Of a stretch of DNA of 64,000 nt, positions 1-64,000 are shown piece by piece. The stretch's first letter is position 1. Each line of letters opens with the position of its first letter. The notes beneath the pieces are model-generated. The model was not told the DNA's origin, did not search any database, and saw only the letters and a list, made by a program, of their open reading frames with translations. Source of the stretch: Leuconostocaceae bacterium ESL0958 (GTDB lineage: Bacteria; Bacillota; Bacilli; Lactobacillales; Lactobacillaceae); contig JAQTHT010000003.1 of assembly GCA_029433265.1 (NCBI GenBank), forward strand, positions 1 through 64,000, read 5' to 3'. A program made the translations under genes and the position numbers.

Positions 1-77
1 AAGGCCAGTCGCCGATTGAATATCGGCAACTGGCCAGTTAGGCTAATTATTCACTTCAACTTTTGGGGTACAGGTCA
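1..77. mobile_element. End of an IS3-like element running off the left edge (low confidence)
   Basis: Positions 57-77 read as an IS3/IS150-type terminal repeat: a TTTTGGGG core followed by a terminal TCA. A near copy of its last 17 bases (13 of 17 identical) is at 1517-1533, at the end of a recognisable IS3 transposase remnant. Just inside the end is an imperfect hairpin at 3-35 (GGCCAGT paired with ACTGGCC, GCCGAT with ATCGGC). Any transposase would lie outside the window, so orientation is unknown. The call rests only on the terminal repeat. Confidence 0.35.
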
Positions 78-334
78 CAATCAAAAGATTGCGGGCTTTT
101 TAGTGACTATCAAAAAGGTCCCGACTTCTCCCACTCTGAACCCAGCCTTTGTTCTTATTACCAAATGACTACGAAAAGGCCATTGGTTGATTTTCAATTA
201 CTTTCTCCTGCCTATCACGATGCAGGCAGTAGAAACGCCGTTTGACCAAGCAAATCTGTGACCACACTTGGCGCCTTTCATACCGTTCTTTTATTTGTGA
301 TGGATGGCAGATTCTATCATTAATACGACACATC
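78..334. other. Gene-free stretch, probably decayed insertion sequence
   Basis: No intact gene is visible between the left-edge element end and the antitoxin gene. On the minus strand a short frame between about 309 and 169 contains the peptide KRRFYC, resembling the N-terminal DNA-binding region of ISL3-type transposases. It is too short and interrupted to assign firmly. The stretch lies directly downstream of the antitoxin stop codon. Confidence 0.3.
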
Positions 335-601
335 TTATGCAAATTCTACCTTCAACGTTTTACCCATTGCATGGGCAATAACGGCCAGTTTATCGAAGGT
401 CACGTTATCACCACGTTCAATTCGAGCAACAGTGGATTGTGGAACACCAGCGCGTTCAGCAAGATCAGCTTGGGTAAGACCTGCGTGTTCACGGGCGTTA
501 TACAGTGCGATCGCACTGGCAGAACGTTCTTTTGCAGCCAGATATTCCTTTCTAAATTCAGGATTTTTCATTTCATTGTTAACGATTTGATTAATCTTCA
601 T
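335..601 (-). CDS. XRE-family helix-turn-helix antitoxin (HigA-like)
   Basis: An 88-residue protein whose C-terminal half (about residues 37-85) is a Cro/C1-type helix-turn-helix: GLTQADLAERAG followed by PQSTVARIERG. The N-terminal half is charged and probably contacts the toxin. The start codon lies inside the last codons of the upstream toxin gene (11-bp overlap), the toxin-first order seen in HigBA modules. By family knowledge it should neutralise the toxin and bind the operator of its own operon. It lies in AT-rich DNA with transposon debris on both sides, suggesting horizontal acquisition. Which HTH antitoxin subfamily it belongs to cannot be fixed here. Confidence 0.85.
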   Translation of the reverse strand: MKINQIVNNEMKNPEFRKEYLAAKERSASAIALYNAREHAGLTQADLAERAGVPQSTVARIERGDNVTFDKLAVIAHAMGKTLKVEFA

Positions 602-956
602 GATTTTCCCACCATTCCTTTTTCAACGTTTGTGCATGTTCAATTTCAGATACGGGCGTTTTCTGTGTTTTCTTGGTAAAACCGTGCGTAATGACATAAC
701 GACCATTTTCAACGTGAAAATACAACGCTCGTTGAATATTTTTCGCGACTTTACTTCTCAATTCATAAAGATTTTGATGACCTTCGATCTTTTTTACCCA
801 TGTCATCCGTTGCGCCACTAACAGTCCCTGCTGCTCCGTGTCAGTAATGACCTGTAGCAGTTTTGCACGATCTTTTATGGGCAATTTTTGCAACCATTCA
901 AGAAATTCATCATGACCATTTGGTCGTTTGTATGTTTCGAATTCTGGGTTTTCCAT
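591..956 (-). CDS. RelE/ParE-superfamily toxin, Gp49/HigB-like
   Basis: A 121-residue protein with the Gp49-like (HigB-type) signature: an LYELRSK motif near the centre, an ALYFHVENGRY strand pair, then HGFTKKTQKTP leading into an EIEHAQTLKKEW helix. Relatives are ribosome-dependent mRNA interferases; activity here is inferred. It is the first gene of a two-gene operon and overlaps the antitoxin start by 11 bp. A good promoter (TTGAAA, 16 bp, TATAAT) ends only six bases before the ATG, so the transcript probably begins at or next to the start codon. Consistent with that, no normal ribosome-binding site is seen. Confidence 0.85.
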   Translation of the reverse strand: MENPEFETYKRPNGHDEFLEWLQKLPIKDRAKLLQVITDTEQQGLLVAQRMTWVKKIEGHQNLYELRSKVAKNIQRALYFHVENGRYVITHGFTKKTQKTPVSEIEHAQTLKKEWWENHED

Positions 957-962
957 ACCCTT

Positions 963-990
963 ATTATAGCACTTAAGTATTTAATTTCAA
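963..990 (-). promoter_or_regulatory. Promoter of the toxin-antitoxin operon
   Basis: On the minus strand a -35 TTGAAA (985-990) and a -10 TATAAT (963-968) are 16 bp apart. The -10 ends six bases before the toxin ATG at 956, placing the predicted transcription start at about the start codon. A second AT-rich patch at 995-1003 could be another -10 but has no good -35. Confidence 0.55.
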
Positions 991-1146
991 CAAATATAAT
1001 ATAAAAATGGATTTTGCTTATATTGAATAAAATCTGCTATCCCAAGTATGCTGCTCCTAAGTAATCGAAAAAATTTTTAAAACTTTGTTCAGGTCGATCG
1101 CTGCGATTCCCTGTCCGTTCAAAAAATCATCTTCCATAACTGATGA

Positions 1147-1533
1147 ACACGTAGTTTCGAGCACACCATGGTTATGATGAGAGAAGCAGTCCTAAAGCAT
1201 TTTGATACGAACCAACTGACTTTTCATACCAACCAAGATTAACAGTGCCAATACGGACACCTTCAAAAATGCCTTTTGGACCACAGCATGACACAATTCA
1301 TGTCATGGATGGAAAAAGCGGTGAATAATGGACTGATTGAAAACTTTTTCGGTACATTGAAGCGAGAAAAATTTCATGGCTTGTGGCGCAGCTTTAGTAG
1401 TATTGCAAAACTAACGCAAGCAGTCAGTGCCTATAAAATCAAGAGCAAACTAAAAGAACGAACGCCGATGGCACATCGGTCATTCGTCCTAAAGCAAGCT
1501 CAATGACATGTCCTAATTTTGGGATTCATATCA
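1147..1533 (+). pseudogene. Decayed IS3-family transposase (C-terminal part) with its right end
   Basis: Translation from about 1147 gives the end of an IS3/IS150-type OrfB integrase. A TFHTNQD stretch stands where the family has the FHSDQG motif, an in-frame TAA follows at about 1227-1229, then QCQYGHLQK, then NGLIENFFGTLKREKFHG, which matches the conserved N-x-x-x-ENFFGTLK region with the catalytic glutamate. The frame stops at 1506. A degenerate inverted repeat (1517-1533) follows. The N-terminal half of the transposase and the left end are missing, so the copy is immobile. The remnant separates the toxin-antitoxin module from the tRNA gene. Confidence 0.75.
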
Positions 1534-1663
1534 AACTAAATTTTTGTCCTTTAGCAAATATATTATGATAGTTAATCCGTCAAAAAATTGACCACAACTC
1601 ATTTAGGCAGTTCAACATTCAATATTGTAGCGCCACTTGTACTCATGTAATGGTTACATCGAA

Positions 1664-1696
1664 AAAGCGCATTCGACAAGTAGTCGAATGCGCTTT
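1664..1696 (-). terminator. Rho-independent terminator after tRNA-Ser
   Basis: A 14-bp perfect stem (AAAGCGCATTCGAC with its complement) with a five-base loop, followed on the minus strand by a run of T. It lies 15 bp past the tRNA 3' end. Confidence 0.85.
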
Positions 1697-1710
1697 CCAT
1701 TTCGTTTAAA

Positions 1711-1799
1711 GGAGCTAGCGGGATTTGAACCCGCACACCGCCAGAAGACGGCTCGACGGATTTCGAGTCCGCTGCAGTACCAGATTGTGCCATAGCTCC
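1711..1799 (-). tRNA. tRNA-Ser (anticodon CGA)
   Basis: The minus strand folds into a class II cloverleaf of 89 nt: 7-bp acceptor stem GGAGCTA/TAGCTCC, three-pair D stem, anticodon loop CTCGAAA (anticodon CGA, reading UCG), a long variable arm (CCGTC TTCT GGCGG) and the T arm GCGGG TTCAAAT CCCGC. The long variable arm supports serine. No CCA end is encoded. The base after the acceptor stem is T, where tRNA-Ser normally carries G73. It lies downstream of typA in the same orientation and ends at its own terminator. Confidence 0.9.
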
Positions 1800-1804
1800 A
1801 GCAG

Positions 1805-1827
1805 GCTGTCCTCGTTAGTAGGACAGC
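1805..1827 (-). other. Hairpin between typA and tRNA-Ser
   Basis: An inverted repeat GCTGTCC/GGACAGC with a nine-base loop lies 9 bp after the typA stop and 5 bp before the tRNA 5' end. No T-run follows on the minus strand, so it may be a weak terminator or a processing structure rather than a clear stop. Confidence 0.4.
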
Positions 1828-1836
1828 AATATTTCT

Positions 1837-3678
1837 TTACTTATTCTTACGCTTAGCAGCCTTTTCACGTTCTGACGTGTTCAAGATTGCCTTACGGATC
1901 CGGACGTTTTCAGGGGTTACTTCAACGTATTCATCATCGTTCAAGAATTCCATGGAAGCTTCCAGGTCCATTTCGCGTGGCGTCTTAATCGTCGCCGTTT
2001 GATCCTTAGAGGAAGAACGGACGTTTGATTGTGGCTTACCCTTCGTGACGTTGACGGAAATGTCATTGTCACGGGCATTCATACCAACGACCATGCCTTC
2101 GTAGACATCAACGCCAGCGCCGACGAACATTTGGCCACGATCTTCCACACCCATGATGGCGTAGTTGGTCGTTTGCCCTTGGTTAATGGAAACCAAGGCA
2201 CCGTTGCGGCGACCAGGGGTCCAGTTACGAACCATTGGCCGGTATTCCGCATAGGTGTGGTTGTAAATACCATAACCGTGCGTTGCCGTCATGAATTCAG
2301 TGGCATAACCAATCAAACCACGGGATGGGGCCATGTAGGACAGACGGGTCTGACCATTGCCCAAGGATTCCATGTTTTGCATTTCACCCTTGCGTTGATT
2401 CAAGGCATCGATCACGGAAGAAGAATATTCTTCTGGCGTATCGATTTGCACGGATTCGTATGGTTCGCACGTTTCACCATCAATCTCGCGGTAGATAACT
2501 TGTGGTCGGGAAGCTTGCAATTCGAAGCCTTCACGCCGCATGTTTTCAATCAAGATAGACAAGTGCAATTCACCACGTCCGGAAACCAACCAAGTACCAG
2601 CTTGGCCGTTATCTTCGACACGCAGAGAAACATCCGTGTGCAATTCACGCAAGAGCCGGTCTTCGATTTGACGGGCCGTCACAAACTTTCCTTCACGACC
2701 AGCAAAGGGGCTGTCGTTTTGACGGAAAGTCATTTGCAAAGTTGGTTCATCAATCCGCAGCAGTGGCAATGCTTCTGGATGGTTGGCATCGGCAACCGTT
2801 TCCCCAACGGAAATGTCTTCCATTCCGGAAAGGGCGATCAAATCACCGGCCTTAGCTTCTTCGATGTCAACCTTATCCAAGGCAATGAAACCGTGCATCT
2901 TGGTAACACGGAAGTTCTGTTGCGTGCCGTCCAACTTCATCACCGTCACGTTGTCGCCAATGTGAACCGTTCCCCGTTGAACACGGCCAATCCCAATCCG
3001 ACCCACGAAGTCGTTATAGTCCAACATGGCCACTTGGAACTGCAATGGTTCGTCAGAGTTGTCGATTGGTGCCGGAATGGTCTTGAAGACTTCATCGAAG
3101 ATTGGCTTCATCGTGTGTTCTTGCGTGTCCAATTCAGGAGACAAAGAAGTCGTTCCGTTCATGGCAGAAGCAAAAATCACTGGGAAGTCCAAGTCTTCGT
3201 CGTCGGCACCCAATTCGATAAAGAGGTCCAGAACTTCATCCACGACTTCTTCAGGACGGGCACCCGGACGGTCAACCTTGTTGACGATGACGATTGGCGT
3301 CAAGTGCTGTTCGAAAGCCTTCTTCAGCACGAAACGCGTCTGTGGCATCGTACCTTCCAAGGCATCCACGACCAAGAGCACACCATCAACCATGCCCATG
3401 ATCCGTTCCACTTCTCCACCAAAGTCGGCGTGACCTGGGGTATCCAAAATGTTAATCTGCTTGTCGCCGACCCGGACAGCCGTGTTCTTGGACAAAACAG
3501 TAATCCCACGTTCCTTTTCGATATCATTCGTATCCAAAGAACGGTCACCCAGTGCCGCTTCCTTACGGGCATCCAGTGTATCTGATTGCTTCAACATTTC
3601 ATTAACCAATGTCGTCTTTCCGTGATCGACGTGGGCAATGATAGCGATGTTACGGATATCTTCGCGAAGATTTGCCAA
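1837..3678 (-). CDS. typA: Ribosome-associated translational GTPase TypA/BipA
   Basis: A full-length 613-residue BipA. The N-terminal G domain carries the P loop [11 protein letters not shown] (about residues 15-25), the G3 motif [14 protein letters not shown] and the G4 motif [11 protein letters not shown]-like domains II, III and V and the BipA-specific C-terminal domain with its basic tail follow. BipA binds the ribosome and helps 50S assembly and stress or cold adaptation. The start codon is TTG (3676-3678), chosen because AAAAGGAG lies upstream at proper spacing. It is downstream of suhB but separated by a strong hairpin, so expression may be partly uncoupled. Confidence 0.97.
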
Positions 3679-3712
3679 TGTTATATGCTCCTTTTTATTA
3701 ACTACTCACAAG

Positions 3713-3739
3713 AAAGACTAGGGGATTCCCCTAGTCTTT
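3713..3739 (-). terminator. Perfect palindromic hairpin at the suhB stop
   Basis: A 12-bp perfect stem (AAAGACTAGGGG with its complement) and a three-base loop include the suhB stop codon. The T-tract on the minus strand is short (TTTCTT). It probably acts as a leaky terminator between suhB and typA. Confidence 0.55.
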
Positions 3740-4528
3740 GTCAAACTGATGGACAGCTGCTTGCACCTTGTTAGTAGCGATTAATACTGTGTTTGATGAT
3801 AGCATATCAGGCTGGCTGCCGTCAAGATTTTTCACCTGGTAGCCTAGACTTTCACAGAGCACCCGCCCCGCTGCTAAATCCCAAGGAGATAACTTGGAAA
3901 AGTAACCCTGAGCCTGGCCCAGCGCCAGCCGACTAAAGGAAATGCCGGCAGATCCAAGAACCCGGTAGGCCAGGGCGGTTGCTGCCAGCTTTGGATAGGG
4001 CCACTCCTGAGCCAGGAGCCGGCGGCCTGAGACCAGCATAACGGTTTCTTCCAGCGGCCGATCTGCAATTGGCTGCAGTGTTTGGTCATTTTGAGCAATG
4101 CCTAGGCTCGGACCGCCATGAATGAGCGTATCCGCCATCACCTGTAAAATCCAACCCAACTGCGGTTGGCCGTCCTCATAGTAAGCGACCATAATGGCAA
4201 AGTCTGTCTGTTCGTGGACAAAGTTCATTGTGCCATCAATGGGATCCACAAACCAGACGGGACCCGCCATTGTCTCGGGCCGTTGCAAATCCCCTTCCTC
4301 GCAGACAAAGTGAGCAGCGGGCGTCAGGCCTTTCAGAAAGGCCAGCAAATCAGCCTGATTGGTCCGATCAATGTTGGTCACTAAATTGCGGACATCCCCC
4401 GCCTTTTCCGCCACTTGAAAGTGACCGGCTAGCGCCTGCTGGCGGCTGGTGGCCCCCAGTTGATGCAAATAGGCACTGACTTGCTGATCTAGAGCTTGCA
4501 AATAGTCCTGCTTGCTACTTGGCTGCAT
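3731..4528 (-). CDS. suhB: Inositol monophosphatase family protein (SuhB-like)
   Basis: A protein of about 265 residues with the Mg2+-dependent phosphatase signatures VDPIDGTMNFVH (metal site) and a C-terminal SPWDLAAGRVLCES. The family hydrolyses inositol-1-phosphate and related sugar or nucleotide phosphates; its substrate in lactic acid bacteria is not established. The start at 4528 (MQPSSKQDY) is chosen over the longer frame because AAGGTGG precedes it at good spacing. The gene overlaps the upstream UPF0223 gene by 14 bp, implying translational coupling. The UPF0223-suhB-typA order is common in lactobacilli. Confidence 0.9.
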   Translation of the reverse strand: MQPSSKQDYLQALDQQVSAYLHQLGATSRQQALAGHFQVAEKAGDVRNLVTNIDRTNQADLLAFLKGLTPAAHFVCEEGDLQRPETMAGPVWFVDPIDGTMNFVHEQTDFAIMVAYYEDGQPQLGWILQVMADTLIHGGPSLGIAQNDQTLQPIADRPLEETVMLVSGRRLLAQEWPYPKLAATALAYRVLGSAGISFSRLALGQAQGYFSKLSPWDLAAGRVLCESLGYQVKNLDGSQPDMLSSNTVLIATNKVQAAVHQFDKD

Positions 4529-4796
4529 GGTACACCACCTTCTTGCTGGCCCCTTGGGCGAGTTGGATTGTTTGGTAAATGGAATAGCCTGTCTGCCGCC
4601 CAAAATCACGGTCAAAGGCCTTTTGCTCCGATTTGGCCGGCATCACGAGACAAAAATCCCGGTAAGCCGATAGGAGTAAGTCCCGATCACAGCCGCTCTC
4701 GTAGCTTTTCATGACGGCATCCACTAAGTTGGACACCATAATAATATCGGTCGTGGTCCAATTGCCATCAATGGGTAATTGATATGCGTCTTTCAT
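4515..4796 (-). CDS. UPF0223 family protein (YktA-like)
   Basis: A 93-residue acidic soluble protein matching the small UPF0223/YktA family: YQLPIDGNWTTTDII near the start, then an all-helical region with SYESGCDRD and a C-terminal SIYQTIQLAQG. The function is unknown. The start is supported by GGGAGGC upstream. It is first in the cluster with suhB, whose start lies inside its 3' end, and is divergently placed from def. Confidence 0.85.
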   Translation of the reverse strand: MKDAYQLPIDGNWTTTDIIMVSNLVDAVMKSYESGCDRDLLLSAYRDFCLVMPAKSEQKAFDRDFGRQTGYSIYQTIQLAQGASKKVVYHAAK

Positions 4797-4931
4797 CAGC
4801 GCCTCCCGCTGTTATTCTTAGTCTTCATTTTAACAAGCCGAGGGAAAGGACGCCAGTCGGTCAAAAGAAGAAGGGCAGCCGCCAGGACTAATTTTTGCTA
4901 TACTAGGACTGTTAAAAAAAGGAGTTCACGC

Positions 4932-5507
4932 ATGACAATTCGCTTTACAATGGATAAAATTACACGGGATGGCGACCCTGTTTTACGAAAGGTAGCGGCC
5001 CCTGTGCCCTTCCCCCTTTCAGCAGAACACGCTCAGTTAGCCAAGGACATGATGACCTACTTGGTTATTTCCCAAGATGAGGAACAAAATGAACAATATG
5101 GCCTGCGACCAGGCGTTGGCCTGGCAGCACCCCAGGTGGGAGAATCCTTACAAATGGCGGCCATCTTGATTCCTTCCGCGGATCCGGCGAAGGAAGACCC
5201 AGAACCTTACTTTGCCGGCGTCATCTTTAACCCGGTCATCATTTCGGAAACGGTTGGCCGAGGTGCCTTAGATACTGGCGAAGGCTGCCTGTCCGTCGAT
5301 CAAGATGTACCGGGCTTTGTCCCCCGTTCCAAGAAAATTACCGTCCGTTACCAGGATGAAAACGGCGATACCTACGAAAAGACCTTGCGCAACTACCCAG
5401 CCATCGTCTTCCAACACGAAATCGATCACCTCCACGGTCATCTCTACTATGATCACATTGACCGTCAACATCCTTGGGCAGTCGATGACAATACCAAGTA
5501 TGTTTAA
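4932..5507 (+). CDS. def: Peptide deformylase
   Basis: A 191-residue type 2 deformylase that removes the formyl group from the N-terminal methionine of new proteins. All three motifs are present: GVGLAAPQVG, EGCLS (metal-binding Cys) and QHEIDHLHG (two His ligands and the catalytic Glu). The start ATG at 4932 follows AAAAGGAG, so the longer open frame upstream is not used. A possible -10 TATACT lies at 4899-4904, with no convincing -35. A strong terminator follows the stop. Confidence 0.96.
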   Translation: MTIRFTMDKITRDGDPVLRKVAAPVPFPLSAEHAQLAKDMMTYLVISQDEEQNEQYGLRPGVGLAAPQVGESLQMAAILIPSADPAKEDPEPYFAGVIFNPVIISETVGRGALDTGEGCLSVDQDVPGFVPRSKKITVRYQDENGDTYEKTLRNYPAIVFQHEIDHLHGHLYYDHIDRQHPWAVDDNTKYV

Positions 5508-5513
5508 GCAGCA

Positions 5514-5547
5514 AAAAACGCCCCGTTCCTACGACGGGGCGTTTTTT
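5514..5547. terminator. Bidirectional terminator between def and the PEBP gene
   Basis: Stem AAAAACGCCCCG with CGGGGCGTTTTTTT around an eight-base loop. It has A/T runs on both sides and serves the convergent genes def (+) and the PEBP gene (-). Confidence 0.9.
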
Positions 5548-5553
5548 TACGAC

Positions 5554-6072
5554 CTAAACTCGGGCCTTGATGTCAATGGCCGCCTTACCTAGGACAGCCG
5601 GATTATGCAAGCCTTCTTTACGCAGTTCATTTAAAAAGAAACCGGGTTGCAAGTCTAATGGCTGACTGGAAGCTAACACCACGAAGGTGTAATCATGGTC
5701 CTGGTCAGGCGCTCGTGGACCGATATAGTGATTGATCAAATCAGGATCATCAACGGGGACGTACTTCGAATAGAGCGAATTCTGGCCGTGAACTTGGTCC
5801 TCGGCCGTCCGAGAAAAGTTGGCTGGGATGGCAACCTGCGTCCCCTGGACCGGCACATTACCCACTAACCAATGAATCCAAGCAAAACCAGCCACTGGAA
5901 CGGAATCAAAGTCGACAAAGGCCCAGGACAAATAGCGAGTATTCGCCGGCAAATCCTCTACCGTAAAGGGGAAAGATTCAACGGGAAAGCCCTGTTTCTG
6001 GGCACTTTCCGGTGCGTACTTGGCATACTGATCGGGCAGGTAGCCCGCTGTTAATGCAACTGAAATTTCCAT
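5554..6072 (-). CDS. YbhB/YbcL-like PEBP-family protein
   Basis: A protein of about 172 residues of the phosphatidylethanolamine-binding (Raf kinase inhibitor-like) family. Visible features are SWAFVDFDSVPVAGFAWIHWL (residue 65 onward; the family D-x-D-x-P and H-W segment), NSLYSKYVPVDDPD, IGPRAPDQDHDYTFVVLA and a C-terminal helix. Bacterial members are cytosolic or periplasmic proteins without an agreed substrate. The start at 6072 (MEISVAL) has GGAGTGG upstream; the longer frame is less likely. It is monocistronic and ends at the shared terminator with def. Confidence 0.85.
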   Translation of the reverse strand: MEISVALTAGYLPDQYAKYAPESAQKQGFPVESFPFTVEDLPANTRYLSWAFVDFDSVPVAGFAWIHWLVGNVPVQGTQVAIPANFSRTAEDQVHGQNSLYSKYVPVDDPDLINHYIGPRAPDQDHDYTFVVLASSQPLDLQPGFFLNELRKEGLHNPAVLGKAAIDIKARV

Positions 6073-6150
6073 ATCATCCCACTCCAATCTGGCCGACCGC
6101 CGCCAACTTGTCAGCTCAACAAGAAGCAGTAAGCCGGTCATTCTCAGTCA

Positions 6151-6175
6151 GAAAAACCGCCTCAAACGGCGGCTT
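6151..6175 (-). terminator. Terminator of the hrcA-grpE-dnaK-dnaJ operon
   Basis: A CCGCC/GGCGG stem with a six-base loop is followed on the minus strand by TTTTTC. It lies 12 bp past the dnaJ stop. Confidence 0.8.
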
Positions 6176-6186
6176 AACAACGTTTT

Positions 6187-7104
6187 TTACTTATCAAAGA
6201 AAGACCGCTTCTTGCCAGCCTTCCCCTTGTCGCCAGAAGCCTTGGCAAAGTCTTCTAAGGCCGCCTTCTGTGCCTTATTCAACTTCGTTGGTACAAGCAC
6301 GTTGACAACCACGAACTGATCGCCATGGCCCGTGCCCCGCAAACGTGGCGCACCCTTACCAGCTAAGCGGAAGCGGCGACCATTTTGCGTACCAGCAGGA
6401 ATCTTCAACGAAACATCACCGTGAACCGTTTTGACCTGAATTTGGTCACCCAAAGTAGCCGTCACGAAATCAATGTCCTGCTCTAAGTAGACATCCGCAC
6501 CATCCCGTTCGAAGCCTTCCTTGGAAGCCGCAACGGAGAAGACCACGAACAGATCACCATGAGGGCCACCATTAACACCAGGTTCCCCTTGGCCGGCTAA
6601 GCGCATCTGCTGGCCGGTTTCAACACCGGCTGGCACCTTGACCTTGACTTCATGTTGCTTGCGGTCAGACTGATCCTGCGTATAGCGCACCGTCTTTTCG
6701 GTGCCGAAAATAGCCTCTTCAAAGGACAGGTGCATGCGGTACTGCAGGTCCCGCCCCTTACGGGGCGCATTTGGATCACCGAAGCCACCGCCGAACATCT
6801 GAGAGAAAATATCGCCAAGGTCTGAGAAATCGCCGAAACCTTGTCCTTGGCCGCCACCGAAGCCGCCAAAGCCACCTTGGCCCTGGGCACCAGCAGGTCC
6901 GAACTGGTCGTACTGCTGCCGCTTTTGTGGATCGGACAGGGTTTCGTAGGCTTCTTGGACTTCCTTGTACTTGTCCTCCGCCCCAGGTTCATGGTTCAAA
7001 TCGGGGTGGTACTTCTTGGATAACTTTCGATAGGCCTTTTTAATTTCATCTTGACTAGCCGACTTGTCGACCCCAAGTCGTTCGTAAAATTCTGTATTAT
7101 TCAC
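6187..7104 (-). CDS. dnaJ: DnaJ-type co-chaperone lacking the zinc-finger domain
   Basis: A 305-residue J-protein, last gene of the heat-shock operon. It has an N-terminal J domain with HPD at residues 33-35, a Gly/Phe-rich linker (about 69-112) and two C-terminal beta domains for substrate binding. The four CxxCxGxG zinc motifs of classical DnaJ are absent: the chain runs from the [12 protein letters not shown] segment straight into [14 protein letters not shown]. It is therefore a class B (CbpA-like) J-protein in the position of the class A one. It should stimulate DnaK ATPase. The start is GTG at 7104, preceded by AAAGGAG; the upstream in-frame codons have no ribosome-binding site. Confidence 0.93.
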
Positions 7105-7132
7105 AAGCAACTCCTTTACTTCAGTATGTACA

Positions 7133-7146
7133 CCGGGCAAGCCCGG
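7133..7146. other. Short GC palindrome between dnaK and dnaJ
   Basis: CCGGGCAAGCCCGG lies 20 bp after the dnaK stop. On the minus strand no T-run follows, so it is not a normal terminator of dnaK. On the plus strand six T follow. It may stabilise or process the dnaK-dnaJ transcript. Confidence 0.4.
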
Positions 7147-7166
7147 TTTTTTCAGCAGCGAACTGC

Positions 7167-9011
7167 TTACTTCTTCTTGTCGTCGTCGTTGACTTCTTCG
7201 AAGTCACCGTCAACCGTGTCATCGCCAGACTGGGCCTGGCCTTCTTGACCTTGACCCTGAGCGGCTTGTTGCTGGTAGAGCTTAGAAGCTAACTCTGAAG
7301 CAACCTTGGTCAACGCTTCCGTCTTGTCCTTCAAGTCAGTCAAGTCAGCATCTTCCGCAGCAGCGGCTTCCTTCGCTGCCTTCAAGTCGTCCAAGGCCTT
7401 TTGTGTAGGCTGCTTGTCGTCATCAGACAACTTGTCGCCGACTTCTTCCAAGGTCTTTTCCGTTTGGAAAATCAGTTGATCCGCGTTGTTGCGCGTGTCG
7501 ACTGCTTCCTTCTTCTTAGCATCGGCCTCTTCGTTGGCCTTGGCATCGTTCATCATCTTTTCGATTTCGTCATCTGACAAACCACCGGCAGCCTGAATGG
7601 TAATCTTTTGTTCCTTCTGCGTACCTAAGTCCTTAGCAGAAACATTGACGATTCCATTCCGGTCAATATCGAAGGTCACTTCGATTTGTGGGACACCACG
7701 TGGGGCTGCAGGAATGTCAGCCAACTGGAAGCGACCCAAAGTCTTGTTGTCGGCAGCCATGGAACGCTCCCCTTGCAAGACGTGGATGTCAACGGCTGGT
7801 TGGTTATCAGCGGCCGTTGAGAAGACTTGTGACTTAGAAGTTGGAATGGTCGTGTTCCGTTCGATCAACTTCGTGAAGACCCCGCCCATCGTTTCAATAC
7901 CAAGGGACAGTGGTGTCACATCCAAGAGCACCACATCCTTCACATCACCGGTAATCACACCACCTTGCACAGCGGCACCAAGGGCAACGGCTTCATCAGG
8001 GTTGATGGAGTGATTTGGCTCCTTACCAGTCATCTTCTTGACGGATTCTTGTACGGCTGGGATTCGAGTAGAACCACCGTTCAAGATCACTTCATCAATG
8101 TCATCGAAGGACAAACCGGCATCCTTTAAGGCATTCATAACGGGTTGTTCAGCCTTCTTAACCAAGTCAGCCGTCAATTCGTTAAACTTTGCCCGAGTCA
8201 AGGACGTTTGCAAGTGCAAAGGACCCTGGTCGCCGGAAGCGATAAATGGTAGGTCGATTTGTGCTTCGTTTGAAGAAGACAAGGTCTTCTTTGCTGTTTC
8301 AGCAGCATCCTTCAAACGTTGCAAAGCCAACTTGTCATCCTTCAAGTCGATGCCATTTTCCGCCTTGAATTCATCAGCCAAGTAGTCGATGATCTTTTGA
8401 TCGAAGTTGTCACCACCAAGGTGCGTGTCACCGTTCGTGGACAGCACTTCGAAGACACCGTCACCCAATTCGAGGACGGACACATCGAAGGTTCCACCAC
8501 CCAAATCGTAAACCAGGATCTTTTCATCCTTGTCCAACTTGTCCAAACCATAGGCCAAGGAAGCAGCCGTTGGTTCGTTAATAATTCGTTCTACTTCCAA
8601 GCCAGCAATCTTACCAGCATCCTTGGTTGCTTGACGCTGGGCATCGTTAAAGTAAGCAGGAACCGTAATCACGGCCTTGTCAACCTTTTCACCCAAGTAG
8701 TCTTCTGCATAACCCTTGATGTACTGCAGAATCATAGCGGAAATTTCTTGTGGCGTGTAATCCTTGTCACCCACCGTTACCTTGTAGTTTGCTTCGCCCA
8801 TGTGGGACTTGATGGAAGAAATCGTGTCAGGGTTCGTGATTGCTTGCCGCTTAGCCACGTCCCCCACCTGAATGTCTCCATTCTTAAAGGAAACCACGGA
8901 TGGTGTGGTACGGCTACCATCAGGGTTCGTAATAATCTTTGGCTTGCCACCTTCTAAGACAGCAACCGCAGAGTTTGTCGTTCCTAAATCAATTCCAATA
9001 ATCTTTGACAT
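7167..9011 (-). CDS. dnaK: Chaperone protein DnaK (Hsp70)
   Basis: A full-length Hsp70 of 614 residues. The ATPase domain opens with [18 protein letters not shown] and contains [18 protein letters not shown] and the [11 protein letters not shown] segment. The substrate-binding domain begins near [13 protein letters not shown], and the C-terminal lid ends in an acidic [10 protein letters not shown] tail. It refolds and protects client proteins with the GrpE and DnaJ encoded in the same operon, and should be under HrcA/CIRCE control from the promoter upstream of hrcA. Confidence 0.98.
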
Positions 9012-9089
9012 AACGAAATTCCTTTCTATTATTAATCACATTTTTTATCTTTTTTAGGTGTGGTGCCGGAGCTGAATCACCATGTAGTC

Positions 9090-9668
9090 TTACTGGGCCA
9101 CCACGACCATGGCCGGGCGAATAACCCGGTCATGCAGGAGATAACCCTTTTGCAAGACCTCCGCCACTTGGTCGGCTGCCAAATCGTCGGTCGCCGGAAC
9201 CGTTTGCACCCCCTGCATACTGTTGGGGTCAAAGGCTTCGCCAACTTGACCAACCGGCTGGATACCTTGTTGTTCTAACGCCGTCTTTAAGGTTTTCAGG
9301 GTAATGGCCACGCCTTTTTGCACCTGATCAACCTGGGCATCGCCATCAGACTCGATGGCTAAGGCCCGTTCCAAGTTGTCGACGACCGGTAAAATGGCCT
9401 CCGCTAACTTCTGACCGTCATACTTACGAATATTGGCCAATTCACGGGCGTTGCGCGTCTGAATATTTTGAATTTCAGCCTGGGCACGCAAGAGCGCATC
9501 TTCTTTTTCTTGCAATGCTTCTTGTGCAGCTGCTAGTGCGCTGTCTGCTTCGACAGCTGGTTCCTCTGTGCTAGCTTCTTCAACCGGCTCATCCACTAAG
9601 TCCCCTTGCACTGCTTCTGTTTCAGTCGCTTCCTCTTGCGCCTTCGTTTGCGCTTCTTCTTTGCTCAC
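9090..9668 (-). CDS. grpE: Nucleotide exchange factor GrpE
   Basis: A 192-residue GrpE. An acidic, low-complexity N-terminus (about residues 1-45) is followed by a long coiled coil and the conserved IRKYDGQKLAEAILPVVDNLERAL segment region, then the beta wing with GEAFDPNSMQGVQTV and a C-terminal VVVAQ. It releases ADP from DnaK. The start codon is GTG (9666-9668) with AAGGAGG upstream. It lies 12 bp downstream of hrcA, so the two are cotranscribed. Confidence 0.96.
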   Translation of the reverse strand: MSKEEAQTKAQEEATETEAVQGDLVDEPVEEASTEEPAVEADSALAAAQEALQEKEDALLRAQAEIQNIQTRNARELANIRKYDGQKLAEAILPVVDNLERALAIESDGDAQVDQVQKGVAITLKTLKTALEQQGIQPVGQVGEAFDPNSMQGVQTVPATDDLAADQVAEVLQKGYLLHDRVIRPAMVVVAQ

Positions 9669-9680
9669 GACCAGTCCTCC

Positions 9681-10718
9681 TTATACATATTCAACCAATT
9701 TATTATCAAGTGCCTGCCGAAAGGCTGCCAACACCCGCGCCAATTTTGCATAAGGCAAACGGGTTGGCCCGACCAGGGCAATGACCCCACCTGTATCACT
9801 GCCTAAATGAAAGGCAGTGGTCAACAGGGCGTAATCCTTGAGCAGGTCCGTTTGCAACTCCGTGCCCAAACGGATCGTCACCTGCTGGCGACCATCCGTT
9901 TTGGCCAGCTGCCGAACCCGCTCCGGGGAGTCAAAGAGCTCCAAAACCTGCCTGGCCTCCTTTAAGTTCAAATAGGCATCATCGGCCACCTCTAAGAGGT
10001 TCAGCCGACCGCCGATATGAACTTGTTCTGTCACGGAACGGGCCAGTACCTCGCCGAAAAGCTGCAAGAAGGCTGCCGGACTTTCGATATGCCGGGACAA
10101 CAGCGTTGGCAGGGCTTCCGAATTCATCAACTGCAGCACTTCCTGCACCGGCCGACCAACCATTTGGCCGTTAATATAGTCGACCATTGAGGTCAGCGAG
10201 GAAAGCGAGAGGTCCTTTGGCAACTGGAAGGTTTGAGAATTGACCTTACCATCCGACGTTGCCAACAGAGCCAACACCTGCTGACCTTCCAGTTGAATCA
10301 ACTGGAAGGAAGAAATCTTCAGGTTGTACTGTTTAGGCTTGACAATCAACGCAGTCAAACCTGTGACATCGGCCAATAGACTTGCTGTCTTCTCCAATAA
10401 GTCATCCAACTCATGGAAGTTGCCGCGAATCTTATCGGCCATGACCGCGACCTCTTGGTCGGTCGGCTGTTGCGCAATCATCAAGTGGTCCAAGTAGTAA
10501 CGATAACCCGCCTTCGAGGGGATCCGACCAGCAGAGGCATGCAGTTTCTTAATCAAATCAGCATTTTCTAAGAAACTCATCTCATTACGAATCGTTGCCG
10601 GGGAAACCGACAGGTCGAGTTGATCGTGGAGTGTTTTAGACCCAACCGCACGGGCTGTTGCCGTGTATTGGTAAATAATGGCCGCCAGGATTAGCTGTTG
10701 CCGATCAGACAGTCCCAT
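9681..10718 (-). CDS. hrcA: Heat-inducible transcriptional repressor HrcA
   Basis: A 345-residue HrcA. The N-terminal winged helix (about 1-70, with ATARAVGSKTLHDQL and SPATIRNEMSFLE) binds CIRCE; a GAF-like dimerisation region follows, and the C-terminus ends with GVIALVGPTRLPYAKLARVL. The start at ATG 10718 is chosen because GGAGGTG precedes it; the GTG codon three codons earlier lies inside that ribosome-binding site. As first gene of the operon it represses itself, grpE, dnaK and dnaJ through the CIRCE copies upstream. Confidence 0.96.
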   Translation of the reverse strand: MGLSDRQQLILAAIIYQYTATARAVGSKTLHDQLDLSVSPATIRNEMSFLENADLIKKLHASAGRIPSKAGYRYYLDHLMIAQQPTDQEVAVMADKIRGNFHELDDLLEKTASLLADVTGLTALIVKPKQYNLKISSFQLIQLEGQQVLALLATSDGKVNSQTFQLPKDLSLSSLTSMVDYINGQMVGRPVQEVLQLMNSEALPTLLSRHIESPAAFLQLFGEVLARSVTEQVHIGGRLNLLEVADDAYLNLKEARQVLELFDSPERVRQLAKTDGRQQVTIRLGTELQTDLLKDYALLTTAFHLGSDTGGVIALVGPTRLPYAKLARVLAAFRQALDNKLVEYV

Positions 10719-10739
10719 CCAAAACACCTCCGTTCTTGA

Positions 10740-10766
10740 TTAGCACTTGATTAACTCAATTGCTAA
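10740..10766 (-). promoter_or_regulatory. Second, degenerate CIRCE box
   Basis: TTAGCACTT, nine bases, AATTGCTAA: seven of nine positions in each arm match the CIRCE consensus. It lies between the -10 element and the hrcA ribosome-binding site, covering the start of transcription, a usual place for an HrcA operator. Confidence 0.75.
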
Positions 10767-10771
10767 TTTAT

Positions 10772-10800
10772 ATATTAGCCCACTTCTTCAAAAAATGCAA
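10772..10800 (-). promoter_or_regulatory. Promoter of the hrcA-grpE-dnaK-dnaJ operon
   Basis: On the minus strand a -35 TTGCAT (10795-10800) and a -10 TAATAT (10772-10777) are exactly 17 bp apart: a housekeeping sigma-type promoter. It is flanked by a perfect CIRCE upstream and a degenerate one downstream. Confidence 0.8.
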
Positions 10801-10807
10801 GTCTTTT

Positions 10808-10834
10808 TTAGCACTCTTTTTAGGAGAGTGCTAA
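10808..10834 (-). promoter_or_regulatory. Perfect CIRCE operator (HrcA binding site)
   Basis: TTAGCACTC, nine bases, GAGTGCTAA: an exact match to the CIRCE consensus. It sits just upstream of the -35 element of the hrcA promoter and directly after the ribF terminator. Confidence 0.95.
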
Positions 10835-10835
10835 A

Positions 10836-10867
10836 AATAAAAACAGACAGCGGTTAGCTGTCTGTTT
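10836..10867 (-). terminator. Terminator of ribF
   Basis: Stem AAACAGACAGC with GCTGTCTGTTT and a five-base loop, containing the ribF stop region, followed on the minus strand by a T-rich tract. It insulates the heat-shock promoter from ribF. Confidence 0.8.
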
Positions 10868-11813
10868 TCTCTGCAAAATAGGCCTGTGTCTGGGCGCGGT
10901 CTTTTTCTAATTGGGCAACTAGGGCCGCGGCCCCCTGGTATTTGACCTCATCTCTGAGCTTTGCATACCAGTAAACCGTGACTTCTTCGCCATAAACTTG
11001 ATCGTCAAAGTCGAAAAGGTTAATCTCCACCGTTACGGGCCGGTTCGCCTCGAAGGTAATGTTCCGGCCAATCGAGGCCATTCCTTGATAGCGTTGGCCA
11101 TTACAATCGACCTGGACCGCATAAATGCCGAGACCGGGTAAAAAGTAATCCTCCGGGGTCGCCAGATTAATCGTGGGAAAGCCGAGCGTTCGGCCCCGGG
11201 CGTCTCCACGAACCACCAATCCCTTTGTCTGGTGAATGCGCCCCAAGGCTTGATTTACCGCCGCTAAGTCCCCCGCCTGCAACTCGTGGCGAATTGTCCG
11301 GGAGGCGATTTTGGCGGACTCATTGGCCAAGCTTTGCTTGTCAACCGTGATGACGTCAAAGGCACCTGCTGCGTAGTCTTTCAGGTGGGCCATATCCGCA
11401 TCCTGTTCAGCTGGGCCATAGCGGTGGTCAAAGCCGGCTACCACCACTTCTGCAGCCAGCGGCTGCAAGACCGCCGCAATAAATTCCTGCGGACTAAGGG
11501 CTGCCAAATGGGCGGTCAACTGCAGGCAGTATACCCGGTCGACGCCCAATTCAGCCAGCAGGGCCGTCTTTTCCGCCAGCGGCGTCAAGTAGTGAAAAGG
11601 CAGGGGCGTCTTTTCAAAAACCAAACCCGGATAAGGTTCGTAGGTTAAAACGGCTAAGGGCAAGCCCCGTTCATCAGCGGCAGCTTTGGCAGCGGCAATC
11701 ACCGCCTGATGACCCCGGTGGACGCCGTCGAAAAAGCCCATTGCCAGCACCTGCGGACTCGCCTGAAAATCTTTACTTTGGAGTGGATAGTGTAAATGAT
11801 AACGCTCAATCAT
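10854..11813 (-). CDS. ribF: Bifunctional riboflavin kinase / FAD synthetase
   Basis: A 319-residue RibF that phosphorylates riboflavin to FMN and adenylylates FMN to FAD. The N-terminal nucleotidyltransferase domain carries MGFFDGVHRGHQ (HxGH-like motif); the C-terminal kinase domain carries GDARGRTLGFPTIN and the NLFDFDDQVYGE segment. The start at 11813 (MIERYHLHYPL) is preferred: AAGGGAAG lies upstream and the additional N-terminal residues of the open frame do not fit the family. It follows truB by 17 bp, a common Firmicute pairing. Confidence 0.94.
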   Translation of the reverse strand: MIERYHLHYPLQSKDFQASPQVLAMGFFDGVHRGHQAVIAAAKAAADERGLPLAVLTYEPYPGLVFEKTPLPFHYLTPLAEKTALLAELGVDRVYCLQLTAHLAALSPQEFIAAVLQPLAAEVVVAGFDHRYGPAEQDADMAHLKDYAAGAFDVITVDKQSLANESAKIASRTIRHELQAGDLAAVNQALGRIHQTKGLVVRGDARGRTLGFPTINLATPEDYFLPGLGIYAVQVDCNGQRYQGMASIGRNITFEANRPVTVEINLFDFDDQVYGEEVTVYWYAKLRDEVKYQGAAALVAQLEKDRAQTQAYFAEKTDS

Positions 11814-11830
11814 AGCATCTTGCTTCCCTT

Positions 11831-12742
11831 CTAGGCAAAATAATAGCGTGAACGCCAGCACGCTTCCTCTTGGTCGTAAGCATAAACGGCCACTAGTTCC
11901 TGTCCATCGTAGCAGCAGTAATAGCCTGCGGTCGTGGCCGGCCAGGCGCTAATCTTCTGACCATGGCGGACGGCAAAGGCTTCTGCCTCGGTCAAGTCTT
12001 TTCTAGGCCAGTCAAGGACCTGGTCAATGCCTTTGACTGCTTGCTGCCAGTCACTAGGCGCCATGGCCATTAAATCCTCCAGTGGTACCGCCTCGGCCAG
12101 CGTAAAGCCAGAACCAGCCGTTCTGGTCAGTGCCGTCATCGTAGCGGGCAGCCCCAGCCGTTGGCCCAAGTCATAGGCCAGCGTTCGGATATAGGTTCCC
12201 TTGGAGACGGTGGCTGTAAAATCAACTGCTTGATAAGGCTGATTGGTGAGCCAGCGGAGCGGACTGGTGGTCCGAAAATCGTAGATGGTCGCCGCTCTTT
12301 CCGGTAACGTGACTGTTTCACCTGCGCGAGCATATTCGTACAAGCGTTTCCCGTTGACCTTGACCGCTGAATAAATGGGTGGGACTTGGATGATGTAGCC
12401 CGTCAGTTCGGTCAAAGCCCTAGCCAAATCAGCCGGATTGATGCCAGTCGTCAGTGGCTGCTTGGCTACTACCGCGCCGTCGGCGTCCTGACTTTCGGTG
12501 GCATAACCAAAGGTGACGGTCCCCGTATACGTCTTAGGTCGTTGCTGCAATAGGTCAATTAACTTGGTGGCCTTCCCTAGGGCTAAGACCAACACACCGT
12601 CCACGTTCGGATCAAGCGTGCCGGCATGACCAATTTTTTTCTGACCCGTCAACCGCCTCACACGGGCGACCACGCCAAAAGACGTCATTCCTTTGGGCTT
12701 ATTGACGACAAGTAAACCGGTCACTGTGCTCCCTGCTACCAT
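11831..12742 (-). CDS. truB: tRNA pseudouridine(55) synthase TruB
   Basis: A 303-residue TruB that makes pseudouridine 55 in the T loop of tRNAs. The catalytic aspartate is in HAGTLDPNVDGVLVLALG (about residue 43); KPKGMTSF near the start and VSKGTYIRTLAYDLG are the other family motifs. The C-terminal extension is short. A perfect AAAGGAGGG precedes the ATG. It is the upstream partner of ribF in a two-gene operon. Confidence 0.96.
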   Translation of the reverse strand: MVAGSTVTGLLVVNKPKGMTSFGVVARVRRLTGQKKIGHAGTLDPNVDGVLVLALGKATKLIDLLQQRPKTYTGTVTFGYATESQDADGAVVAKQPLTTGINPADLARALTELTGYIIQVPPIYSAVKVNGKRLYEYARAGETVTLPERAATIYDFRTTSPLRWLTNQPYQAVDFTATVSKGTYIRTLAYDLGQRLGLPATMTALTRTAGSGFTLAEAVPLEDLMAMAPSDWQQAVKGIDQVLDWPRKDLTEAEAFAVRHGQKISAWPATTAGYYCCYDGQELVAVYAYDQEEACWRSRYYFA

Positions 12743-12765
12743 CTGTTGGCCCTCCTTTGCAATAG

Positions 12766-12788
12766 AAAAAGGCCGCCTCCCGGCGACC
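12766..12788 (-). terminator. Terminator after the aminotransferase gene
   Basis: Stem GGTCGCC/GGCGGCC (one G-T pair) with a four-base loop, followed by TTTTTC on the minus strand. It separates the aminotransferase from truB. Confidence 0.8.
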
Positions 12789-12804
12789 AGGTGTTGCTTT
12801 TATT

Positions 12805-13992
12805 TTACCGATTTGCCCGCTTCTTTTCAACGTAAGCCCGAATTCGCTGTAAGCCTTCCTGCAGTTGGGCCATATCGGCGGCATAGGACAGGCGGACATA
12901 GGCTTTGGCCCCGTCAAAGAGCGAGAAGCCAGCCCCCGGCATAATGGCCACCCGGCCCTGCTGGGCCAAGTCAGCCGCAAAGGCCCAGCCATCTGTGCCA
13001 AAATCAGCCGGAATCTTTGCGAAGAGGTAGAAGGCCCCCTTCGGATAAACAATGTCAAAGCCCAAGTCCGTTAAGGTATCGACTGCCAGTTGACGGCGGG
13101 CCTCATAAGCTTCCTTCATATAGGCCAAGTCTTCTTTAGGCATAGCAAAAGCAACAGCGGCCCCATCCTGAATAAAGGTTGGTACCCCGTAGGTCAGCGA
13201 CACGTGGACTTCCTGTACTTTTTGCATGATGGCCTTGGGGCCCAAAATAAAGCCGACCCGGTAGCCCGTCATGGCGTGGGACTTCGAAAGACCATTAACG
13301 ACCAACGTTTGTTCCGGCAGGTCTAGGGCCAGTGAATGGTGGTCCTGGCCATACGTTAATTCCGCATAAATTTCATCTGAGATCACCCAGAGCTGGTGGC
13401 GCTTAAAGGTAGCTGCCAAAGCGGCCAGCTCTGCCTCGGTATAAGTCACCCCCGTTGGATTGTTGGGATAGTTAAAAAGAATGGCCTTGACTGGCCGTTT
13501 TGCCTGCGCCATGGCCTCATCGACCAAGGCGGGCGTCAACTTATAGTTGGCTCGGGACGTATCAATCGGCAGGGCCACCGCATTGGCCAAATCAATGGCT
13601 GCAAAGTAAGAACCAAAAGCTGGGTCTGGTATAAGCAGCCCATCACCAGCCGCCAGCAGTGTTTTCAGCACCACATTGATGGCTTCCGAGACCCCAGTCG
13701 TCACGACCACTTCGTCAATACTACGGCCTGTAATCCCGTACCGGTCCTTTAAAAAGGATAAAATAGCCCGTCGTAAAGGCAGTTCCCCTTGTGAGCTGCC
13801 ATAGTGGGAGCGGTCATTTTGAATTGCCTGAATCGTCGCCTCCTTCACCACTGTTGGTGTGGCAAAGCCCGGTTCTCCAAAGGTTAAAGGAAGCAGGTCC
13901 GCGATGCCCATGACTTCTTTTTGAAAATTAATCAGGGCATCCTGGTGCATATTCAATACCGTCGGATTCAATTCAGGTAACTGGCTGGTCAT
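12805..13992 (-). CDS. Pyridoxal-phosphate-dependent aminotransferase, class I/II (PatA-like)
   Basis: A 395-residue fold-type I aminotransferase. Visible motifs are FGEPGFATP near the N-terminus, HYGSSQGELPLRRAI, NYPNNPTGVTYTEAEL, the ISDEIYAELTYG segment and the PLP lysine in NGLSKSHAMTGYRVGF. Relatives include N-acetyl-LL-diaminopimelate and aromatic aminotransferases; the substrate cannot be told from sequence alone. The start at 13992 has AAGGAGG upstream. It has its own terminator and sits between rbfA and truB, an insertion into the usual rbfA-truB-ribF order. Confidence 0.88.
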   Translation of the reverse strand: MTSQLPELNPTVLNMHQDALINFQKEVMGIADLLPLTFGEPGFATPTVVKEATIQAIQNDRSHYGSSQGELPLRRAILSFLKDRYGITGRSIDEVVVTTGVSEAINVVLKTLLAAGDGLLIPDPAFGSYFAAIDLANAVALPIDTSRANYKLTPALVDEAMAQAKRPVKAILFNYPNNPTGVTYTEAELAALAATFKRHQLWVISDEIYAELTYGQDHHSLALDLPEQTLVVNGLSKSHAMTGYRVGFILGPKAIMQKVQEVHVSLTYGVPTFIQDGAAVAFAMPKEDLAYMKEAYEARRQLAVDTLTDLGFDIVYPKGAFYLFAKIPADFGTDGWAFAADLAQQGRVAIMPGAGFSLFDGAKAYVRLSYAADMAQLQEGLQRIRAYVEKKRANR

Positions 13993-14080
13993 AGAAAGCC
14001 TCCTTGCTTTACTCACTTTATGATGTGATTTTCATTATAACATAAATAAAATACTTTCATTTTCTTTCATAAAGCAAACA

Positions 14081-14109
14081 AAAAGGCCAACCCAGTGGGT
14101 TGGCCTTTT
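14081..14109. terminator. Terminator after rbfA
   Basis: Stem AAAAGGCCAACCC/GGGTTGGCCTTTT with a three-base loop, flanked by A and T runs. It ends the rimP-nusA-infB-rbfA operon on the minus strand. Confidence 0.9.
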
Positions 14110-14116
14110 CAGTGAC

Positions 14117-14473
14117 TTATTTTTCAGATTGATGCAGTTGGCGAATCAATTCCTCAATATGTTCGCCATATTGAATGGAATTATCCAACTGAAAGTGAAT
14201 TTCAGGAATCTTGTACACCGTCAAGCGGGGACCTAGCTCCCGTCGAATCAGACCGGAGGCTGCTTCCAAGCCCTCCTGTGTCTTTTTCCGATCAGAGGCC
14301 TTGTCTGACAGAATGGAATAATAGATTGTCGCAATCTGCAAATCACCTGTCACATCGACTGAGGTTACCGTGACGTCTTGGACGCGGGGATCATTGACCC
14401 GCTTCAACAATAATTCGGTGACATCTTTTTGAATTTCCTGGGCTAATCGTCCAGCTCGTTGTTCATTGGCCAT
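14117..14473 (-). CDS. rbfA: 30S ribosome-binding factor RbfA
   Basis: A 118-residue RbfA with a KH-like fold, needed for late 30S subunit maturation and 16S 5' end processing. Visible are the opening RAGRLAQEIQKDVTELLLKR segment region, VTVTSVDVTGDLQIATIYYS and the end HIEELIRQLHQ. The start ATG follows GGGGAGGAC. It is the last gene of the nusA-infB operon, 18 bp after infB. Confidence 0.95.
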   Translation of the reverse strand: MANEQRAGRLAQEIQKDVTELLLKRVNDPRVQDVTVTSVDVTGDLQIATIYYSILSDKASDRKKTQEGLEAASGLIRRELGPRLTVYKIPEIHFQLDNSIQYGEHIEELIRQLHQSEK

Positions 14474-14491
14474 CGTGTCCTCCCCTTCAGG

Positions 14492-16933
14492 TTACTTTGG
14501 CTTCACTTCTTCCATGATATACGCTTCACCCGTATCACCTGGTTGAATATCATTGAACTTGTTCAACGTAAAGCCGAAGTCATAACCAAACTTGACGGAA
14601 TCAACAGGGTCCTTACCGCGTTGCAAGGAAGCCAATGGTCCGTCAAAGATCACCGTGCCGTTACGAATCAAACGCAACTTGGCATCCTTGGTAATCCGAC
14701 CTTCTTCGACAGTAGAACCGGCAATCGTACCAACCTTGGAGAACTTGAAGAGTTCCTTGACCGTGATTTCGCCAATCACTCGTTCCTCATAAACAGGTTC
14801 CAGTTGTCCCTTCATGGCTGCCGTCACATCATCGATGGCGTCATAGATGACGGAGTAGTAGCGCATGTCGATTTGGTCTGCATTGGCCTGGTTCTTGGCG
14901 AACGGCGTTGGGCGCACGTTAAAGCCGATGATAATGGCTTCTGAAGCACCCGCCAAGGATACATCGGATTCGTTGATGGCGCCGACAGCGGCGTGGACCA
15001 CATCGACCCGAACACCGGAAACGTCAATCTTCTTCAAAGCGCCAACTAAGGCTTCTACAGAACCTTGGACATCCGCCTTCACGATAACTGGGACCGTCTT
15101 CATGGCCTTCTCTGACATAGTATCAAAGAGAGTATCCAAGGTCACAACCGTACCAGCGTTCCGGGTTTCTTCACGGGCGCGCTTAGCACGCTCTTCCCCA
15201 GCGGCACGGGCCTTCTTTTCATCATCCATGACGATGAAGCGGTCCCCGGCCGCAGGGACCTCGTTCAAACCAGTGATTTGAACTGGCGTGGCTGGCGTGG
15301 CGGCCTCAATGTTTTGACCTAATTCGTTTACCATCGTCCGGACCCGACCGTAGGTGTTCCCAACGACGACAGGATCCCCGACGTGGAGCGTACCCTGCTG
15401 AATCAGAATCGTGGAAACAGGGCCGCGACCCTTATCCAAGCGGGCTTCGATAACAGAACCGCGGGCCTTCTGCGTTGGATCCGCCTTCAATTCCAGCACA
15501 TCAGCTTCCAGCAAAATCATTTCCAAAAGCTTTTCAACGTTTTCACCCTGCTTAGCAGAGATCTTAACGAAGATGGTGTCGCCACCATACTCTTCTGGCA
15601 CCAGGTCATAGGCCATCAACTGGTTCATGACTTGATCCGGGTTGGCCCCTTCCTTATCAATCTTGTTGACGGCGACAATGATTGGTGTGCCGGCTGCCTT
15701 GGCGTGGTCAATGGCTTCGATTGTTTGTGGCTGAACGCCATCATCGGCCGCCACGACCAGGACCGTGATATCCGTAATGTTGGCACCACGGGCCCGCATT
15801 TCCGTAAAGGCGGCGTGACCAGGGGTATCCAAGAAGGTAATCAGTCGGTCATGCAAGCGAGCTTGATAGGCCCCAATGTGTTGGGTAATGCCACCCGCTT
15901 CGCCAGCCGTCACGTTCGTTTGCCGAAGGTAGTCCAGCAAAGTCGTCTTACCGTGATCGACGTGGCCCATGATGGTGACAACGGGTGCCCGTGGTTCCAA
16001 GGCATCCTCGTTAATGCTGGTATCGTCGAAGAAGCGGTCGATGTCGGCCAAGTCCTCTTCTTCTTTTTGCTTGGCTTCAATGTCATAGTCGGCCGCCAGG
16101 ATTTCAATCGTGTCGGCATCCAAGGACTGGTTTTGGTTGGTGACAATGCCCAGTAAGAACAACTTCTTGATGATTTCGGCAGCATCCCGGTGCAAGAGCT
16201 TAGCCAAGTCCTGCACGTTCATGCCTTCCTTATATTCCAGTACCTCTGGCAAAGGCTGTTCCTTACGAACTGAAACAGGCTTCTTCGGCGTCTGCTTCTT
16301 AGCAGCAATCCGCCGGGCCTTCTTTGAGCCATGGGGCTTGTCCTGGCGCCGGGGAGTCTGCTGACCCGTGCCGGTGGTATTCCGCTTGCGCGTGTTGTTG
16401 CGCGCGGAATTGTTCCCGGAAGCTAAGGAACCGCCGAAACGGCCCTGGCCACCGTTGGTGTTGGCCGTCTTGGCCGCTGGCTTTTGACCAGTCTTAGCGG
16501 CTGGCTTCTTGGCAGCGGGTTGCTTAGCTGCTTCCTTCTTCGCCTGCGCTTGCCGGTTTTCGGCAACGTATTCCTTCAAAGAATCATCCTTCTTAGCGGA
16601 ATAGTTCACTTGTCCTTCGCGGGGCTTAGTAGACCAGGACTTCTTTTCCCGGATCATTGGCCGGCCCGTACTTTGGGCTGGCTTCTTGTTGCGCTGTCCA
16701 TTGCGGCTACGATTGCCGTTACCGGCTGCGCTTTTTTGGCCAGCGCTATGATTCTGAGAACGGTTGCCAGTCGCCGCTGGCTTACGCTTAGGCTTGGCTG
16801 CTGGGCCAGCACTGGCCCCATCTGATAACTTAGCGGCATGCCGGCGCTTAGCGGCTGGCAATTCTTTTCTTTCTGGCACGGCTTGCTTGCGGGCAGGCCG
16901 GTTTGAACCTGAAAACTTTTTTTCTTCTGCCAT
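14492..16933 (-). CDS. infB: Translation initiation factor IF-2
   Basis: An 813-residue IF-2 that places fMet-tRNA on the 30S subunit. The first 210 or so residues are a basic low-complexity region rich in Lys, Ala, Pro and Asn. The IF2 N domain follows, then the G domain with [34 protein letters not shown] and NKIDKEGA, and the C-terminal domains that bind the initiator tRNA, ending [11 protein letters not shown]. It sits directly after ylxQ (3 bp) in the classical operon. Confidence 0.98.
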
Positions 16934-16936
16934 TAA

Positions 16937-17254
16937 TTAATTCCGCTCCTTTTCTTCTAGTACTTGCTTGATTTTCTTGGCAAAACCCCGGTCTAACACT
17001 GCCAACACGGCCCGATTTTGGCCGATTGCCGTTGCTAACTCTGCTTTGGTAAAGGCGGTGTTGACTGGGACTTGATAGAAAGTTGCTTTATCGCTGAATT
17101 TTTTGGCTTGACTGGCGCCCCCGTCTGCTGGGAAAAAGACCAGTTGCGCTGATTGGTTCCGAATCGCCTCCAATACGGCGCCGGTCCCAAGTTCGAGTTG
17201 ACCAGCCCGTTTGGCTAATCCGAGTAATTGGAGCACTGCTTTATGACTGTTCAT
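16937..17254 (-). CDS. ylxQ: L7Ae-family ribosomal-like protein YlxQ
   Basis: A 105-residue member of the L7Ae/L30e RNA-binding family (YlxQ). It starts MNSHKAVLQLLGLAKRAGQLELG and has the NRAVLAVLDRGFAKKIKQVL segment at the end. The start is taken at 17254, where CAGGAG lies upstream and the family N-terminus begins; the longer open frame overlaps ylxR in another frame. It overlaps ylxR by 14 bp and precedes infB. RNA binding is the family role; the precise target is unknown. Confidence 0.88.
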   Translation of the reverse strand: MNSHKAVLQLLGLAKRAGQLELGTGAVLEAIRNQSAQLVFFPADGGASQAKKFSDKATFYQVPVNTAFTKAELATAIGQNRAVLAVLDRGFAKKIKQVLEEKERN

Positions 17255-17543
17255 TGGCAAAGAGCTCCTGACGGGCCTGTTGGTGATCGACATAGTCATA
17301 AAGCTCGTCATAAAAGGCGGGGTCGATTGCTTGACTAAAGGCCTTTTCAAAGACCCGGTCTTCCTTGGCCTTTTTGGCAGCGTTACGGTCGAGGGCGACG
17401 TAAGCCCCGCGGCCATTTTGCTTACCAGAAGGGTCTAGGAAAACTTCGCCTTCCTTGTTTTTGACAACACGGACCAAATCTTGTTTCTTCAACATTTCTC
17501 CAGAAATGATGTCTTTTCGTAAAGGAATTTTTCGGGTTTTCAT
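17241..17543 (-). CDS. ylxR: RNase P modulator / YlxR-family protein (RnpM)
   Basis: A 100-residue protein of the YlxR (DUF448) family with the conserved LVRVVKNKEGEVFLDPSG and NGRGAYVALD segments. B. subtilis YlxR has been described as an RNase P modulator. It sits in its usual place between nusA and ylxQ. GGGAGG precedes the ATG. The C-terminal tail (about residues 78-100) is longer and more acidic than the core. Confidence 0.9.
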   Translation of the reverse strand: MKTRKIPLRKDIISGEMLKKQDLVRVVKNKEGEVFLDPSGKQNGRGAYVALDRNAAKKAKEDRVFEKAFSQAIDPAFYDELYDYVDHQQARQELFANEQS

Positions 17544-17560
17544 CGAAAGGCCTCCCTGCT

Positions 17561-18736
17561 TTAGTCTGCCGGCGTTGTATCAGTTGACCAGTCGGCCTCA
17601 TCTGTTGCCAGGCTTTCATCAACTGCCGTCGCTGCCGTTTCTTCTTCCGTCAGATCCTCTGACAAATCGGTCGCCAGATCCTGATTTAATTCAGCTGCTT
17701 CGCTTTCTGGCTTAATATCAATCTTAAAGCCAGTCAAGCGGGCTGCCAAGCGGACGTTCTGGCCCTTCTTACCAATAGCTAGGGACAGCTGGTCATCTGG
17801 CACAATCACCGTCACCGCTTGTTCATCTTCAGGATCAAAGATAACATCCGTTACTTCGGATGGGTTGAGTGCGTTGGCAATGTATTGGGCTTCATCTTCT
17901 ACCCATTCCACGATGTCCATGTGCTCGCCGCCCAATTCCGTGACGACCGCTTGAACACGGGCACCCCGCTGTCCAACTAAGGCCCCGACTGGGTCTAGGT
18001 CGGGATCGTGCGTGTAAACGGCAATCTTAGAACGATCGCCCGCCTCACGAGAAATGGAGACAATTTCCACTGTCCCGTCGTAGACTTCTGGCACTTCCTG
18101 CTCGAAGAGCCGCTTGACCAAATCAGGTGCCGTTCGTGACACGAAAATCTGTGGGCCTTTCAAGGAATCATCTACCTTAGCAACCAAAACCTTAATGCGG
18201 TCATGCATCCGGTAGTGTTCCGTCTGCATCTGGTCTTCTGGCTTCATGACAGCTTCCTGATCACCAGCAATCATAATGTAGAGGAAGCGGTTATCCTGCC
18301 GTTCCACTTCACCCGTAATGATTTCACCTTCATAATCCGCATAACGTTCATAAATGGCCTCACGGGTCGCTTCCCGCATCTTTTGCACAATGACCTGCTT
18401 GGCCGCTTGGGCCGCCATCCGACCAAAGTCCTTTGGTGTGACGTCAAAGCGAATTTCATCGCCCGGTTCATAGGCCCGGTTAATGGCCAGGGCATCCGTC
18501 AGAGAAATCTCCGTATCCGGATCCAGCAAGTCATCGTCTAAGACGACTAATTTGACCTGTTTAATCGTCATGCTGCCTTTTTTACCATCAAAAGTTGCTT
18601 CTACATTTTGATTGGCGTTGTACTGCTTCTTATAGGCAGCCTTCAGGGCATTTTCCAGCGCTTCAATGACGACTGCGCGGTCAATACCCCGTTCTTGTTC
18701 CAAAGCGTCGAGCGCTTGTACTAATTCTTTACTCAT
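17561..18736 (-). CDS. nusA: Transcription termination/antitermination protein NusA
   Basis: A 391-residue NusA with the N-terminal RNA polymerase-binding domain (to about residue 130), an S1 domain (EGEIITGEVERQDNRFLYI region) and two KH domains (VGALVGQRGARVQAV and LAIGKKGQNVRLAARLTG). An acidic tail of about 45 residues ends the protein. NusA promotes pausing and intrinsic termination. It may regulate its own operon through the terminator in the rimP leader at 19264-19299. Confidence 0.97.
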   Translation of the reverse strand: MSKELVQALDALEQERGIDRAVVIEALENALKAAYKKQYNANQNVEATFDGKKGSMTIKQVKLVVLDDDLLDPDTEISLTDALAINRAYEPGDEIRFDVTPKDFGRMAAQAAKQVIVQKMREATREAIYERYADYEGEIITGEVERQDNRFLYIMIAGDQEAVMKPEDQMQTEHYRMHDRIKVLVAKVDDSLKGPQIFVSRTAPDLVKRLFEQEVPEVYDGTVEIVSISREAGDRSKIAVYTHDPDLDPVGALVGQRGARVQAVVTELGGEHMDIVEWVEDEAQYIANALNPSEVTDVIFDPEDEQAVTVIVPDDQLSLAIGKKGQNVRLAARLTGFKIDIKPESEAAELNQDLATDLSEDLTEEETAATAVDESLATDEADWSTDTTPAD

Positions 18737-18760
18737 CAGCTTACTCCACTTTCCATTCCC

Positions 18761-19237
18761 TTACAATTGAACGGCCATCACGGCCTTGGCAATCTCATCA
18801 AAAGACAAGGTCAACTGCTGTTCTTGGCAGTCTAACGTCAGGCCTTGCTCATTGAGTTGGGCAATCCGACCAGTCCACTTTTTGGCCCCATGCTGTGGCG
18901 CAAACAAAGCCACTGTGATGGCTGCATCCTCCGCCTGGGCCCATTCGAACTGCCAGTAGTCAGACAAGGTCCGGTCCAACCCTGGTGATGCAATATCTAA
19001 GAGGTATTCCCCCTCAATTGGGTCCTGACCTGCTTGATCTAATTGCTCATTCACGGCTTGGGTCAAATCCGTAATCTCTTGCATCGAAATGCCCTGATGA
19101 TCAGCCCGATCGACCAGTACTTCGACTGTCTTTTGGCCCCCTACTTTTTTGATTTGGAAAGACCACAGGAGCAGGCCCGCCTCTTGTAAAATAGGCGCTA
19201 AGAGTGCTTGAAAATCTTGGCTACCAGTTGCCACCAT
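18761..19237 (-). CDS. rimP: Ribosome maturation factor RimP
   Basis: A 158-residue RimP that aids 30S assembly. Visible are an N-terminal alpha/beta domain with LLLWSFQIKKVGGQKTVEVLVD, the ASPGLDRTL motif of the family (in LLDIASPGLDRTLSD) and a C-terminal SH3-like domain. The start at 19237 (MVATGSQDF) has AAGGGAGGCAG directly upstream; the longer open frame runs into the leader terminator and is rejected. It is first gene of the nusA-infB operon. Confidence 0.93.
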   Translation of the reverse strand: MVATGSQDFQALLAPILQEAGLLLWSFQIKKVGGQKTVEVLVDRADHQGISMQEITDLTQAVNEQLDQAGQDPIEGEYLLDIASPGLDRTLSDYWQFEWAQAEDAAITVALFAPQHGAKKWTGRIAQLNEQGLTLDCQEQQLTLSFDEIAKAVMAVQL

Positions 19238-19263
19238 CTGCCTCCCTTCTTCGCTGTCATAAA

Positions 19264-19299
19264 AAATGAGCCGGTCAACAACCGCCGACCCGCTCATTT
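19264..19299 (-). terminator. Intrinsic terminator in the rimP-nusA operon leader
   Basis: On the minus strand AAATGAGC...GCTCATTT forms the outer stem with GGTC/GACC inside, followed by TTTTTT. It lies between the operon promoter (19328-19356) and the rimP start at 19237, so it can stop transcription before the first gene. A small alternative hairpin (TTTAC/GTAAA) overlaps its 5' arm. B. subtilis uses a NusA-dependent leader terminator at the same place. Confidence 0.8.
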
Positions 19300-19327
19300 A
19301 CAACTGCTCTGTAAATTAACTACCCTT

Positions 19328-19356
19328 ATCATAGTTGATTTGGGGCCAAAAAGCAA
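19328..19356 (-). promoter_or_regulatory. Promoter of the rimP-nusA-ylxR-ylxQ-infB-rbfA operon
   Basis: On the minus strand -35 TTGCTT (19351-19356), 17 bp, -10 TATGAT (19328-19333). The predicted start gives a leader of about 85 nt holding the terminator hairpin. Confidence 0.75.
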
Positions 19357-19365
19357 GAAAGTACG

Positions 19366-19392
19366 AAAAAACCGCAGCGCTGCTGCGGTTTT
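19366..19392 (-). terminator. Terminator of rpmG-rpsN
   Basis: A stem of about 10 bp (AAAACCGCAG paired with CTGCGGTTTT) followed by T residues on the minus strand, just past the rpsN stop. Confidence 0.85.
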
Positions 19393-19398
19393 AACATC

Positions 19399-19668
19399 TT
19401 ACCAAGAAGCCTTCTTGACACCAGGAATCTGACCCTTGTGTGCCAATTGACGGAAGTTCAAACGGGACATACCGAAGTCACGCATGTAGCCGTGAGGACG
19501 GCCATCAACGCGGTCACGGTTGTGTACGCGAACTGGTGATGAATCCTTTGGCAAGGCAGCCAAACCGATGTAATCACCGGCAGCCTTCAAAGCAGCACGC
19601 TTGTCAGCGTACTTGGCAACCATAGCTTCCCGTTGCTTTGCCTTTGCAATCTTTGATTTCTTTGCCAT
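19399..19668 (-). CDS. rpsN: 30S ribosomal protein S14, zinc-free type
   Basis: An 89-residue S14 of the long C-minus form. It lacks the CxxC...CxxC zinc ribbon of the 61-residue form and carries [20 protein letters not shown] and [21 protein letters not shown]-type core motifs. It is part of the 30S head. It shares one base with the rpmG stop (TAATG), so the two are translationally coupled. In many Firmicutes the zinc-free S14 and L33 are induced by zinc shortage; no clear Zur box is seen here. Confidence 0.96.
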
Positions 19669-19817
19669 TACTTGATCTCCTTAAACGTTACAACTTTACG
19701 AAGTTTTGGTGAGTACTTCTTCAACTCCAAACGGTCAGGCGTGTTACGACGGTTCTTTGACGTCAAGTAAATCCGCTCACCCGTTTCATCATTTCCTAAA
19801 ACAACATGGATCCGCAT
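19668..19817 (-). CDS. rpmG: 50S ribosomal protein L33, zinc-free type
   Basis: A 49-residue L33, starting [20 protein letters not shown] and ending VVTFKEIK. It has no cysteine, so it is the C-minus, zinc-independent form. GAGGAG lies upstream of the ATG. It is first in a two-gene operon with rpsN; its TAA overlaps the rpsN ATG by one base. A strong promoter lies at 19881-19909. Confidence 0.95.
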
Positions 19818-19880
19818 AGATCTAACTCCTCAGTAGTAGATTTTTTATCAAAAAATATTTGCTTGTCAATACAAAAACTA

Positions 19881-19909
19881 ATTATACAGAGCCAATCTTT
19901 TTCTGTAAA
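19881..19909 (-). promoter_or_regulatory. Promoter of rpmG-rpsN
   Basis: -35 TTTACA (19904-19909), 17 bp, -10 TATAAT (19881-19886) on the minus strand. An AT-rich near-palindrome (ATTTTTTGATAAAAAAT on the minus strand) lies between it and the gene and could be an operator, though it does not resemble the Bacillus Zur box. Confidence 0.75.
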
Positions 19910-19924
19910 GACTTTTATAAGAAT

Positions 19925-19951
19925 TTCTAAACCAAATGTCGGTTTAGAAAG
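19925..19951 (-). terminator. Hairpin at the ppaC stop
   Basis: Stem TTTCTAAACC/GGTTTAGAAA with a seven-base loop contains the ppaC stop codon. The T-tract after it is short (TTCTT), so termination may be partial. Confidence 0.55.
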
Positions 19952-20849
19952 CCTTTTCCAAAGGTGGCACAACCTGCTTCTTCCGGGAAACAACCCCTGG
20001 CAAGTTGATGATACCATCCGTCAATTGTTGACCAAAGGCAGCGGCAACCGTCTCCGGAGCATCCCCCAGGTAGAGGCCCTTGGAATTGGAATGCAAGATA
20101 TCCGTAATAATCAGCAAAAAGTCTTCGTAACCAGCTGCCTTCATGCCGGCTTCCAACTCGTCCTTACGCGTCAAAACGTCGTCAATGTCGACCGTGTTGA
20201 CCTGGCCGATGCGGAATTCATGGCCGCCCATAGTAAAGGACTTGGCGTCCCCTTCCAAGAGATCTTCGATGGACCGGTTGGACAAATCAGTACCGGCCTT
20301 CAACATGGCCAGCCCATAAGCTTCGATATCATCAATGCCAGCCATCTTCGCCAGAGCAGGCAGCGCCTGACGGTCATAGTCCGTTGTCGTTGGGCTCTTT
20401 AACAGGAGCGTATCTGAAATCAAGCCGGAGGCTAACATCCCAGCAATCTTAGCCGGAATGGTCAATTGTTGCTGTTGATATTCATAGTACAAAATCGTTG
20501 CAACAGAACCCCAAGGCTTGGCTGTGATGTAGAGTGGGGTGGCGTTTTGGAAGGAGAACTTGTGGTGGTCATAAATGCCATAAACCGTCACGTCTGCCAA
20601 ATTGTCCACCGACTGGGCTGCTTCGTTATGGTCCACCAAGACCACTTCGTCGCTGCTAGCCCGGTCAATCACGGGCAATGGTTGCAAATCAAAGTAATCC
20701 AAGGCATAAGCCGTTTCTTGATTTGGTTTGCCCTGGGCCACTGCTTCCGTTGCCAGTCCCTGCTGGGCCAGCAAATCAGCGGCTGCGAGTGCCGAAGCCA
20801 CCGTATCAGTATCCGGGTTCTTGTGTCCAAAAACTTGCATTTTTGCCAT
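19944..20849 (-). CDS. ppaC: Manganese-dependent inorganic pyrophosphatase
   Basis: A 301-residue family II pyrophosphatase (DHH superfamily) that hydrolyses pyrophosphate to phosphate. Metal-binding motifs are FGHKNPDTDTVASA near the start, VLVDHNE and GIYDHHKFSF; the C-terminal DHHA2 domain ends with SRKKQVVPPLEKAF. The start at 20849 (MAKMQVFGHK) fits the family and has GAGGAG upstream; the longer frame is rejected. It follows parC by 63 bp on the same strand. Confidence 0.95.
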   Translation of the reverse strand: MAKMQVFGHKNPDTDTVASALAAADLLAQQGLATEAVAQGKPNQETAYALDYFDLQPLPVIDRASSDEVVLVDHNEAAQSVDNLADVTVYGIYDHHKFSFQNATPLYITAKPWGSVATILYYEYQQQQLTIPAKIAGMLASGLISDTLLLKSPTTTDYDRQALPALAKMAGIDDIEAYGLAMLKAGTDLSNRSIEDLLEGDAKSFTMGGHEFRIGQVNTVDIDDVLTRKDELEAGMKAAGYEDFLLIITDILHSNSKGLYLGDAPETVAAAFGQQLTDGIINLPGVVSRKKQVVPPLEKAF

Positions 20850-20912
20850 GTGTTGCTGCTCCTCAATCTTTTCTTCGTTATGTTGATTGTACCTTTTTTC
20901 CACTGCCCTTGC

Positions 20913-23345
20913 CTAGTCCTTTTCCTGTAGGTCCAGCGGCTTCATCGCAGTGACCAAGCCTGTCTGTGCAGGCTGGAACAGGTTTTGACCATTATTCGTC
21001 CTGGTTGTGGGCGAGTAGTCGGCTATCTGCAGGGTCAGTTCCTTGCCCCGATCCGTTTGCAGGGACAACACTGCCTGGTCATCGGCTAAGACCTGTGCTG
21101 CTGTCAGCTGGTAGTGAATCGTTTTCCGCGGACTCAGTACTTGCACGCCCTTGTTAGCCCGGTGGGCAATGGGCAGGTCCTGCAAGGCAAAGTACTTGAA
21201 AGTTCCTTGGTTGGTCGTTAGTGCCAGCCATTGATCGGCTGGGGTAACGGTCAACACCTGAACCACTTCATCTTCGGCCCCTAATTTAACCGCCTTCACA
21301 CCGGCAGTACGGGCCCCAACCAGCCCGACTTCATCCATGGCAAAGCGCAAGGCCAGGCCTTGCTTCGTCAGTACCAATGCCTGTTGGTCAGCTGCCCCTA
21401 GTGCCACCGCCACAACCCGACTGGTAGCACTTTTTCGTTTCATCGCTACCGCCGACTTCTTCTTGTAGGACTTTGGAATGAGATCCGTTAACAGGCTCTG
21501 TTTGATGAAGCCATCGTTCGTGGCCAGCATCAAACTTTGTGCTGTTGGCACCGTCTTGAAGAGGTAGGCTGCAATGATGGCTTCCTCTGCCTGCCAGTTA
21601 CTGAGCGCCTGGGAGAAGTGTTCACCAGCATCCTTCCAACGCAGTTCAGCTAGTTCGTGCACAGGGCGGTAAATCACATTGCCCAGATTGGTCAAGCAGA
21701 GCAAGGCGTCGGTCGTCGAAGCCGTCTGGTCCAAAACAACCTGGTCATCCTCTGTCAAGCCGTTTTCCCCCGTCGAGGCCTTATAAGACCGCAAAGGCGA
21801 ACGTTTAAAGTAACCATTTTGTGAAATCAAGACCCGGACGTTTTCCTCAGCTACCGTTACGGACTGATCAATGACCAACGGTTCGATCTCCGCCTCAATC
21901 GCCGTTAAACGGGGGCTGGCATAGGCTTTGTTGATGGCTTCTAATTCCTGGCGAATAACTCGGTGCAAGGCCTGCCGGTCATTCAAAATCGCCGTCAGTT
22001 CCTCAATCCGTGCCGCCAGTGCAGCATGCTCCTCTTGCAATTGCGTCACATCCGTATTGGTTAACCGGTAGAGCTGCAAGGCTACAATGGCCTCGGCCTG
22101 GGCCTTGGTAAAGTCAAATTGCGCAACCAGATTGTTCGTTGCGTCCTTCCGGTTTTTCGATGCCCGGATAGCGGCCACGACTTCATCTAGGATGGACAGC
22201 ATCCGAATCAAGCCGGCGACGATGTGCTGGCGGGCCTGGGCCTTCTTTAAGTCATAAGCAGACCGCTTCAAGACGACTTCCTTGCGGAAGTCCAAAAAGG
22301 CCTGCAAGCCGGACTTCAGTGTCACCAATTCAGGCCGTTGATTGTGAATGGCCACCATGTTGAAATGGTAGGAAATCTGTAGGTCTGTCTTTTTAAAGAG
22401 ATAAGTCAAAATGCCAGCGGCATCGGCATCCCGGGTCAGCTCAATCACAATGGACATTCCCTCCCGGTCGGACTCATCGCGAATCTCACTAATGCCGGCC
22501 ACTTCCTTGTTCAGGCGGATGGCGTCAATTTTAGCAACCAGTGTGGACTTGACCACTTCGTAGGGCAGTTCCGTAATTTCAATCTTCTGCTTACCACCCT
22601 TGAGCGGCGATACCGTCGTTTTCGCTCGGACGACCACTCGACCTCGGCCCGTTTCATAGGCCTGCCGGATGCCCGCCATCCCTTGAATAATGCCCCCAGT
22701 CGGGAAATCAGGTCCCTTAACGTAGGTCATTAAATCAGCCAAACTAGCATCGGGCTGGTCTAAGAGATGAATCAAGGCTTGGTTAATCTCGGTCAAATTG
22801 TGGGGCGGAATATCGGTGGCATAACCAGCCGAAATCCCGGTCGCGCCGTTAACAAAGAGATTGGGCAAACGTGAAGGCAGTACCGTCGGTTCGTAGGTCG
22901 TATCATCAAAGTTGAGGACCATTTCCACAGTATCCTGGGCCAAATCGGTTAAAATTTCCCCGGCAGCTTTCGTTAAACGGGACTCCGTGTAGCGCATGGC
23001 CGCGGCCGGATCATTATCAACCGAGCCGTTATTGCCGTTCATATCAATGAGCGGCTGCCGGACCTTCCAATCCTGGGACAGGCGGACCATCGCTTCGTAA
23101 ATTGACGAATCCCCGTGTGGGTGGAAGTTTCCCATGACGTTACCGACAGCCTTGGCCGACTTACGGTAAGGATGGTCATAGGTATTCGCATCCTGATCCA
23201 TGGCGTACAAAATCCGCCGTTGAACCGGTTTGAGCCCATCCCGAATGTCCGGCAGGGCTCGTTCTTGAATAATATATTTGGAGTAGCGCCCGAAACGCTC
23301 CCCCATCACAGCTTCTAGTGAAAGCTCCGTAATACGGTCAGCCAT
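20913..23345 (-). CDS. parC: DNA topoisomerase IV subunit A
   Basis: An 810-residue ParC. The breakage-reunion domain carries GLKPVQRRILYAM, the quinolone-region motif NFHPHGDSSIYEAMVR and the catalytic tyrosine in PAAAMRYTE. A GNNGSVDNDP segment distinguishes it from GyrA. The C-terminal beta-pinwheel repeats follow from about residue 500. With ParE it decatenates daughter chromosomes. Both quinolone hot-spot positions hold the usual sensitive residues (Ser and Glu). Confidence 0.96.
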   Translation of the reverse strand: MADRITELSLEAVMGERFGRYSKYIIQERALPDIRDGLKPVQRRILYAMDQDANTYDHPYRKSAKAVGNVMGNFHPHGDSSIYEAMVRLSQDWKVRQPLIDMNGNNGSVDNDPAAAMRYTESRLTKAAGEILTDLAQDTVEMVLNFDDTTYEPTVLPSRLPNLFVNGATGISAGYATDIPPHNLTEINQALIHLLDQPDASLADLMTYVKGPDFPTGGIIQGMAGIRQAYETGRGRVVVRAKTTVSPLKGGKQKIEITELPYEVVKSTLVAKIDAIRLNKEVAGISEIRDESDREGMSIVIELTRDADAAGILTYLFKKTDLQISYHFNMVAIHNQRPELVTLKSGLQAFLDFRKEVVLKRSAYDLKKAQARQHIVAGLIRMLSILDEVVAAIRASKNRKDATNNLVAQFDFTKAQAEAIVALQLYRLTNTDVTQLQEEHAALAARIEELTAILNDRQALHRVIRQELEAINKAYASPRLTAIEAEIEPLVIDQSVTVAEENVRVLISQNGYFKRSPLRSYKASTGENGLTEDDQVVLDQTASTTDALLCLTNLGNVIYRPVHELAELRWKDAGEHFSQALSNWQAEEAIIAAYLFKTVPTAQSLMLATNDGFIKQSLLTDLIPKSYKKKSAVAMKRKSATSRVVAVALGAADQQALVLTKQGLALRFAMDEVGLVGARTAGVKAVKLGAEDEVVQVLTVTPADQWLALTTNQGTFKYFALQDLPIAHRANKGVQVLSPRKTIHYQLTAAQVLADDQAVLSLQTDRGKELTLQIADYSPTTRTNNGQNLFQPAQTGLVTAMKPLDLQEKD

Positions 23346-23382
23346 CGTGACAAAACCTGGTCCTTTCTTCTTTCTTTAGCTA

Positions 23383-25464
23383 CTAAAAGAGATCTAAGTT
23401 TTCGTACTGGTCGCTAGCAGCAGGGTGATCCCCCTGGTCGTCATCGTGCGACTGCTGAGCCGGCTGATGGGGGTCCTGCCCTGCCTTGACCTGTTCAAAG
23501 ACCTGGGCATTGTCGCCGTCGCCTTCGACCTTGTCTAAAATGGAACCCTCTTCCTCTAGCGTGAACTGTACATTTTGTTCAATCCAAGTTCGCCGGGGAT
23601 CCACCTTGTCGCCCATAAGCGTCGTCACTCGTTTTTCAGCAAGGAGCGCATCATCAATTTTGACCCGAATGAGGGTTCTAGAGGTCGGATCCATGGTCGT
23701 TTCCCAGAGCAGGCCGGCATTCATTTCCCCTAAGCCCTTGAAACGAGTCAATTCGTACTTCATCTTGGCCTGGGCCGTCAGAGTGGTCAATTCATCATTG
23801 GTCCAAGCAAACTGGTCCGCCTGCTTGCCCCGGTACTTAATGCGGTAGAGCGGCGGCAGGGCGATGTAGACCCGGCCCGCTTCGATTAGTGGGCGCATGT
23901 ACTTATAAAAGAAGGTCAGCAAGAGCGTCTGAATATGGGCCCCATCGTCATCGGCATCGGTCATCAAAATCACCTTGTCAAAGGCAGCGTTGGCCAACTT
24001 AAAGTCCGGCCCAACGCCGGCGCCAATGGCGTAAATCAAGGTGGCGATTTCTTCATTTTTCATGATGTCCGCCAATTTGGCCTTCTGGGTGTTCAAGACC
24101 TTCCCCCGCAAAGGCAAAATCGCCTGAAACTTGCGGTCCCGGCCCTGCTTGGCAGAACCACCGGCGGAGTCCCCCTCGACCAAAAAGAGTTCGTTTTTGT
24201 CGGCATTTTTCGACTGGGCCGGCGCCAACTTTCCAGAAAGCAGGCGGTCCCGCTTTCCCTTAGTCTTGCCGGTCCGGGATTCCTCCCGCGCCTTGCGGGC
24301 CGCTTCCCGGGCTTCCCGGGCACGCAAAGCCTTGCGAACGATTTTTTGACCAAAATCCCCGTTCTCTAAGAGGAAACGGGATAGGGTTTCGTTGACCACC
24401 GCATCGACGGCTCCCCGGGCTTCTGTGGTGCCCAATTTATCCTTGGTCTGTCCTTCGAATTGCAGCAGTTCTTCGGGCACCCGCAGGGAAATCACGGCAG
24501 ATAGCCCTTCTCGAACGTCGGACCCTTCCAAATTCTTGTCCTTATCCTTTAGCAGTTTGGTCCGCCGTGCATATTCGTTAAAAGCCTTGGTCCAGGCGGA
24601 GCGGAAGCCCATTTCATGCGTACCGCCATCCTGAGTCCGGACATTGTTGACGAAGGACAGGAGGGTTTCCGAATAACCGTCATTGTACTGGGCAGCCACA
24701 TCCACAACAATCCCGTCCTGTTGGCCTTCAAAAGTCATCGTCGGTCCGAGGGCTTCCTTCTCTTCATTCAAAAACTCAACGAAGGAAGTCAGGCCGTGGT
24801 CATAATGGTAGTTTTCCACCCGGTTCGGCTCTACCCGCTCATCCGTCAGGGTAAATTGGACCCCAGACATCAGGAAGGCGGCCTCCCGCAGGCGTTCCGC
24901 TAGGGTGTCAAAGTGAAAGACCGTGGCGGAAAAAATGCTGGGATCCGGTTTAAACGTGACGGTCGTGCCCGTTTTGGCTTTGGTGCTTCCTTGGTCAACC
25001 AAGGTGCCCACCGGCTGCCCCCCTTTTTCAAAGCGTTCTACAAAGCGGTGGCCATCGCGGACAATGTCGACGGTCAACGACTCTGACAGTGCATTGACAA
25101 CGGAAGAACCGACGCCGTGCAATCCGCCGGAAGTTGAATAACCGCCCTGGCCGAACTTACCGCCGGCATGGAGCACGGTCAGAATAACCTCTGGCGTCGG
25201 CTTGCCCGAAGCGTGCATGGCCACCGGCATCCCCCGGCCGTAGTCTTGGACCGTGATGGCATTATTTTCATGAATGGTAACCTTAATTTCATCACCATAG
25301 CCGCCCAGCGCCTCATCGACCGCGTTATCGACGATTTCATAGACCAGGTGGTGAAGGCCGCGACCATCGGTGGAACCAATGTACATGCCGGGCCGCTTCC
25401 GGACTGCTTCCAAGCCTTCCAAAATTTTAATTGAATCTGAATCGTAATGTGTTTGCTTTGGCAC
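23383..25464 (-). CDS. parE: DNA topoisomerase IV subunit B
   Basis: A 693-residue ParE. The GHKL ATPase domain carries EIVDNAVDEALGGYGD and GRGMPVAMH; the TOPRIM domain carries LVEGDSAGGSAKQGRDR and the DADDDGAHI metal site. The C-terminus is extended by about 40 charged, Gln- and Asp-rich residues. The start codon is GTG (25462-25464) preceded by AAGGAC. The parE-parC pair is divergent from plsY, a layout conserved in Firmicutes. Confidence 0.96.
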   Translation of the reverse strand: MPKQTHYDSDSIKILEGLEAVRKRPGMYIGSTDGRGLHHLVYEIVDNAVDEALGGYGDEIKVTIHENNAITVQDYGRGMPVAMHASGKPTPEVILTVLHAGGKFGQGGYSTSGGLHGVGSSVVNALSESLTVDIVRDGHRFVERFEKGGQPVGTLVDQGSTKAKTGTTVTFKPDPSIFSATVFHFDTLAERLREAAFLMSGVQFTLTDERVEPNRVENYHYDHGLTSFVEFLNEEKEALGPTMTFEGQQDGIVVDVAAQYNDGYSETLLSFVNNVRTQDGGTHEMGFRSAWTKAFNEYARRTKLLKDKDKNLEGSDVREGLSAVISLRVPEELLQFEGQTKDKLGTTEARGAVDAVVNETLSRFLLENGDFGQKIVRKALRAREAREAARKAREESRTGKTKGKRDRLLSGKLAPAQSKNADKNELFLVEGDSAGGSAKQGRDRKFQAILPLRGKVLNTQKAKLADIMKNEEIATLIYAIGAGVGPDFKLANAAFDKVILMTDADDDGAHIQTLLLTFFYKYMRPLIEAGRVYIALPPLYRIKYRGKQADQFAWTNDELTTLTAQAKMKYELTRFKGLGEMNAGLLWETTMDPTSRTLIRVKIDDALLAEKRVTTLMGDKVDPRRTWIEQNVQFTLEEEGSILDKVEGDGDNAQVFEQVKAGQDPHQPAQQSHDDDQGDHPAASDQYENLDLF

Positions 25465-25631
25465 GATTTTTGTCCTTATATCATGATTTTTTTATACAGT
25501 TGTTGGCCAATTCCGGCGCAATCTACTTTATCATAGTTGAAATTCCAAAAACTGACAATAGAAAAAGCCGGGCCTAGTAAAAAAAGCGCGCTGTGATAGA
25601 ATAAATAGTGCATTTTAAAGGAGATTTTAAC

Positions 25632-26246
25632 ATGAGTCAACTCATTCTGATGATTGGGCTGTCCTACTTACTGGGCGCCCTCATGCCTGGCTACTGGCTG
25701 GGCAAATATGTCTACCATAAGAATATTCAAAATGAAGGGTCGGGAAACATCGGCACTAGTAATGCTTTCCGAATTCTAGGCCCCGTCCCGGGCGTCATCG
25801 TGATGATCCTGGATATTCTCAAGGGATCGGCTGCCGCCGCACTCCCATGGCTCTTTCATAGCAATGCCAATGCCATGTTAATCGGTCTGGCCGCAATCGT
25901 TGGCCACACCTATTCGATTTTCTTACATTTTAAGGGGGGCAAAGCCGTAGCGACTTCCGTTGGCGTGGTGGCTGTCTATAACTTCCCGGTATTCTTAGTG
26001 GCCTGGCTGGCTTTTTTACTCGGTCTCTTCCTCTTTTCCCGTGTATCGATTGCCTCCATGGCAGGCTTTCTCTTCGCCAGCCTATGGTGCTTACTGGTAG
26101 CCAAGGATCCCATTTTATCCGTCATTGCCGTGGTGCTGACGATTTTCGTCTTTTACCGACACCGCAGTAACATCCAACGGATCCTAGCGGGAACGGAAGC
26201 AACCATTCCCTTTGGCTGCTACTACTGGGCCAAGCATAAGTCTTAA
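25632..26246 (+). CDS. plsY: Acyl-phosphate glycerol-3-phosphate acyltransferase PlsY
   Basis: A 204-residue membrane protein that acylates glycerol-3-phosphate with acyl-phosphate, the first step of phospholipid synthesis. The cytosolic motifs are NEGSGNIGTSNAFRILG and HFKGGKAVATSVGV, separated by about five membrane helices. The start at 25632 has AAAGGAG upstream; the open frame begins eight codons earlier but without a site. A probable -10 TAGAAT is at 25597-25602. It is divergent from parE. Confidence 0.95.
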   Translation: MSQLILMIGLSYLLGALMPGYWLGKYVYHKNIQNEGSGNIGTSNAFRILGPVPGVIVMILDILKGSAAAALPWLFHSNANAMLIGLAAIVGHTYSIFLHFKGGKAVATSVGVVAVYNFPVFLVAWLAFLLGLFLFSRVSIASMAGFLFASLWCLLVAKDPILSVIAVVLTIFVFYRHRSNIQRILAGTEATIPFGCYYWAKHKS

Positions 26247-26264
26247 ACTAGGTGACACATAAAT

Positions 26265-26307
26265 AAAAACACTGCCTGTTCTCCATTTAGAACAGGCAGT
26301 GTTTTTT
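26265..26307. terminator. Bidirectional terminator between plsY and rel
   Basis: A stem of about 16 bp containing CACTGCCTGTTCT and its complement, with A runs on the left and T runs on the right; it serves both convergent genes. Confidence 0.92.
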
Positions 26308-26309
26308 GT

Positions 26310-28541
26310 TTAATGAAAGACATGTTTGGCATCGTAGACCAGGCGATCCGCATGAAGGGCATCTAAAATGCCGTTCAGCTGGGCCAGGTTATGCACGCCG
26401 ATGGAAGCTTGCACTTGAACCATGCCCCCCTTGGTCACGTGACCGTTAATTTCTTTGATAAAGCGCGTTTTGGCATTCAGTAACTTCAAAAGAGAGTTCA
26501 GTACTCCTGGTTCATTTTCCGCATGAATGACAAGGTCAGCGGTATAGTCATAGCGCAGGCCCTTTTCATCGGCCCAGGCAACTTCTACCAGCCGCTGGCC
26601 CTCTTGCTGGGCCGCATGAATGTTCGGGCAGTCGAAGCGATGAACTGCCACGCCCCGACCATGGGTAATGTAGCCCGTCACCGAATCGCCCGGCACCGGC
26701 GTACAGCACTTAGACAGGCGGACCAGTAGGTTATCCACCCCCGCAATGACCACATCCTTGGGCTGCTGCTGTTGCCGACTAGGCTGCGGCCCCTGGCTAA
26801 TGGCCTGGCCTTCTTCGAGCATTCTTTTCTGTAAATCAGCTGCTGCTCGTTCTTCCTTCTGGCGACGAACCTCTTTCGTCAGTTCTTTGAAGACGGTCTG
26901 CCGCGAGAGATCGCCATAGCCGACTGCCGCCAACAAATCATCCCGACTGCCAATATTGACGGCAGTCGCCACCTGCTGGAGCTGGTCATCCGTCATAAAG
27001 TCGGCGGGCGTGTAACCTGCATCGGAAAGTTCCTTGGCGACGGTTTCATAGCCATCTTGGATGTTGTCCTGCCGGTCGAGCTTTTTTAGGTACTGCTTGA
27101 TACGGTGCCGCGCTCTTCTAGAAAAGACGAGATCCAACCAATCCCGGGAAGGCCGGGCGTTGGGACTGGTGAGAATCTCTAAGATATCACCGTTTTGAAT
27201 TTGATAGTCCAAAGGCACAATTCGGCCATTGGCCTTAGCCCCCGTGGTATGGATCCCCACCTTGGAATGAATGGCGAAGGCCATATCGAGCGGCCCCGCG
27301 CCCTTGGGCAGCTCGTAAACATCCCCAGCGGGTGAAAAAGCGTAGACCCGGTCGACGAAGAGGTCCTTTTGAACGGACTCCATAAAGTCCCTGGCATCGG
27401 TCGCTGATTCTTGTAACTCCAGAATTCCCTGAATGATGTTCAGCGTCCGTTCATCTTGGTCTCGTACATCGGCCTCCTGTTCGGAACCTTTATTTTGCTT
27501 ATAGGCCCAATGGGCAGCGACCCCATACTCGGCCACCTGGTGCATTTCGTGTGTCCGAATTTGAACTTCCAGTGGTCGCCCAGCAGGCCCGAGGACCGTT
27601 GTGTGCAGTGACTGATAGCCGTTTGGCTTGGGCAGTGCAATGTAGTCCTTAAAGCGACCAGGAATGGGGGTCCAACGGGCATGAATGGCCCCTAAAACGG
27701 CATAAGTGTCCGGAATCGAGTCGGTCAAGACCCGTACTGCAGACAAATCATAAATCTCGTCAAAGGACTTGTGCTTATCCACTAACTTACGGTAGATGGA
27801 ATAAATGTGCTTGGGCCGGCCGTAAACCGTCACGTTGGCTAAGTGCAGGTCTGCCACACTCTCATCAATCAAGTCCACTGCCTCTTGAATGACTGCCAAG
27901 CGCTCTGTCCGCTTCATCGACATCAAAGAAGCAATCCGGTGATAGGCATCTGGCTCCAAGTAAGACAGGGACAGGTCTTCTAGCTCCCATTTAATAGCCG
28001 AAATTCCCAAGCGATCAGCCAGGGGGGCGTAAATGGACAGCGTTTCATTGGCAATGCGGCGCTGCTTCTCCGGGCGCAGGGAACCCAGGGTCCGCATGTT
28101 GTGCAGGCGGTCCGCCAACTTAACGATGATGACCCGAATGTCCTTAGCCATGGCTAGGAGCAGTTTCCGGTGGTTTTCGGCCAATTGTACTTGGCTGTCC
28201 TCGTACTTGATTTTTGAAATTTTCGTCACACCATCGACGATTCGACCGACGGCAGGACCAAATTGTGCCACCAACGTTGGTAGTTCGACGGGCGTGTCCT
28301 CAATGATGTCATGTAAAAAGCCAGCAATCAGCGTTGGGGCGTCCATTTTGATTTCAGCTAAAATCCCAGCTACCTGGATAGGATGAATGATGTAGGGCTG
28401 ACCCGACTTCCGCCGTTGGTCAGCATGCCAGTCTGCTGCTAATTGATAGGCCGCGCGAACCTGGGCCACCTGGTCGGCTGGTAAGTAAGTCGCCACCATC
28501 TCCAGAACTTCATCAGCCTGATATTCTTTATACTTGGTCAT
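26310..28541 (-). CDS. rel: Bifunctional (p)ppGpp synthetase/hydrolase (Rel)
   Basis: A 743-residue long RelA/SpoT homologue. The N-terminal HD hydrolase contains AGFLHDIIEDTPV and KLADRLHNMRTL; the synthetase domain contains VYGRPKHIYSIYRK and PKPNGYQSLHTTV. TGS (VYAFSPAGDVYELPKGA), a zinc-finger-like region with KCCTPVPGD, and a C-terminal ACT domain follow. It makes and degrades the stringent-response alarmone. The start at 28541 has GAGGAG upstream; a promoter lies at 28613-28641. The dtd gene often found downstream in Firmicutes is absent. Confidence 0.95.
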   Translation of the reverse strand: MTKYKEYQADEVLEMVATYLPADQVAQVRAAYQLAADWHADQRRKSGQPYIIHPIQVAGILAEIKMDAPTLIAGFLHDIIEDTPVELPTLVAQFGPAVGRIVDGVTKISKIKYEDSQVQLAENHRKLLLAMAKDIRVIIVKLADRLHNMRTLGSLRPEKQRRIANETLSIYAPLADRLGISAIKWELEDLSLSYLEPDAYHRIASLMSMKRTERLAVIQEAVDLIDESVADLHLANVTVYGRPKHIYSIYRKLVDKHKSFDEIYDLSAVRVLTDSIPDTYAVLGAIHARWTPIPGRFKDYIALPKPNGYQSLHTTVLGPAGRPLEVQIRTHEMHQVAEYGVAAHWAYKQNKGSEQEADVRDQDERTLNIIQGILELQESATDARDFMESVQKDLFVDRVYAFSPAGDVYELPKGAGPLDMAFAIHSKVGIHTTGAKANGRIVPLDYQIQNGDILEILTSPNARPSRDWLDLVFSRRARHRIKQYLKKLDRQDNIQDGYETVAKELSDAGYTPADFMTDDQLQQVATAVNIGSRDDLLAAVGYGDLSRQTVFKELTKEVRRQKEERAAADLQKRMLEEGQAISQGPQPSRQQQQPKDVVIAGVDNLLVRLSKCCTPVPGDSVTGYITHGRGVAVHRFDCPNIHAAQQEGQRLVEVAWADEKGLRYDYTADLVIHAENEPGVLNSLLKLLNAKTRFIKEINGHVTKGGMVQVQASIGVHNLAQLNGILDALHADRLVYDAKHVFH

Positions 28542-28612
28542 GCAAGCGCTCCTCACAGCAGGATTTTCGCTGGCAGAAAAGACTGCGGCCAGCAAAGGGA
28601 AAGTTATTTCTT

Positions 28613-28641
28613 ATTATAGGGGAAAGGTAATAGCGCAACAA
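28613..28641 (-). promoter_or_regulatory. Promoter of rel
   Basis: -35 TTGTTG (28636-28641), 17 bp, -10 TATAAT (28613-28618) on the minus strand. Confidence 0.65.
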
Positions 28642-28730
28642 GCTTTTTCCCCCGCTCTTTCGTGCAAAAAAAAGAAAAAAGCAGTAGAATGTTGCAATAG
28701 TAGTTTTAATTTTCGGAGGTCAACAAACAT

Positions 28731-29951
28731 ATGAATATTTTGAAGCAAGACGGTGAAGGCGATAATTGGCGCCGGAACGTTTGGGTTGTTTGGCTCGCCG
28801 TCTTTATGGCGGGCGTGGCCTTTTCCGAAGTCATGCCCTTCCTGTCCTTGTATATCGACACACTGGGCCATTTTAGCCGCTCAGAATTGACCTTTTATTC
28901 AGGTGCTGCTTTTGCCATCACCTTCTTGGTGTCAGCGATTGTTTCCCCCTTCTGGGGTAAACTAGCAGACCTGAAGGGCCGGAAAATCATGATGCTCCGA
29001 GCCGCCCTCGGCTTGGCTATCGTCATGTTTCTGATTGGTTACTGTCAAAACGTTTGGCAGCTGCTCTTTTTACGGGCGGTTTCTGGGGCACTGGGCGGCT
29101 TCATTTCCAATGCCAACGCCTTGATTGCTACCCAGACACCCAAGGAAAATGTCGGTCGGGCCCTCGGCATTGTCGTGACTGGCTTTACGGGGGGGTCGCT
29201 AGTCGGTCCCCTTTTCGGGGGGACACTCGCTTCCTTTACGTCTTACCGGACTGTCTTTCAAATCACCGGCTTGATTTTACTGGTCGTATTTGTCTTTATT
29301 TACTTTTTCATTACTGAAAAAAAGGTAGCTGCACCCGATCCCGACCAGGAGAAGGCACCCGGCCACAGCTGGAAAACGATGGCCAATAAGAAGTTGCTCA
29401 TCAGCCTATTCGTGACCACCATGCTGGTCCAGGCCGTCAATATGTCCATCAATCCCATCGTCTCCCTTTTCGTGAAGGAAGTCCTTCATAACCGAGGCAA
29501 TGTGACCCTAATTGCTGGGATTGTAGCAGCCATGCCAGGGCTGGCAACCATGCTCTTTGCGCCTAGCTTTGGCCGTTTAGGCGATCGCTTCGGCACCAGT
29601 AAAATGATTTCGATTGGTTTCGCACTGGCCATCCTCGCCTTTGTGCCAACCGCTTTTGTCACCACTGTGCCCCTGTTGATTTTCTTCCGCTTCGCCATTG
29701 GGGTGGCCGATGCTACCCTTTTGCCGGCCATCCAAACACTGCTCTCCCGCCATGCCGGAGAAGGTATGGTTTCCCGGGTATTCTCCTATAACCAGTCCTT
29801 TCAATCCATGGGCTCTGTGATTGGCCCCATGCTGGGGACGCTGGTTGCCACACTCTTTGATTACCGGGCTATCTTTATTTGCTCAGCCCTCATCATGGCC
29901 ATCAACGGCTCACTCTTTTATTTCAACGTTCACCGAAAAATCAAACAGTGA
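28731..29951 (+). CDS. MFS transporter, probable multidrug efflux
   Basis: A 406-residue major facilitator with about 12 predicted membrane helices. The motif A region between helices 2 and 3 reads GKLADLKGRKIMM, with a second copy (GRLGDRFGTSK) in the C-terminal half. The closest family in general appearance is PmrA/DHA1-type drug exporters; the substrate is unknown. TCGGAGG lies upstream of the ATG and a weak promoter with -10 TAGAAT is at 28685-28690. It is monocistronic and divergent from rel. Confidence 0.85.
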   Translation: MNILKQDGEGDNWRRNVWVVWLAVFMAGVAFSEVMPFLSLYIDTLGHFSRSELTFYSGAAFAITFLVSAIVSPFWGKLADLKGRKIMMLRAALGLAIVMFLIGYCQNVWQLLFLRAVSGALGGFISNANALIATQTPKENVGRALGIVVTGFTGGSLVGPLFGGTLASFTSYRTVFQITGLILLVVFVFIYFFITEKKVAAPDPDQEKAPGHSWKTMANKKLLISLFVTTMLVQAVNMSINPIVSLFVKEVLHNRGNVTLIAGIVAAMPGLATMLFAPSFGRLGDRFGTSKMISIGFALAILAFVPTAFVTTVPLLIFFRFAIGVADATLLPAIQTLLSRHAGEGMVSRVFSYNQSFQSMGSVIGPMLGTLVATLFDYRAIFICSALIMAINGSLFYFNVHRKIKQ

Positions 29952-29990
29952 AAAAGGTTGCCTGTTCAACAATGAACAGGCAACCTTTTA
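29952..29990. terminator. Bidirectional terminator between the MFS gene and orf95
   Basis: A stem AAAAAGGTTGCCTGTTCA with its complement, a five- to six-base loop and a T-rich flank on both strands. Confidence 0.9.
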
Positions 29991-30275
29991 TTTTGTATCT
30001 GATTGCGGCAATGGCATCGTTTCTTTCGTAAAACGGCCCAGTGGTTGATAATCGTGCCGATCCTTAAATTTTAATGGATGCTCGGCCAAAATCACCAAGC
30101 GCATCTTTTTTTCGGTCAGTGCAATCTGCCCGGGCCCCTGAAAGCGACCTTTGGTATGTTTCCCAATCCGCCACTGATGAACGGCTGCTTGGGGCAAGGG
30201 TTGATACTGACCGGGCCCAATTTCCGCTACCGGCAAGCAGTCATAGTAAGCGGTGTGATAAGTTGACTGTCCCAT
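29988..30275 (-). CDS. Unknown 95-residue protein at the end of the pyrR-carA-carB cluster
   Basis: Not recognised. A 95-residue, basic, soluble protein rich in Gln, His and Pro, with no signal peptide, membrane helix or cysteine pair motif. It begins MGQSTYHTAYYDCLPVAEIG; the middle carries GKHTKGRFQGPGQIALTEKKMRLVILAEHP. It is probably real: CAGGAGG lies at good spacing before the ATG and inside the 3' end of carB, its ATG is three bases after the carB stop, and the gene ends exactly at a strong terminator. The context suggests a partner of the CarA/CarB-like proteins, but no function is claimed. Confidence 0.7.
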   Translation of the reverse strand: MGQSTYHTAYYDCLPVAEIGPGQYQPLPQAAVHQWRIGKHTKGRFQGPGQIALTEKKMRLVILAEHPLKFKDRHDYQPLGRFTKETMPLPQSDTK

Positions 30276-30278
30276 GCG

Positions 30279-32798
30279 CTAGTCCTCCTGTTCGAAGGCC
30301 ACTAAACGCGGCCCCATCTCAAAGCGGGTCGCATCAATCACCTGGTCGGGTTGCAAATGCAAGGCAAAGTCCGAGCGACCGGCTACCATAGCCAAAGGCT
30401 TTTGTGGCATCGTTTGGGCTGCCAATAGCTGTTCTTGATCAGCTGGTGATAGTTGCCCCACTAGCGCCCGAATCAAATAGCGGACCAGCGGTAGGCCCAG
30501 CACCTTAGACAGGTAGGCTAAATGGCCGTAAGGCATCGGCCGAAGCCAGGCGTCCGTTGACAGATCTGGCATAGGGACCTGCTTCTGCCAAGCAAAGACT
30601 GGCCGCCGCCAGATAATTTGATAAAAACCAGGTTGCTGGGGCTGTAAATCAGCCAAAAAGTCCGCTGGAATGGTGTTCTTTAAGAGCCGCAGCTCTCCCT
30701 GTCTGTGCTGTGTCAGCGCCAACGGATAGGTTCGCTGTCCATCGTAAAAGAAACTCAAGTTAAATTCAGATTGATTGCTATCCGGTCCGTCTGGTTGATG
30801 CTTTTCCTTGGGCAGAACAAAGACCGTTTGGCCCAGTTTTTGCAGCGCATCAATCAATTTACGACGGTTTCCCGGCACCAAAATGGCCTGAGGGGCTTCC
30901 TGGTCAACAACAGCCATCACATCAGAAGTTTCCAATGGTTCCAAATACTGTTTGTCCGATAAATGCGGTAACAGCGAGGCATCCGCTGCCGAGTTATTGA
31001 GCACAATTGTCTGATAGTTCAACCGGCGGAGTTCAGCTAGCGCGACCGTGAGGACATAGCCGGCCGCCGCACCGTCCCCCATTCGAAAGGCGCCAGCACC
31101 CACAATCAATACCGACTGCTGCCCTAATTGGCTCGATTCATTTTCCGACTCAAAGGTTGCATAGTACTGATGGGCATGTTCTGGAAATTCCCCTGCCGTT
31201 GGTTCCAAGGCCTTGTAGGTTGGCAAAATGTCCGCCAACTGTCCCTGGGCCCGAATTGTTTGAAAATCTCGCTGCCAGAAGCGCGCAATCAAGCCGTCCG
31301 ACAGGCCGGACTCTTTGCCGATTTGCAACATCTGCTGATTACCAGGGGCCGCTTCAATTTTTTGTTGGATGGCAATCAGACGCTGTAATTGATAAAAGTA
31401 AAATTCATCAATGTCCGTTAATTCGGATAGTTCATCCACCTCATAGCCCCGCCGCAGCGCTTCAATTAGCAGTAAGACCCGGTTATCCTGGGGATGAATC
31501 AACTGCTGAATCAGTTCGTCATCCGTCAGTCGGTCCATGAATTCCGGTGAAAAAGAACGGTTATTAAAATGGGCCGCCCGAATGGCCTTTTCCAAGGCCT
31601 CGATAAAGGTCCGGCCAAAGCCCAAAGCCGAGCCGACCGACTTTTGGATAGACCCTAGCTGTCGATTGACCGTTACACCAGCTGCCGCCAAATCCCCAAA
31701 AGAGAAGATGGGCAGTTTGACCGCAATATGATCCATCACGGGTTCCATCATCGCTAGTTTTTGATGGTAGGACTGAGGTAAAGTGACCGCGGTAATGGGC
31801 AAGCCCAGTGCCAGTTGCACGCCGACCAGCATGGCCGGATAGCCCGTTACCAGCGCTAAGCGGCTGGCCACCAAGTCTAAGTAAGGGGCCACCTTGATAA
31901 TGTAGAGCGCATCCGTTTTTTCGTCAAAGGCAAACTGGACGTGTAAGAAGCCCTGCACGCCCAGCACTTCGGCAGCGAGAAAGGCCTGGCTGCGCATTTC
32001 TTCCAAGACCCGGTCCGCCACCGTCAGGACGGGGGCAACGGACAGTGAATCCGAACTGTGGATGCCAATGGGGTCCATGTCTTCGCTAGCCCCAATCTGC
32101 AAAGTATTGCCCCGTTGATCACGGGCGACCAATAAAGAAACCTCTTTCATGCCATTAATGGCCCGGGAAATCAGGACATCGTTGGTTAGCGACTGGGCCC
32201 GGACTTGTTCGATAGCTTGGTCAAAGTCATCCAGGCGGTCCACGATTCGCTGTGTATTGCCCACTTTAGGATGGTGGGCACGAATGACGAGTGGCAAGCC
32301 ATAATCCCGCAAAAATTGATTAGCCTCGGCCGAAGAGCTCGCAGCTTCTGCCTCCAAAATGGGTAGTTCAGCTAGCGCCAACCGTTCCATCAGGGCCCGG
32401 CCGTCCCGGACATCCTGCACCGTTTGGACCGGTAAGCCCAGGGTTTCCGGTTGGAAGCCATTCCGTTCGTCCTGCCAATCGGACAGTACTTGCCCCCAAA
32501 GGCGGACGGCCCGCCGACCGCCAAAGACAGGGAGCACCGCCTCAATCCCTTCTTTTTGAATCAACGACTGGACGGCGGTCACCGTCAGGGGTGCAATCAC
32601 CGTCTCAGCTACTGTTGATTCCAAGGAAAGGGCGTAAGGATTATCGTCCAAGACATAGGGCTGGTAGCCCATCTTTTTCAACAGCGGAATCACCTGATAA
32701 ATGGCGACATCGGTTTCCCCCTGGAGGCCAAAATCAGTTTCCCCGCCCCCAATCAAAAGAATTTTCTTGGCATTGGTTTTAGTTGGATTCTTGTACAT
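30279..32798 (-). CDS. carB: Truncated, probably non-catalytic carbamoyl-phosphate synthase large-subunit homologue
   Basis: An 839-residue CarB homologue; normal CarB is about 1060. In order: pre-ATP-grasp domain, first ATP-grasp domain (to about 400), oligomerisation domain, second Rossmann-like domain from about 551, then a shrunken remnant of the second ATP-grasp and no allosteric domain. In the first ATP-grasp, Arg173 and the GIH of GIHSSDS are kept, but the glycine loop is KVGNTQR. The strand that normally reads IEMNPRVSRS is IKVAPYLDLV, replacing the metal-binding Glu and Asn and the Arg with Lys302, Ala304 and Tyr306. Carbamoyl phosphate synthesis therefore looks impossible, yet the frame is open. 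It overlaps carA by 20 bp and is followed by orf95. Confidence 0.85.
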   Translation of the reverse strand: MYKNPTKTNAKKILLIGGGETDFGLQGETDVAIYQVIPLLKKMGYQPYVLDDNPYALSLESTVAETVIAPLTVTAVQSLIQKEGIEAVLPVFGGRRAVRLWGQVLSDWQDERNGFQPETLGLPVQTVQDVRDGRALMERLALAELPILEAEAASSSAEANQFLRDYGLPLVIRAHHPKVGNTQRIVDRLDDFDQAIEQVRAQSLTNDVLISRAINGMKEVSLLVARDQRGNTLQIGASEDMDPIGIHSSDSLSVAPVLTVADRVLEEMRSQAFLAAEVLGVQGFLHVQFAFDEKTDALYIIKVAPYLDLVASRLALVTGYPAMLVGVQLALGLPITAVTLPQSYHQKLAMMEPVMDHIAVKLPIFSFGDLAAAGVTVNRQLGSIQKSVGSALGFGRTFIEALEKAIRAAHFNNRSFSPEFMDRLTDDELIQQLIHPQDNRVLLLIEALRRGYEVDELSELTDIDEFYFYQLQRLIAIQQKIEAAPGNQQMLQIGKESGLSDGLIARFWQRDFQTIRAQGQLADILPTYKALEPTAGEFPEHAHQYYATFESENESSQLGQQSVLIVGAGAFRMGDGAAAGYVLTVALAELRRLNYQTIVLNNSAADASLLPHLSDKQYLEPLETSDVMAVVDQEAPQAILVPGNRRKLIDALQKLGQTVFVLPKEKHQPDGPDSNQSEFNLSFFYDGQRTYPLALTQHRQGELRLLKNTIPADFLADLQPQQPGFYQIIWRRPVFAWQKQVPMPDLSTDAWLRPMPYGHLAYLSKVLGLPLVRYLIRALVGQLSPADQEQLLAAQTMPQKPLAMVAGRSDFALHLQPDQVIDATRFEMGPRLVAFEQED

Positions 32799-33858
32799 AG
32801 TCCGCTACCGTTTCAAAAAAGTCTGTAATGATGACGCTGGCTTCGAGTGGTCCTGGTGCCCCGTCTGGGAAAAACTGCACAGAAAAAGCCGGAAAGTCCC
32901 GGTGGCGCAGGCCCTGAATGGAATCATCAACCAGATCACGATGAGTGGCGAAGAGCTTGTTGGCGTTCAAGGAATGCCAGTCCACGACATAACCCCGGCC
33001 CTGCCGGGCATAGAAAATCTGCTGAGAAATAATTTCCTGAATGGGATGGTTCATCCCATGGTATTCGGCTGGCAGTGCCTGAAGTGAAGCGCCGTTGGCA
33101 AGGGCAAATAATTCGTGGCCCAAGCCCACACCAAGCAGCGGTGCCTTGGTCTGCAAAACACGAATCAACGTCAGCACTGATTCCGGTAGATCCTCCGGGT
33201 TACCAGGGCCAGTCGACAAAATAATGCCATCTGGATCCAAAGTCAATACCTCATCCACCGTGGTCGAATAGGGTAAGACGGTCACATTGGCATCGTACTC
33301 CCCCAGAATCCGCAGAATTCCGTGCTTCAAGCCAAAGTCAATGACGATAATGTGAAAGCCATGGCCAGGATTGGCATAAGCCTTGGGAGTAGCCGTATTT
33401 TGTACCTGCTTATTGGTCAGCACCGTGGCATTTAACTGATCGAAGGCATGGTCGTCCACCACGTCAACAATCGTCGCCTTCTGTGGGCCCGTTTCCCGTA
33501 AATGGCGAATGAGTTGGCGCGTATCCACCTGACAAATGCCGGGCACATTATGCTGCTTTAAAAAACGATCCAAGTTCATCCGCCGCTGTCGGTTCGTGGA
33601 AACTTCAGCTAAATCATGCACAATCACCCCGCGCACTTTGGGCGCAATCGACTCATAGGCTTCTGCATGAATCCCATCCGCCCCCACTACGGGCATGGCA
33701 AAAACAATCATTTGGCCGTCATAAATCGGATTTGTAATGGTTTCCTGATAGCCAACCATGGCGGTATCAAAAATAATTTCGCCAAAGGTGGTTGCTGGTG
33801 AACCGAAGCCCTCGCCAGCAAAAACTGTTCCGTCTTCTAAAATGAGATGTCGTGTCAT
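32779..33858 (-). CDS. carA: CarA homologue lacking the glutaminase catalytic residues
   Basis: A 359-residue homologue of the small carbamoyl-phosphate synthase subunit, normal in length. The N-terminal CarA domain is recognisable (GYQETITNPIYDGQ) and the C-terminal class I glutamine amidotransferase fold is complete (DFGLKHGILR, LSTGPGNPEDLPE). The nucleophile motif, normally GICLGHQ, is GVGLGHE, so Cys is Gly245. The catalytic HPE motif is FPD, so His is Phe330 and Glu is Asp332. The HGY motif histidine is also lost (QGRGY). It cannot hydrolyse glutamine by the normal mechanism. GGGAGAACT precedes the ATG. It lies 42 bp after pyrR and overlaps carB. Confidence 0.88.
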   Translation of the reverse strand: MTRHLILEDGTVFAGEGFGSPATTFGEIIFDTAMVGYQETITNPIYDGQMIVFAMPVVGADGIHAEAYESIAPKVRGVIVHDLAEVSTNRQRRMNLDRFLKQHNVPGICQVDTRQLIRHLRETGPQKATIVDVVDDHAFDQLNATVLTNKQVQNTATPKAYANPGHGFHIIVIDFGLKHGILRILGEYDANVTVLPYSTTVDEVLTLDPDGIILSTGPGNPEDLPESVLTLIRVLQTKAPLLGVGLGHELFALANGASLQALPAEYHGMNHPIQEIISQQIFYARQGRGYVVDWHSLNANKLFATHRDLVDDSIQGLRHRDFPAFSVQFFPDGAPGPLEASVIITDFFETVADYVQESN

Positions 33859-33900
33859 AGTTCTCCCGCCTAGTCGCCCCGTCGTCTGGCCATCATTGCC

Positions 33901-34428
33901 TTAGTTCGTAATTTCTACGGCATCCCGGCCATCGACTTCTTCTACTAGGACCCGAATTTTTTCAGTCTGCGCCGTTGGAATATTTTTCCCAACAAAATCA
34001 GCCCGAATTGGTAGTTCCCGGTGGCCTCGGTCCACGAGTACCGCCAGAGAAATCGCTTGCGGCCGGCCAATTTGAATTAAGGCGTCCAAGGCGGCCCGGG
34101 TCGTCCGACCCGTGTAGAGCACATCATCCACCAAAACAATCTTCTGATCAATAATGTTGACCGTCTCATCTGGATTAAGACCAAAATTATCTTCCTCATG
34201 CAGACGGTCATCCCGGTAATTGGTGATATCAATGGCCATCACCGGAATCTGAACCTGTTCTAATTGTTCCAAACGGTTGGCAATGCGTTGAGCTAAGAAC
34301 TCGCCCCGGGTCTTGACCCCGACCAAAATCAAATCCTGGCCGCCCTTATTGCGTTCCAAGATTTCATAGGTAATTCGTGTTAAGGCCCGTTGCATGGCGG
34401 CCTGATCCAATACGACTTTTTCTGCCAT
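33901..34428 (-). CDS. pyrR: Bifunctional pyr operon regulator / uracil phosphoribosyltransferase PyrR
   Basis: A 175-residue PyrR. The PRPP-binding loop [20 protein letters not shown] is conserved, as is the [15 protein letters not shown] segment typical of the family. PyrR binds UMP and pyr leader RNA to attenuate pyrimidine genes and has weak uracil phosphoribosyltransferase activity. The start at 34428 has GAAGGAG upstream. Unusually, no PyrR-type attenuator fits the short spacers here (22 and 42 bp), and pyrB, pyrC, pyrD, pyrE and pyrF are absent from the window, so its RNA targets must lie elsewhere. Confidence 0.95.
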
Positions 34429-34465
34429 TTTTCTCTCCTTCATTGTGACGGCTACAACTAGGTCC

Positions 34466-35377
34466 CTACTGGGCTGCTAATAGGTCGAGCACCCTTTGAA
34501 ATACTGCCGGTAACGGTGCGTGAAAGGTCAGCTCTTGCCCCGTTTTTGGCTGGGTTAACGTTAGACTTTCCGCATGCAAGAGCTGCCCCGGCAAGTTAAT
34601 CTGACCAATCTTTTTTTGCCTTCCGTAGACGGGATCCCCGACCACCGGGTGCCCGATATAGGCTAAATGCACACGAATTTGATGCGTACGGCCAGTCTCT
34701 AACTGTAATTCTAGTAAGGTATAGCCAGTAAAGCGTTCCTTGACCTGAAAATGAGTCACGGCCTGCCGGCCACCAACTTGAACCGCCTGTTTCTTGCGGT
34801 CCTTGGGATGACGACCAAGGGGCGCATCAATCGTCCCCTCATCTTCTGCAAACTCTCCGGCGACCAGGGCCAGATAGTGCCGCCCCGTTTTATGGGCCTT
34901 TAGGTCCTGGGCCAGTGCTTGGTGGGCTTGGTCATTTTTGGCCACCATTAGCAAACCGGACGTGTCCCGATCAATCCGATGAACGATCCCCGGTCGAAAA
35001 GTGCCGTTAATCGTTGAAAGCGGGGCGTGATAAAGAAGGGCGTTGACCAGAGTCCCCTGCGCATGCCCCGGTGCCGGGTGGACGACCATCCCCTGCGCTT
35101 TGTTCACCACGATGAGATCATCGTCTTCATAGACAATGTCTAGCGGGATGTCTTCTGCTTGCAAGTCCGTTGTACTTGGCTCTGGAATAGTCAGTTCAAT
35201 GACGTCCCCTGGTGCCACCTGGTAAGACCGTTTGACGACCTGTCCATTAACCAGCACCTGCCCGCCTTGAATTAGTTTGGTCAATGCTGAACGGGAGCTG
35301 GCAAAGGATTCGTTGGCCAAAACAGCATCCAAGCGGCCCTGTTCATCCTGAATGGTTTTCTGAAAATGTTGACTCAT
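34466..35377 (-). CDS. rluD: RluA/RluD-family 23S rRNA pseudouridine synthase
   Basis: A 303-residue pseudouridine synthase. An N-terminal S4 RNA-binding domain ([20 protein letters not shown]) is followed by the catalytic domain with the [16 protein letters not shown] aspartate motif and [23 protein letters not shown]. It corresponds to YlyB/RluD of Firmicutes, which often lies next to pyrR. Its ATG overlaps the stop of the upstream ebsA gene by four bases. The precise uridine targets are inferred. Confidence 0.93.
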
Positions 35378-35754
35378 GACGTGCTTTCCTTTTTTAGTTG
35401 ACGGGCAAAGGCAAAGGAAATCAAATAACGACTGGCAATGCCCTCACGCCAGATGGTTAACCGCCGGCCCTGTAGCAGCCAGTGACTACGATCCCTTAAA
35501 TCAAAACTTTGATCCGCTTTCTTTCCTAAGAAGGAGATAATCAATTCATGGTCGGACAGGTAAATCCGCCGGCGTAGATGCAGCACTAAACCTAGCGCTA
35601 AGATAATGACTGTGTAAAGCAGCCAGGGTAAGTTGACCGCATAAAATAATTCACTAGCCCAAATCGGACTAATCAATAGGAAGACCGTCCACCAAGTCCA
35701 TAATATCTTGGACCCGGTTGTTATCGGTTGGTAGAAACCCCGAACAAAAGTCAT
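35374..35754 (-). CDS. ebsA: EbsA-family membrane protein
   Basis: A 126-residue protein with two closely spaced membrane helices (about residues 20-60) and a C-terminal cytosolic domain with RRIYLSDHELIISFLGKK and DLRDRSHWLLQGRRLTIWR. It resembles the EbsA family of lactobacilli and enterococci, once called pore-forming; the function is unresolved. The start at 35754 has AAGGAGTG upstream, making the first 25 codons of the longer frame unnecessary. It is first gene of the ebsA-rluD-pyrR-carA-carB-orf95 cluster and divergent from the RNase H gene. Confidence 0.8.
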   Translation of the reverse strand: MTFVRGFYQPITTGSKILWTWWTVFLLISPIWASELFYAVNLPWLLYTVIILALGLVLHLRRRIYLSDHELIISFLGKKADQSFDLRDRSHWLLQGRRLTIWREGIASRYLISFAFARQLKKESTS

Positions 35755-35843
35755 GCGAACACTCCTTGTAACGAATTTGATTCCCTTTATTTTACCATTT
35801 AGGCAGGCAATCTGGTATGCTGTTCTCATGAAAGGGGGGGCTT

Positions 35844-36233
35844 ATGCTAACACTTGCCATCGATGCTGCTTTTCAAGCGCCCACCGGGCGAACCAGCGCC
35901 GGTTACGTTGCCCACGAAGCAGGTCAGCCACAAGCACAGAAAAAAACAAGGCTGGCCAATGCGCAAGATAATCACGAAGCTGAATTTGCCGCCCTCCTAT
36001 GGGCAATCGGTGACTTGCAGCCACGAATAGCAAGGTCTCCTATTTTAAAAATTCAATCCGATTCCAAACTTTTGATTGATGCCTTGGAAAAAAATTATGC
36101 AAAACATTACCAGGCAGCCGTTGACCAAATCATCCAGGCGCTGCCGGCTCAAATAACTATCATCCTCTCCTGGGTGCCAGAAAAGGATAACCGGGGCCCC
36201 CACCAGTTAGCGTTACAGGCCTTAGCCAAATAA
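35844..36233 (+). CDS. Ribonuclease HI-like protein
   Basis: A 129-residue RNase H-fold protein of the short reverse-transcriptase-like type. Catalytic residues visible are Asp7 (LAIDAAF), Glu47 (HEAEFAALLWAI) and Asp73 (KIQSDSKLLIDAL). The last carboxylate, usually Asp in an N-x-x-AD-x-LA motif, is His120 (NRGPHQLALQAL), so activity on RNA-DNA hybrids may be altered. AAAGGGGGG precedes the ATG. In lactobacilli a gene of this kind is a regular neighbour of ebsA. Confidence 0.85.
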   Translation: MLTLAIDAAFQAPTGRTSAGYVAHEAGQPQAQKKTRLANAQDNHEAEFAALLWAIGDLQPRIARSPILKIQSDSKLLIDALEKNYAKHYQAAVDQIIQALPAQITIILSWVPEKDNRGPHQLALQALAK

Positions 36234-36267
36234 AAAACAAGGAAGAAAATTTTCTTCCTTGTTTTTT
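36232..36267. terminator. Perfectly palindromic bidirectional terminator
   Basis: A 36-bp perfect palindrome with AAAAAACAAGGAAG on one side and its complement on the other, between the convergent RNase H and GNAT genes. Confidence 0.92.
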
Positions 36268-36811
36268 AGTCTTCATCTGAAATTAACAATTGATAAGCCC
36301 AGCGAGCAGTGGAAATATTTTCCCCTTCCTGCATATGAACCGTGCCCCGCTTTTCAAAGCCGTTCTTGGCAATCACGCTCTGCATTGGCAAATTGCCAGG
36401 ATGCGTATCAATCCGGAAGTCACGGGCACCCTGCGCATAGAAGTAAGAAATTAGCGCCGTAATAAAACGGGGCGTCAAACGCTGGCCGCGGAACTTGTCC
36501 GACATTGCCACACGGTGCAAAGAGGCGTAATCATGGCCTTCCTTCAACCAGGTCCCATCTTCCAAGGCCGTATAAATAGGGTCTTCCCCTTCAAAGGCCG
36601 CTGCATAACCAGCAACTTCATGGTCCACCATCAAGACAAAGGCGTGGTGGGCATCTAAATCAGCCTGGACAGCATCCCGATTGGGATAGTCAGCCTGCCA
36701 CTGATCAATTCCCTGTTCCTTCAAAAATCCCTTGGCCGTCTGCAAAATCGTCACGATTTCGTCAATATCGCGGGCTTTTGCCCGACGCATAAATACTGCT
36801 GGCATACACAT
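36266..36811 (-). CDS. GNAT-family N-acetyltransferase
   Basis: A protein of about 181 residues with the GNAT fold: MRRAKARDIDEIVTILQTAK at the N-terminus, VAGYAAAFEGEDPIYTAL, SLHRVAMSDKFRGQRLTPRFI (the acetyl-CoA-binding R-G-Q-x-x region) and IDTHPGNLPMQSVIAKNGFEKRG. The substrate is unknown. The start is uncertain: AAAGGAGT is followed by a hairpin GCCTACC/GGTAGGC before three in-frame ATGs (36811, 36805, 36790). If the hairpin folds, the ATG at 36811 is at ideal distance from the ribosome-binding site, so it is used here. Confidence 0.85.
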   Translation of the reverse strand: MCMPAVFMRRAKARDIDEIVTILQTAKGFLKEQGIDQWQADYPNRDAVQADLDAHHAFVLMVDHEVAGYAAAFEGEDPIYTALEDGTWLKEGHDYASLHRVAMSDKFRGQRLTPRFITALISYFYAQGARDFRIDTHPGNLPMQSVIAKNGFEKRGTVHMQEGENISTARWAYQLLISDED

Positions 36812-36943
36812 GCATCGCCTACCAGCAAGCTTGGTAGGCACTCCTTTCTTTTTTCATACAAGAATCAATTGTAACACAGCAAAAGGACAAAACAAGGCGG
36901 GATAGCTATCTTTTTTGGCTGATTTTTAGGGACTGACTGTACA

Positions 36944-36981
36944 CAAAAAGAGCGTCCTCTTCATGAGAGAAACGCCCTTTT
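36944..36981 (-). terminator. Terminator of the giant surface protein gene
   Basis: A long imperfect stem (AAAAGGGCGTTTCTCT paired with AGAGGACGCTCTTTTT, with one or two mismatches) followed by T on the minus strand, about 40 bp past the stop. Confidence 0.8.
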
Positions 36982-37016
36982 CGGCACGAGTTACTAGGAT
37001 TCCTTCCTTTCTTTTC

Positions 37017-40000
37017 TTACTTGGTCCACTTGGACTTTACTTGCGCCCAAGCAGCCAAAACCATTGACAATGAAGCAAAGGCGAATAAGTAAGCCGACTG
37101 AAGCTGCCTGTTAGTCTTTGCCGTATTTGGTAGGGCCGTCGCTTGCTGGTCTTGCAGCAAATCCGCTGCTGCCTGCGACTGAGCCGGCCAGAGAATACGA
37201 TGGGTTGGCGCATTGACAGCAACCGCAGCTGTTGAAACTGGCGCTCCCTGATCGCCAGCCGCCGTCGCGCTATCCAACGCTGTATTAACGACGGTCTCTT
37301 CTCCTTGATTAGCAGTTGCTACTTGCTTGCCAGCGCTCTGATTGTCAGTTGCTGCGGCTTGTTCGGCTGCTTGACTGACTCCCTTCTCATCTGATTCGGC
37401 TGGATTGCTGTCAGCCGCGTTAGCGGATCCGTCAGCCTTAGCCTGGTCTGCTTCGGGATCTGTAGTCGCGCCGTCCTTCGACTGGCCATCAGCCTTAGCC
37501 TGATCTGCAGCTGGAACTGTGGCTGCGCCATCTGCCGGCTGACCATTGTCATCTGACTGGTCTGTATTTGAATCCGTCGCTGCGCCATCCTTTGGCTGCA
37601 CATCAGTGCCAGCCTTATCGGCATTATCCTGCTGTCGCTGGCCAATTGCTTGTAACTGATGCTGCAAATCCTGGAACAGTTGCCGTAAATCACGGTTCGT
37701 TTCAGCCACCGCAACCTTATCTAGGGCAGCTTGAACGGCATCCGCTACTGCCTTCAAATGCTGATCCAGTGCGGCAGGGTCTGCCGCCCAATCGTGACGC
37801 AGGCTGTCTTCCTTAGCGTCTTGTAAAGCCTTGATTAAATCAGTCACTAACTTTCTTTGGGCATCCGTTGGTACTTGATAATCCGGCTGTAGCGCTGGTG
37901 CTGCGACTGTCTGAATTGCTTCGATAGCCTTGCGTAAGGCATCCGCTAATTCGTCATTGGTATTCGCTGCTTGAATGGCCTTCAAAGCATCTTCCGTACG
38001 CTTGGCCAATTCGGCTAGTTGATCAGCCAAAGACTGGGCCTCTACATGGTCAATTTGGCGGAAGTCATTGCCCTTATTGTCCGCTAACGCCCGAATTGTG
38101 TCTTCTGCCGCTGCTTTCTTAGCTGCTGGGACTGCTGCTGCCCCAGGGAGTTGCTTGGGATTAGCTAAGTCATTAATGTCTGAGAGCGTCTGGTCAAGGA
38201 CCTGCTTCAAGTCTGCCTGGTTATTCGCCGCCGCCACTGCCTGAACGCCTGCCGCGACAATGTCGTCTAATTGTCGATTTTGTTCAGCCAGAGAAGCTGG
38301 GTCAACATTTGGTAACTGGGCCAACTGCCGCTTCTTCGCTGCTTGGGCCTGGTGAATTTGATCAAAGGCAGCCGCGCGGTCAGCAGCGGAGGGCCTGTCA
38401 GCGCTTTTGTCTGCTGGTGCTGGCAAAGTTGATGGCACCGCAACGGCCGCAATGTCTTGCAGGCCCTGTTCAACGGCGTCTGCCAGTTCTTGGTTAGTGG
38501 CCGCTTGCGCAACGGACCTTAATGCCTTTTGCAGAGCGATTTCCACCTGATCTCGCTGCCGCTGCAGGGACTGTGGGTCCACCTGATCAACGGCTGCCAT
38601 GTCCGCTTTACGAGCATCGGCCTGTTCCGTCAAGGCATCACTTGCCTGTTGCCGTTGGTGAGCAGTAGGTGCTTGGTAGGCGGCTAACAAATCCGGGCTA
38701 GCAACTGCCTGCAAATCTGACAAAGCCTGCTGCAAAATTGGTTGAATGGCAGCGGCGTCTGTCGTTTTTTGAATCCGAGCAACGGCCTGCTTTGCAATGG
38801 CTGTCAGCTGCTCGCTTTGCGCCGCCAAGGAGCTTGGATCCACGTGGGCAATCCCTTGGAATTGTCCCTGCTTAGCCTTGGCAAAGGAAGTCACCTCTTG
38901 GCTCGCGAGCTCTTGTAGGGCCCGCAGATTATCTGCTTCAGATAGTCCCGGTGCCGTAGCAGCTAGCTTTGGTAAGGCCACTGCTTGAATGGCACCCAGT
39001 CCCCGCTTCAAAGCTGCGTCCAACTCCGCCTTTACCTTGGCCTTTTCCAGCTGTTGCTTAGCCTTGGCAAGCACTTGCTTTAATTCCTTGCTTTGGGCAG
39101 CTAAACTAGCAGGGTCGACTTGGTCTAGCTGGTCAAAGGCTTTTTGCCGCCAGACAGCAGCCTGGTCTAACATTTCATTGGCCAGTGCGCGGTCAGCCGC
39201 AGTGACCGGCCGGTACTGGTCTGCCACATTTGGTGCAGGAACCGCAGCAATTGCAGTCAATGCATTTTCTTTGGCCGCTGCCAGTGCACCATTGGTTGCA
39301 GCTGCTTCAATCGCCCGCTGTCCATTGGCTAAAGCCTGTGCTACTTGGCCTTTTTGAGCCAGCAGTTCTTGAGGATCAACATGATCAATCGCTTCGAAGG
39401 TCTGGTTGCGAGCTTTTGCAGCTGCAGCAATGGCTGCCTGTGCAGCCGCTTTCTTCACTGCATCCGCAGGCTGGTAATCGAAAAGCAGCGCTGGTGCCGG
39501 CACATTCTGAATGGCCTGTAGGCCATCAGCCAAGGCTTGTTGCAAAGCCACTGCATCTTTTGCAGCAGCCATGTTTTTGAGTCCAGTCGCAACGGCATCA
39601 TCCACAGCTCGTTGGCTATCTGCCAGGGCCTGTGGGTCCACCCCAGCCAAATGGGCAAAAGCATCTTTTTGGTCTTGGCCAGCCTGTTTGAGGATTTCTT
39701 GACTCAGTGAACTTTGCGCCTGATCCAAATGTAGCGCAGCCAACTGGTTCAAGTATTTCTGCAACAGTTGGTGTACGGTTCCTTCGTATTGGGCTTGTTC
39801 AATAGCTTTTTCCCCTTGACGCTTAATGGTCGCCACTTGCCCAATCAAGGTCTTTTGCGCAGCATCAGCTAACTGTTGGTCTTCCTGAATGCTATCAATC
39901 ACTTGCCTTGCTTTTGCTTCCAAAGCCTGCTTGGCCAGTGTTTTCGCTGCAGCCAACCGAGCCGCTGCTAAATCGTGCCCTTGTCCAGCCCGACTTTCGA

Positions 40001-42344
40001 CTTCTTGGATATCCGCAATGGTCTGCCCTTCCACATCGGCGACCTGATTGACTGTGCCAGCCATGGTCAATTGACTGTTGGCACTGGCCACCAAGTTCGT
40101 TACTTCTTGGAAGTAACTAGCCAGTAGTGCATCATCCAACTTTGGTTGCAGGCACTTGATGACCACCTTCGTATGCAACGCTTGGGCTGCGATTGCTTGG
40201 GAAGCGGCCTGCTTCATTTGATTCAAAGCGTTTTGTGCCGGATCCGCATTGGCCGACCGCTTCTGCAGTACGCGCAGTTGCGTGCCCCGCAACGGAAGAA
40301 CCTTGCCATTTTGCAGGGTCATCGTGCCGGTGTAGTAGACCGTAAACGGCCGATCATAGATTTCAAAGGCAGCTGGATCCGTAATTTGTCCTTGCGGGTC
40401 AAGTGATTTCTTAATGGTAACCTGCTTCACTAGTTGGTCACTGACCTGTTCTGATCCATAGACCCAGTAGTGTTTGTCAAAGTAATCCACCACATGATCA
40501 AAACGATAAGGATTATCCATGAACTTTTCGTCGACCAAGGTCACCATGCGATGGTCCAAATCAGATCCTGGCAGTCCGTCCGTCATGCCTGCCCATTCCG
40601 CCCATTGCGGACCATTCGTCGTTACCTTTTGACTATTCAACTGACCAGCTGTATCTCTAGGCGAAATATAGGCGCGCCAGGTTGGTACGGAGGAAAACGG
40701 TAAGGGATTCGCCTTTAGCTTGTCCTTCTTAATCGCAATGTCTCGACCCAGGTCTCCTTGGCCCCCATAGTCCTTCTCTTCCTTGGACACCATGGTTTCA
40801 GCATCTAAGGCATACATGGTCGTGGCCACTGCGCCAGTGGGGTCCGGCGGCAGCTGCCCTCTGGTCAGTACCTTATGAGGACTGTCATCCGCATAAGGGG
40901 CCAGTTCTTGATATTGTTTGGAATCAGCACCAAAACGTTCCTTCAATTCTGATTGTGACCAATTCCCGGTATAGCGGTCTAAGTCAAAATTCAGGTAGCC
41001 ATAGGCACCGCCCTTGATGTTGCCGCCCCAAGACAAAAGGTTCATAAAGAGTTTGGTGATCAGCACCTTGGCTTGCAAGAAGGCACCGTTGTGGTGCTTC
41101 AGATTATCACCACGGACTAGCAAATAAAGGCCGCGTGGATCCTTCGCCACGTTTGTTTTAATGTCCTTCGGGTAGAGGGTAATGGGATAAAAAGGGCTAT
41201 CCAAACCAGCTAAGGAATAGTGGGTCCCATGTTCCTTGTTCACGGCATCAATAGCCCGCCCCAGGATGGCATCCCCGATGGAACCGCCATAACCTGAAAT
41301 AGGCAATCCCAGCGCGGTCGAGATGATGGTCGTTAATCCTGGTACTTGCCGGATCAATCGATCCAAGCCCAAGGTGACGTTCAAGTCCATCTGACTACCA
41401 AAGTGGGTATTCTTGAGATTTAACGTTTTAACAAATTCTTCTGGATTAACTCCTTCCGGCATCTCCATCCGCAAATAAATGCCATATTGTCCCTGGTCAT
41501 AGTTCTGATTCAGTTTATTTTGAACCAAGCCCAAGGAGAGTACGTTCGTGATGGAAGCAACCGTACTTTTCACCGCTTCATAGTAGTAAGCGGGATTGAG
41601 CATCGAATGGTTATTCGAAATAATATTCGCTGAAAAAGGGAAACCCCCGCCGTAAGAAAGCGTATTCTGATCCGGGTAATAGTTCGTTTCAGAACCTTTG
41701 ACCTGACCACCATAGATTTTCTTCAGGCTGTCTAAGAGCTTTCCAATGGCTGATTCATCGGTAGTAAGCCGCATCACCGAAACGTTGGCATAGTCATTGG
41801 TTACGCCCGACAAGTAACTGTACTTTTCTTCTCCGAAGTCCATCTTGCCCGGGCGGTCGACATATTGTTTGCCATCATCTAACTGCGCATCGCCCGGATG
41901 GTCCGTATTCGCTGGGTAGCCGCCGACTGACTTCGTGATGGCTTCGTAAGCAGTTCCCTCCCGTGAATAAATGCCGTCTGGACTAATTGCCTTGCGAACC
42001 GGCACCATTGGTTCCGCTGGCGCTACTGTTTCCTGCACCGGGTCGTTACTGCTATCCTGATCTTTTGTGACGGATGATGCTGTCTGCGCTTGGCTCGTCG
42101 TATCAACTGGTGGCTTCACCAGCGCCGCCGCTGCCTGTTCTTCGCTGGCGTTGGGGATGGCTGTCCCATTTGTTGGATGAGTTTGATCCTGTTGTTGACC
42201 GGTCTGCGCCGTCTCGTCCGCAGCCGCTGCTGTCGGCCGTTCTGCCAAGAGCAGTCCTGCTGAAAGAAAGGCAGAAGAAGCCAATAGCCACGTTTTATTT
42301 TTTGAAATTTTAAACGAATTGGCCAAAAAAGTTTTGTTATCCAT
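37017..42344 (-). CDS. Giant repeat-containing wall-anchored surface protein with LPNTA motif
   Basis: A 1775-residue secreted protein. A signal peptide (about residues 1-42) is followed by a Gln/Thr/Ala-rich linker to about 115, then an unrecognised N-terminal domain to about 720. Eight degenerate helical repeats of 87-93 residues, each with a VDPxSL-type anchor at about 901, 988, 1075, 1169, 1255, 1346, 1433 and 1520, resemble DUF1542-type modules. An acidic low-complexity stretch (DQAKADG-type) comes next. The C-terminus has a sortase-like LPNTA at 1738-1742, a hydrophobic helix and a short basic tail. The A in place of G in LPxTG is unusual. An adhesin or biofilm role is plausible but unproven. 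Confidence 0.9.
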   Translation of the reverse strand: MDNKTFLANSFKISKNKTWLLASSAFLSAGLLLAERPTAAAADETAQTGQQQDQTHPTNGTAIPNASEEQAAAALVKPPVDTTSQAQTASSVTKDQDSSNDPVQETVAPAEPMVPVRKAISPDGIYSREGTAYEAITKSVGGYPANTDHPGDAQLDDGKQYVDRPGKMDFGEEKYSYLSGVTNDYANVSVMRLTTDESAIGKLLDSLKKIYGGQVKGSETNYYPDQNTLSYGGGFPFSANIISNNHSMLNPAYYYEAVKSTVASITNVLSLGLVQNKLNQNYDQGQYGIYLRMEMPEGVNPEEFVKTLNLKNTHFGSQMDLNVTLGLDRLIRQVPGLTTIISTALGLPISGYGGSIGDAILGRAIDAVNKEHGTHYSLAGLDSPFYPITLYPKDIKTNVAKDPRGLYLLVRGDNLKHHNGAFLQAKVLITKLFMNLLSWGGNIKGGAYGYLNFDLDRYTGNWSQSELKERFGADSKQYQELAPYADDSPHKVLTRGQLPPDPTGAVATTMYALDAETMVSKEEKDYGGQGDLGRDIAIKKDKLKANPLPFSSVPTWRAYISPRDTAGQLNSQKVTTNGPQWAEWAGMTDGLPGSDLDHRMVTLVDEKFMDNPYRFDHVVDYFDKHYWVYGSEQVSDQLVKQVTIKKSLDPQGQITDPAAFEIYDRPFTVYYTGTMTLQNGKVLPLRGTQLRVLQKRSANADPAQNALNQMKQAASQAIAAQALHTKVVIKCLQPKLDDALLASYFQEVTNLVASANSQLTMAGTVNQVADVEGQTIADIQEVESRAGQGHDLAAARLAAAKTLAKQALEAKARQVIDSIQEDQQLADAAQKTLIGQVATIKRQGEKAIEQAQYEGTVHQLLQKYLNQLAALHLDQAQSSLSQEILKQAGQDQKDAFAHLAGVDPQALADSQRAVDDAVATGLKNMAAAKDAVALQQALADGLQAIQNVPAPALLFDYQPADAVKKAAAQAAIAAAAKARNQTFEAIDHVDPQELLAQKGQVAQALANGQRAIEAAATNGALAAAKENALTAIAAVPAPNVADQYRPVTAADRALANEMLDQAAVWRQKAFDQLDQVDPASLAAQSKELKQVLAKAKQQLEKAKVKAELDAALKRGLGAIQAVALPKLAATAPGLSEADNLRALQELASQEVTSFAKAKQGQFQGIAHVDPSSLAAQSEQLTAIAKQAVARIQKTTDAAAIQPILQQALSDLQAVASPDLLAAYQAPTAHQRQQASDALTEQADARKADMAAVDQVDPQSLQRQRDQVEIALQKALRSVAQAATNQELADAVEQGLQDIAAVAVPSTLPAPADKSADRPSAADRAAAFDQIHQAQAAKKRQLAQLPNVDPASLAEQNRQLDDIVAAGVQAVAAANNQADLKQVLDQTLSDINDLANPKQLPGAAAVPAAKKAAAEDTIRALADNKGNDFRQIDHVEAQSLADQLAELAKRTEDALKAIQAANTNDELADALRKAIEAIQTVAAPALQPDYQVPTDAQRKLVTDLIKALQDAKEDSLRHDWAADPAALDQHLKAVADAVQAALDKVAVAETNRDLRQLFQDLQHQLQAIGQRQQDNADKAGTDVQPKDGAATDSNTDQSDDNGQPADGAATVPAADQAKADGQSKDGATTDPEADQAKADGSANAADSNPAESDEKGVSQAAEQAAATDNQSAGKQVATANQGEETVVNTALDSATAAGDQGAPVSTAAVAVNAPTHRILWPAQSQAAADLLQDQQATALPNTAKTNRQLQSAYLFAFASLSMVLAAWAQVKSKWTK

Positions 42345-42386
42345 ATCATTCCCTTTCGTAATTTAAAAATTATCATTACTGACTTG

Positions 42387-42414
42387 ATTTTATAATAGAT
42401 ATAAACTTTGTCAA
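42387..42414 (-). promoter_or_regulatory. Promoter of the giant surface protein gene
   Basis: -35 TTGACA (42409-42414), 16 bp, -10 TAAAAT (42387-42392) on the minus strand, within an AT-rich intergenic region (42345-42555) in which no gene is seen. Confidence 0.65.
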
Positions 42415-42555
42415 TTTGGTAAATTTGGATTAAATTTTTAAATAATACAAGGAAAATATTTTTTTACGTTTTTTGCTAACAAAAAAATGAAAAGTGGTGG
42501 CCATAAATTTATAAAAATAGCAAGGTGACTGGCCACAATTTGATAAAAAAAATTA

Positions 42556-42586
42556 GTAAAAAAACGCAGTCTGGTTAGACTGCGTT
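42556..42586 (-). terminator. Terminator of the THUMP methyltransferase gene
   Basis: Stem ACGCAGTCT/AGACTGCGT with a four-base loop, followed by seven T on the minus strand. Confidence 0.92.
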
Positions 42587-42597
42587 CTGTTATAAGA

Positions 42598-43734
42598 CTA
42601 TCGCCGGGGCTTTTGCCCCCAATATTGGTAGTAATCGACCCGTAACTGGCCGTTATAAAGCTTCCGTTTCTTCGTGGCTTTGCTGCCATAATACTTTTCA
42701 AAAGACAAATCAGAAGTCAAAATATACTTTGACCAACCGGGCAGCTGCCGGTACACCGTCCCCATTTGCTGGTAGAGCGTCCGGGCTTCCGCTTCTTCGC
42801 CCAACCGCTCACCATAAGGAGGGTTGGCGACTAGCACACCCCGTTCCTGATCTGTTTTAAAATCTTTTGCCGCCAGTTGGGCAAAGGTAATGTCCTGCGA
42901 CAGGCCGGCATGCCGGGCGTTCTCCTGTGCAATGGCCACCAGTTGCTCATTGATATCATAACCGCGAATGTCTAATGCCACATCGTAGTCGGCCTCCGCC
43001 TCTACCTCATCCCGAATCGTTTCAGAAAGGCTGTGATCAAACCAGTCCATTGATTCAATGGCAAAGCTTCTGGTCAGGCCTGGTGCCAGATGGCGACCAA
43101 TCAGGGCTGCTTCAATTGGAATGGTTCCGGAACCACAGGTAGGATCCACAAAGGGCAGGTCTGGGCGCCAGTTCGTCAACAGCACCAAGGCGGCCGCAAA
43201 ATTTTCCTTTAAGGGCGCTGGCCCCTTGGCCACTCGGTAGCCCCGCTTAAAGAGCGAGGGACCCGTCGTATCCAAGGTTAACAGCACCTGGTCTTTGTGA
43301 ATCATGACTTCTAGCTGGGCAAAAAAACCACTTTCTGGCAGTATGGTCCGGACATGGTAAGCCGTCTGCAGGCGGGAAACAATGGCCTTCTTGGTGATTG
43401 CTTGAACGTCCGGCACCGAATGGAGCGTCGACTTTTGAGAACGGCCCGCTACCGGAAAGGCTGAATCGTAGTTGAGATAATCCTCCCAAGGTAAGGCCTT
43501 GACTGACTCAAATAGTTGGTCAAACGTAGTGGCTTCGAAAGCCCCCACGACAATTTTAACCCGGTCTGCTGTCCGCAGCCAAAGATTGGCCCGCAAGATA
43601 TCTGCCTGGGTCCCCTCAAAGAAAACCCGGTAGTTCTCTACTCGGACGTCAAAGCCCAGTTCCTTCAATTCTTTGCCGACGATGGCCTCTAACCCGGCTG
43701 CTGCGGTGGCCATTAACTGATATTTCTTTTCCAT
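42598..43734 (-). CDS. THUMP-domain 23S rRNA (guanine-N2) methyltransferase, RlmL-N/YpsC type
   Basis: A 378-residue class I RNA methyltransferase. The N-terminal ferredoxin-like and THUMP domains (to about 160) bind RNA. The Rossmann domain has PTCGSGTIPIEAALIG as the SAM motif region and the catalytic VANPPYGERLG. Homologues methylate G2445 of 23S rRNA (RlmL N-terminal half) or are called YpsC in Bacillus. The ATG follows a weak ribosome-binding site. It has its own terminator and is divergent from a small orphan ORF. Confidence 0.92.
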   Translation of the reverse strand: MEKKYQLMATAAAGLEAIVGKELKELGFDVRVENYRVFFEGTQADILRANLWLRTADRVKIVVGAFEATTFDQLFESVKALPWEDYLNYDSAFPVAGRSQKSTLHSVPDVQAITKKAIVSRLQTAYHVRTILPESGFFAQLEVMIHKDQVLLTLDTTGPSLFKRGYRVAKGPAPLKENFAAALVLLTNWRPDLPFVDPTCGSGTIPIEAALIGRHLAPGLTRSFAIESMDWFDHSLSETIRDEVEAEADYDVALDIRGYDINEQLVAIAQENARHAGLSQDITFAQLAAKDFKTDQERGVLVANPPYGERLGEEAEARTLYQQMGTVYRQLPGWSKYILTSDLSFEKYYGSKATKKRKLYNGQLRVDYYQYWGQKPRR

Positions 43735-43748
43735 ATTTTTCCTTTATA

Positions 43749-44063
43749 ATGAAAGCCATGATGACGATAGCTGATTTTTTTACGTTAACCAATTTTCTTG
43801 ATCCCAGGAGTCCCCTCTATCTACAAGTAAGCGCTGAACGTACTGACTGCCAACCAGTCACCCACCTTCGTTTTCGCCAAGATCAAACGGGGATTGTTTT
43901 CCAAGCTGGCCAGCAAAAGCCGCTCCGCCTGGAACAAGTACAAACCAGGCTGTCCCAAGTGGGCCAACAGTGTCCACTCTACTGGCAGGCAACTGCAAAA
44001 ACTGCGCCAGAGCCCATCCTTGGCTTCCACCAAGACGAACAGAACCGCCTCGTACTCCGCTAA
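43749..44063 (+). CDS. Small protein of unknown function, possibly leaderless
   Basis: Not recognised. A 104-residue soluble protein (shorter if started at 43758 or 43761) beginning MMTIADFFTLTNFLDPRSPLY after the first codons, with balanced hydrophobic and charged residues and LYLQVSAERTD, VTHLRFRQDQTGIVF and ILGFHQDEQNRLVLR strands that suggest a compact beta-rich fold. A TATAAT lies at 43745-43750, directly before the ATGs at 43758 and 43761, with only a weak -35 and no ribosome-binding site. Its last four bases overlap the convergent dnaD gene. A chance frame cannot be excluded. Confidence 0.5.
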   Translation: MKAMMTIADFFTLTNFLDPRSPLYLQVSAERTDCQPVTHLRFRQDQTGIVFQAGQQKPLRLEQVQTRLSQVGQQCPLYWQATAKTAPEPILGFHQDEQNRLVLR

Positions 44064-44770
44064 AAGCCTTCGAATTTAAAGGCAGGAACGCGGGGCTTTT
44101 TACTTTGTCCTTGCTGGGCTTGTTCGTGCTCTGTGCCAGCAGGCCGCCGGCCACTTCGTTGCAGCGACCGCCGCTTCTCCTTGGCCGCCCGCACTGCTTG
44201 TGGGCTTTGCAACCGATCCCGCTGCCAATTGACCAAAATCGCTTCAATATAGCGCAGTGAACGGGCGTTATTGGCTACCGCTTCTTGAATGGCCAGCAAC
44301 ATCATGTTGGGGTCAAAGTGGTCTTGATCAAACCAGCCGGCGACCGTTTCCATTTCAAAGGCAGAAAGGCCCCGGCCAAACTCTGCTTCTAGTGTTTGCA
44401 TCACCTCACGCCGGGACTTTTCACCAGTGGACAGGACTTTGGCACTAGCCTTTGGTTGCTGGCCCGTTACCAGCCGTTCAGCAAGCGGTGTAAAGTCATA
44501 ATATTCACCACCTGCCGCCTGTTGGTTGATTTTCATCAATCCCTTCTGTAAAAGTGCTTTTAAACGTGCCACCACTGTTTTTTCCGTCACCTGCATCACC
44601 CGGGCCAATGTTGCGGGTAGCGCTGGTTCGCCCTGATCTTGTAGGCGGCAAACTTGGAGGTAGAGGACCAAATCATCATTATCCATGCCCAAATCACGGT
44701 AATGCAATAAGATGGGATTATCAACCGTGGTGTGCCCAGCTGTGAGCCAGGCCTGCATTTTTGCATCCAT
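44060..44770 (-). CDS. dnaD: DnaD-domain replication protein
   Basis: A 236-residue DnaD. The N-terminal winged-helix domain (to about 100) contains MQVTEKTVVARLKALLQKGLM; the C-terminal DDBH2 domain contains EFGRGLSAFEMETVAGWFDQD and ARSLRYIEAILVNWQ (the YxxxILxNW-type motif). DnaD helps load the replicative helicase at primosomes. The tail is basic and Gln-rich. The start at 44770 has GGAGG upstream. It follows asnS; the nth gene usually next to dnaD in Bacillus is absent. Confidence 0.92.
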   Translation of the reverse strand: MDAKMQAWLTAGHTTVDNPILLHYRDLGMDNDDLVLYLQVCRLQDQGEPALPATLARVMQVTEKTVVARLKALLQKGLMKINQQAAGGEYYDFTPLAERLVTGQQPKASAKVLSTGEKSRREVMQTLEAEFGRGLSAFEMETVAGWFDQDHFDPNMMLLAIQEAVANNARSLRYIEAILVNWQRDRLQSPQAVRAAKEKRRSLQRSGRRPAGTEHEQAQQGQSKKPRVPAFKFEGF

Positions 44771-44784
44771 GAACATCCTCCGTA

Positions 44785-44817
44785 GAAAAACGCCCAAGAT
44801 GTATCACCCTGAGCGTT
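44785..44817 (-). terminator. Terminator between asnS and dnaD
   Basis: Stem AACGCTCA/TGGGCGTT (one G-T pair) followed by TTTTTC on the minus strand. It lies between the two genes, so dnaD may have additional control. Confidence 0.65.
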
Positions 44818-44832
44818 TGGTTATCACAGTCT

Positions 44833-46143
44833 TTAAGGCTTTAAACGGTGCGTCATTCTTGGGAAGAAAGCCGCCTCCCGAATATGTTCCTCACCCGTTA
44901 CGAAAGTGACCATTCGTTCGAGGCCTAATCCAAAGCCAGCGTGTGGCACAGAACCATACTTACGCAAGTCAAGGTACCAGCCGTATTCTTCTAGGCTTTG
45001 TCCCTCCTTTTCCAGCTCGGCCTTCAAGTAGTCGTAGTCCGTGTCCCGCTCCGAACCACCAATGATTTCGCCATAGCCTTCAGGGGCCAGCAAATCAGCT
45101 GATACCACTAAGTCTGGCCGTTTTGGATGACGCTTCATGTAGAAGGGCTTGATGGCCTTCGGGAAGTTGACGATGAAGACTGGCTTAGAGAAGTAGTTGG
45201 CCAAGAAGGTTTCCTCAGGGGAACCAAAGTCAATGCCCCAGTCAACGTCAAAGCCATTGTCCTGGAGCAGCTTGACGGCATCATCATAGGACAAGCGAGG
45301 ATAAGGCAGCTGCGTGTAGGAACGCAGCAAATCTTTGTCCCGCTTTAAGAGGTCCAATTCTTGATCATTCCGTTCCAACACCTTTTCAATCAGGTAGGCG
45401 ACATAGCGTTCCTGCAAAGCCAGGGACCGTTCCTGGTCGTAGAAGGCCATTTCTGGCTCAATCATCCAAAACTCGGTCAAGTGCCGTCTCGTTTTTGATT
45501 TTTCAGCACGGAAGGCTGGACCAAAGGTAAAGACCTTGGAGAAGGCCATGGCCCCTGCTTCGGCATAGAGCTGACCCGTCTGTGACAGATAAGCTGGCTG
45601 ACCAAAGTAATCGGTCTCAAAGAGTTCCGTCGTGCCTTCTGGCGCAGAACCCGTTAACAAAGGCGCATCCAACTTGATAAAGCCTTCCTGGTTGAAGAAT
45701 TCATAAGTGGCCGCAATCAACGTGTTGCGAATTTTCAACGTGGCAAAGGGCTTGACGTGTCGCAAGTACAGGTGCCGCTCATCAAAGAGAAAATCCGTAC
45801 CGTGCTCCTTGGGTGTGATGGGATAGTCATGGCTATCTCCAATCAGCTCAATATCCTGAACGGCCATTTCATAGCCGAAGGAAGAACGGTCATCCTGGCG
45901 AATTTCACCAGTGACGTACAACGAAGCTTCCTGCTTGAGTTCTTTTGCTTTTTCGAACACCTCTGGGGCCACATCGGCCTTCGCGACGACGCCTTGGAAA
46001 AAGGCCGTACCATCACGTAGCTGCAAAAAGGCTAGCTTACCGGAACCCCGCTTTTGTCGAAGCCAGACCCCGATCTTAACGGTTTGCCCAACATACTTGG
46101 GGGCATCAATAATTTGAATGGTTGGAAGATTATGTTCACTCAT
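44833..46143 (-). CDS. asnS: Asparaginyl-tRNA synthetase
   Basis: A 436-residue class IIb synthetase that charges tRNA-Asn. The N-terminal OB fold binds the anticodon ([22 protein letters not shown]); motif 2 is seen in [21 protein letters not shown] and motif 3 in [10 protein letters not shown]. The start at 46143 (MSEHNLPTI) fits the family. Upstream, AGGAG is separated from the ATG by a small hairpin GGCAG/CTGCC. It lies downstream of aspB in the conserved aspB-asnS-dnaD order. Confidence 0.95.
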
Positions 46144-46188
46144 ACTACTTGGGCAGAAAGCTGCCACACTCCTATCTATTAAGATTAT

Positions 46189-47400
46189 TTATTGTTGACC
46201 TGCTGCTGACGCCGGGGCCAAAAAAGTTTCGATACGATCCAGCGCAGCATCAATGACAGCCTGGTCCTTGGCATAGGACAGTCGCAGATAACCAGGCATG
46301 CCGAAGCCCTCCCCTGCTGGTAGGGCAACGTGTGCCTCCTCTAATAGGCGACTGGCAAAGGCTTGACTAGAATCAAGTCCTAATGCTGCTAGAACTGCTG
46401 GTGCCACTTGGAAAAAGAGGTAAAAGGCACCGGCCGGTTTCACGGCAACCGACAGACCTGGGATTTTCGTCAACCGGTCATAGGTCCGGTTCAACCGGTC
46501 TTCCAGCTGCCGACGCATATCAGCGACGACCTGCTGGTCCCCACTAACAGCGGCCAAAGCGGCGTACTGACTGACGGCCGTCGGGTTCGAAGTCATATGG
46601 GACAAGAGCTTGTTCATGGCCGCAATCACCGATTCATCCGCAATGGTCCAACCCAAACGCCAACCGGTCATCGAATAAGATTTTGAAACCCCGTCGACGA
46701 TAATCAAGCGGCTATCCGTCAACTCCTGTAAGGATAAGCCAGACGTAAAAGTGTGTCCATTATAAACTAAGTGTCCGTAGATTTCATCTAGGATGACAAA
46801 GGTATCATGGTCCTTGGCCCAATCCAAGAGGGCGCTGATTTCCGCTGCACTGTAAACTTGCCCCGTCGGATTCGTCGGGTTATTGAGTAGGAGCACCTTC
46901 ACAGGCGTCTCCATCGCTTCCAAATCAGCCACTGTCAGCTTCATGGCCGCATTGTTCGGTGTAATAGCCCGAAAATCAGCCCCGGCCAGTGCCGCCTGTT
47001 CCGCATAAGAAACCCAGTAAGGCTTAGCCGTCACAATGACATCCCCCGGATCTAACAGGGCCTGCATCAGTACATAGAGCGACAACTTGGCTCCCGTCGT
47101 GACCGTGACCTGCTTGGCTTGAATAGGTGCAAGCGAATAGCTGCTAGCCCGATCGGCAATCGCCTGCCGAAGGGGCAAAATGCCACCGACCGGCGTATAA
47201 AAGGAAGTTTGATCAGCTTCAATTGCCGCAATGGCTGCCTGGTTAATGGCCGCCGGCGTTTGAAAATCAGGCTCGCCCATTCCCAAGTTAATGACATCGA
47301 CGCCCGCCGCGGCCATCTCCTTGGCCTTCTTGGAAACAGCCAGGGTCGGTGATGGTGTCAGTGCCTGGTCTCTTTTTGAAAAATCACTTGCTGCTAACAT
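46189..47400 (-). CDS. aspB: Aspartate aminotransferase, class I
   Basis: A 403-residue PLP enzyme interconverting aspartate and 2-oxoglutarate with oxaloacetate and glutamate. It has NLGMGEPDFQTPAAI, the SFYTPVGGILPLRQAI segment, LNNPTNPTGQVYSAAE, LDEIYGHLVYNG and the PLP lysine in DGVSKSYSMTGWRLGW. TAGGAG precedes the ATG. It lies 8 bp after the ypmB-like gene and before asnS, the usual Firmicute arrangement. Confidence 0.94.
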   Translation of the reverse strand: MLAASDFSKRDQALTPSPTLAVSKKAKEMAAAGVDVINLGMGEPDFQTPAAINQAAIAAIEADQTSFYTPVGGILPLRQAIADRASSYSLAPIQAKQVTVTTGAKLSLYVLMQALLDPGDVIVTAKPYWVSYAEQAALAGADFRAITPNNAAMKLTVADLEAMETPVKVLLLNNPTNPTGQVYSAAEISALLDWAKDHDTFVILDEIYGHLVYNGHTFTSGLSLQELTDSRLIIVDGVSKSYSMTGWRLGWTIADESVIAAMNKLLSHMTSNPTAVSQYAALAAVSGDQQVVADMRRQLEDRLNRTYDRLTKIPGLSVAVKPAGAFYLFFQVAPAVLAALGLDSSQAFASRLLEEAHVALPAGEGFGMPGYLRLSYAKDQAVIDAALDRIETFLAPASAAGQQ

Positions 47401-47408
47401 GCTGTCTC

Positions 47409-47936
47409 CTAAATCCCGTTGATGGCCCGGTATACCTTGCCGGTTTTGTAGTCTAAGGTCAAATAGTTCAACTGACCGTCCTTGTCCTCATAGGCAATCT
47501 CCCAAACGAGGGCGTGCTCGTAGTAGGAGCGATTGGCCGAGTATAGATGCTTGGGATGATAGCGCTTGTTCACAAGGTCAACGACTGCTGCTTGACTCAG
47601 CGCCCCCTTTTGATCAAAAGTGCGCACCTTCCGGCTACCCGCTTGCACAATGGCTACTTCGGACTGACCACTCGGATTCGTGCCTAAAACAGCGTAAGTG
47701 GTGCCATTCCGTTGATCCACCGTTAAGTGGTGGAGGTTGGTTAACTTGGTCTGTTCACTCACCAGTGCTTGCGTTTGCCTTGCCGCCTTGTCCATTGGCC
47801 GCAAGGCGAGTTTCCCATAACCCCAGAGGCAGAGCACAAATAAGAAAAGCAGTAGAAAAGCAATTAGGAAAAACTTGGCCCAAGAAAAGCGCTTCTTTTT
47901 GCCCAACTGGACCCGTAAATTATCGTGGACTTCCAT
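47409..47936 (-). CDS. YpmB-like DUF5590 membrane-anchored protein
   Basis: A 175-residue protein with a short basic N-terminus, one membrane helix (about residues 22-44, FFLIAFLLLFLFVLCLWGYG) and an extracellular alpha/beta region of PepSY-like appearance ending VYRAINGI. It matches YpmB of Bacillus, which lies between dinG and aspB. The function is unknown. GGGGAG precedes the ATG. Confidence 0.85.
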   Translation of the reverse strand: MEVHDNLRVQLGKKKRFSWAKFFLIAFLLLFLFVLCLWGYGKLALRPMDKAARQTQALVSEQTKLTNLHHLTVDQRNGTTYAVLGTNPSGQSEVAIVQAGSRKVRTFDQKGALSQAAVVDLVNKRYHPKHLYSANRSYYEHALVWEIAYEDKDGQLNYLTLDYKTGKVYRAINGI

Positions 47937-48005
47937 GATTTACTCCCCTACGAATGATATGTTCTATTATAGCAAAAAGTCTCGCTGGCTGGCGACCAGT
48001 CCACT

Positions 48006-48040
48006 CAAAAACCGCATCCATTGCCATCATGAATGCGGTA
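48006..48040 (-). terminator. Terminator after the dinG-like gene
   Basis: Stem ACCGCATTCAT/ATGGATGCGGT with a seven-base loop (one mismatch), followed by TTTTTG on the minus strand. Confidence 0.8.
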
Positions 48041-48050
48041 ATCAACTAGA

Positions 48051-50405
48051 CTATTGGTGAAAACGCAGCGCGGCTGCGCTGTTTTTTACCATTTTGACAC
48101 TATCCCCTAAGGCACGTACCTGCCGGCGATTTAAGGAGCCAATCAAAATCCCATGCTTCGTTTTTTGAAGAGAACGAACCAAGGGCATTAAGTCGACCAC
48201 TTCCTGCCATTGACGAGCTTGTGACAAAAGAACCGTTGCCGGTAACTGATAGGCCTGCTCCTGCACATGGTCTAGATAACGCTGGTCCACCACTAAGATA
48301 GACTGCGCTGCCTGCTGGCTTTGCCAACTGACCTTCGCCAAACCAGCCGAAATATCCTGGCCAAAGACAGCAAAATCAGCGCCATAGCGGTCGGATAGGC
48401 GGAAATACCAGTGCTTCACGGCCGCCGATCCACTTGCCACAATCACAATCTGCTGCCGGCCTCGCTCAACCAACTGCTGGAGCACCTGATCTTCTTGACT
48501 AGCCTGGGTAACCAGAAGCGGCACCGGGCTCTGCTGCTCAGCCGGCCCTTGTACTTGCTGCTGGAAACCCTTGGGCGTGCTGGCCAGTAGTGCTTGCAGA
48601 GAATCTGGATAATAACGGGAGACGACCAGCAAACGATCCGCTACCTGTAACAGGTATTTTTGATAGAGCAAAGACACATCGACCAATAATTGGCAAAAGT
48701 CCGCTTCGCCTTCCTCTAGGAAACGAATGCCTTGTACGTACTGCTGGTTCGCCGCCAGAAAATCCAGCCGTTCTTGATACTGCTGCAAGAGGCGGGGCGA
48801 CAGCCGGTAAGTAATAGCCGACTGGTCGGCCAAGTGCAGTAAGTCCTGAACACGACGTAAGAGCGATTTGGCCGCCCTCATCTGCCCCGCCAATGACTGG
48901 CTCTGCTGCAGACGGGTCCGCGCCTGCTCGTAATTATGAACCGCCAACTTAAAAGCGCCGGCTGACTGCTTGTCTAGCTGCTGCCCTTGTTCCTGAATTT
49001 TTTCAACCTGTTCTTGATAAAAGGAAAGCGGTAGAGAGAACCCAAAGTAAGACTGAAGTTCATCTGCTAACTGCAATGGCTTCTCCATGATGACTGGCAG
49101 GGTTCCTCGCTGCCGCAATTGCTGGCTACGCAAGCGACTCCCCTGACTGAGCATGGCAGTCAGGGATAGTAAGACCAAATCTGCTTCTTGAGCAGCTTGG
49201 TAAGCCTTTTGAAAGGCTGGACTAGTCGCCGTCCCCCGGAAGCGGTCAAGTAGGCCCTGGTTGCGCAACCCCCTGGGTAGCTCTAACAAGCTTTGCTTGT
49301 CCGACAGGCTGGACCAAACCAGCAAACGGGCCAAGGTTGGGCTGCCACCAGCAGTCTTCGCGGCCGTTAAGGCCGCTTGGAAGGCCTGTTCATCCAAGTA
49401 ATCACTGGGCTGTTCTAAGCGAGCAATGCGGTGGCGTTGCTTGCCACTCTGACGCACATTTAAATCCGCCAACAACCGCTCTTGTTGGGCCAAGAGCGCC
49501 TCATCACCGCTAACGAGCCAAACTGGGCTTTTTTTCTTTTGAAAAAAGAGGGGCAGCAAGTAAGCCGTTGTCTGCCCAAGCGCCGGGCCGTACTGTAACT
49601 GCCAAAGCGCCCGTTGGCTATTTTCCAAAAATCGATGTACAAAGTCCATGGCGTTGGCCTGGATAGTCGAAACAGTCTGATCCGCGGGTAGTAGCCGGTT
49701 TTTCTCAGCCAAGGTCTTGGGATAAGCATGATGGTTGGTTCGACCAGTCTGGTGCTTGGCCTGCTTTGCTGATGCTTGGTTGGCTGGAACTGAATCCTGC
49801 TGGCAGGCCATCTTCAAGAAAGCCTGGGTTTCGCGAATGAGTCCCCAATCGGCCAGCTGTAAGCTTTTTTTCACTGCTGCTGGTAGTGCCGCCGCTCGGT
49901 CCCAGAGATTGAGTAACAAGTGGGCCGTTGCTTCAGCATCAGCGTTGGCCCGGTGGGCCTGCACTAATGGTAGAGAGAGACTTTGGGTTAAGTCAGACAG
50001 CCGGTAGCCCGCTTCAGTTGGGTACAGTATCTGCGCCAACTGGACTGTATCCACCGCCACTAAATCCAAGGGGGCTAAGCCCACCCGTTCAAACTCTGCA
50101 TTTAAAAAGGGCAGATCAAAGTTAACGTTGTGGGCAACAAAAACCTGGCCCTGCAAGAGCGACTGAAGGGATGGCGCCAGCTCCTCAAAGTAAGGCGCAT
50201 CACGCACTTCCTTGGGATGAATCTGCGTTAACTGCTGAATTTTTTTATCAATGGGCTGACCGGGATTCACAAAGGAATCAAAGTGCTCCATAATTTGATG
50301 ATTTTTAACAAAAGTCATCCCGATTTGAATAATCCGGCCCCCCTTCTCAACAGAGGAGGCGGTCGTTTCCAAATCAACGATGGCAAAGGCGGCCGAACTT
50401 TTCAT
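48051..50405 (-). CDS. dinG: DnaQ-type 3'-5' exonuclease fused to a degenerate DinG helicase
   Basis: A 784-residue protein; Firmicute DinG is usually about 900. The N-terminal DEDDh exonuclease is intact: Asp11 and Glu13 (IVDLETT), Asp97 in AHNVNFD, His151 and Asp156 in HRANADAEAT. The rest aligns with the XPD-like helicase but has lost its motor: the Walker A region reads GPALGQTT (273-280) with the lysine gone, the DEAH box region is PVIMEKPLQLADEL, and the motif VI Gln-Gly-x-Gly-Arg pattern is not found. It probably trims DNA or RNA ends without unwinding. AAGGAG precedes the ATG. It heads the dinG-ypmB-aspB-asnS order. Confidence 0.85.
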   Translation of the reverse strand: MKSSAAFAIVDLETTASSVEKGGRIIQIGMTFVKNHQIMEHFDSFVNPGQPIDKKIQQLTQIHPKEVRDAPYFEELAPSLQSLLQGQVFVAHNVNFDLPFLNAEFERVGLAPLDLVAVDTVQLAQILYPTEAGYRLSDLTQSLSLPLVQAHRANADAEATAHLLLNLWDRAAALPAAVKKSLQLADWGLIRETQAFLKMACQQDSVPANQASAKQAKHQTGRTNHHAYPKTLAEKNRLLPADQTVSTIQANAMDFVHRFLENSQRALWQLQYGPALGQTTAYLLPLFFQKKKSPVWLVSGDEALLAQQERLLADLNVRQSGKQRHRIARLEQPSDYLDEQAFQAALTAAKTAGGSPTLARLLVWSSLSDKQSLLELPRGLRNQGLLDRFRGTATSPAFQKAYQAAQEADLVLLSLTAMLSQGSRLRSQQLRQRGTLPVIMEKPLQLADELQSYFGFSLPLSFYQEQVEKIQEQGQQLDKQSAGAFKLAVHNYEQARTRLQQSQSLAGQMRAAKSLLRRVQDLLHLADQSAITYRLSPRLLQQYQERLDFLAANQQYVQGIRFLEEGEADFCQLLVDVSLLYQKYLLQVADRLLVVSRYYPDSLQALLASTPKGFQQQVQGPAEQQSPVPLLVTQASQEDQVLQQLVERGRQQIVIVASGSAAVKHWYFRLSDRYGADFAVFGQDISAGLAKVSWQSQQAAQSILVVDQRYLDHVQEQAYQLPATVLLSQARQWQEVVDLMPLVRSLQKTKHGILIGSLNRRQVRALGDSVKMVKNSAAALRFHQ

Positions 50406-50482
50406 CGGGGCTCCTTCCTTAGACCAATGCTACCTAAAAGGAGCGTAGCATTCATCAACGCTATCAGAATAATTAGTCCCAT

Positions 50483-50512
50483 TTTACACCAGAAAGCCCA
50501 CTGGGGTACAAT
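50483..50512 (+). promoter_or_regulatory. Promoter of the mevalonate operon
   Basis: -35 TTTACA (50483-50488), 18 bp, -10 TACAAT (50507-50512), 24 bp upstream of the mvk ATG. Confidence 0.6.
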
Positions 50513-50536
50513 ATTATTAACTATTGGAGGGATGAT

Positions 50537-51469
50537 ATGGAAGAAAAACGAATTGGCCAGGGGCAAGCCCATGGCAAAGCAATCTTAATTGGCGACCACG
50601 CGGTTGTTTATAACCAGCCAGCCGTGGCCATCCCCCTCTTGGACTTAACGGTCGCCGCGACCTTTGCAGCCAGTCCTGCTGGCCAAATGCTGCAACTAAA
50701 CGAAGCCCGAATCGCCTTGGATGAATTAGGGGCTGATTTAGAGGGCATTCGCGTGCTCTTAAACCAACTATTGGCTGATTTAGCACTGACCGAACAGTCC
50801 TTTCTCATTCAGGTACACGCAAATATCCCTCAGGAAAGGGGTTTTGGTGCTTCCGCCGCCCTGGCTAATGCCATCACGAAAGCGGCTTTTGACTTTGCAG
50901 CACAACCACTCACAGCCGATGCGTTAAGCCAGTATGTGAACCTAGCTGAAACAATTGCCCACGGCTCCCCCTCTGGCATTGATGCCGCTACTGTCCAGGC
51001 CGACGAACCCATTTGGTTTGAAAATAAAAAAGCCCAACCCTTTCAAAGTCAACTACAGGCCTGCTTGGTCCTAGCTGACACGGGCGTGCGTGGCCAAACC
51101 GTTCGGGCCGTCAACATTGTCAAAGAACAGCTCAAAATGGACTATGATTACACTTGGGCCGCTATCGAAGATTTGGGGGCCTTGGCCAAGCAAGTTAGAG
51201 AAGCACTCGGCCTGGACGACCCAACTGCCTTAGGGGCCTATTTCACACAGGCCCACCAAGACCTAGTGCGCTTGCGCGTTTCTCACCCTAAATTAAACCA
51301 ACTGGTGGATGCCGCTATTGCTGCCGGGGCCCTAGGCGCCAAGCTTACTGGTTCCGGCATCGGGGGGGCCATGTTAGCGTTGGCTAGCAATGAAAGCCAG
51401 GCCAAACAAATTGCCGCAGCCCTTCAGCGGGCTGGCGCTCAGGAGACTTGGGTGCAACCCCTCCACTAA
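50537..51469 (+). CDS. mvk: Mevalonate kinase
   Basis: A 310-residue GHMP kinase that phosphorylates mevalonate to mevalonate-5-phosphate. It has GQAHGKAILIGDHAVVY at the N-terminus, the ATP loop PQERGFGASAALANA, AHGSPSGIDAAT and KLTGSGIGGAMLAL. TTGGAGG precedes the ATG. It is first of four genes (mvk, mvaD, pmk, fni) that convert mevalonate to the isoprenoid precursors IPP and DMAPP. Confidence 0.96.
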   Translation: MEEKRIGQGQAHGKAILIGDHAVVYNQPAVAIPLLDLTVAATFAASPAGQMLQLNEARIALDELGADLEGIRVLLNQLLADLALTEQSFLIQVHANIPQERGFGASAALANAITKAAFDFAAQPLTADALSQYVNLAETIAHGSPSGIDAATVQADEPIWFENKKAQPFQSQLQACLVLADTGVRGQTVRAVNIVKEQLKMDYDYTWAAIEDLGALAKQVREALGLDDPTALGAYFTQAHQDLVRLRVSHPKLNQLVDAAIAAGALGAKLTGSGIGGAMLALASNESQAKQIAAALQRAGAQETWVQPLH

Positions 51470-51482
51470 GTCATTCGTCGTT

Positions 51483-51512
51483 AAACCGGCCAATCGGCCG
51501 GTTTCATTTTTC
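51483..51512 (+). terminator. Terminator-like hairpin between mvk and mvaD
   Basis: Stem AAACCGGCC/GGCCGGTTT with a four-base loop, followed by CATTTTTC. As it lies inside the operon it should be only partly effective and lower expression of the distal genes. Confidence 0.6.
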
Positions 51513-51532
51513 AAGATAAGGAGCACCTTGCC

Positions 51533-52525
51533 ATGCCCATTTTAACTGGATCGGCCCAGGCCCACACCAACATTGCCCTCATGAAATACTGGGGTAAAGA
51601 AAATCCCGAGGAAAACATCCCCAGCACTTCCTCCCTATCCCTCACACTCGATCGGTTTTATTCCCTGACTGAGGTCTCTGCCGGCAAGGAAGATACCCTA
51701 ACCATTAACAACTTGCAACAGGACCCTGCTCGCATTCACCGCTTCTTAGACTTTTTACGCCAGGAAGTACAGGATTTTCCACCCTTGAATGTTATTTCGA
51801 AGAACACAGTGCCGACAGCAGCTGGACTAGCCTCCTCCGCTTCGGCCTTTGCTGCGCTGACGGGCGCGGTCGCTTCTTATTGTGGCTGGGACTACTCCTT
51901 GACTACACTCTCTCGCCTTGCTCGGCATGGTTCGGGTTCCGCCACCCGTTCCTTTTACCCTGATTTTGCCATCTGGCACAAAGGAGAGGACGATGCCTCT
52001 TCCTACGCGGAACACTATGACACACCTGACTTGCCCATTGCTATGGTCATTTGTGAGGTGACTGGTGCTCGCAAAAAAGTCTCCTCTTCGGATGGCATGC
52101 AGCGAGCGATGACCTCCCCCCACTACCAGGACTGGGTCAACCAATCGGCCCAACAATTGACGGCCATGCAGACAGCCTTACAGGCAGGAGATTTAGCAAC
52201 CGTTGGGCAAATCGCAGAGGCAAACGCCCTCGCGATGCATGACTTAAATTTAACTGCAACCGACCGACGCTTTACGTATTTTAATCAAAAAACGCTGGCC
52301 CTACTGGACGCTGTTAAAAAGCTTCGCCAGGAAGGCTTCTTAGCCTATGCCACGGTTGATGCTGGTCCCAACGTGAAAATCATTACCAATCAGGAGCAGG
52401 CACCCGCCATCGTCGATCGCATGGGCGAACTGGTCCGCCAAGTCAAATACGAAATTGTTGGTAAGGGGCCCGGCATTGTCATCAACAAAGCAAAAGAAGT
52501 GCCCCTCAATGAATACGACCAGTAA
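51533..52525 (+). CDS. mvaD: Diphosphomevalonate decarboxylase
   Basis: A 330-residue GHMP-fold enzyme that converts mevalonate diphosphate to IPP with ATP use. Motifs are NIALMKYWGKENPEENIP, the ATP loop PTAAGLASSASAFAALTGA, HGSGSATRSF and TVDAGPNVKII near the C-terminus. A TAAGGAG precedes the ATG. It is second gene of the mevalonate operon, 12 bp before pmk. Confidence 0.96.
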   Translation: MPILTGSAQAHTNIALMKYWGKENPEENIPSTSSLSLTLDRFYSLTEVSAGKEDTLTINNLQQDPARIHRFLDFLRQEVQDFPPLNVISKNTVPTAAGLASSASAFAALTGAVASYCGWDYSLTTLSRLARHGSGSATRSFYPDFAIWHKGEDDASSYAEHYDTPDLPIAMVICEVTGARKKVSSSDGMQRAMTSPHYQDWVNQSAQQLTAMQTALQAGDLATVGQIAEANALAMHDLNLTATDRRFTYFNQKTLALLDAVKKLRQEGFLAYATVDAGPNVKIITNQEQAPAIVDRMGELVRQVKYEIVGKGPGIVINKAKEVPLNEYDQ

Positions 52526-52537
52526 GAAGGCGAACGC

Positions 52538-53635
52538 ATGGTAGCAACCGCAAGCATACAAGTACCGGGAAAACTATTTTTGACGGGTGAATATGCCATT
52601 ACCAGAGCTGGCCAGTGGGCAGTCATTGCGGCTGTCCAACAGGGCCTACAATTCAACTTTCGGCCGATAGCAGGCAGATCCACTGCCAGCGTTCACGTTG
52701 ACAGTCCCGCACTAGCAGCCAGCCAGTCCTGGCAGTGGACAGCCCAAACGTTCGCCGACTTGACCAGTTTGCAAGCAGGACCCTGGGCCTATGTCAAAAT
52801 GGCCGCAGCCCTCTTCTATCAAGAGCACGCCGACCAACTGGCCCTGGCGGACCAACCAGATTTGCAGATAACAATTGCCAGTCAATTACAAAAAGGCCAG
52901 GCAAAATTAGGCCTCGGTTCTTCGGCTGCCGTGACAGTGGGCATGGTAAAAACACTCCATCAGTACTACCAACTAACCACTGACCCCCTCCGTATTTTTA
53001 AGGAGGCAGCCTTTGCCCACTACCTGGTCCAAGGGTCCGGCTCCCTAGGCGACCTAGCAGCGGCTAGCTTTGGCGGTTTGATTGCCTACCGCAGCCCAGC
53101 TTGGTTGCAGCAGGCAAAACAGGGGCCCTGGCAGCTTACGGACTTTGCTCAACTAGACTGGTCCCAACTTAATATCCAATCCTTGCCTTGGCCAGGACAG
53201 TGGCAACTGGGCGTTGTCCCGAGCTTTGAACCAGCTTCGACTAAGAAAGCCCTTGCCAAGCAACTGTCCTTTCCCAAGCCTTTTTATGAGCAAGCAAATG
53301 AGGCCAGCCTCAATTTGGCCGATGCCTGCCAAAGGGGCCACTATGACCAGGCCATCCGGGCCCTCGCTGACAACCAAGCCGCCCTCCTGGCCCAACTACC
53401 AGCCGCTTATTTGACGCCAGCATTAAGCCGATTTTTAGCAGTCTGCCGCGAGCTAAGGTTAGCTGGAAAAGTTTCTGGCGCCGGCTTCGGCGACAACGGC
53501 GTCGTGATTTTGCCCGATCAGCAGGCGCAAATAAAACTCCAACAGCAGTTAGCAGCGGTTGGGCTCTCCATTTTTTACCCAGTCCTTGCAGAGAAGGAAA
53601 ACCGACTTCATGGCGAATCTCCAATCACAACGTAA
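52538..53635 (+). CDS. pmk: Phosphomevalonate kinase
   Basis: A 365-residue GHMP kinase that makes mevalonate diphosphate. It has IQVPGKLFLTGEYAITRAG at the start, the ATP loop QAKLGLGSSAAVTVGMVK, GSGSLGDLAAASFGG and KVSGAGFGDNGVVIL. AGAAGG lies upstream of the ATG. Its 3' end overlaps the fni start by 26 bp. Confidence 0.95.
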   Translation: MVATASIQVPGKLFLTGEYAITRAGQWAVIAAVQQGLQFNFRPIAGRSTASVHVDSPALAASQSWQWTAQTFADLTSLQAGPWAYVKMAAALFYQEHADQLALADQPDLQITIASQLQKGQAKLGLGSSAAVTVGMVKTLHQYYQLTTDPLRIFKEAAFAHYLVQGSGSLGDLAAASFGGLIAYRSPAWLQQAKQGPWQLTDFAQLDWSQLNIQSLPWPGQWQLGVVPSFEPASTKKALAKQLSFPKPFYEQANEASLNLADACQRGHYDQAIRALADNQAALLAQLPAAYLTPALSRFLAVCRELRLAGKVSGAGFGDNGVVILPDQQAQIKLQQQLAAVGLSIFYPVLAEKENRLHGESPITT

Positions 53636-54650
53636 AAACGAACACCTGTCCTTGGCCACTAAATTTTGGCGGGATGGCAGTAATCAACAAGTCGGCCCCG
53701 GCTTTGAGGCTGTTCGCCTGATACCAGGCCCGTTGACGGACATGTCAGTGGCAGAAGCGGATCCGAGCTTGCTCCTTTTTGGCCAGCACTTTGACTGGCC
53801 CTTTTATATCGAAGCCATGACGGGTGGTTCCGCACAAGGCAAAGCAGTCAATGAAGCACTGGCCAAGGTGGCCGCGGAAACAAACCTAGCCATGGCCGTT
53901 GGCTCCCAATCGGCCGCCTTAAAAGACCCGACTTTGGCGGATAGCTACCAAGTCGTTCGCAAGCAACACCCAACGGGCTTCCTCATCGCCAATTTAGGGG
54001 CGGACCATCCCATTGACCATGTGCGTGCAGCCGTTGATATGATTGAGGCCAATGCCATTGAGCTCCACGTTAACTTAGGCCAGGAATTATCAATGGCAGA
54101 GGGCGATCGGGCCTTCTTTTGGCTAGAAAACTTGAACAATGTTATTGCAAAAGCCCCCGTGCCCGTCATCATCAAAGAGGTTGGCTTTGGCATGGGCCCG
54201 GCTTTGTTGCAGCAATTAGCCGCCCTAGAACCAGCGGCCATCAATATTGGTGGCGGTAATGGCACGTCCTTCCATCAGATTGAGCAGCGCCGGGATCGAC
54301 AGAAGACGGCGCCGCTTGATTTGACCCAGTACGGCCTATCCACGGTTGAATCCCTCTTAGCCGCAGAAAAGGCCAATCTGACGACGCCAGTCATCGCCAC
54401 GGGCGGCATTCAGTCAATCAATGACGTCCTAACAGCCCTCGTACTAGGAGCCAAAACCAGCTCCGTTGCCGGCTACTTCCTCAAGGTGTTGATGACTGAT
54501 GGGCCGAACGCGCTGACCCAAGAAATTCTGAGCTGGCAGGCCGCCCTGCCCAAACTCATGACGCTCTGTGGCGCTCAGACCCTGGCTGATTTACCACAGC
54601 AGGACAGAATCTATAGCCCTGCTTTGCAAAATAGCTTCGACCAGCTTTAA
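53610..54650 (+). CDS. fni: Type 2 isopentenyl-diphosphate isomerase (FMN-dependent)
   Basis: A 346-residue FMN and NADPH-dependent isomerase that interconverts IPP and DMAPP. It begins MANLQSQRKNEHLSLA (the family R-K-x-E-H motif) and shows FYIEAMTGGSA, HVNLGQELSMAEGDR, IIKEVGFGMG, INIGGGNGTSFHQIE and ATGGIQSINDV. The start at 53610 has AAGGAAAA upstream; the longer frame inside pmk is rejected. Last gene of the operon, followed by a strong terminator. Confidence 0.95.
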   Translation: MANLQSQRKNEHLSLATKFWRDGSNQQVGPGFEAVRLIPGPLTDMSVAEADPSLLLFGQHFDWPFYIEAMTGGSAQGKAVNEALAKVAAETNLAMAVGSQSAALKDPTLADSYQVVRKQHPTGFLIANLGADHPIDHVRAAVDMIEANAIELHVNLGQELSMAEGDRAFFWLENLNNVIAKAPVPVIIKEVGFGMGPALLQQLAALEPAAINIGGGNGTSFHQIEQRRDRQKTAPLDLTQYGLSTVESLLAAEKANLTTPVIATGGIQSINDVLTALVLGAKTSSVAGYFLKVLMTDGPNALTQEILSWQAALPKLMTLCGAQTLADLPQQDRIYSPALQNSFDQL

Positions 54651-54708
54651 CATCCAGCAGGTCCCCCACCCTCAATTTAGATTGCCTACGGTCATACCGG
54701 GCAACATC

Positions 54709-54746
54709 AAAAAAATCGTCCGACCTTTTGGTCAGACGATTTTTTC
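54709..54746. terminator. Bidirectional terminator between fni and the aldo/keto reductase gene
   Basis: Stem AAAAAATCGTC-GACC with GGTC-GACGATTTTTT (one bulge) and a four-base loop; A and T runs on both sides. Confidence 0.9.
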
Positions 54747-54752
54747 TAATCT

Positions 54753-55673
54753 TTATTGAACAGGCTTGTTCATGTATTCATCATGGTCATCCCATGTGGA
54801 TACTTCATCCTTAACCCCATTTTCAACACCCTTGTGCCAAGCAAAGGTATCATACCAGATGGAGTGCTTTTCTTGGTTCAAAGCCTTGATGGCTGCCATT
54901 TCCTCATCGGACAAGTCAAAGTCATCAATTTGTGAATTGGCAATGATTCGTTCTTCATGGGCAGACTTTGGAATGGTAATGGCGCCCATTTGGTAGTCGA
55001 AACGCAAGATAACTTGGGCAGCCGTCTTGTTGTGCCGTTCAGCGATGGCCGTCACAGCAGGATCAGACAAGGCTTCGCCACCACCCAATGGTGACCATGC
55101 TTCCATCGCAATGCCCAAGCCGTTCATGTAATCAAAGAGCTTTTCTTCTTGAATCAATGGGTTAAATTCCATTTGGTTCACGTGTGGCATAACCGTACCA
55201 GCAGCCAAAACTGTTTCTAACTTCTCTTCATCAAAGTTGGAAACACCGATTGCCCGGACCCGGCCGTCCTTGTAGAGCTTTTCCAAAGCACGCCAAGTAT
55301 CAACGTAGGTCGCATCCACTGGCCAGTGGACCAACAACAAGTCCAAGTAAGTTAACCGGAGTTCCTTCATTTGCTGCTCAAAGTTATCCAAAGTAGACTG
55401 GTAACCTTGATCGCCATTGAAGACCTTAGTCGTGATGAAGAGATCCTTGCGGTTCAAGTGGTTATCCTTCAAGGCCTTTTGAATGCCGTAACCAACACCG
55501 GCTTGGTTACCGTATTGCTTGGCCGTATCGATCATCCGGTAACCATTCTTAATGGCAACCTGCACAGAGTTCGCTGCTTCTGCGTTTGAAGACTTCCAAA
55601 CACCTAGACCAAAGACGGGCATTGCCACCCCATTGGCCAGCTTCGTGCTTTCTTGCAAAATTTTGTTTGCCAT
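54753..55673 (-). CDS. Aldo/keto reductase, 2,5-didehydrogluconate reductase-like
   Basis: A 306-residue NADPH-dependent AKR barrel protein. The catalytic tetrad is visible: Asp49 (MIDTAKQYGN), the Tyr five residues after it, Lys in ITTKVFNGD and His in LLLVHWPVD. IGVSNFDEEKLETVL and the C-terminal cofactor site IPKSAHEERI are also present. Substrates of such enzymes are small aldehydes and ketones; the real one is unknown. A promoter with -35 TTGCAT and -10 TAGAAT lies upstream. It is monocistronic. Confidence 0.92.
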   Translation of the reverse strand: MANKILQESTKLANGVAMPVFGLGVWKSSNAEAANSVQVAIKNGYRMIDTAKQYGNQAGVGYGIQKALKDNHLNRKDLFITTKVFNGDQGYQSTLDNFEQQMKELRLTYLDLLLVHWPVDATYVDTWRALEKLYKDGRVRAIGVSNFDEEKLETVLAAGTVMPHVNQMEFNPLIQEEKLFDYMNGLGIAMEAWSPLGGGEALSDPAVTAIAERHNKTAAQVILRFDYQMGAITIPKSAHEERIIANSQIDDFDLSDEEMAAIKALNQEKHSIWYDTFAWHKGVENGVKDEVSTWDDHDEYMNKPVQ

Positions 55674-55706
55674 GTAACAGTACTTCCTTTCTTTTTCTTC
55701 ATTCTT

Positions 55707-55736
55707 ATTCTAAACCAAAAGGCCGCTTGCATGCAA
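55707..55736 (-). promoter_or_regulatory. Promoter of the aldo/keto reductase gene
   Basis: -35 TTGCAT (55731-55736), 18 bp, -10 TAGAAT (55707-55712) on the minus strand. It overlaps the terminator hairpin after the SDR gene. Confidence 0.5.
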
Positions 55737-55752
55737 TGCAAACAGCCTTTTT
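55717..55752. terminator. Hairpin between the SDR and aldo/keto reductase genes
   Basis: An imperfect stem of AAAAGGC with GCCTTTT and an inner TTGCAT/ATGCAA pair; T runs are four long on the minus strand and six on the plus strand. A likely SDR terminator that also contains part of the next promoter. Confidence 0.55.
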
Positions 55753-55778
55753 TCTTTGAAAATATAAGCAAGACCAAT

Positions 55779-56516
55779 TTAATGGCCCAGTGTCCAACCG
55801 CCATCCAACGGAATAACCGTCCCAGCCAGATAATTGGCCTGTGGGCTCGTCACAAATAGCGTTAAATCCGCGACCTCTTCTGGCTGAGCCCAACGCTTGG
55901 CCGGCGTCTGTGCCGCTACTTGGGCGGCCATGGCGCCATCCCCAGCAAAATCAGCTGCATTCATAGGCGTCTGTACCGCCCCCGGTGCAATGGCATTGAC
56001 ACGAATCCCGTCCTGGGCGTAGTCGAAGGCCAGTTGTTTGGTCAAACCCACTAAGGCATGCTTCGACATGGTATAGGCGGCACCACCCCCACCGGCAACC
56101 AGACCGGCAATGGAGGCCATATAGACCAAAGCGCCCTGGCCCCTTTTGATCATGGCCGGCAACAATGCCTGTGTTAAGACCACTGCCGGCCGTAAATTAG
56201 TGGCCAGCACCTGGTCAATGGTCCCCATAGACTGCTTTAACAGTGGCTGAAAACCATCTAACATCCCAGCCGTCGACAAAAAAATATCAAAGGGTGCTGC
56301 CTGTTCTAAGGAACGGGCCAGCGCCATCAGGGCATCTTCATCGGCTAAATCCACGACTTGACTCACTAAGTTTCGCTCCGTGATGGGCATGGGCTGGCGG
56401 TCAATCGCCAACACGTTGGCCCCAGCTGCTAAATAAGCTTTGGTCTGGGCTAGACCTATCCCGCTGGCCGCCCCCGTGATACAAACCCGTTGTTCCCGAT
56501 AATCTTGTTCAATCAT
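55779..56516 (-). CDS. Short-chain dehydrogenase/reductase (FabG-like)
   Basis: A 245-residue classical SDR. The cofactor loop is ITGAASGIGLAQTKAY; VLATNLRPAV holds the catalytic Asn, MASIAGLVAGGGGAAYTMSKHAL holds the Ser, Tyr and Lys, and the end reads YLAGTVIPLDGGWTLGH. The substrate is unknown; 3-oxoacyl-ACP reductase and butanediol or sugar dehydrogenase relatives look alike. The ATG directly follows the queT stop, so the two are one operon. The upstream ribosome-binding site is weak. Confidence 0.9.
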   Translation of the reverse strand: MIEQDYREQRVCITGAASGIGLAQTKAYLAAGANVLAIDRQPMPITERNLVSQVVDLADEDALMALARSLEQAAPFDIFLSTAGMLDGFQPLLKQSMGTIDQVLATNLRPAVVLTQALLPAMIKRGQGALVYMASIAGLVAGGGGAAYTMSKHALVGLTKQLAFDYAQDGIRVNAIAPGAVQTPMNAADFAGDGAMAAQVAAQTPAKRWAQPEEVADLTLFVTSPQANYLAGTVIPLDGGWTLGH

Positions 56517-57065
56517 TTATTTACTCAAATCCATTACTTTACTGAGCGCGGCAATCAGCAGGGCGCCTACCAACAGGGATACCGCTTCCCCAGGTAGAAC
56601 GGACAGGTAGTAAGCCCACCACTGTGCCAAAAGCGTGTGCCCCTGGTCGGGAGGGAAGGCCCCGCTGGCGTTTATTTGAAAGGCCAAGGTAAATTCAGCC
56701 GCCAAAATGCCCATTCCCACGGTCAATACGGATAGTGAGGAAATGATTAATTTTAACCAAGTGGCCTTGACCCGCCGGGTTAGACAGTAGGTCAGGCTGG
56801 TCATCACCACCGTCCCCAAGGTCCCAAAGACCCAGTCAATCCAGCCCAGTGGTGACAACAAGTTGGCAATCAGGACGCCCAGTCCCAAAGCGACAATGTA
56901 GCGCTTATGCCAGGCTGCCAAGTGGTTGAGCCCTTCTGACAGACGTAGCTGCACTGGGCCAAAACCAATGGGCGCAATGACCATGGTAATGGCAGCGTAG
57001 ACAGCCGCCACCACGGCGGTCATCGTGATGGACTGTGTCCGAGACACTTTCTTTTCGTTTTGCAT
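56517..57065 (-). CDS. queT: QueT-family queuosine-precursor transporter
   Basis: A 182-residue integral membrane protein of the QueT family with about five helices. It has MTAVVAAVYAAITMVIAPIGFG followed by the conserved VQLRLSEGLNHLAAW and GVLIANLLSPLGWIDWVFGTLGT. As a substrate-binding subunit of an ECF transporter it should take up a queuosine precursor such as preQ1. GGAG precedes the ATG. It lies behind a structured leader (57066-57160). An SDR gene follows with no gap. Confidence 0.88.
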   Translation of the reverse strand: MQNEKKVSRTQSITMTAVVAAVYAAITMVIAPIGFGPVQLRLSEGLNHLAAWHKRYIVALGLGVLIANLLSPLGWIDWVFGTLGTVVMTSLTYCLTRRVKATWLKLIISSLSVLTVGMGILAAEFTLAFQINASGAFPPDQGHTLLAQWWAYYLSVLPGEAVSLLVGALLIAALSKVMDLSK

Positions 57066-57160
57066 GATTGTTCTCCTAGTTTTGTTAAAGCGGGATGGTT
57101 GATGAACCGCTTTTTGAAATTGGTATTGGCCTGAGCTTGACGGTCACCAAGCTCGGCCCA
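57066..57160 (-). promoter_or_regulatory. Structured 5' leader of queT, possible preQ1 riboswitch
   Basis: The minus-strand leader folds as a strong first hairpin (GGCCGAGCTTG paired with CAAGCTC-GGCC, loop of about eight bases), an A-rich linker, then a second hairpin (AAAGCGG/CCGCTTT) directly before AACTAGGAGAA and the ATG. This resembles the layout of class II preQ1 riboswitches found before queT in lactobacilli: CUUGG-type stem, GCGG/CCGC hairpin, ribosome-binding site. The loop sequences do not match the known consensus, so this is tentative. Confidence 0.4.
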
Positions 57161-57161
57161 T

Positions 57162-57188
57162 AAAAAAAGGCCAGGTTGCCCTGGCCAA
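57162..57188 (-). terminator. Terminator of dnaG-rpoD
   Basis: Stem GGCCAGG/CCTGGCC with a four-base loop, followed by seven T on the minus strand, directly after rpoD. Confidence 0.92.
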
Positions 57189-57198
57189 ATTGCAAGGA

Positions 57199-58488
57199 CT
57201 ATCCTTCGTCCATAAAGTCCTTGAGGTGCTTTGAGCGGGATGGATGGCGCAACTTTCGCAAAGCCTTGGCTTCAATTTGGCGAATCCGTTCCCGGGTAAC
57301 GCCAAAGACACGGCCCACTTCCTCTAAGGTCCGAGTCCGGCCATCTTCCAAACCGAAACGCAGCCGGAGTACATTTTCCTCCCGGTCTGTCAATGTGTCT
57401 AAGACAGATTCGAGTTGGCCACGTAACATTTCATAAGCAGCGGAATCAGACGGTGAAACGGCTTCGTTATCTTCGATAAAGTCACCCAAGTGAGAATCAT
57501 CCTCTTCACCGATTGGTGTCTCCAAGGAAACGGGTTCTTGCGCAATCTTCAAGATTTCCCGTACCTTCTCGGCCGTCAAATCCATTTCAGCACCGATTTC
57601 TTCAGGCATTGGTTCCCGGCCCAAGTCCTGCAAGAGCTGCCGTTGAATCCGAATCAACTTATTGATGGTTTCAACCATGTGAACCGGCACACGGATCGTC
57701 CGCGCCTGGTCCGCAATGGCCCGTGTAATCGCCTGACGAATCCACCAAGTGGCATACGTTGAGAACTTAAAGCCCTTGGTGTAGTCGAACTTATCAACGG
57801 CCTTCATCAAGCCCATGTTTCCCTCTTGAATCAAGTCCAAGAACTGCATGCCCCGACCAACGTAGCGCTTGGCAATGGATACGACTAAGCGTAAGTTGGC
57901 TTCCGCCAATTCCTGCTTGGCCTCTTCATCACCCTCTTCGATCCGCTTAGACAGCTCGATTTCTTCGTCCCCCTTTAACAGTGGGACCTTCCCAATTTCC
58001 TTCAGGTACATCCGAACGGGATCATTGATTTTGATGCCGGCTGTATCTTCGGCATTGTCCAATTCATCCTTGGAAGGCTTGTTTTGCTTGGCTGCTAAGA
58101 CTTCTGGGGCGGGCTCCCCCTTTTCATCGACAATGGCGATGCCGGCGTCTTCGACCTTTTCCATCAAGCGTTCAATGTTTTCTTCATCCAAACGGAAGGG
58201 CTCTGCCACTCGGTTGGACAGCTCGGAATACTTAATTTCTTTGGCTGGCTTAAATTCTTTGATTAGTTCCCGAACAGCCTTGTCATAGGCAGCCGACTTA
58301 ATTGGGCCAGACTTTTTAGCTGGTTTTTTGGCAGGCTGCTTTCCAATTTCGGCAGCTTCTTCTGCTGACTTTCCCTCAGCTAAGGCCAACAATTCTGCTT
58401 TCCGGGCCCGGCCATGGAAAGGAATGTTTTGCTCTTTCAAATATTCTTTAATTTCTTCAATTTTACTTGCACTTGAAATTTTTGCCAT
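57199..58488 (-). CDS. rpoD: RNA polymerase primary sigma factor RpoD (SigA)
   Basis: A 429-residue group 1 sigma factor. The N-terminal region 1.1 is Lys/Ala-rich. Region 1.2 has [17 protein letters not shown]; regions 2.1-2.4 contain [26 protein letters not shown] and [20 protein letters not shown]; region 4.2 ends with [25 protein letters not shown]. It directs most housekeeping transcription. GGAGC precedes the ATG. It lies directly behind dnaG, as in most Firmicutes. Confidence 0.97.
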
Positions 58489-58496
58489 TTTTGCTC

Positions 58497-60383
58497 CTAT
58501 GTGTTTGTTGCATGCGCCCGTTTGAGCTGGATGAGCTGGGCGGACAGCGACAGTAACGCCTGGTCATCGTGCTGACTTTTGGCGACGGCCATTTGTGCTT
58601 CGATTGCCTGCACCTGTTCTTCGAATGGGCCTTCTTTTAAAATAAGACGGAGATAATCATCGACCGCATCCGGCTGAACTTCTAGTGTACCAAAATCTCG
58701 GTCCATCGCCATCAATTTTTGATTCAGGGCCGGTTTTTGCAGGTAGTCCATGAAGGCCGCCAAATCAAAGGGGCCTTTGTGTTCCTGCTGGTAGGCCGCA
58801 ATGAGCATCATGATTAATTGATAATCCGGATGCTGAAAAGCAAAGTTCGGCATGGCCTGGACCCGGTCATAAACTGCCGGTTCCTTCATCATGGCCATTA
58901 ACAGCCCCCGCTCCGCCTGTTCCACTTGGCTGACCTGCGGCCTGGGTCGATCCGCCCAAACACTTTGGCCCGGATTAACCGTAGCTGGACCGGGGCCCGC
59001 TCCCTGCAAATCGCTGGGCAAGCCCTCTGGTAAATCCGGCCCGGCTTCCGCAAACTCACGATCAGCAACACTCGGCTGCGCTGCTTGTGCCTGTGCTAAT
59101 TCGCTTTCTAAGGCTGATCGACTTGTCCCATATTCCTGTTCAAACTGATGTAAGAAATAATCTTGTTCGACGGGACTGGCATTCGCCAGCACCGCCATGG
59201 CCTCTTTTAGGAAATCGAGGTACTGGGACTGCTTGCTTAAGTTACGTCCATTTTTGGCCCCTTGAATCAAAAATTCAGTGGGCGTTAAGACGGTCTGATT
59301 CAGCACGTCTGCCAGCGCTTGCCGTCCCTGTAAGCGGCGAATTTCATCTGGATCATGTTCGTCAGGAAGTTTAATCACCCCTAGTTCAAGATCAGGTGCT
59401 TGCGCGCTTAACAACGGGATGGCTCTTTTGGCAGCTTTCTGACCAGCTGCATCCCCGTCATAAACCAAAATAACACGGTCTGCTAACCGCTTCAGTAGCT
59501 TAACATGGTCTCCCGTCAAGGCAGTCCCCATCGTGGCGACTGCCTCCTCATGGCCAGCCAGATCAGCAGCCATCACATCCATGAATCCTTCGAAAATCAT
59601 GACCTGGCCCTTGCTGCGAATAGTCTGCTGGGCCTGGTCCAGGTGGTAAAGTAATTTCCCCTTATTAAAGAAGGGACTTTCCGGCGAGTTCATGTACTTG
59701 GCAGGATTGTCCGGATCTAACGACCGGCCCGAGAACCCTAAGGTTTGTCCGCGTTCGTTTTGAATCGGCCAAACAATCCGTTTAGCAAAGCGATCCCCCT
59801 GTAACTGACCATCTCGTTCGTAAAAGAGATTACTAGCCGTCAAGAGCGACTCATCCATTTCTTGGCTACGAACATAGGTCAACAGTTCGTTACTGGCAGG
59901 CACATAGCCTAGGCCATAGCGCCGAATCGTTGCCTCGTCTAACTGCCGTTCTTCCTTTAAGTAAGCTAAAGCGGTTTCCCCAGCCGTCGTATTGAGCAGG
60001 ATGTGCGTGTAAAGTCTTTGCGCCCGCTGATATAGGTCATAGATTGGTTGATAGCGGTTTTGCTGGCTAGCACTTTGCTGATACTGGTCACCAATCGACA
60101 ACCCCGCATCTTTGGCCAAGGTGACAATGGCTTCGGGATAAGAATAGCCCTCTTTTTCCATCAAAAAAGAGAAGACAGTACCAGAGCGGCCACAAGAAAA
60201 ACAGTGAAAAACCTGCTTTTGATCATCCACAAAGAAGGAAGGATGACGATCTTCGTGGAAGGGACAGGAACCATTCCATTCCCGCCCCCGTTTGACAAGG
60301 TCGGTATAGGGGCGAATCACATCCACAATGTCCACTTTGCTACGGACTTCATCAATCACTGCTTGCGGAATCCTCTGCGCCAT
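58497..60383 (-). CDS. dnaG: DNA primase DnaG
   Basis: A 628-residue primase making RNA primers at the replication fork. The CHC2 zinc finger is complete ([12 protein letters not shown], then [14 protein letters not shown]). The TOPRIM core holds [15 protein letters not shown] and [12 protein letters not shown]. The C-terminal helicase-binding domain follows, after a linker rich in Gln and Pro. AAAGGGGGG precedes the ATG. It forms an operon with rpoD and has a strong promoter. Confidence 0.96.
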
Positions 60384-60440
60384 GACACCCCCCTTTCGAA
60401 CCCAGTCACTGCTTATTAGATTGAGAACATACTAGTTAAT

Positions 60441-60469
60441 AGTATAGGCGATTTCAGAGGGGCTGTCAA
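60441..60469 (-). promoter_or_regulatory. Promoter of dnaG-rpoD
   Basis: -35 TTGACA (60464-60469), 17 bp, -10 TATACT (60441-60446) on the minus strand: a near-consensus housekeeping promoter. Confidence 0.85.
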
Positions 60470-60501
60470 AGCACGCTCGCAAATTGGTCTAGTTTTATTT
60501 T

Positions 60502-60534
60502 AAAAAAAGAGTCGACCAAATTGGTCGACTCTTT
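60502..60534 (-). terminator. Terminator of the first 2-hydroxycarboxylate transporter gene
   Basis: Stem AAAGAGTCGACC/GGTCGACTCTTT with a five-base loop, followed by a T run on the minus strand. Confidence 0.92.
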
Positions 60535-60549
60535 GAAGCTGTGTTTGTA

Positions 60550-61902
60550 TTACAAGATGGTAATCAAGACACCACCCAAAATCAGGATGATGGCCCCACC
60601 GATTCGGTTACCCATTTGGGCAAAGGCAATCAAAGACATCCGGTCAGAGGCGGACAAAACCGCAACGTTTCCGGTACCACCCATGGAGTGGTTGATAAAG
60701 CCACCAGCAACGGCTGATTCGACTGGGTAAAGTCCAAAGAGCTTACCCAGGAAGCCAGCCACAATGGCCATTGTCGCAACAGAAACGATGACACAGACAG
60801 CTAACTGCCAAGTGAAGGCGTTGAAGAGCGCACCCAGGTCCAGCATGGACAAACCAATACCGGCCAACAGGGCTTGCGTACAAGTAGCCGTTACCAAGTT
60901 ACCGAACATGATGGCAGATGTTTCGTAGTAAGAAGGCATCCAACCAAGACCCTTAACCAAGATAACCAAGATGATCAAGAAGGCAAAGGAATTAATCTTT
61001 GGCACAAAGTGCGTCAACAAAGCACCTGACATGTAGAAGGACAAGGCAACCATCATACCAACCAAGAGTTGCTTAGCATTCATGGCAGGCACCTTTGGTG
61101 CATTGTCACCAGCATCGGCATCGTTGCCCTGCTTCAACAATTGACCGTGGCCGTTCATCTTGGACTTATCAGTAAAGCGAACCAAGAGGGAAGCACCGAT
61201 AATGGCCAAAATGTTGGCCAAGATCATGGATGGGAACAACTGGGACAAGATGGCTCCAGAGTTGGCCCCGTGACCCAAAGCACCGGCATAAATACCAGAC
61301 AAAGGTACGATACCAGCGCCAACACCACCGGCCATCATTGGGAAGACAATGTACATGGCCGTGTGACCGAAGCCAAGGCCAAGCAAAGCACCCAATCCGG
61401 AAACAACGAAGAAGGTAACAATCATGGCACCAAAGGCGACCGGCAAGAAACGTACCGCTGCTTTCAGCAGCAGATCACGGTCCATCTTAAAGATGGCTGA
61501 CGTAATCAACGCCACGATATAGAATTCCAGGAAGTTCGTTGTTGAAACGAATGCGTAAATATCCTTCACGGATGTTTCTGGAATCCAATGCAAGTAGTGG
61601 ACCAAGGCCCCTGCCACAACGGCAAAGGCAGAACCACCGCCCAAGTAAGACTTGAAGATTGGCAAGTTGTTTCCTAGGTAGAAGAAGACTCCTCCGAAAG
61701 AAACCAGGGCAAAGAGCGCAAAGCCCATACTCTTACCGACTTTTGCATCGGAACCAGTACCGCCAAAGTTCAAGATGGCAAGTGAAGCGACGAGGAGGGC
61801 CGCCATAATAATGAAGGCGACGCCACCAATGCCAGCAATTTGGAATTTATTCTCAATTTTAGAGAACAAGCCTGAATTGTTAGCAGAATTTTCTTCTGAC
61901 AT
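60550..61902 (-). CDS. 2-hydroxycarboxylate transporter family protein (CitP/MleP-like), copy 1
   Basis: A 450-residue transporter with about 11 membrane helices. The two reentrant-loop GGxG motifs of the family are seen in MMAGGVGAGIVPLSGIY and NHSMGGTGNVAVL. The substrate-binding Arg region near the C-terminus reads AQMGNRIGGA. Relatives exchange citrate or malate for lactate or acetate and so generate membrane potential; which acid is carried cannot be told. CAGGAG precedes the ATG and it has its own promoter and terminator. No citrate lyase or malolactic enzyme gene is in the window. Confidence 0.9.
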   Translation of the reverse strand: MSEENSANNSGLFSKIENKFQIAGIGGVAFIIMAALLVASLAILNFGGTGSDAKVGKSMGFALFALVSFGGVFFYLGNNLPIFKSYLGGGSAFAVVAGALVHYLHWIPETSVKDIYAFVSTTNFLEFYIVALITSAIFKMDRDLLLKAAVRFLPVAFGAMIVTFFVVSGLGALLGLGFGHTAMYIVFPMMAGGVGAGIVPLSGIYAGALGHGANSGAILSQLFPSMILANILAIIGASLLVRFTDKSKMNGHGQLLKQGNDADAGDNAPKVPAMNAKQLLVGMMVALSFYMSGALLTHFVPKINSFAFLIILVILVKGLGWMPSYYETSAIMFGNLVTATCTQALLAGIGLSMLDLGALFNAFTWQLAVCVIVSVATMAIVAGFLGKLFGLYPVESAVAGGFINHSMGGTGNVAVLSASDRMSLIAFAQMGNRIGGAIILILGGVLITIL

Positions 61903-61944
61903 AATTCATCTCCTGTACATATTTTGTCAAATAATTACTGAACA

Positions 61945-61972
61945 AGTATACCACCAGGCAGGCATTTTTCAA
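61945..61972 (-). promoter_or_regulatory. Promoter of the first transporter gene
   Basis: -35 TTGAAA (61967-61972), 16 bp, -10 TATACT (61945-61950) on the minus strand. Confidence 0.65.
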
Positions 61973-61994
61973 CCGACAAATATTAAATTCTGTT

Positions 61995-62028
61995 TAAAAA
62001 ATCGCCAGTAGACCAACTACCGGCGATT
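61995..62028 (-). terminator. Terminator of the second transporter gene
   Basis: Stem AATCGCCGGTAG/CTACTGGCGATT (one G-T pair) with a five-base loop, followed by TTTT on the minus strand. Confidence 0.88.
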
Positions 62029-62034
62029 GCTTGT

Positions 62035-63360
62035 CTATAGAAAAGATGCCCAAAAGCCGGCAATGACTAGGACTAGTGCGCCCCCAATCCGGGTCCCCAT
62101 TTGCGCAAAGGCAATCAAATTGAGCCGGTTGGCGGCAGAGAGAACGGCCACGTTGCCGACTCCACCCATGGAATTATTGACCATGCCAGCCGTAATCGCT
62201 GCCTCGACCGGATAAAGGCCAAAAAGGTAACCCAGATAACCGGCCGTGAACGTTAAGGTCAACACCGATACCAAGACGCAGACGAAAAGCTGCCAGGAAA
62301 AAGTATGCATGAGGGCATCTAAGTCCAGCAGGGCAATGCCGACACCAGCCAGTACTGGCTTCGTCATCGTCTGTACAATCAGCTGGCCAAAATCTACAGC
62401 TGCCTGTTCATAGGCTGCTGGTACTAATGAAAAGGTTTTCGCCAACACTGCCATCAAAATCAAGAAGGCAAAGGCATTCACAGCTGGTAGCAGCGCATGA
62501 CAAACCTGCGCCAGCATAAAGAAGGCCAGGCCAATCAAGAGGCCGGTTAACAAATTTTGGGCCTGCAGTCCCTGCTGGGCTGCTGCTGACTGTTGCCTGT
62601 CATCCTGACCTTGCTTTTGTTTCAGTAACGCCCCCTGCCCGTTCCAGGGGCTATCTTGACTGTGACTGACGAGCAGGCCCGCCCCAGAGATGACCAATAA
62701 GTTGGATAGCACCAAGGGCGGAAACAACTGGGATAAAATGGGCCCGGCCGACTGGCCGAAAGCCTCCCCATAGATACTAGCAAGCGGCACAATCCCAGCG
62801 CCAACACCACCAGCCATCATGGGAAAGGTCACGTAAAGGGCCGTGTGCGTAAAGCCAAGGCCTAACAACATCCCCGTCGTGCTGACCATGAGAAAAGTCA
62901 CGATCAGTGAGAGAAAGGCCACCGGCAAAAAACGAACGGCAGATTGCAAGAGCAAGGCCCGGTCCATCTTCAAAATGGCCGAAATAATCAAAGCCACAAT
63001 GTAGAGCTCCAAAAAGTTCGAAGTCGACAAAAAACCGCGGACCGTGGCCACCGTGGTGGTCGGAATCCATCCCGCCCAGGCAAGCAAGGCAGCCACCAGC
63101 GTAGTAAAAACAGAACCGCCACCGAGATAGGTTTTCACGATTGGCAGATGGCTCCCCAGGTAATAAAGTAAACTACCAAAGAGAATCATGACAAAGAGCG
63201 CGCCGGTCATGTTTTTTGGTAGTACGTTGAGCGCCAGTGTCAGTAATAGCAGGGCGAAGAGGACAACAAAAGTAAGCCCGCCGACAGCCCCTAGTCGGAA
63301 ATTGTGCTCAAAGCGGTACAGCCAAGTTTGATTTGAATGTGAATGTTGCGTTTTTTTCAT
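62035..63360 (-). CDS. 2-hydroxycarboxylate transporter family protein (CitP/MleP-like), copy 2
   Basis: A 441-residue paralogue of the neighbouring transporter with the same topology and both GGxG motifs (MMAGGVGAGIVPLASIY, NNSMGGVGNVAVL) and AQMGTRIGGALVL at the end. The N-terminus is different: a His- and Lys-rich hydrophilic stretch (residues 1-20) precedes helix 1. The central loop is Gln-rich. No good ribosome-binding site is seen before the ATG. Its separate terminator means the two copies are separate transcription units. The substrate may differ from copy 1. Confidence 0.88.
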   Translation of the reverse strand: MKKTQHSHSNQTWLYRFEHNFRLGAVGGLTFVVLFALLLLTLALNVLPKNMTGALFVMILFGSLLYYLGSHLPIVKTYLGGGSVFTTLVAALLAWAGWIPTTTVATVRGFLSTSNFLELYIVALIISAILKMDRALLLQSAVRFLPVAFLSLIVTFLMVSTTGMLLGLGFTHTALYVTFPMMAGGVGAGIVPLASIYGEAFGQSAGPILSQLFPPLVLSNLLVISGAGLLVSHSQDSPWNGQGALLKQKQGQDDRQQSAAAQQGLQAQNLLTGLLIGLAFFMLAQVCHALLPAVNAFAFLILMAVLAKTFSLVPAAYEQAAVDFGQLIVQTMTKPVLAGVGIALLDLDALMHTFSWQLFVCVLVSVLTLTFTAGYLGYLFGLYPVEAAITAGMVNNSMGGVGNVAVLSAANRLNLIAFAQMGTRIGGALVLVIAGFWASFL

Positions 63361-63418
63361 GTGATGACCACGAAATCCGCAACTCGTGCACCCCTATTTT
63401 ACCATGGTTGTGGGCTAA

Positions 63419-64000
63419 TCATGACAAAAATTGAACAAGTTTTTTATTAAAGAAGGCTGGCTGTTCTAGCTGGGGCAAATGCCCACTAGCCGCCACCCGC
63501 ACAACCTGTGCGTCTTGGTTGAAGAAATCGGCAAATTCCGTCTCATAGCCCGGTCGCCAAAGTGGTGATTCGGCCCCGACAAAGAACAAAGTGGGGACAG
63601 TTGTTTCCTTGATATTTTCCCGCCAGTCAGCCAGTAGGTGGTTTTTCAAGAGCGGGTACAGGAGTTCAAAGGAAGTCGGATACCGCGTTTTTTCTTCCTG
63701 TAACTGCTGCCGTAAGCGATCATCAATGGGACTCACCGTCATTTTCTGCTTCAGGAAAACAGGGGCTAATTGATGAAAATTGTCCCAGGTTAAGTCACGA
63801 ATACCGGCCGTCCATGCACCCTCGTTGAGCAACTTGGGCGATTCATCCACCAACACTACTTTCGCGAGACCCTGCTCACCAAACAAGGAGAGATAAGCCC
63901 AGATAATGGACGCGCCCATGGAATGACCCAGGAGCACAAATTGGTCCAAGGCCAAGGTCGCAATCAGTTCCCGCAAGTCAGCGGCAAAACGGCTAATCCG
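63419..64000 (-). CDS. Alpha/beta hydrolase, 5' end cut off by the window edge
   Basis: At least 193 residues of an alpha/beta-hydrolase; the frame is open up to the right edge and continues beyond it. The nucleophile elbow is GHSMGAS, preceded by the family-typical AADLRELI segment. The acid residue lies in the FVGAESPLWRPGYE area and the catalytic His in ASGHLPQLEQPAFF. Relatives are esterases, lipases and haloperoxidase-like hydrolases; the substrate is unknown. Confidence 0.88.
   Translation of the reverse strand, partial: RISRFAADLRELIATLALDQFVLLGHSMGASIIWAYLSLFGEQGLAKVVLVDESPKLLNEGAWTAGIRDLTWDNFHQLAPVFLKQKMTVSPIDDRLRQQLQEEKTRYPTSFELLYPLLKNHLLADWRENIKETTVPTLFFVGAESPLWRPGYETEFADFFNQDAQVVRVAASGHLPQLEQPAFFNKKLVQFLS

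Follow-up and report, generated by a model that had tools for sequence, protein, structure and literature searches.

The window analysed here is a stretch of 64,000 nucleotides from the 1.30 Mb, Fructobacillus-like genome of Leuconostocaceae bacterium ESL0958. On its minus strand lies a tight run of genes in the order orf151-rluD-pyrR-carA*-carB* (Table 1), where carA* and carB* denote predicted pseudoenzyme forms of the two subunit genes of carbamoyl-phosphate synthetase (CPS). As originally predicted, both frames are open and overlapping, the overlap being 20 nt. The extent first given for the pair, 29988–33858, was correct at 33858; the other end lies at 30279, and 29988–30275 holds only an open reading frame that does not belong to the pair. 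The terminator-like stem-loop sits between carB* and a convergent MFS gene (28731–29951, plus strand). The original prediction had also suggested looking for a second, functional carAB, and we found one on another contig of the same genome, within a separate complete pyrB-pyrC-carA-carB-pyrD-pyrF-pyrE operon that has no pyrR in it. Elsewhere in the window, 37017–42344 on the minus strand encodes a repeat-rich surface protein of 1775 aa whose C-terminus has an LPNTA-like motif and a hydrophobic tail.

Table 1. Features of the carA*-carB* locus, in window coordinates.
Feature	Coordinates	Strand	Remarks
Terminator-like stem-loop, 17 pairs	29952..29989		+ strand with T-rich tail; consensus match only
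carB*, predicted CPS large-subunit pseudoenzyme, 839 aa	30279..32798	-	Open frame; profile and alignment evidence
carA*, predicted CPS small-subunit pseudoenzyme, 359 aa	32779..33858	-	Open frame; profile and alignment evidence
pyrR	33901..34443	-	Sole PyrR gene detected in this genome; carA* follows after 42 nt
rluD-like pseudouridine synthase gene	34466..35377	-	Conserved upstream neighbour; 22 nt before pyrR
orf151, small protein	35374..35829	-	Open frame; 4 nt overlap with rluD; present at several relatives

Alignment of CarA* with E. coli CarA placed Gly245 at the nucleophile Cys269 and Phe330 at the catalytic His353, confirming two replacements that had been noticed at the outset and setting CarA* apart from active small subunits by these residues. 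Glu249 aligns with Gln273, Ile45 with Ser47, and a Gly stands at Asn311. The change of Glu to Asp332 had been counted as a further loss; however, Asp also occupies this position (Glu355) in the live CarA of Fructobacillus and lactobacilli, and the change is therefore not a loss. Eight differences between CarA* and live CarA are strictly fixed, three of them in the glutamine pocket, and the pocket replacements Ile45, Gly245 and Glu249 are themselves conserved. The Gly at the nucleophile elbow might be the residue to expect once a strained Cys is no longer needed. The predicted fold of CarA* (mean pLDDT 82) matches the CPS small chain by structure comparison, and CarA* passed both curated models of the active small subunit (NF009475, 400 bits with a cut-off of 221; TIGR01368, 343 bits with a cut-off of 307).

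Similarly, alignment of CarB* with E. coli CarB placed Lys302 and Ala304 at the metal ligands Glu299 and Asn301 of the first ATP-grasp, as had been proposed, and CarB* thus lacks the ligands of an active large subunit. Tyr306 aligns with Arg303 and Gly133 with Arg129, and the glycine loop, rightly described before as altered, has Gly175/Gly176 in line with Val179/Gly180. In the first nucleotide site, Glu215, Gly241, Ile242 and His243 are retained, as is Gln285 in most cases, suggesting that mainly the catalytic and metal-binding part of this site is gone. CarB* has 839 residues, compared with about 1060 aa for an active large subunit. Its match to the CPS large-chain model stops at position 636 of 1052, and it failed both curated models of the active large subunit (TIGR01369, 390 bits with a cut-off of 1027; NF003671, 382 bits with a cut-off of 599). 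The early end of the match and the low TIGR01369 score indicate that the second ATP-grasp is a remnant and that the allosteric domain is absent, consistent with the shrunken second ATP-grasp and missing allosteric domain of the original prediction; by these domains, too, CarB* falls outside the active large subunits. The predicted fold (mean pLDDT 89) nonetheless matches the CPS large chain by structure comparison. The most conserved parts of CarB* are the oligomerisation domain and pre-ATP-grasp 2, and in this region the canonical QFGG stretch has become a conserved PGNR. Overall, the changes in CarA* and CarB* look like remodelling followed by conservation, rather than erosion.

We next consider how the pair has been maintained across Lactobacillales, to which genome sampling was confined. 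Full-length CarB* was found in 13 of 13 sampled Fructobacillus genomes, ruling out an artefact of a single strain or assembly, and the named CarB* orthologues found were all from Fructobacillus. Among 301 Lactobacillaceae genomes, the best matches were short CarB-like frames of ~830–900 aa from many genera, and a search with CarA* gave a matching distribution. In 40 of 40 aligned pairs, from about 20 genera, Cys269 of CarA is replaced by Gly and Glu299 of CarB by Lys or Arg. For pairs of sequences with usable dS, dN/dS was 0.002–0.02 for CarA* and 0.016–0.066 for CarB*; values for live CarA and CarB were mostly 0.02–0.05, with one distant CarB pair at 0.08. Across the same seven species, CarA* sequences were on average 91.2% identical and CarB* sequences 74.2%, against 76.7% and 76.0% for live CarA and live CarB, respectively. 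Constraint on the dead small subunit is therefore stronger than on the live one.

These data bear on whether the pair is a decaying relic of an old pyr operon. The loss of catalytic residues and C-terminal domains, and the existence of several host species without the pathway, would fit decay, which had been raised initially for a strain that imports pyrimidines, with a dN/dS near 1 as its expected sign. By contrast, the observed dN/dS is far below 1, the frames are full-length in every genus member sampled, CarA* is more conserved than live CarA, and the replacement residues are common across genera. We consider decay to have only a minimal probability, and reject it on the basis of dN/dS and family-wide conservation. 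With a homologous fold, lost catalytic residues and conservation by selection, the status of CarA*B* as a pseudoenzyme is well supported by the sequence comparisons. The conservation of Ile45, Gly245 and Glu249 in the CarA* pocket would also be expected if the pair had acquired a new catalytic activity on another substrate. However, the amidotransferase site has no nucleophile; Glu299, Arg303 and mostly Asn301 are replaced in the only remaining ATP-grasp site; and in a divergent group of loci (L123-L125) the Gly is present without the other pocket residues. A new activity thus appears quite improbable.

In a phylogenetic tree, 37 CarA* sequences sampled from these genera formed one clade (SH-aLRT 100), apart from live Fructobacillus CarA. 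Other dead CarA sequences fell outside this main clade (genera g3, g8, g9, g10, g14, g17, g21, g22, g27 and g35, and locus L128 from another family); these probably represent later or independent inactivations, an uncertain assignment given that some lie on long branches. A single origin of all dead CarA was not supported: the starred branches require four changes or more when L088, L090 and L095, which have Cys (GICMGHQ), are counted among them, and long branches urge caution. The rluD-pyrR-carA*-carB* order occurs at nearly all CarA*B* loci. In another Lactobacillales family, locus L138 has the order rluD-pyrR-pyrP-pyrB-pyrC-carA-carB with intact residues, and four intermediate loci have the order rluD-pyrR-pyrP-carA-carB with Cys replaced by Gly in CarA; CarB is full-length but damaged in L119, L121 and L122, and is 643 aa long in L120. 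The best explanation of these arrangements is that CarA*B* derives from the CPS of an ancestral rluD-pyrR-pyrP-pyrB-pyrC-carA-carB operon, and that catalysis was lost from both subunits early in the history of the Lactobacillaceae, the proteins being retained thereafter.

Other forms of dead or damaged CPS were seen. L128 (genome G309, another Lactobacillales family) has Cys replaced by Gly and His by Asn in CarA, and Glu299 by Gly in CarB, within an otherwise complete pyrR-pyrB-pyrC-carA-carB operon, and is a separate case. L129 (G044, genus g33) appears to be inactivated as well: in its CarA the Cys is kept and His353 is replaced by Leu, and in its CarB Glu299 is replaced by Ala. The most degenerate CarA* and CarB* (659 aa) of all are those of L126 (G020, genus g9), where PyrR has no PRPP loop and retains a DRGHRELPI...GKN.PTS stretch.

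Canonical CarB was above the cut-off in 40 of the 56 genomes with CarB*, was not found in 15, and was split in the remaining one (G250), where the gene is divided into two overlapping frames (G250:C1:765001-767900). Aspartate transcarbamoylase (ATCase, PyrB) above the cut-off was missing from 12 of the 56, with CarA*B* and PyrR kept. Loci L030 and L031 come from genomes without canonical CarB and PyrB and have an intact rluD-pyrR-carA*-carB*. The pair might, without catalysis of its own, modulate the living CPS or a different carbamoyl-phosphate enzyme, for instance by forming mixed CarA/CarB oligomers. Retention of the fold, including the oligomerisation domain, one of the best-conserved regions of CarB*, is consistent with such a role, but the 15 genomes that keep CarA*B* without canonical CarB, and the 12 without ATCase, argue against it, and we regard it as improbable.

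PyrR was present in all 56 genomes with CarB*; since PyrR is nearly universal in these genomes, this co-occurrence is weak evidence for a link. At most loci pyrR lies beside carA*B*. The exceptions count against a link to PyrR: in genera g2 and g5, pyrR is located away from carA*B*, which adjoins rluD, and in G028, a genome that is 87% complete, the carAB at rluD is dead and PyrR was not detected. The rluD-pyrR adjacency is itself ancestral, which also counts against the link. In three further genomes (G040, G244 and G298) no PyrR match exceeded the family cut-off, and all CarA-like matches there looked canonical or weak, with no main-clade CarA*. Alternatively, the pair might have a structural or moonlighting function that does not involve PyrR, with the linkage simply inherited from the old operon; this would account for the unlinked or undetected PyrR of g2, g5 and G028. 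We nevertheless consider it unlikely because in most genera pyrR and carA*B* have stayed linked although every pyr gene between them was lost, and because the divergence of PyrR and CarB* is correlated beyond that of RluD (partial r 0.58-0.69 in a mirror-tree test, which is suggestive only).

PyrR RNA elements were detected in 33 of 38 CarB* genomes searched, many of them preceding pyrB or an operon-type pyrR. By coordinate comparison, no element preceded a carA*-linked pyrR in the 38 genomes, and the 64-kb window itself gave no match, so that a PyrR attenuator in front of this operon was rejected. Five Fructobacillus genomes had no element above the threshold; in G001, pyrB was preceded by a single weak match. 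In pathway-less species, inspection by eye placed two elements before a pyrP-like gene and two before a nucleoside deoxyribosyltransferase-like gene. The location of these elements away from the carA*B* operon suggests that the module does not belong to the pyrimidine-controlled operons and would act in trans.

The job of CarA*B* is very probably non-enzymatic and is likely to be regulatory. On balance, we favour the view that CarA*B* is a non-catalytic pseudoenzyme pair that partners PyrR in trans, with genomic association as the basis for the PyrR link. Of the two alternatives in the original prediction, retention of the pair for a PyrR-linked role other than catalysis gains support from family-wide orthology, invariant replacement residues, very low dN/dS, the stable rluD-pyrR-carA*-carB* order and persistence after pathway loss. 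Carbamoyl phosphate comes from a separate CPS unless the species has lost the pathway. CarA* and CarB* would still form a heteromer. A metabolite may then be bound without turnover in the remodelled glutamine pocket of CarA*, in the nucleotide pocket of CarB*, which would be free of metal (several nucleotide-site residues are kept and Lys or Arg takes a metal-ligand position), or in both. Ligand-bound CarA*B* would modulate PyrR, which would in turn act in trans on the RNA leaders of uptake and pyr genes. Direct sensing of bicarbonate or CO2 at the old carboxyphosphate site is disfavoured because Arg303 and the metal ligands are replaced. More tentatively, CarA*B* could be part of an undescribed Lactobacillaceae regulatory complex in which a whole CPS has been turned into a catalytically dead metabolite sensor working with PyrR. 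Such a sensor, if real, would give PyrR a second input, possibly related to glutamine, nucleotides or inorganic carbon, and would survive even where pyrimidine synthesis has been lost.

CarA*B* resembles glutamine-dependent CPS (CarA/CarB, or PyrAA/PyrAB) in the homology and predicted fold of both subunits, in the order of the gene pair and in its apparent derivation from a PyrR-linked pyr operon. It differs in having no amidotransferase Cys and His, in the replaced metal ligands and Arg303 of ATP-grasp 1, and in the reduced second ATP-grasp and absent allosteric domain of CarB*. Ammonia-dependent CPS I (human CPS1) has an amidotransferase domain without the catalytic Cys, as does CarA*, and matches the predicted folds of CarA* and CarB*. 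However, the synthetase of CPS1 is active, whereas the synthetase half of CarA*B* appears to be dead too, its residues being replaced, which places the pair outside the CPS I type. Pseudoenzyme regulators such as HisZ, a paralogue of HisRS, are likewise dead paralogues kept under strong selection; in CarA*B*, by contrast, the dead proteins are the two subunits of a heteromeric ATP-grasp/amidotransferase complex, and they sit beside an RNA-binding attenuator protein.

According to a title cited in PMC3582564, PyrR2, a second PyrR of Lactobacillus plantarum, is reported to regulate the pyr operon by inorganic carbon. Genus g38 is probably Lactiplantibacillus; in two of its genomes, one PyrR gene belongs to the pyr operon and another immediately precedes carA*B*. 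The reported inorganic-carbon role is therefore a lead for the function of CarA*B*; our literature search found no paper connecting PyrR2 with inactive CarAB. Nor did we find a description of an inactive CarAB pair or pseudoenzyme CPS in the literature searched, which misses most subscription journals. Dead paralogues acting as regulators are already known; a complete CPS that is dead and adjoins PyrR seems, from our search, to be new. That a CPS should be dead in both subunits and yet have a small subunit more conserved than its live counterpart implies an important function in a large group of food and gut bacteria. The pair may explain how signals other than UMP/PRPP reach PyrR in lactic acid bacteria, such as the inorganic-carbon response reported for PyrR2. 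CarA* passes the NCBI equivalog cut-offs for the active enzyme, such that automatic annotation hides the probable non-enzymatic role and metabolic models can wrongly credit species with carbamoyl-phosphate synthesis, which is relevant in the 15 of 56 genomes where canonical CarB is missing.
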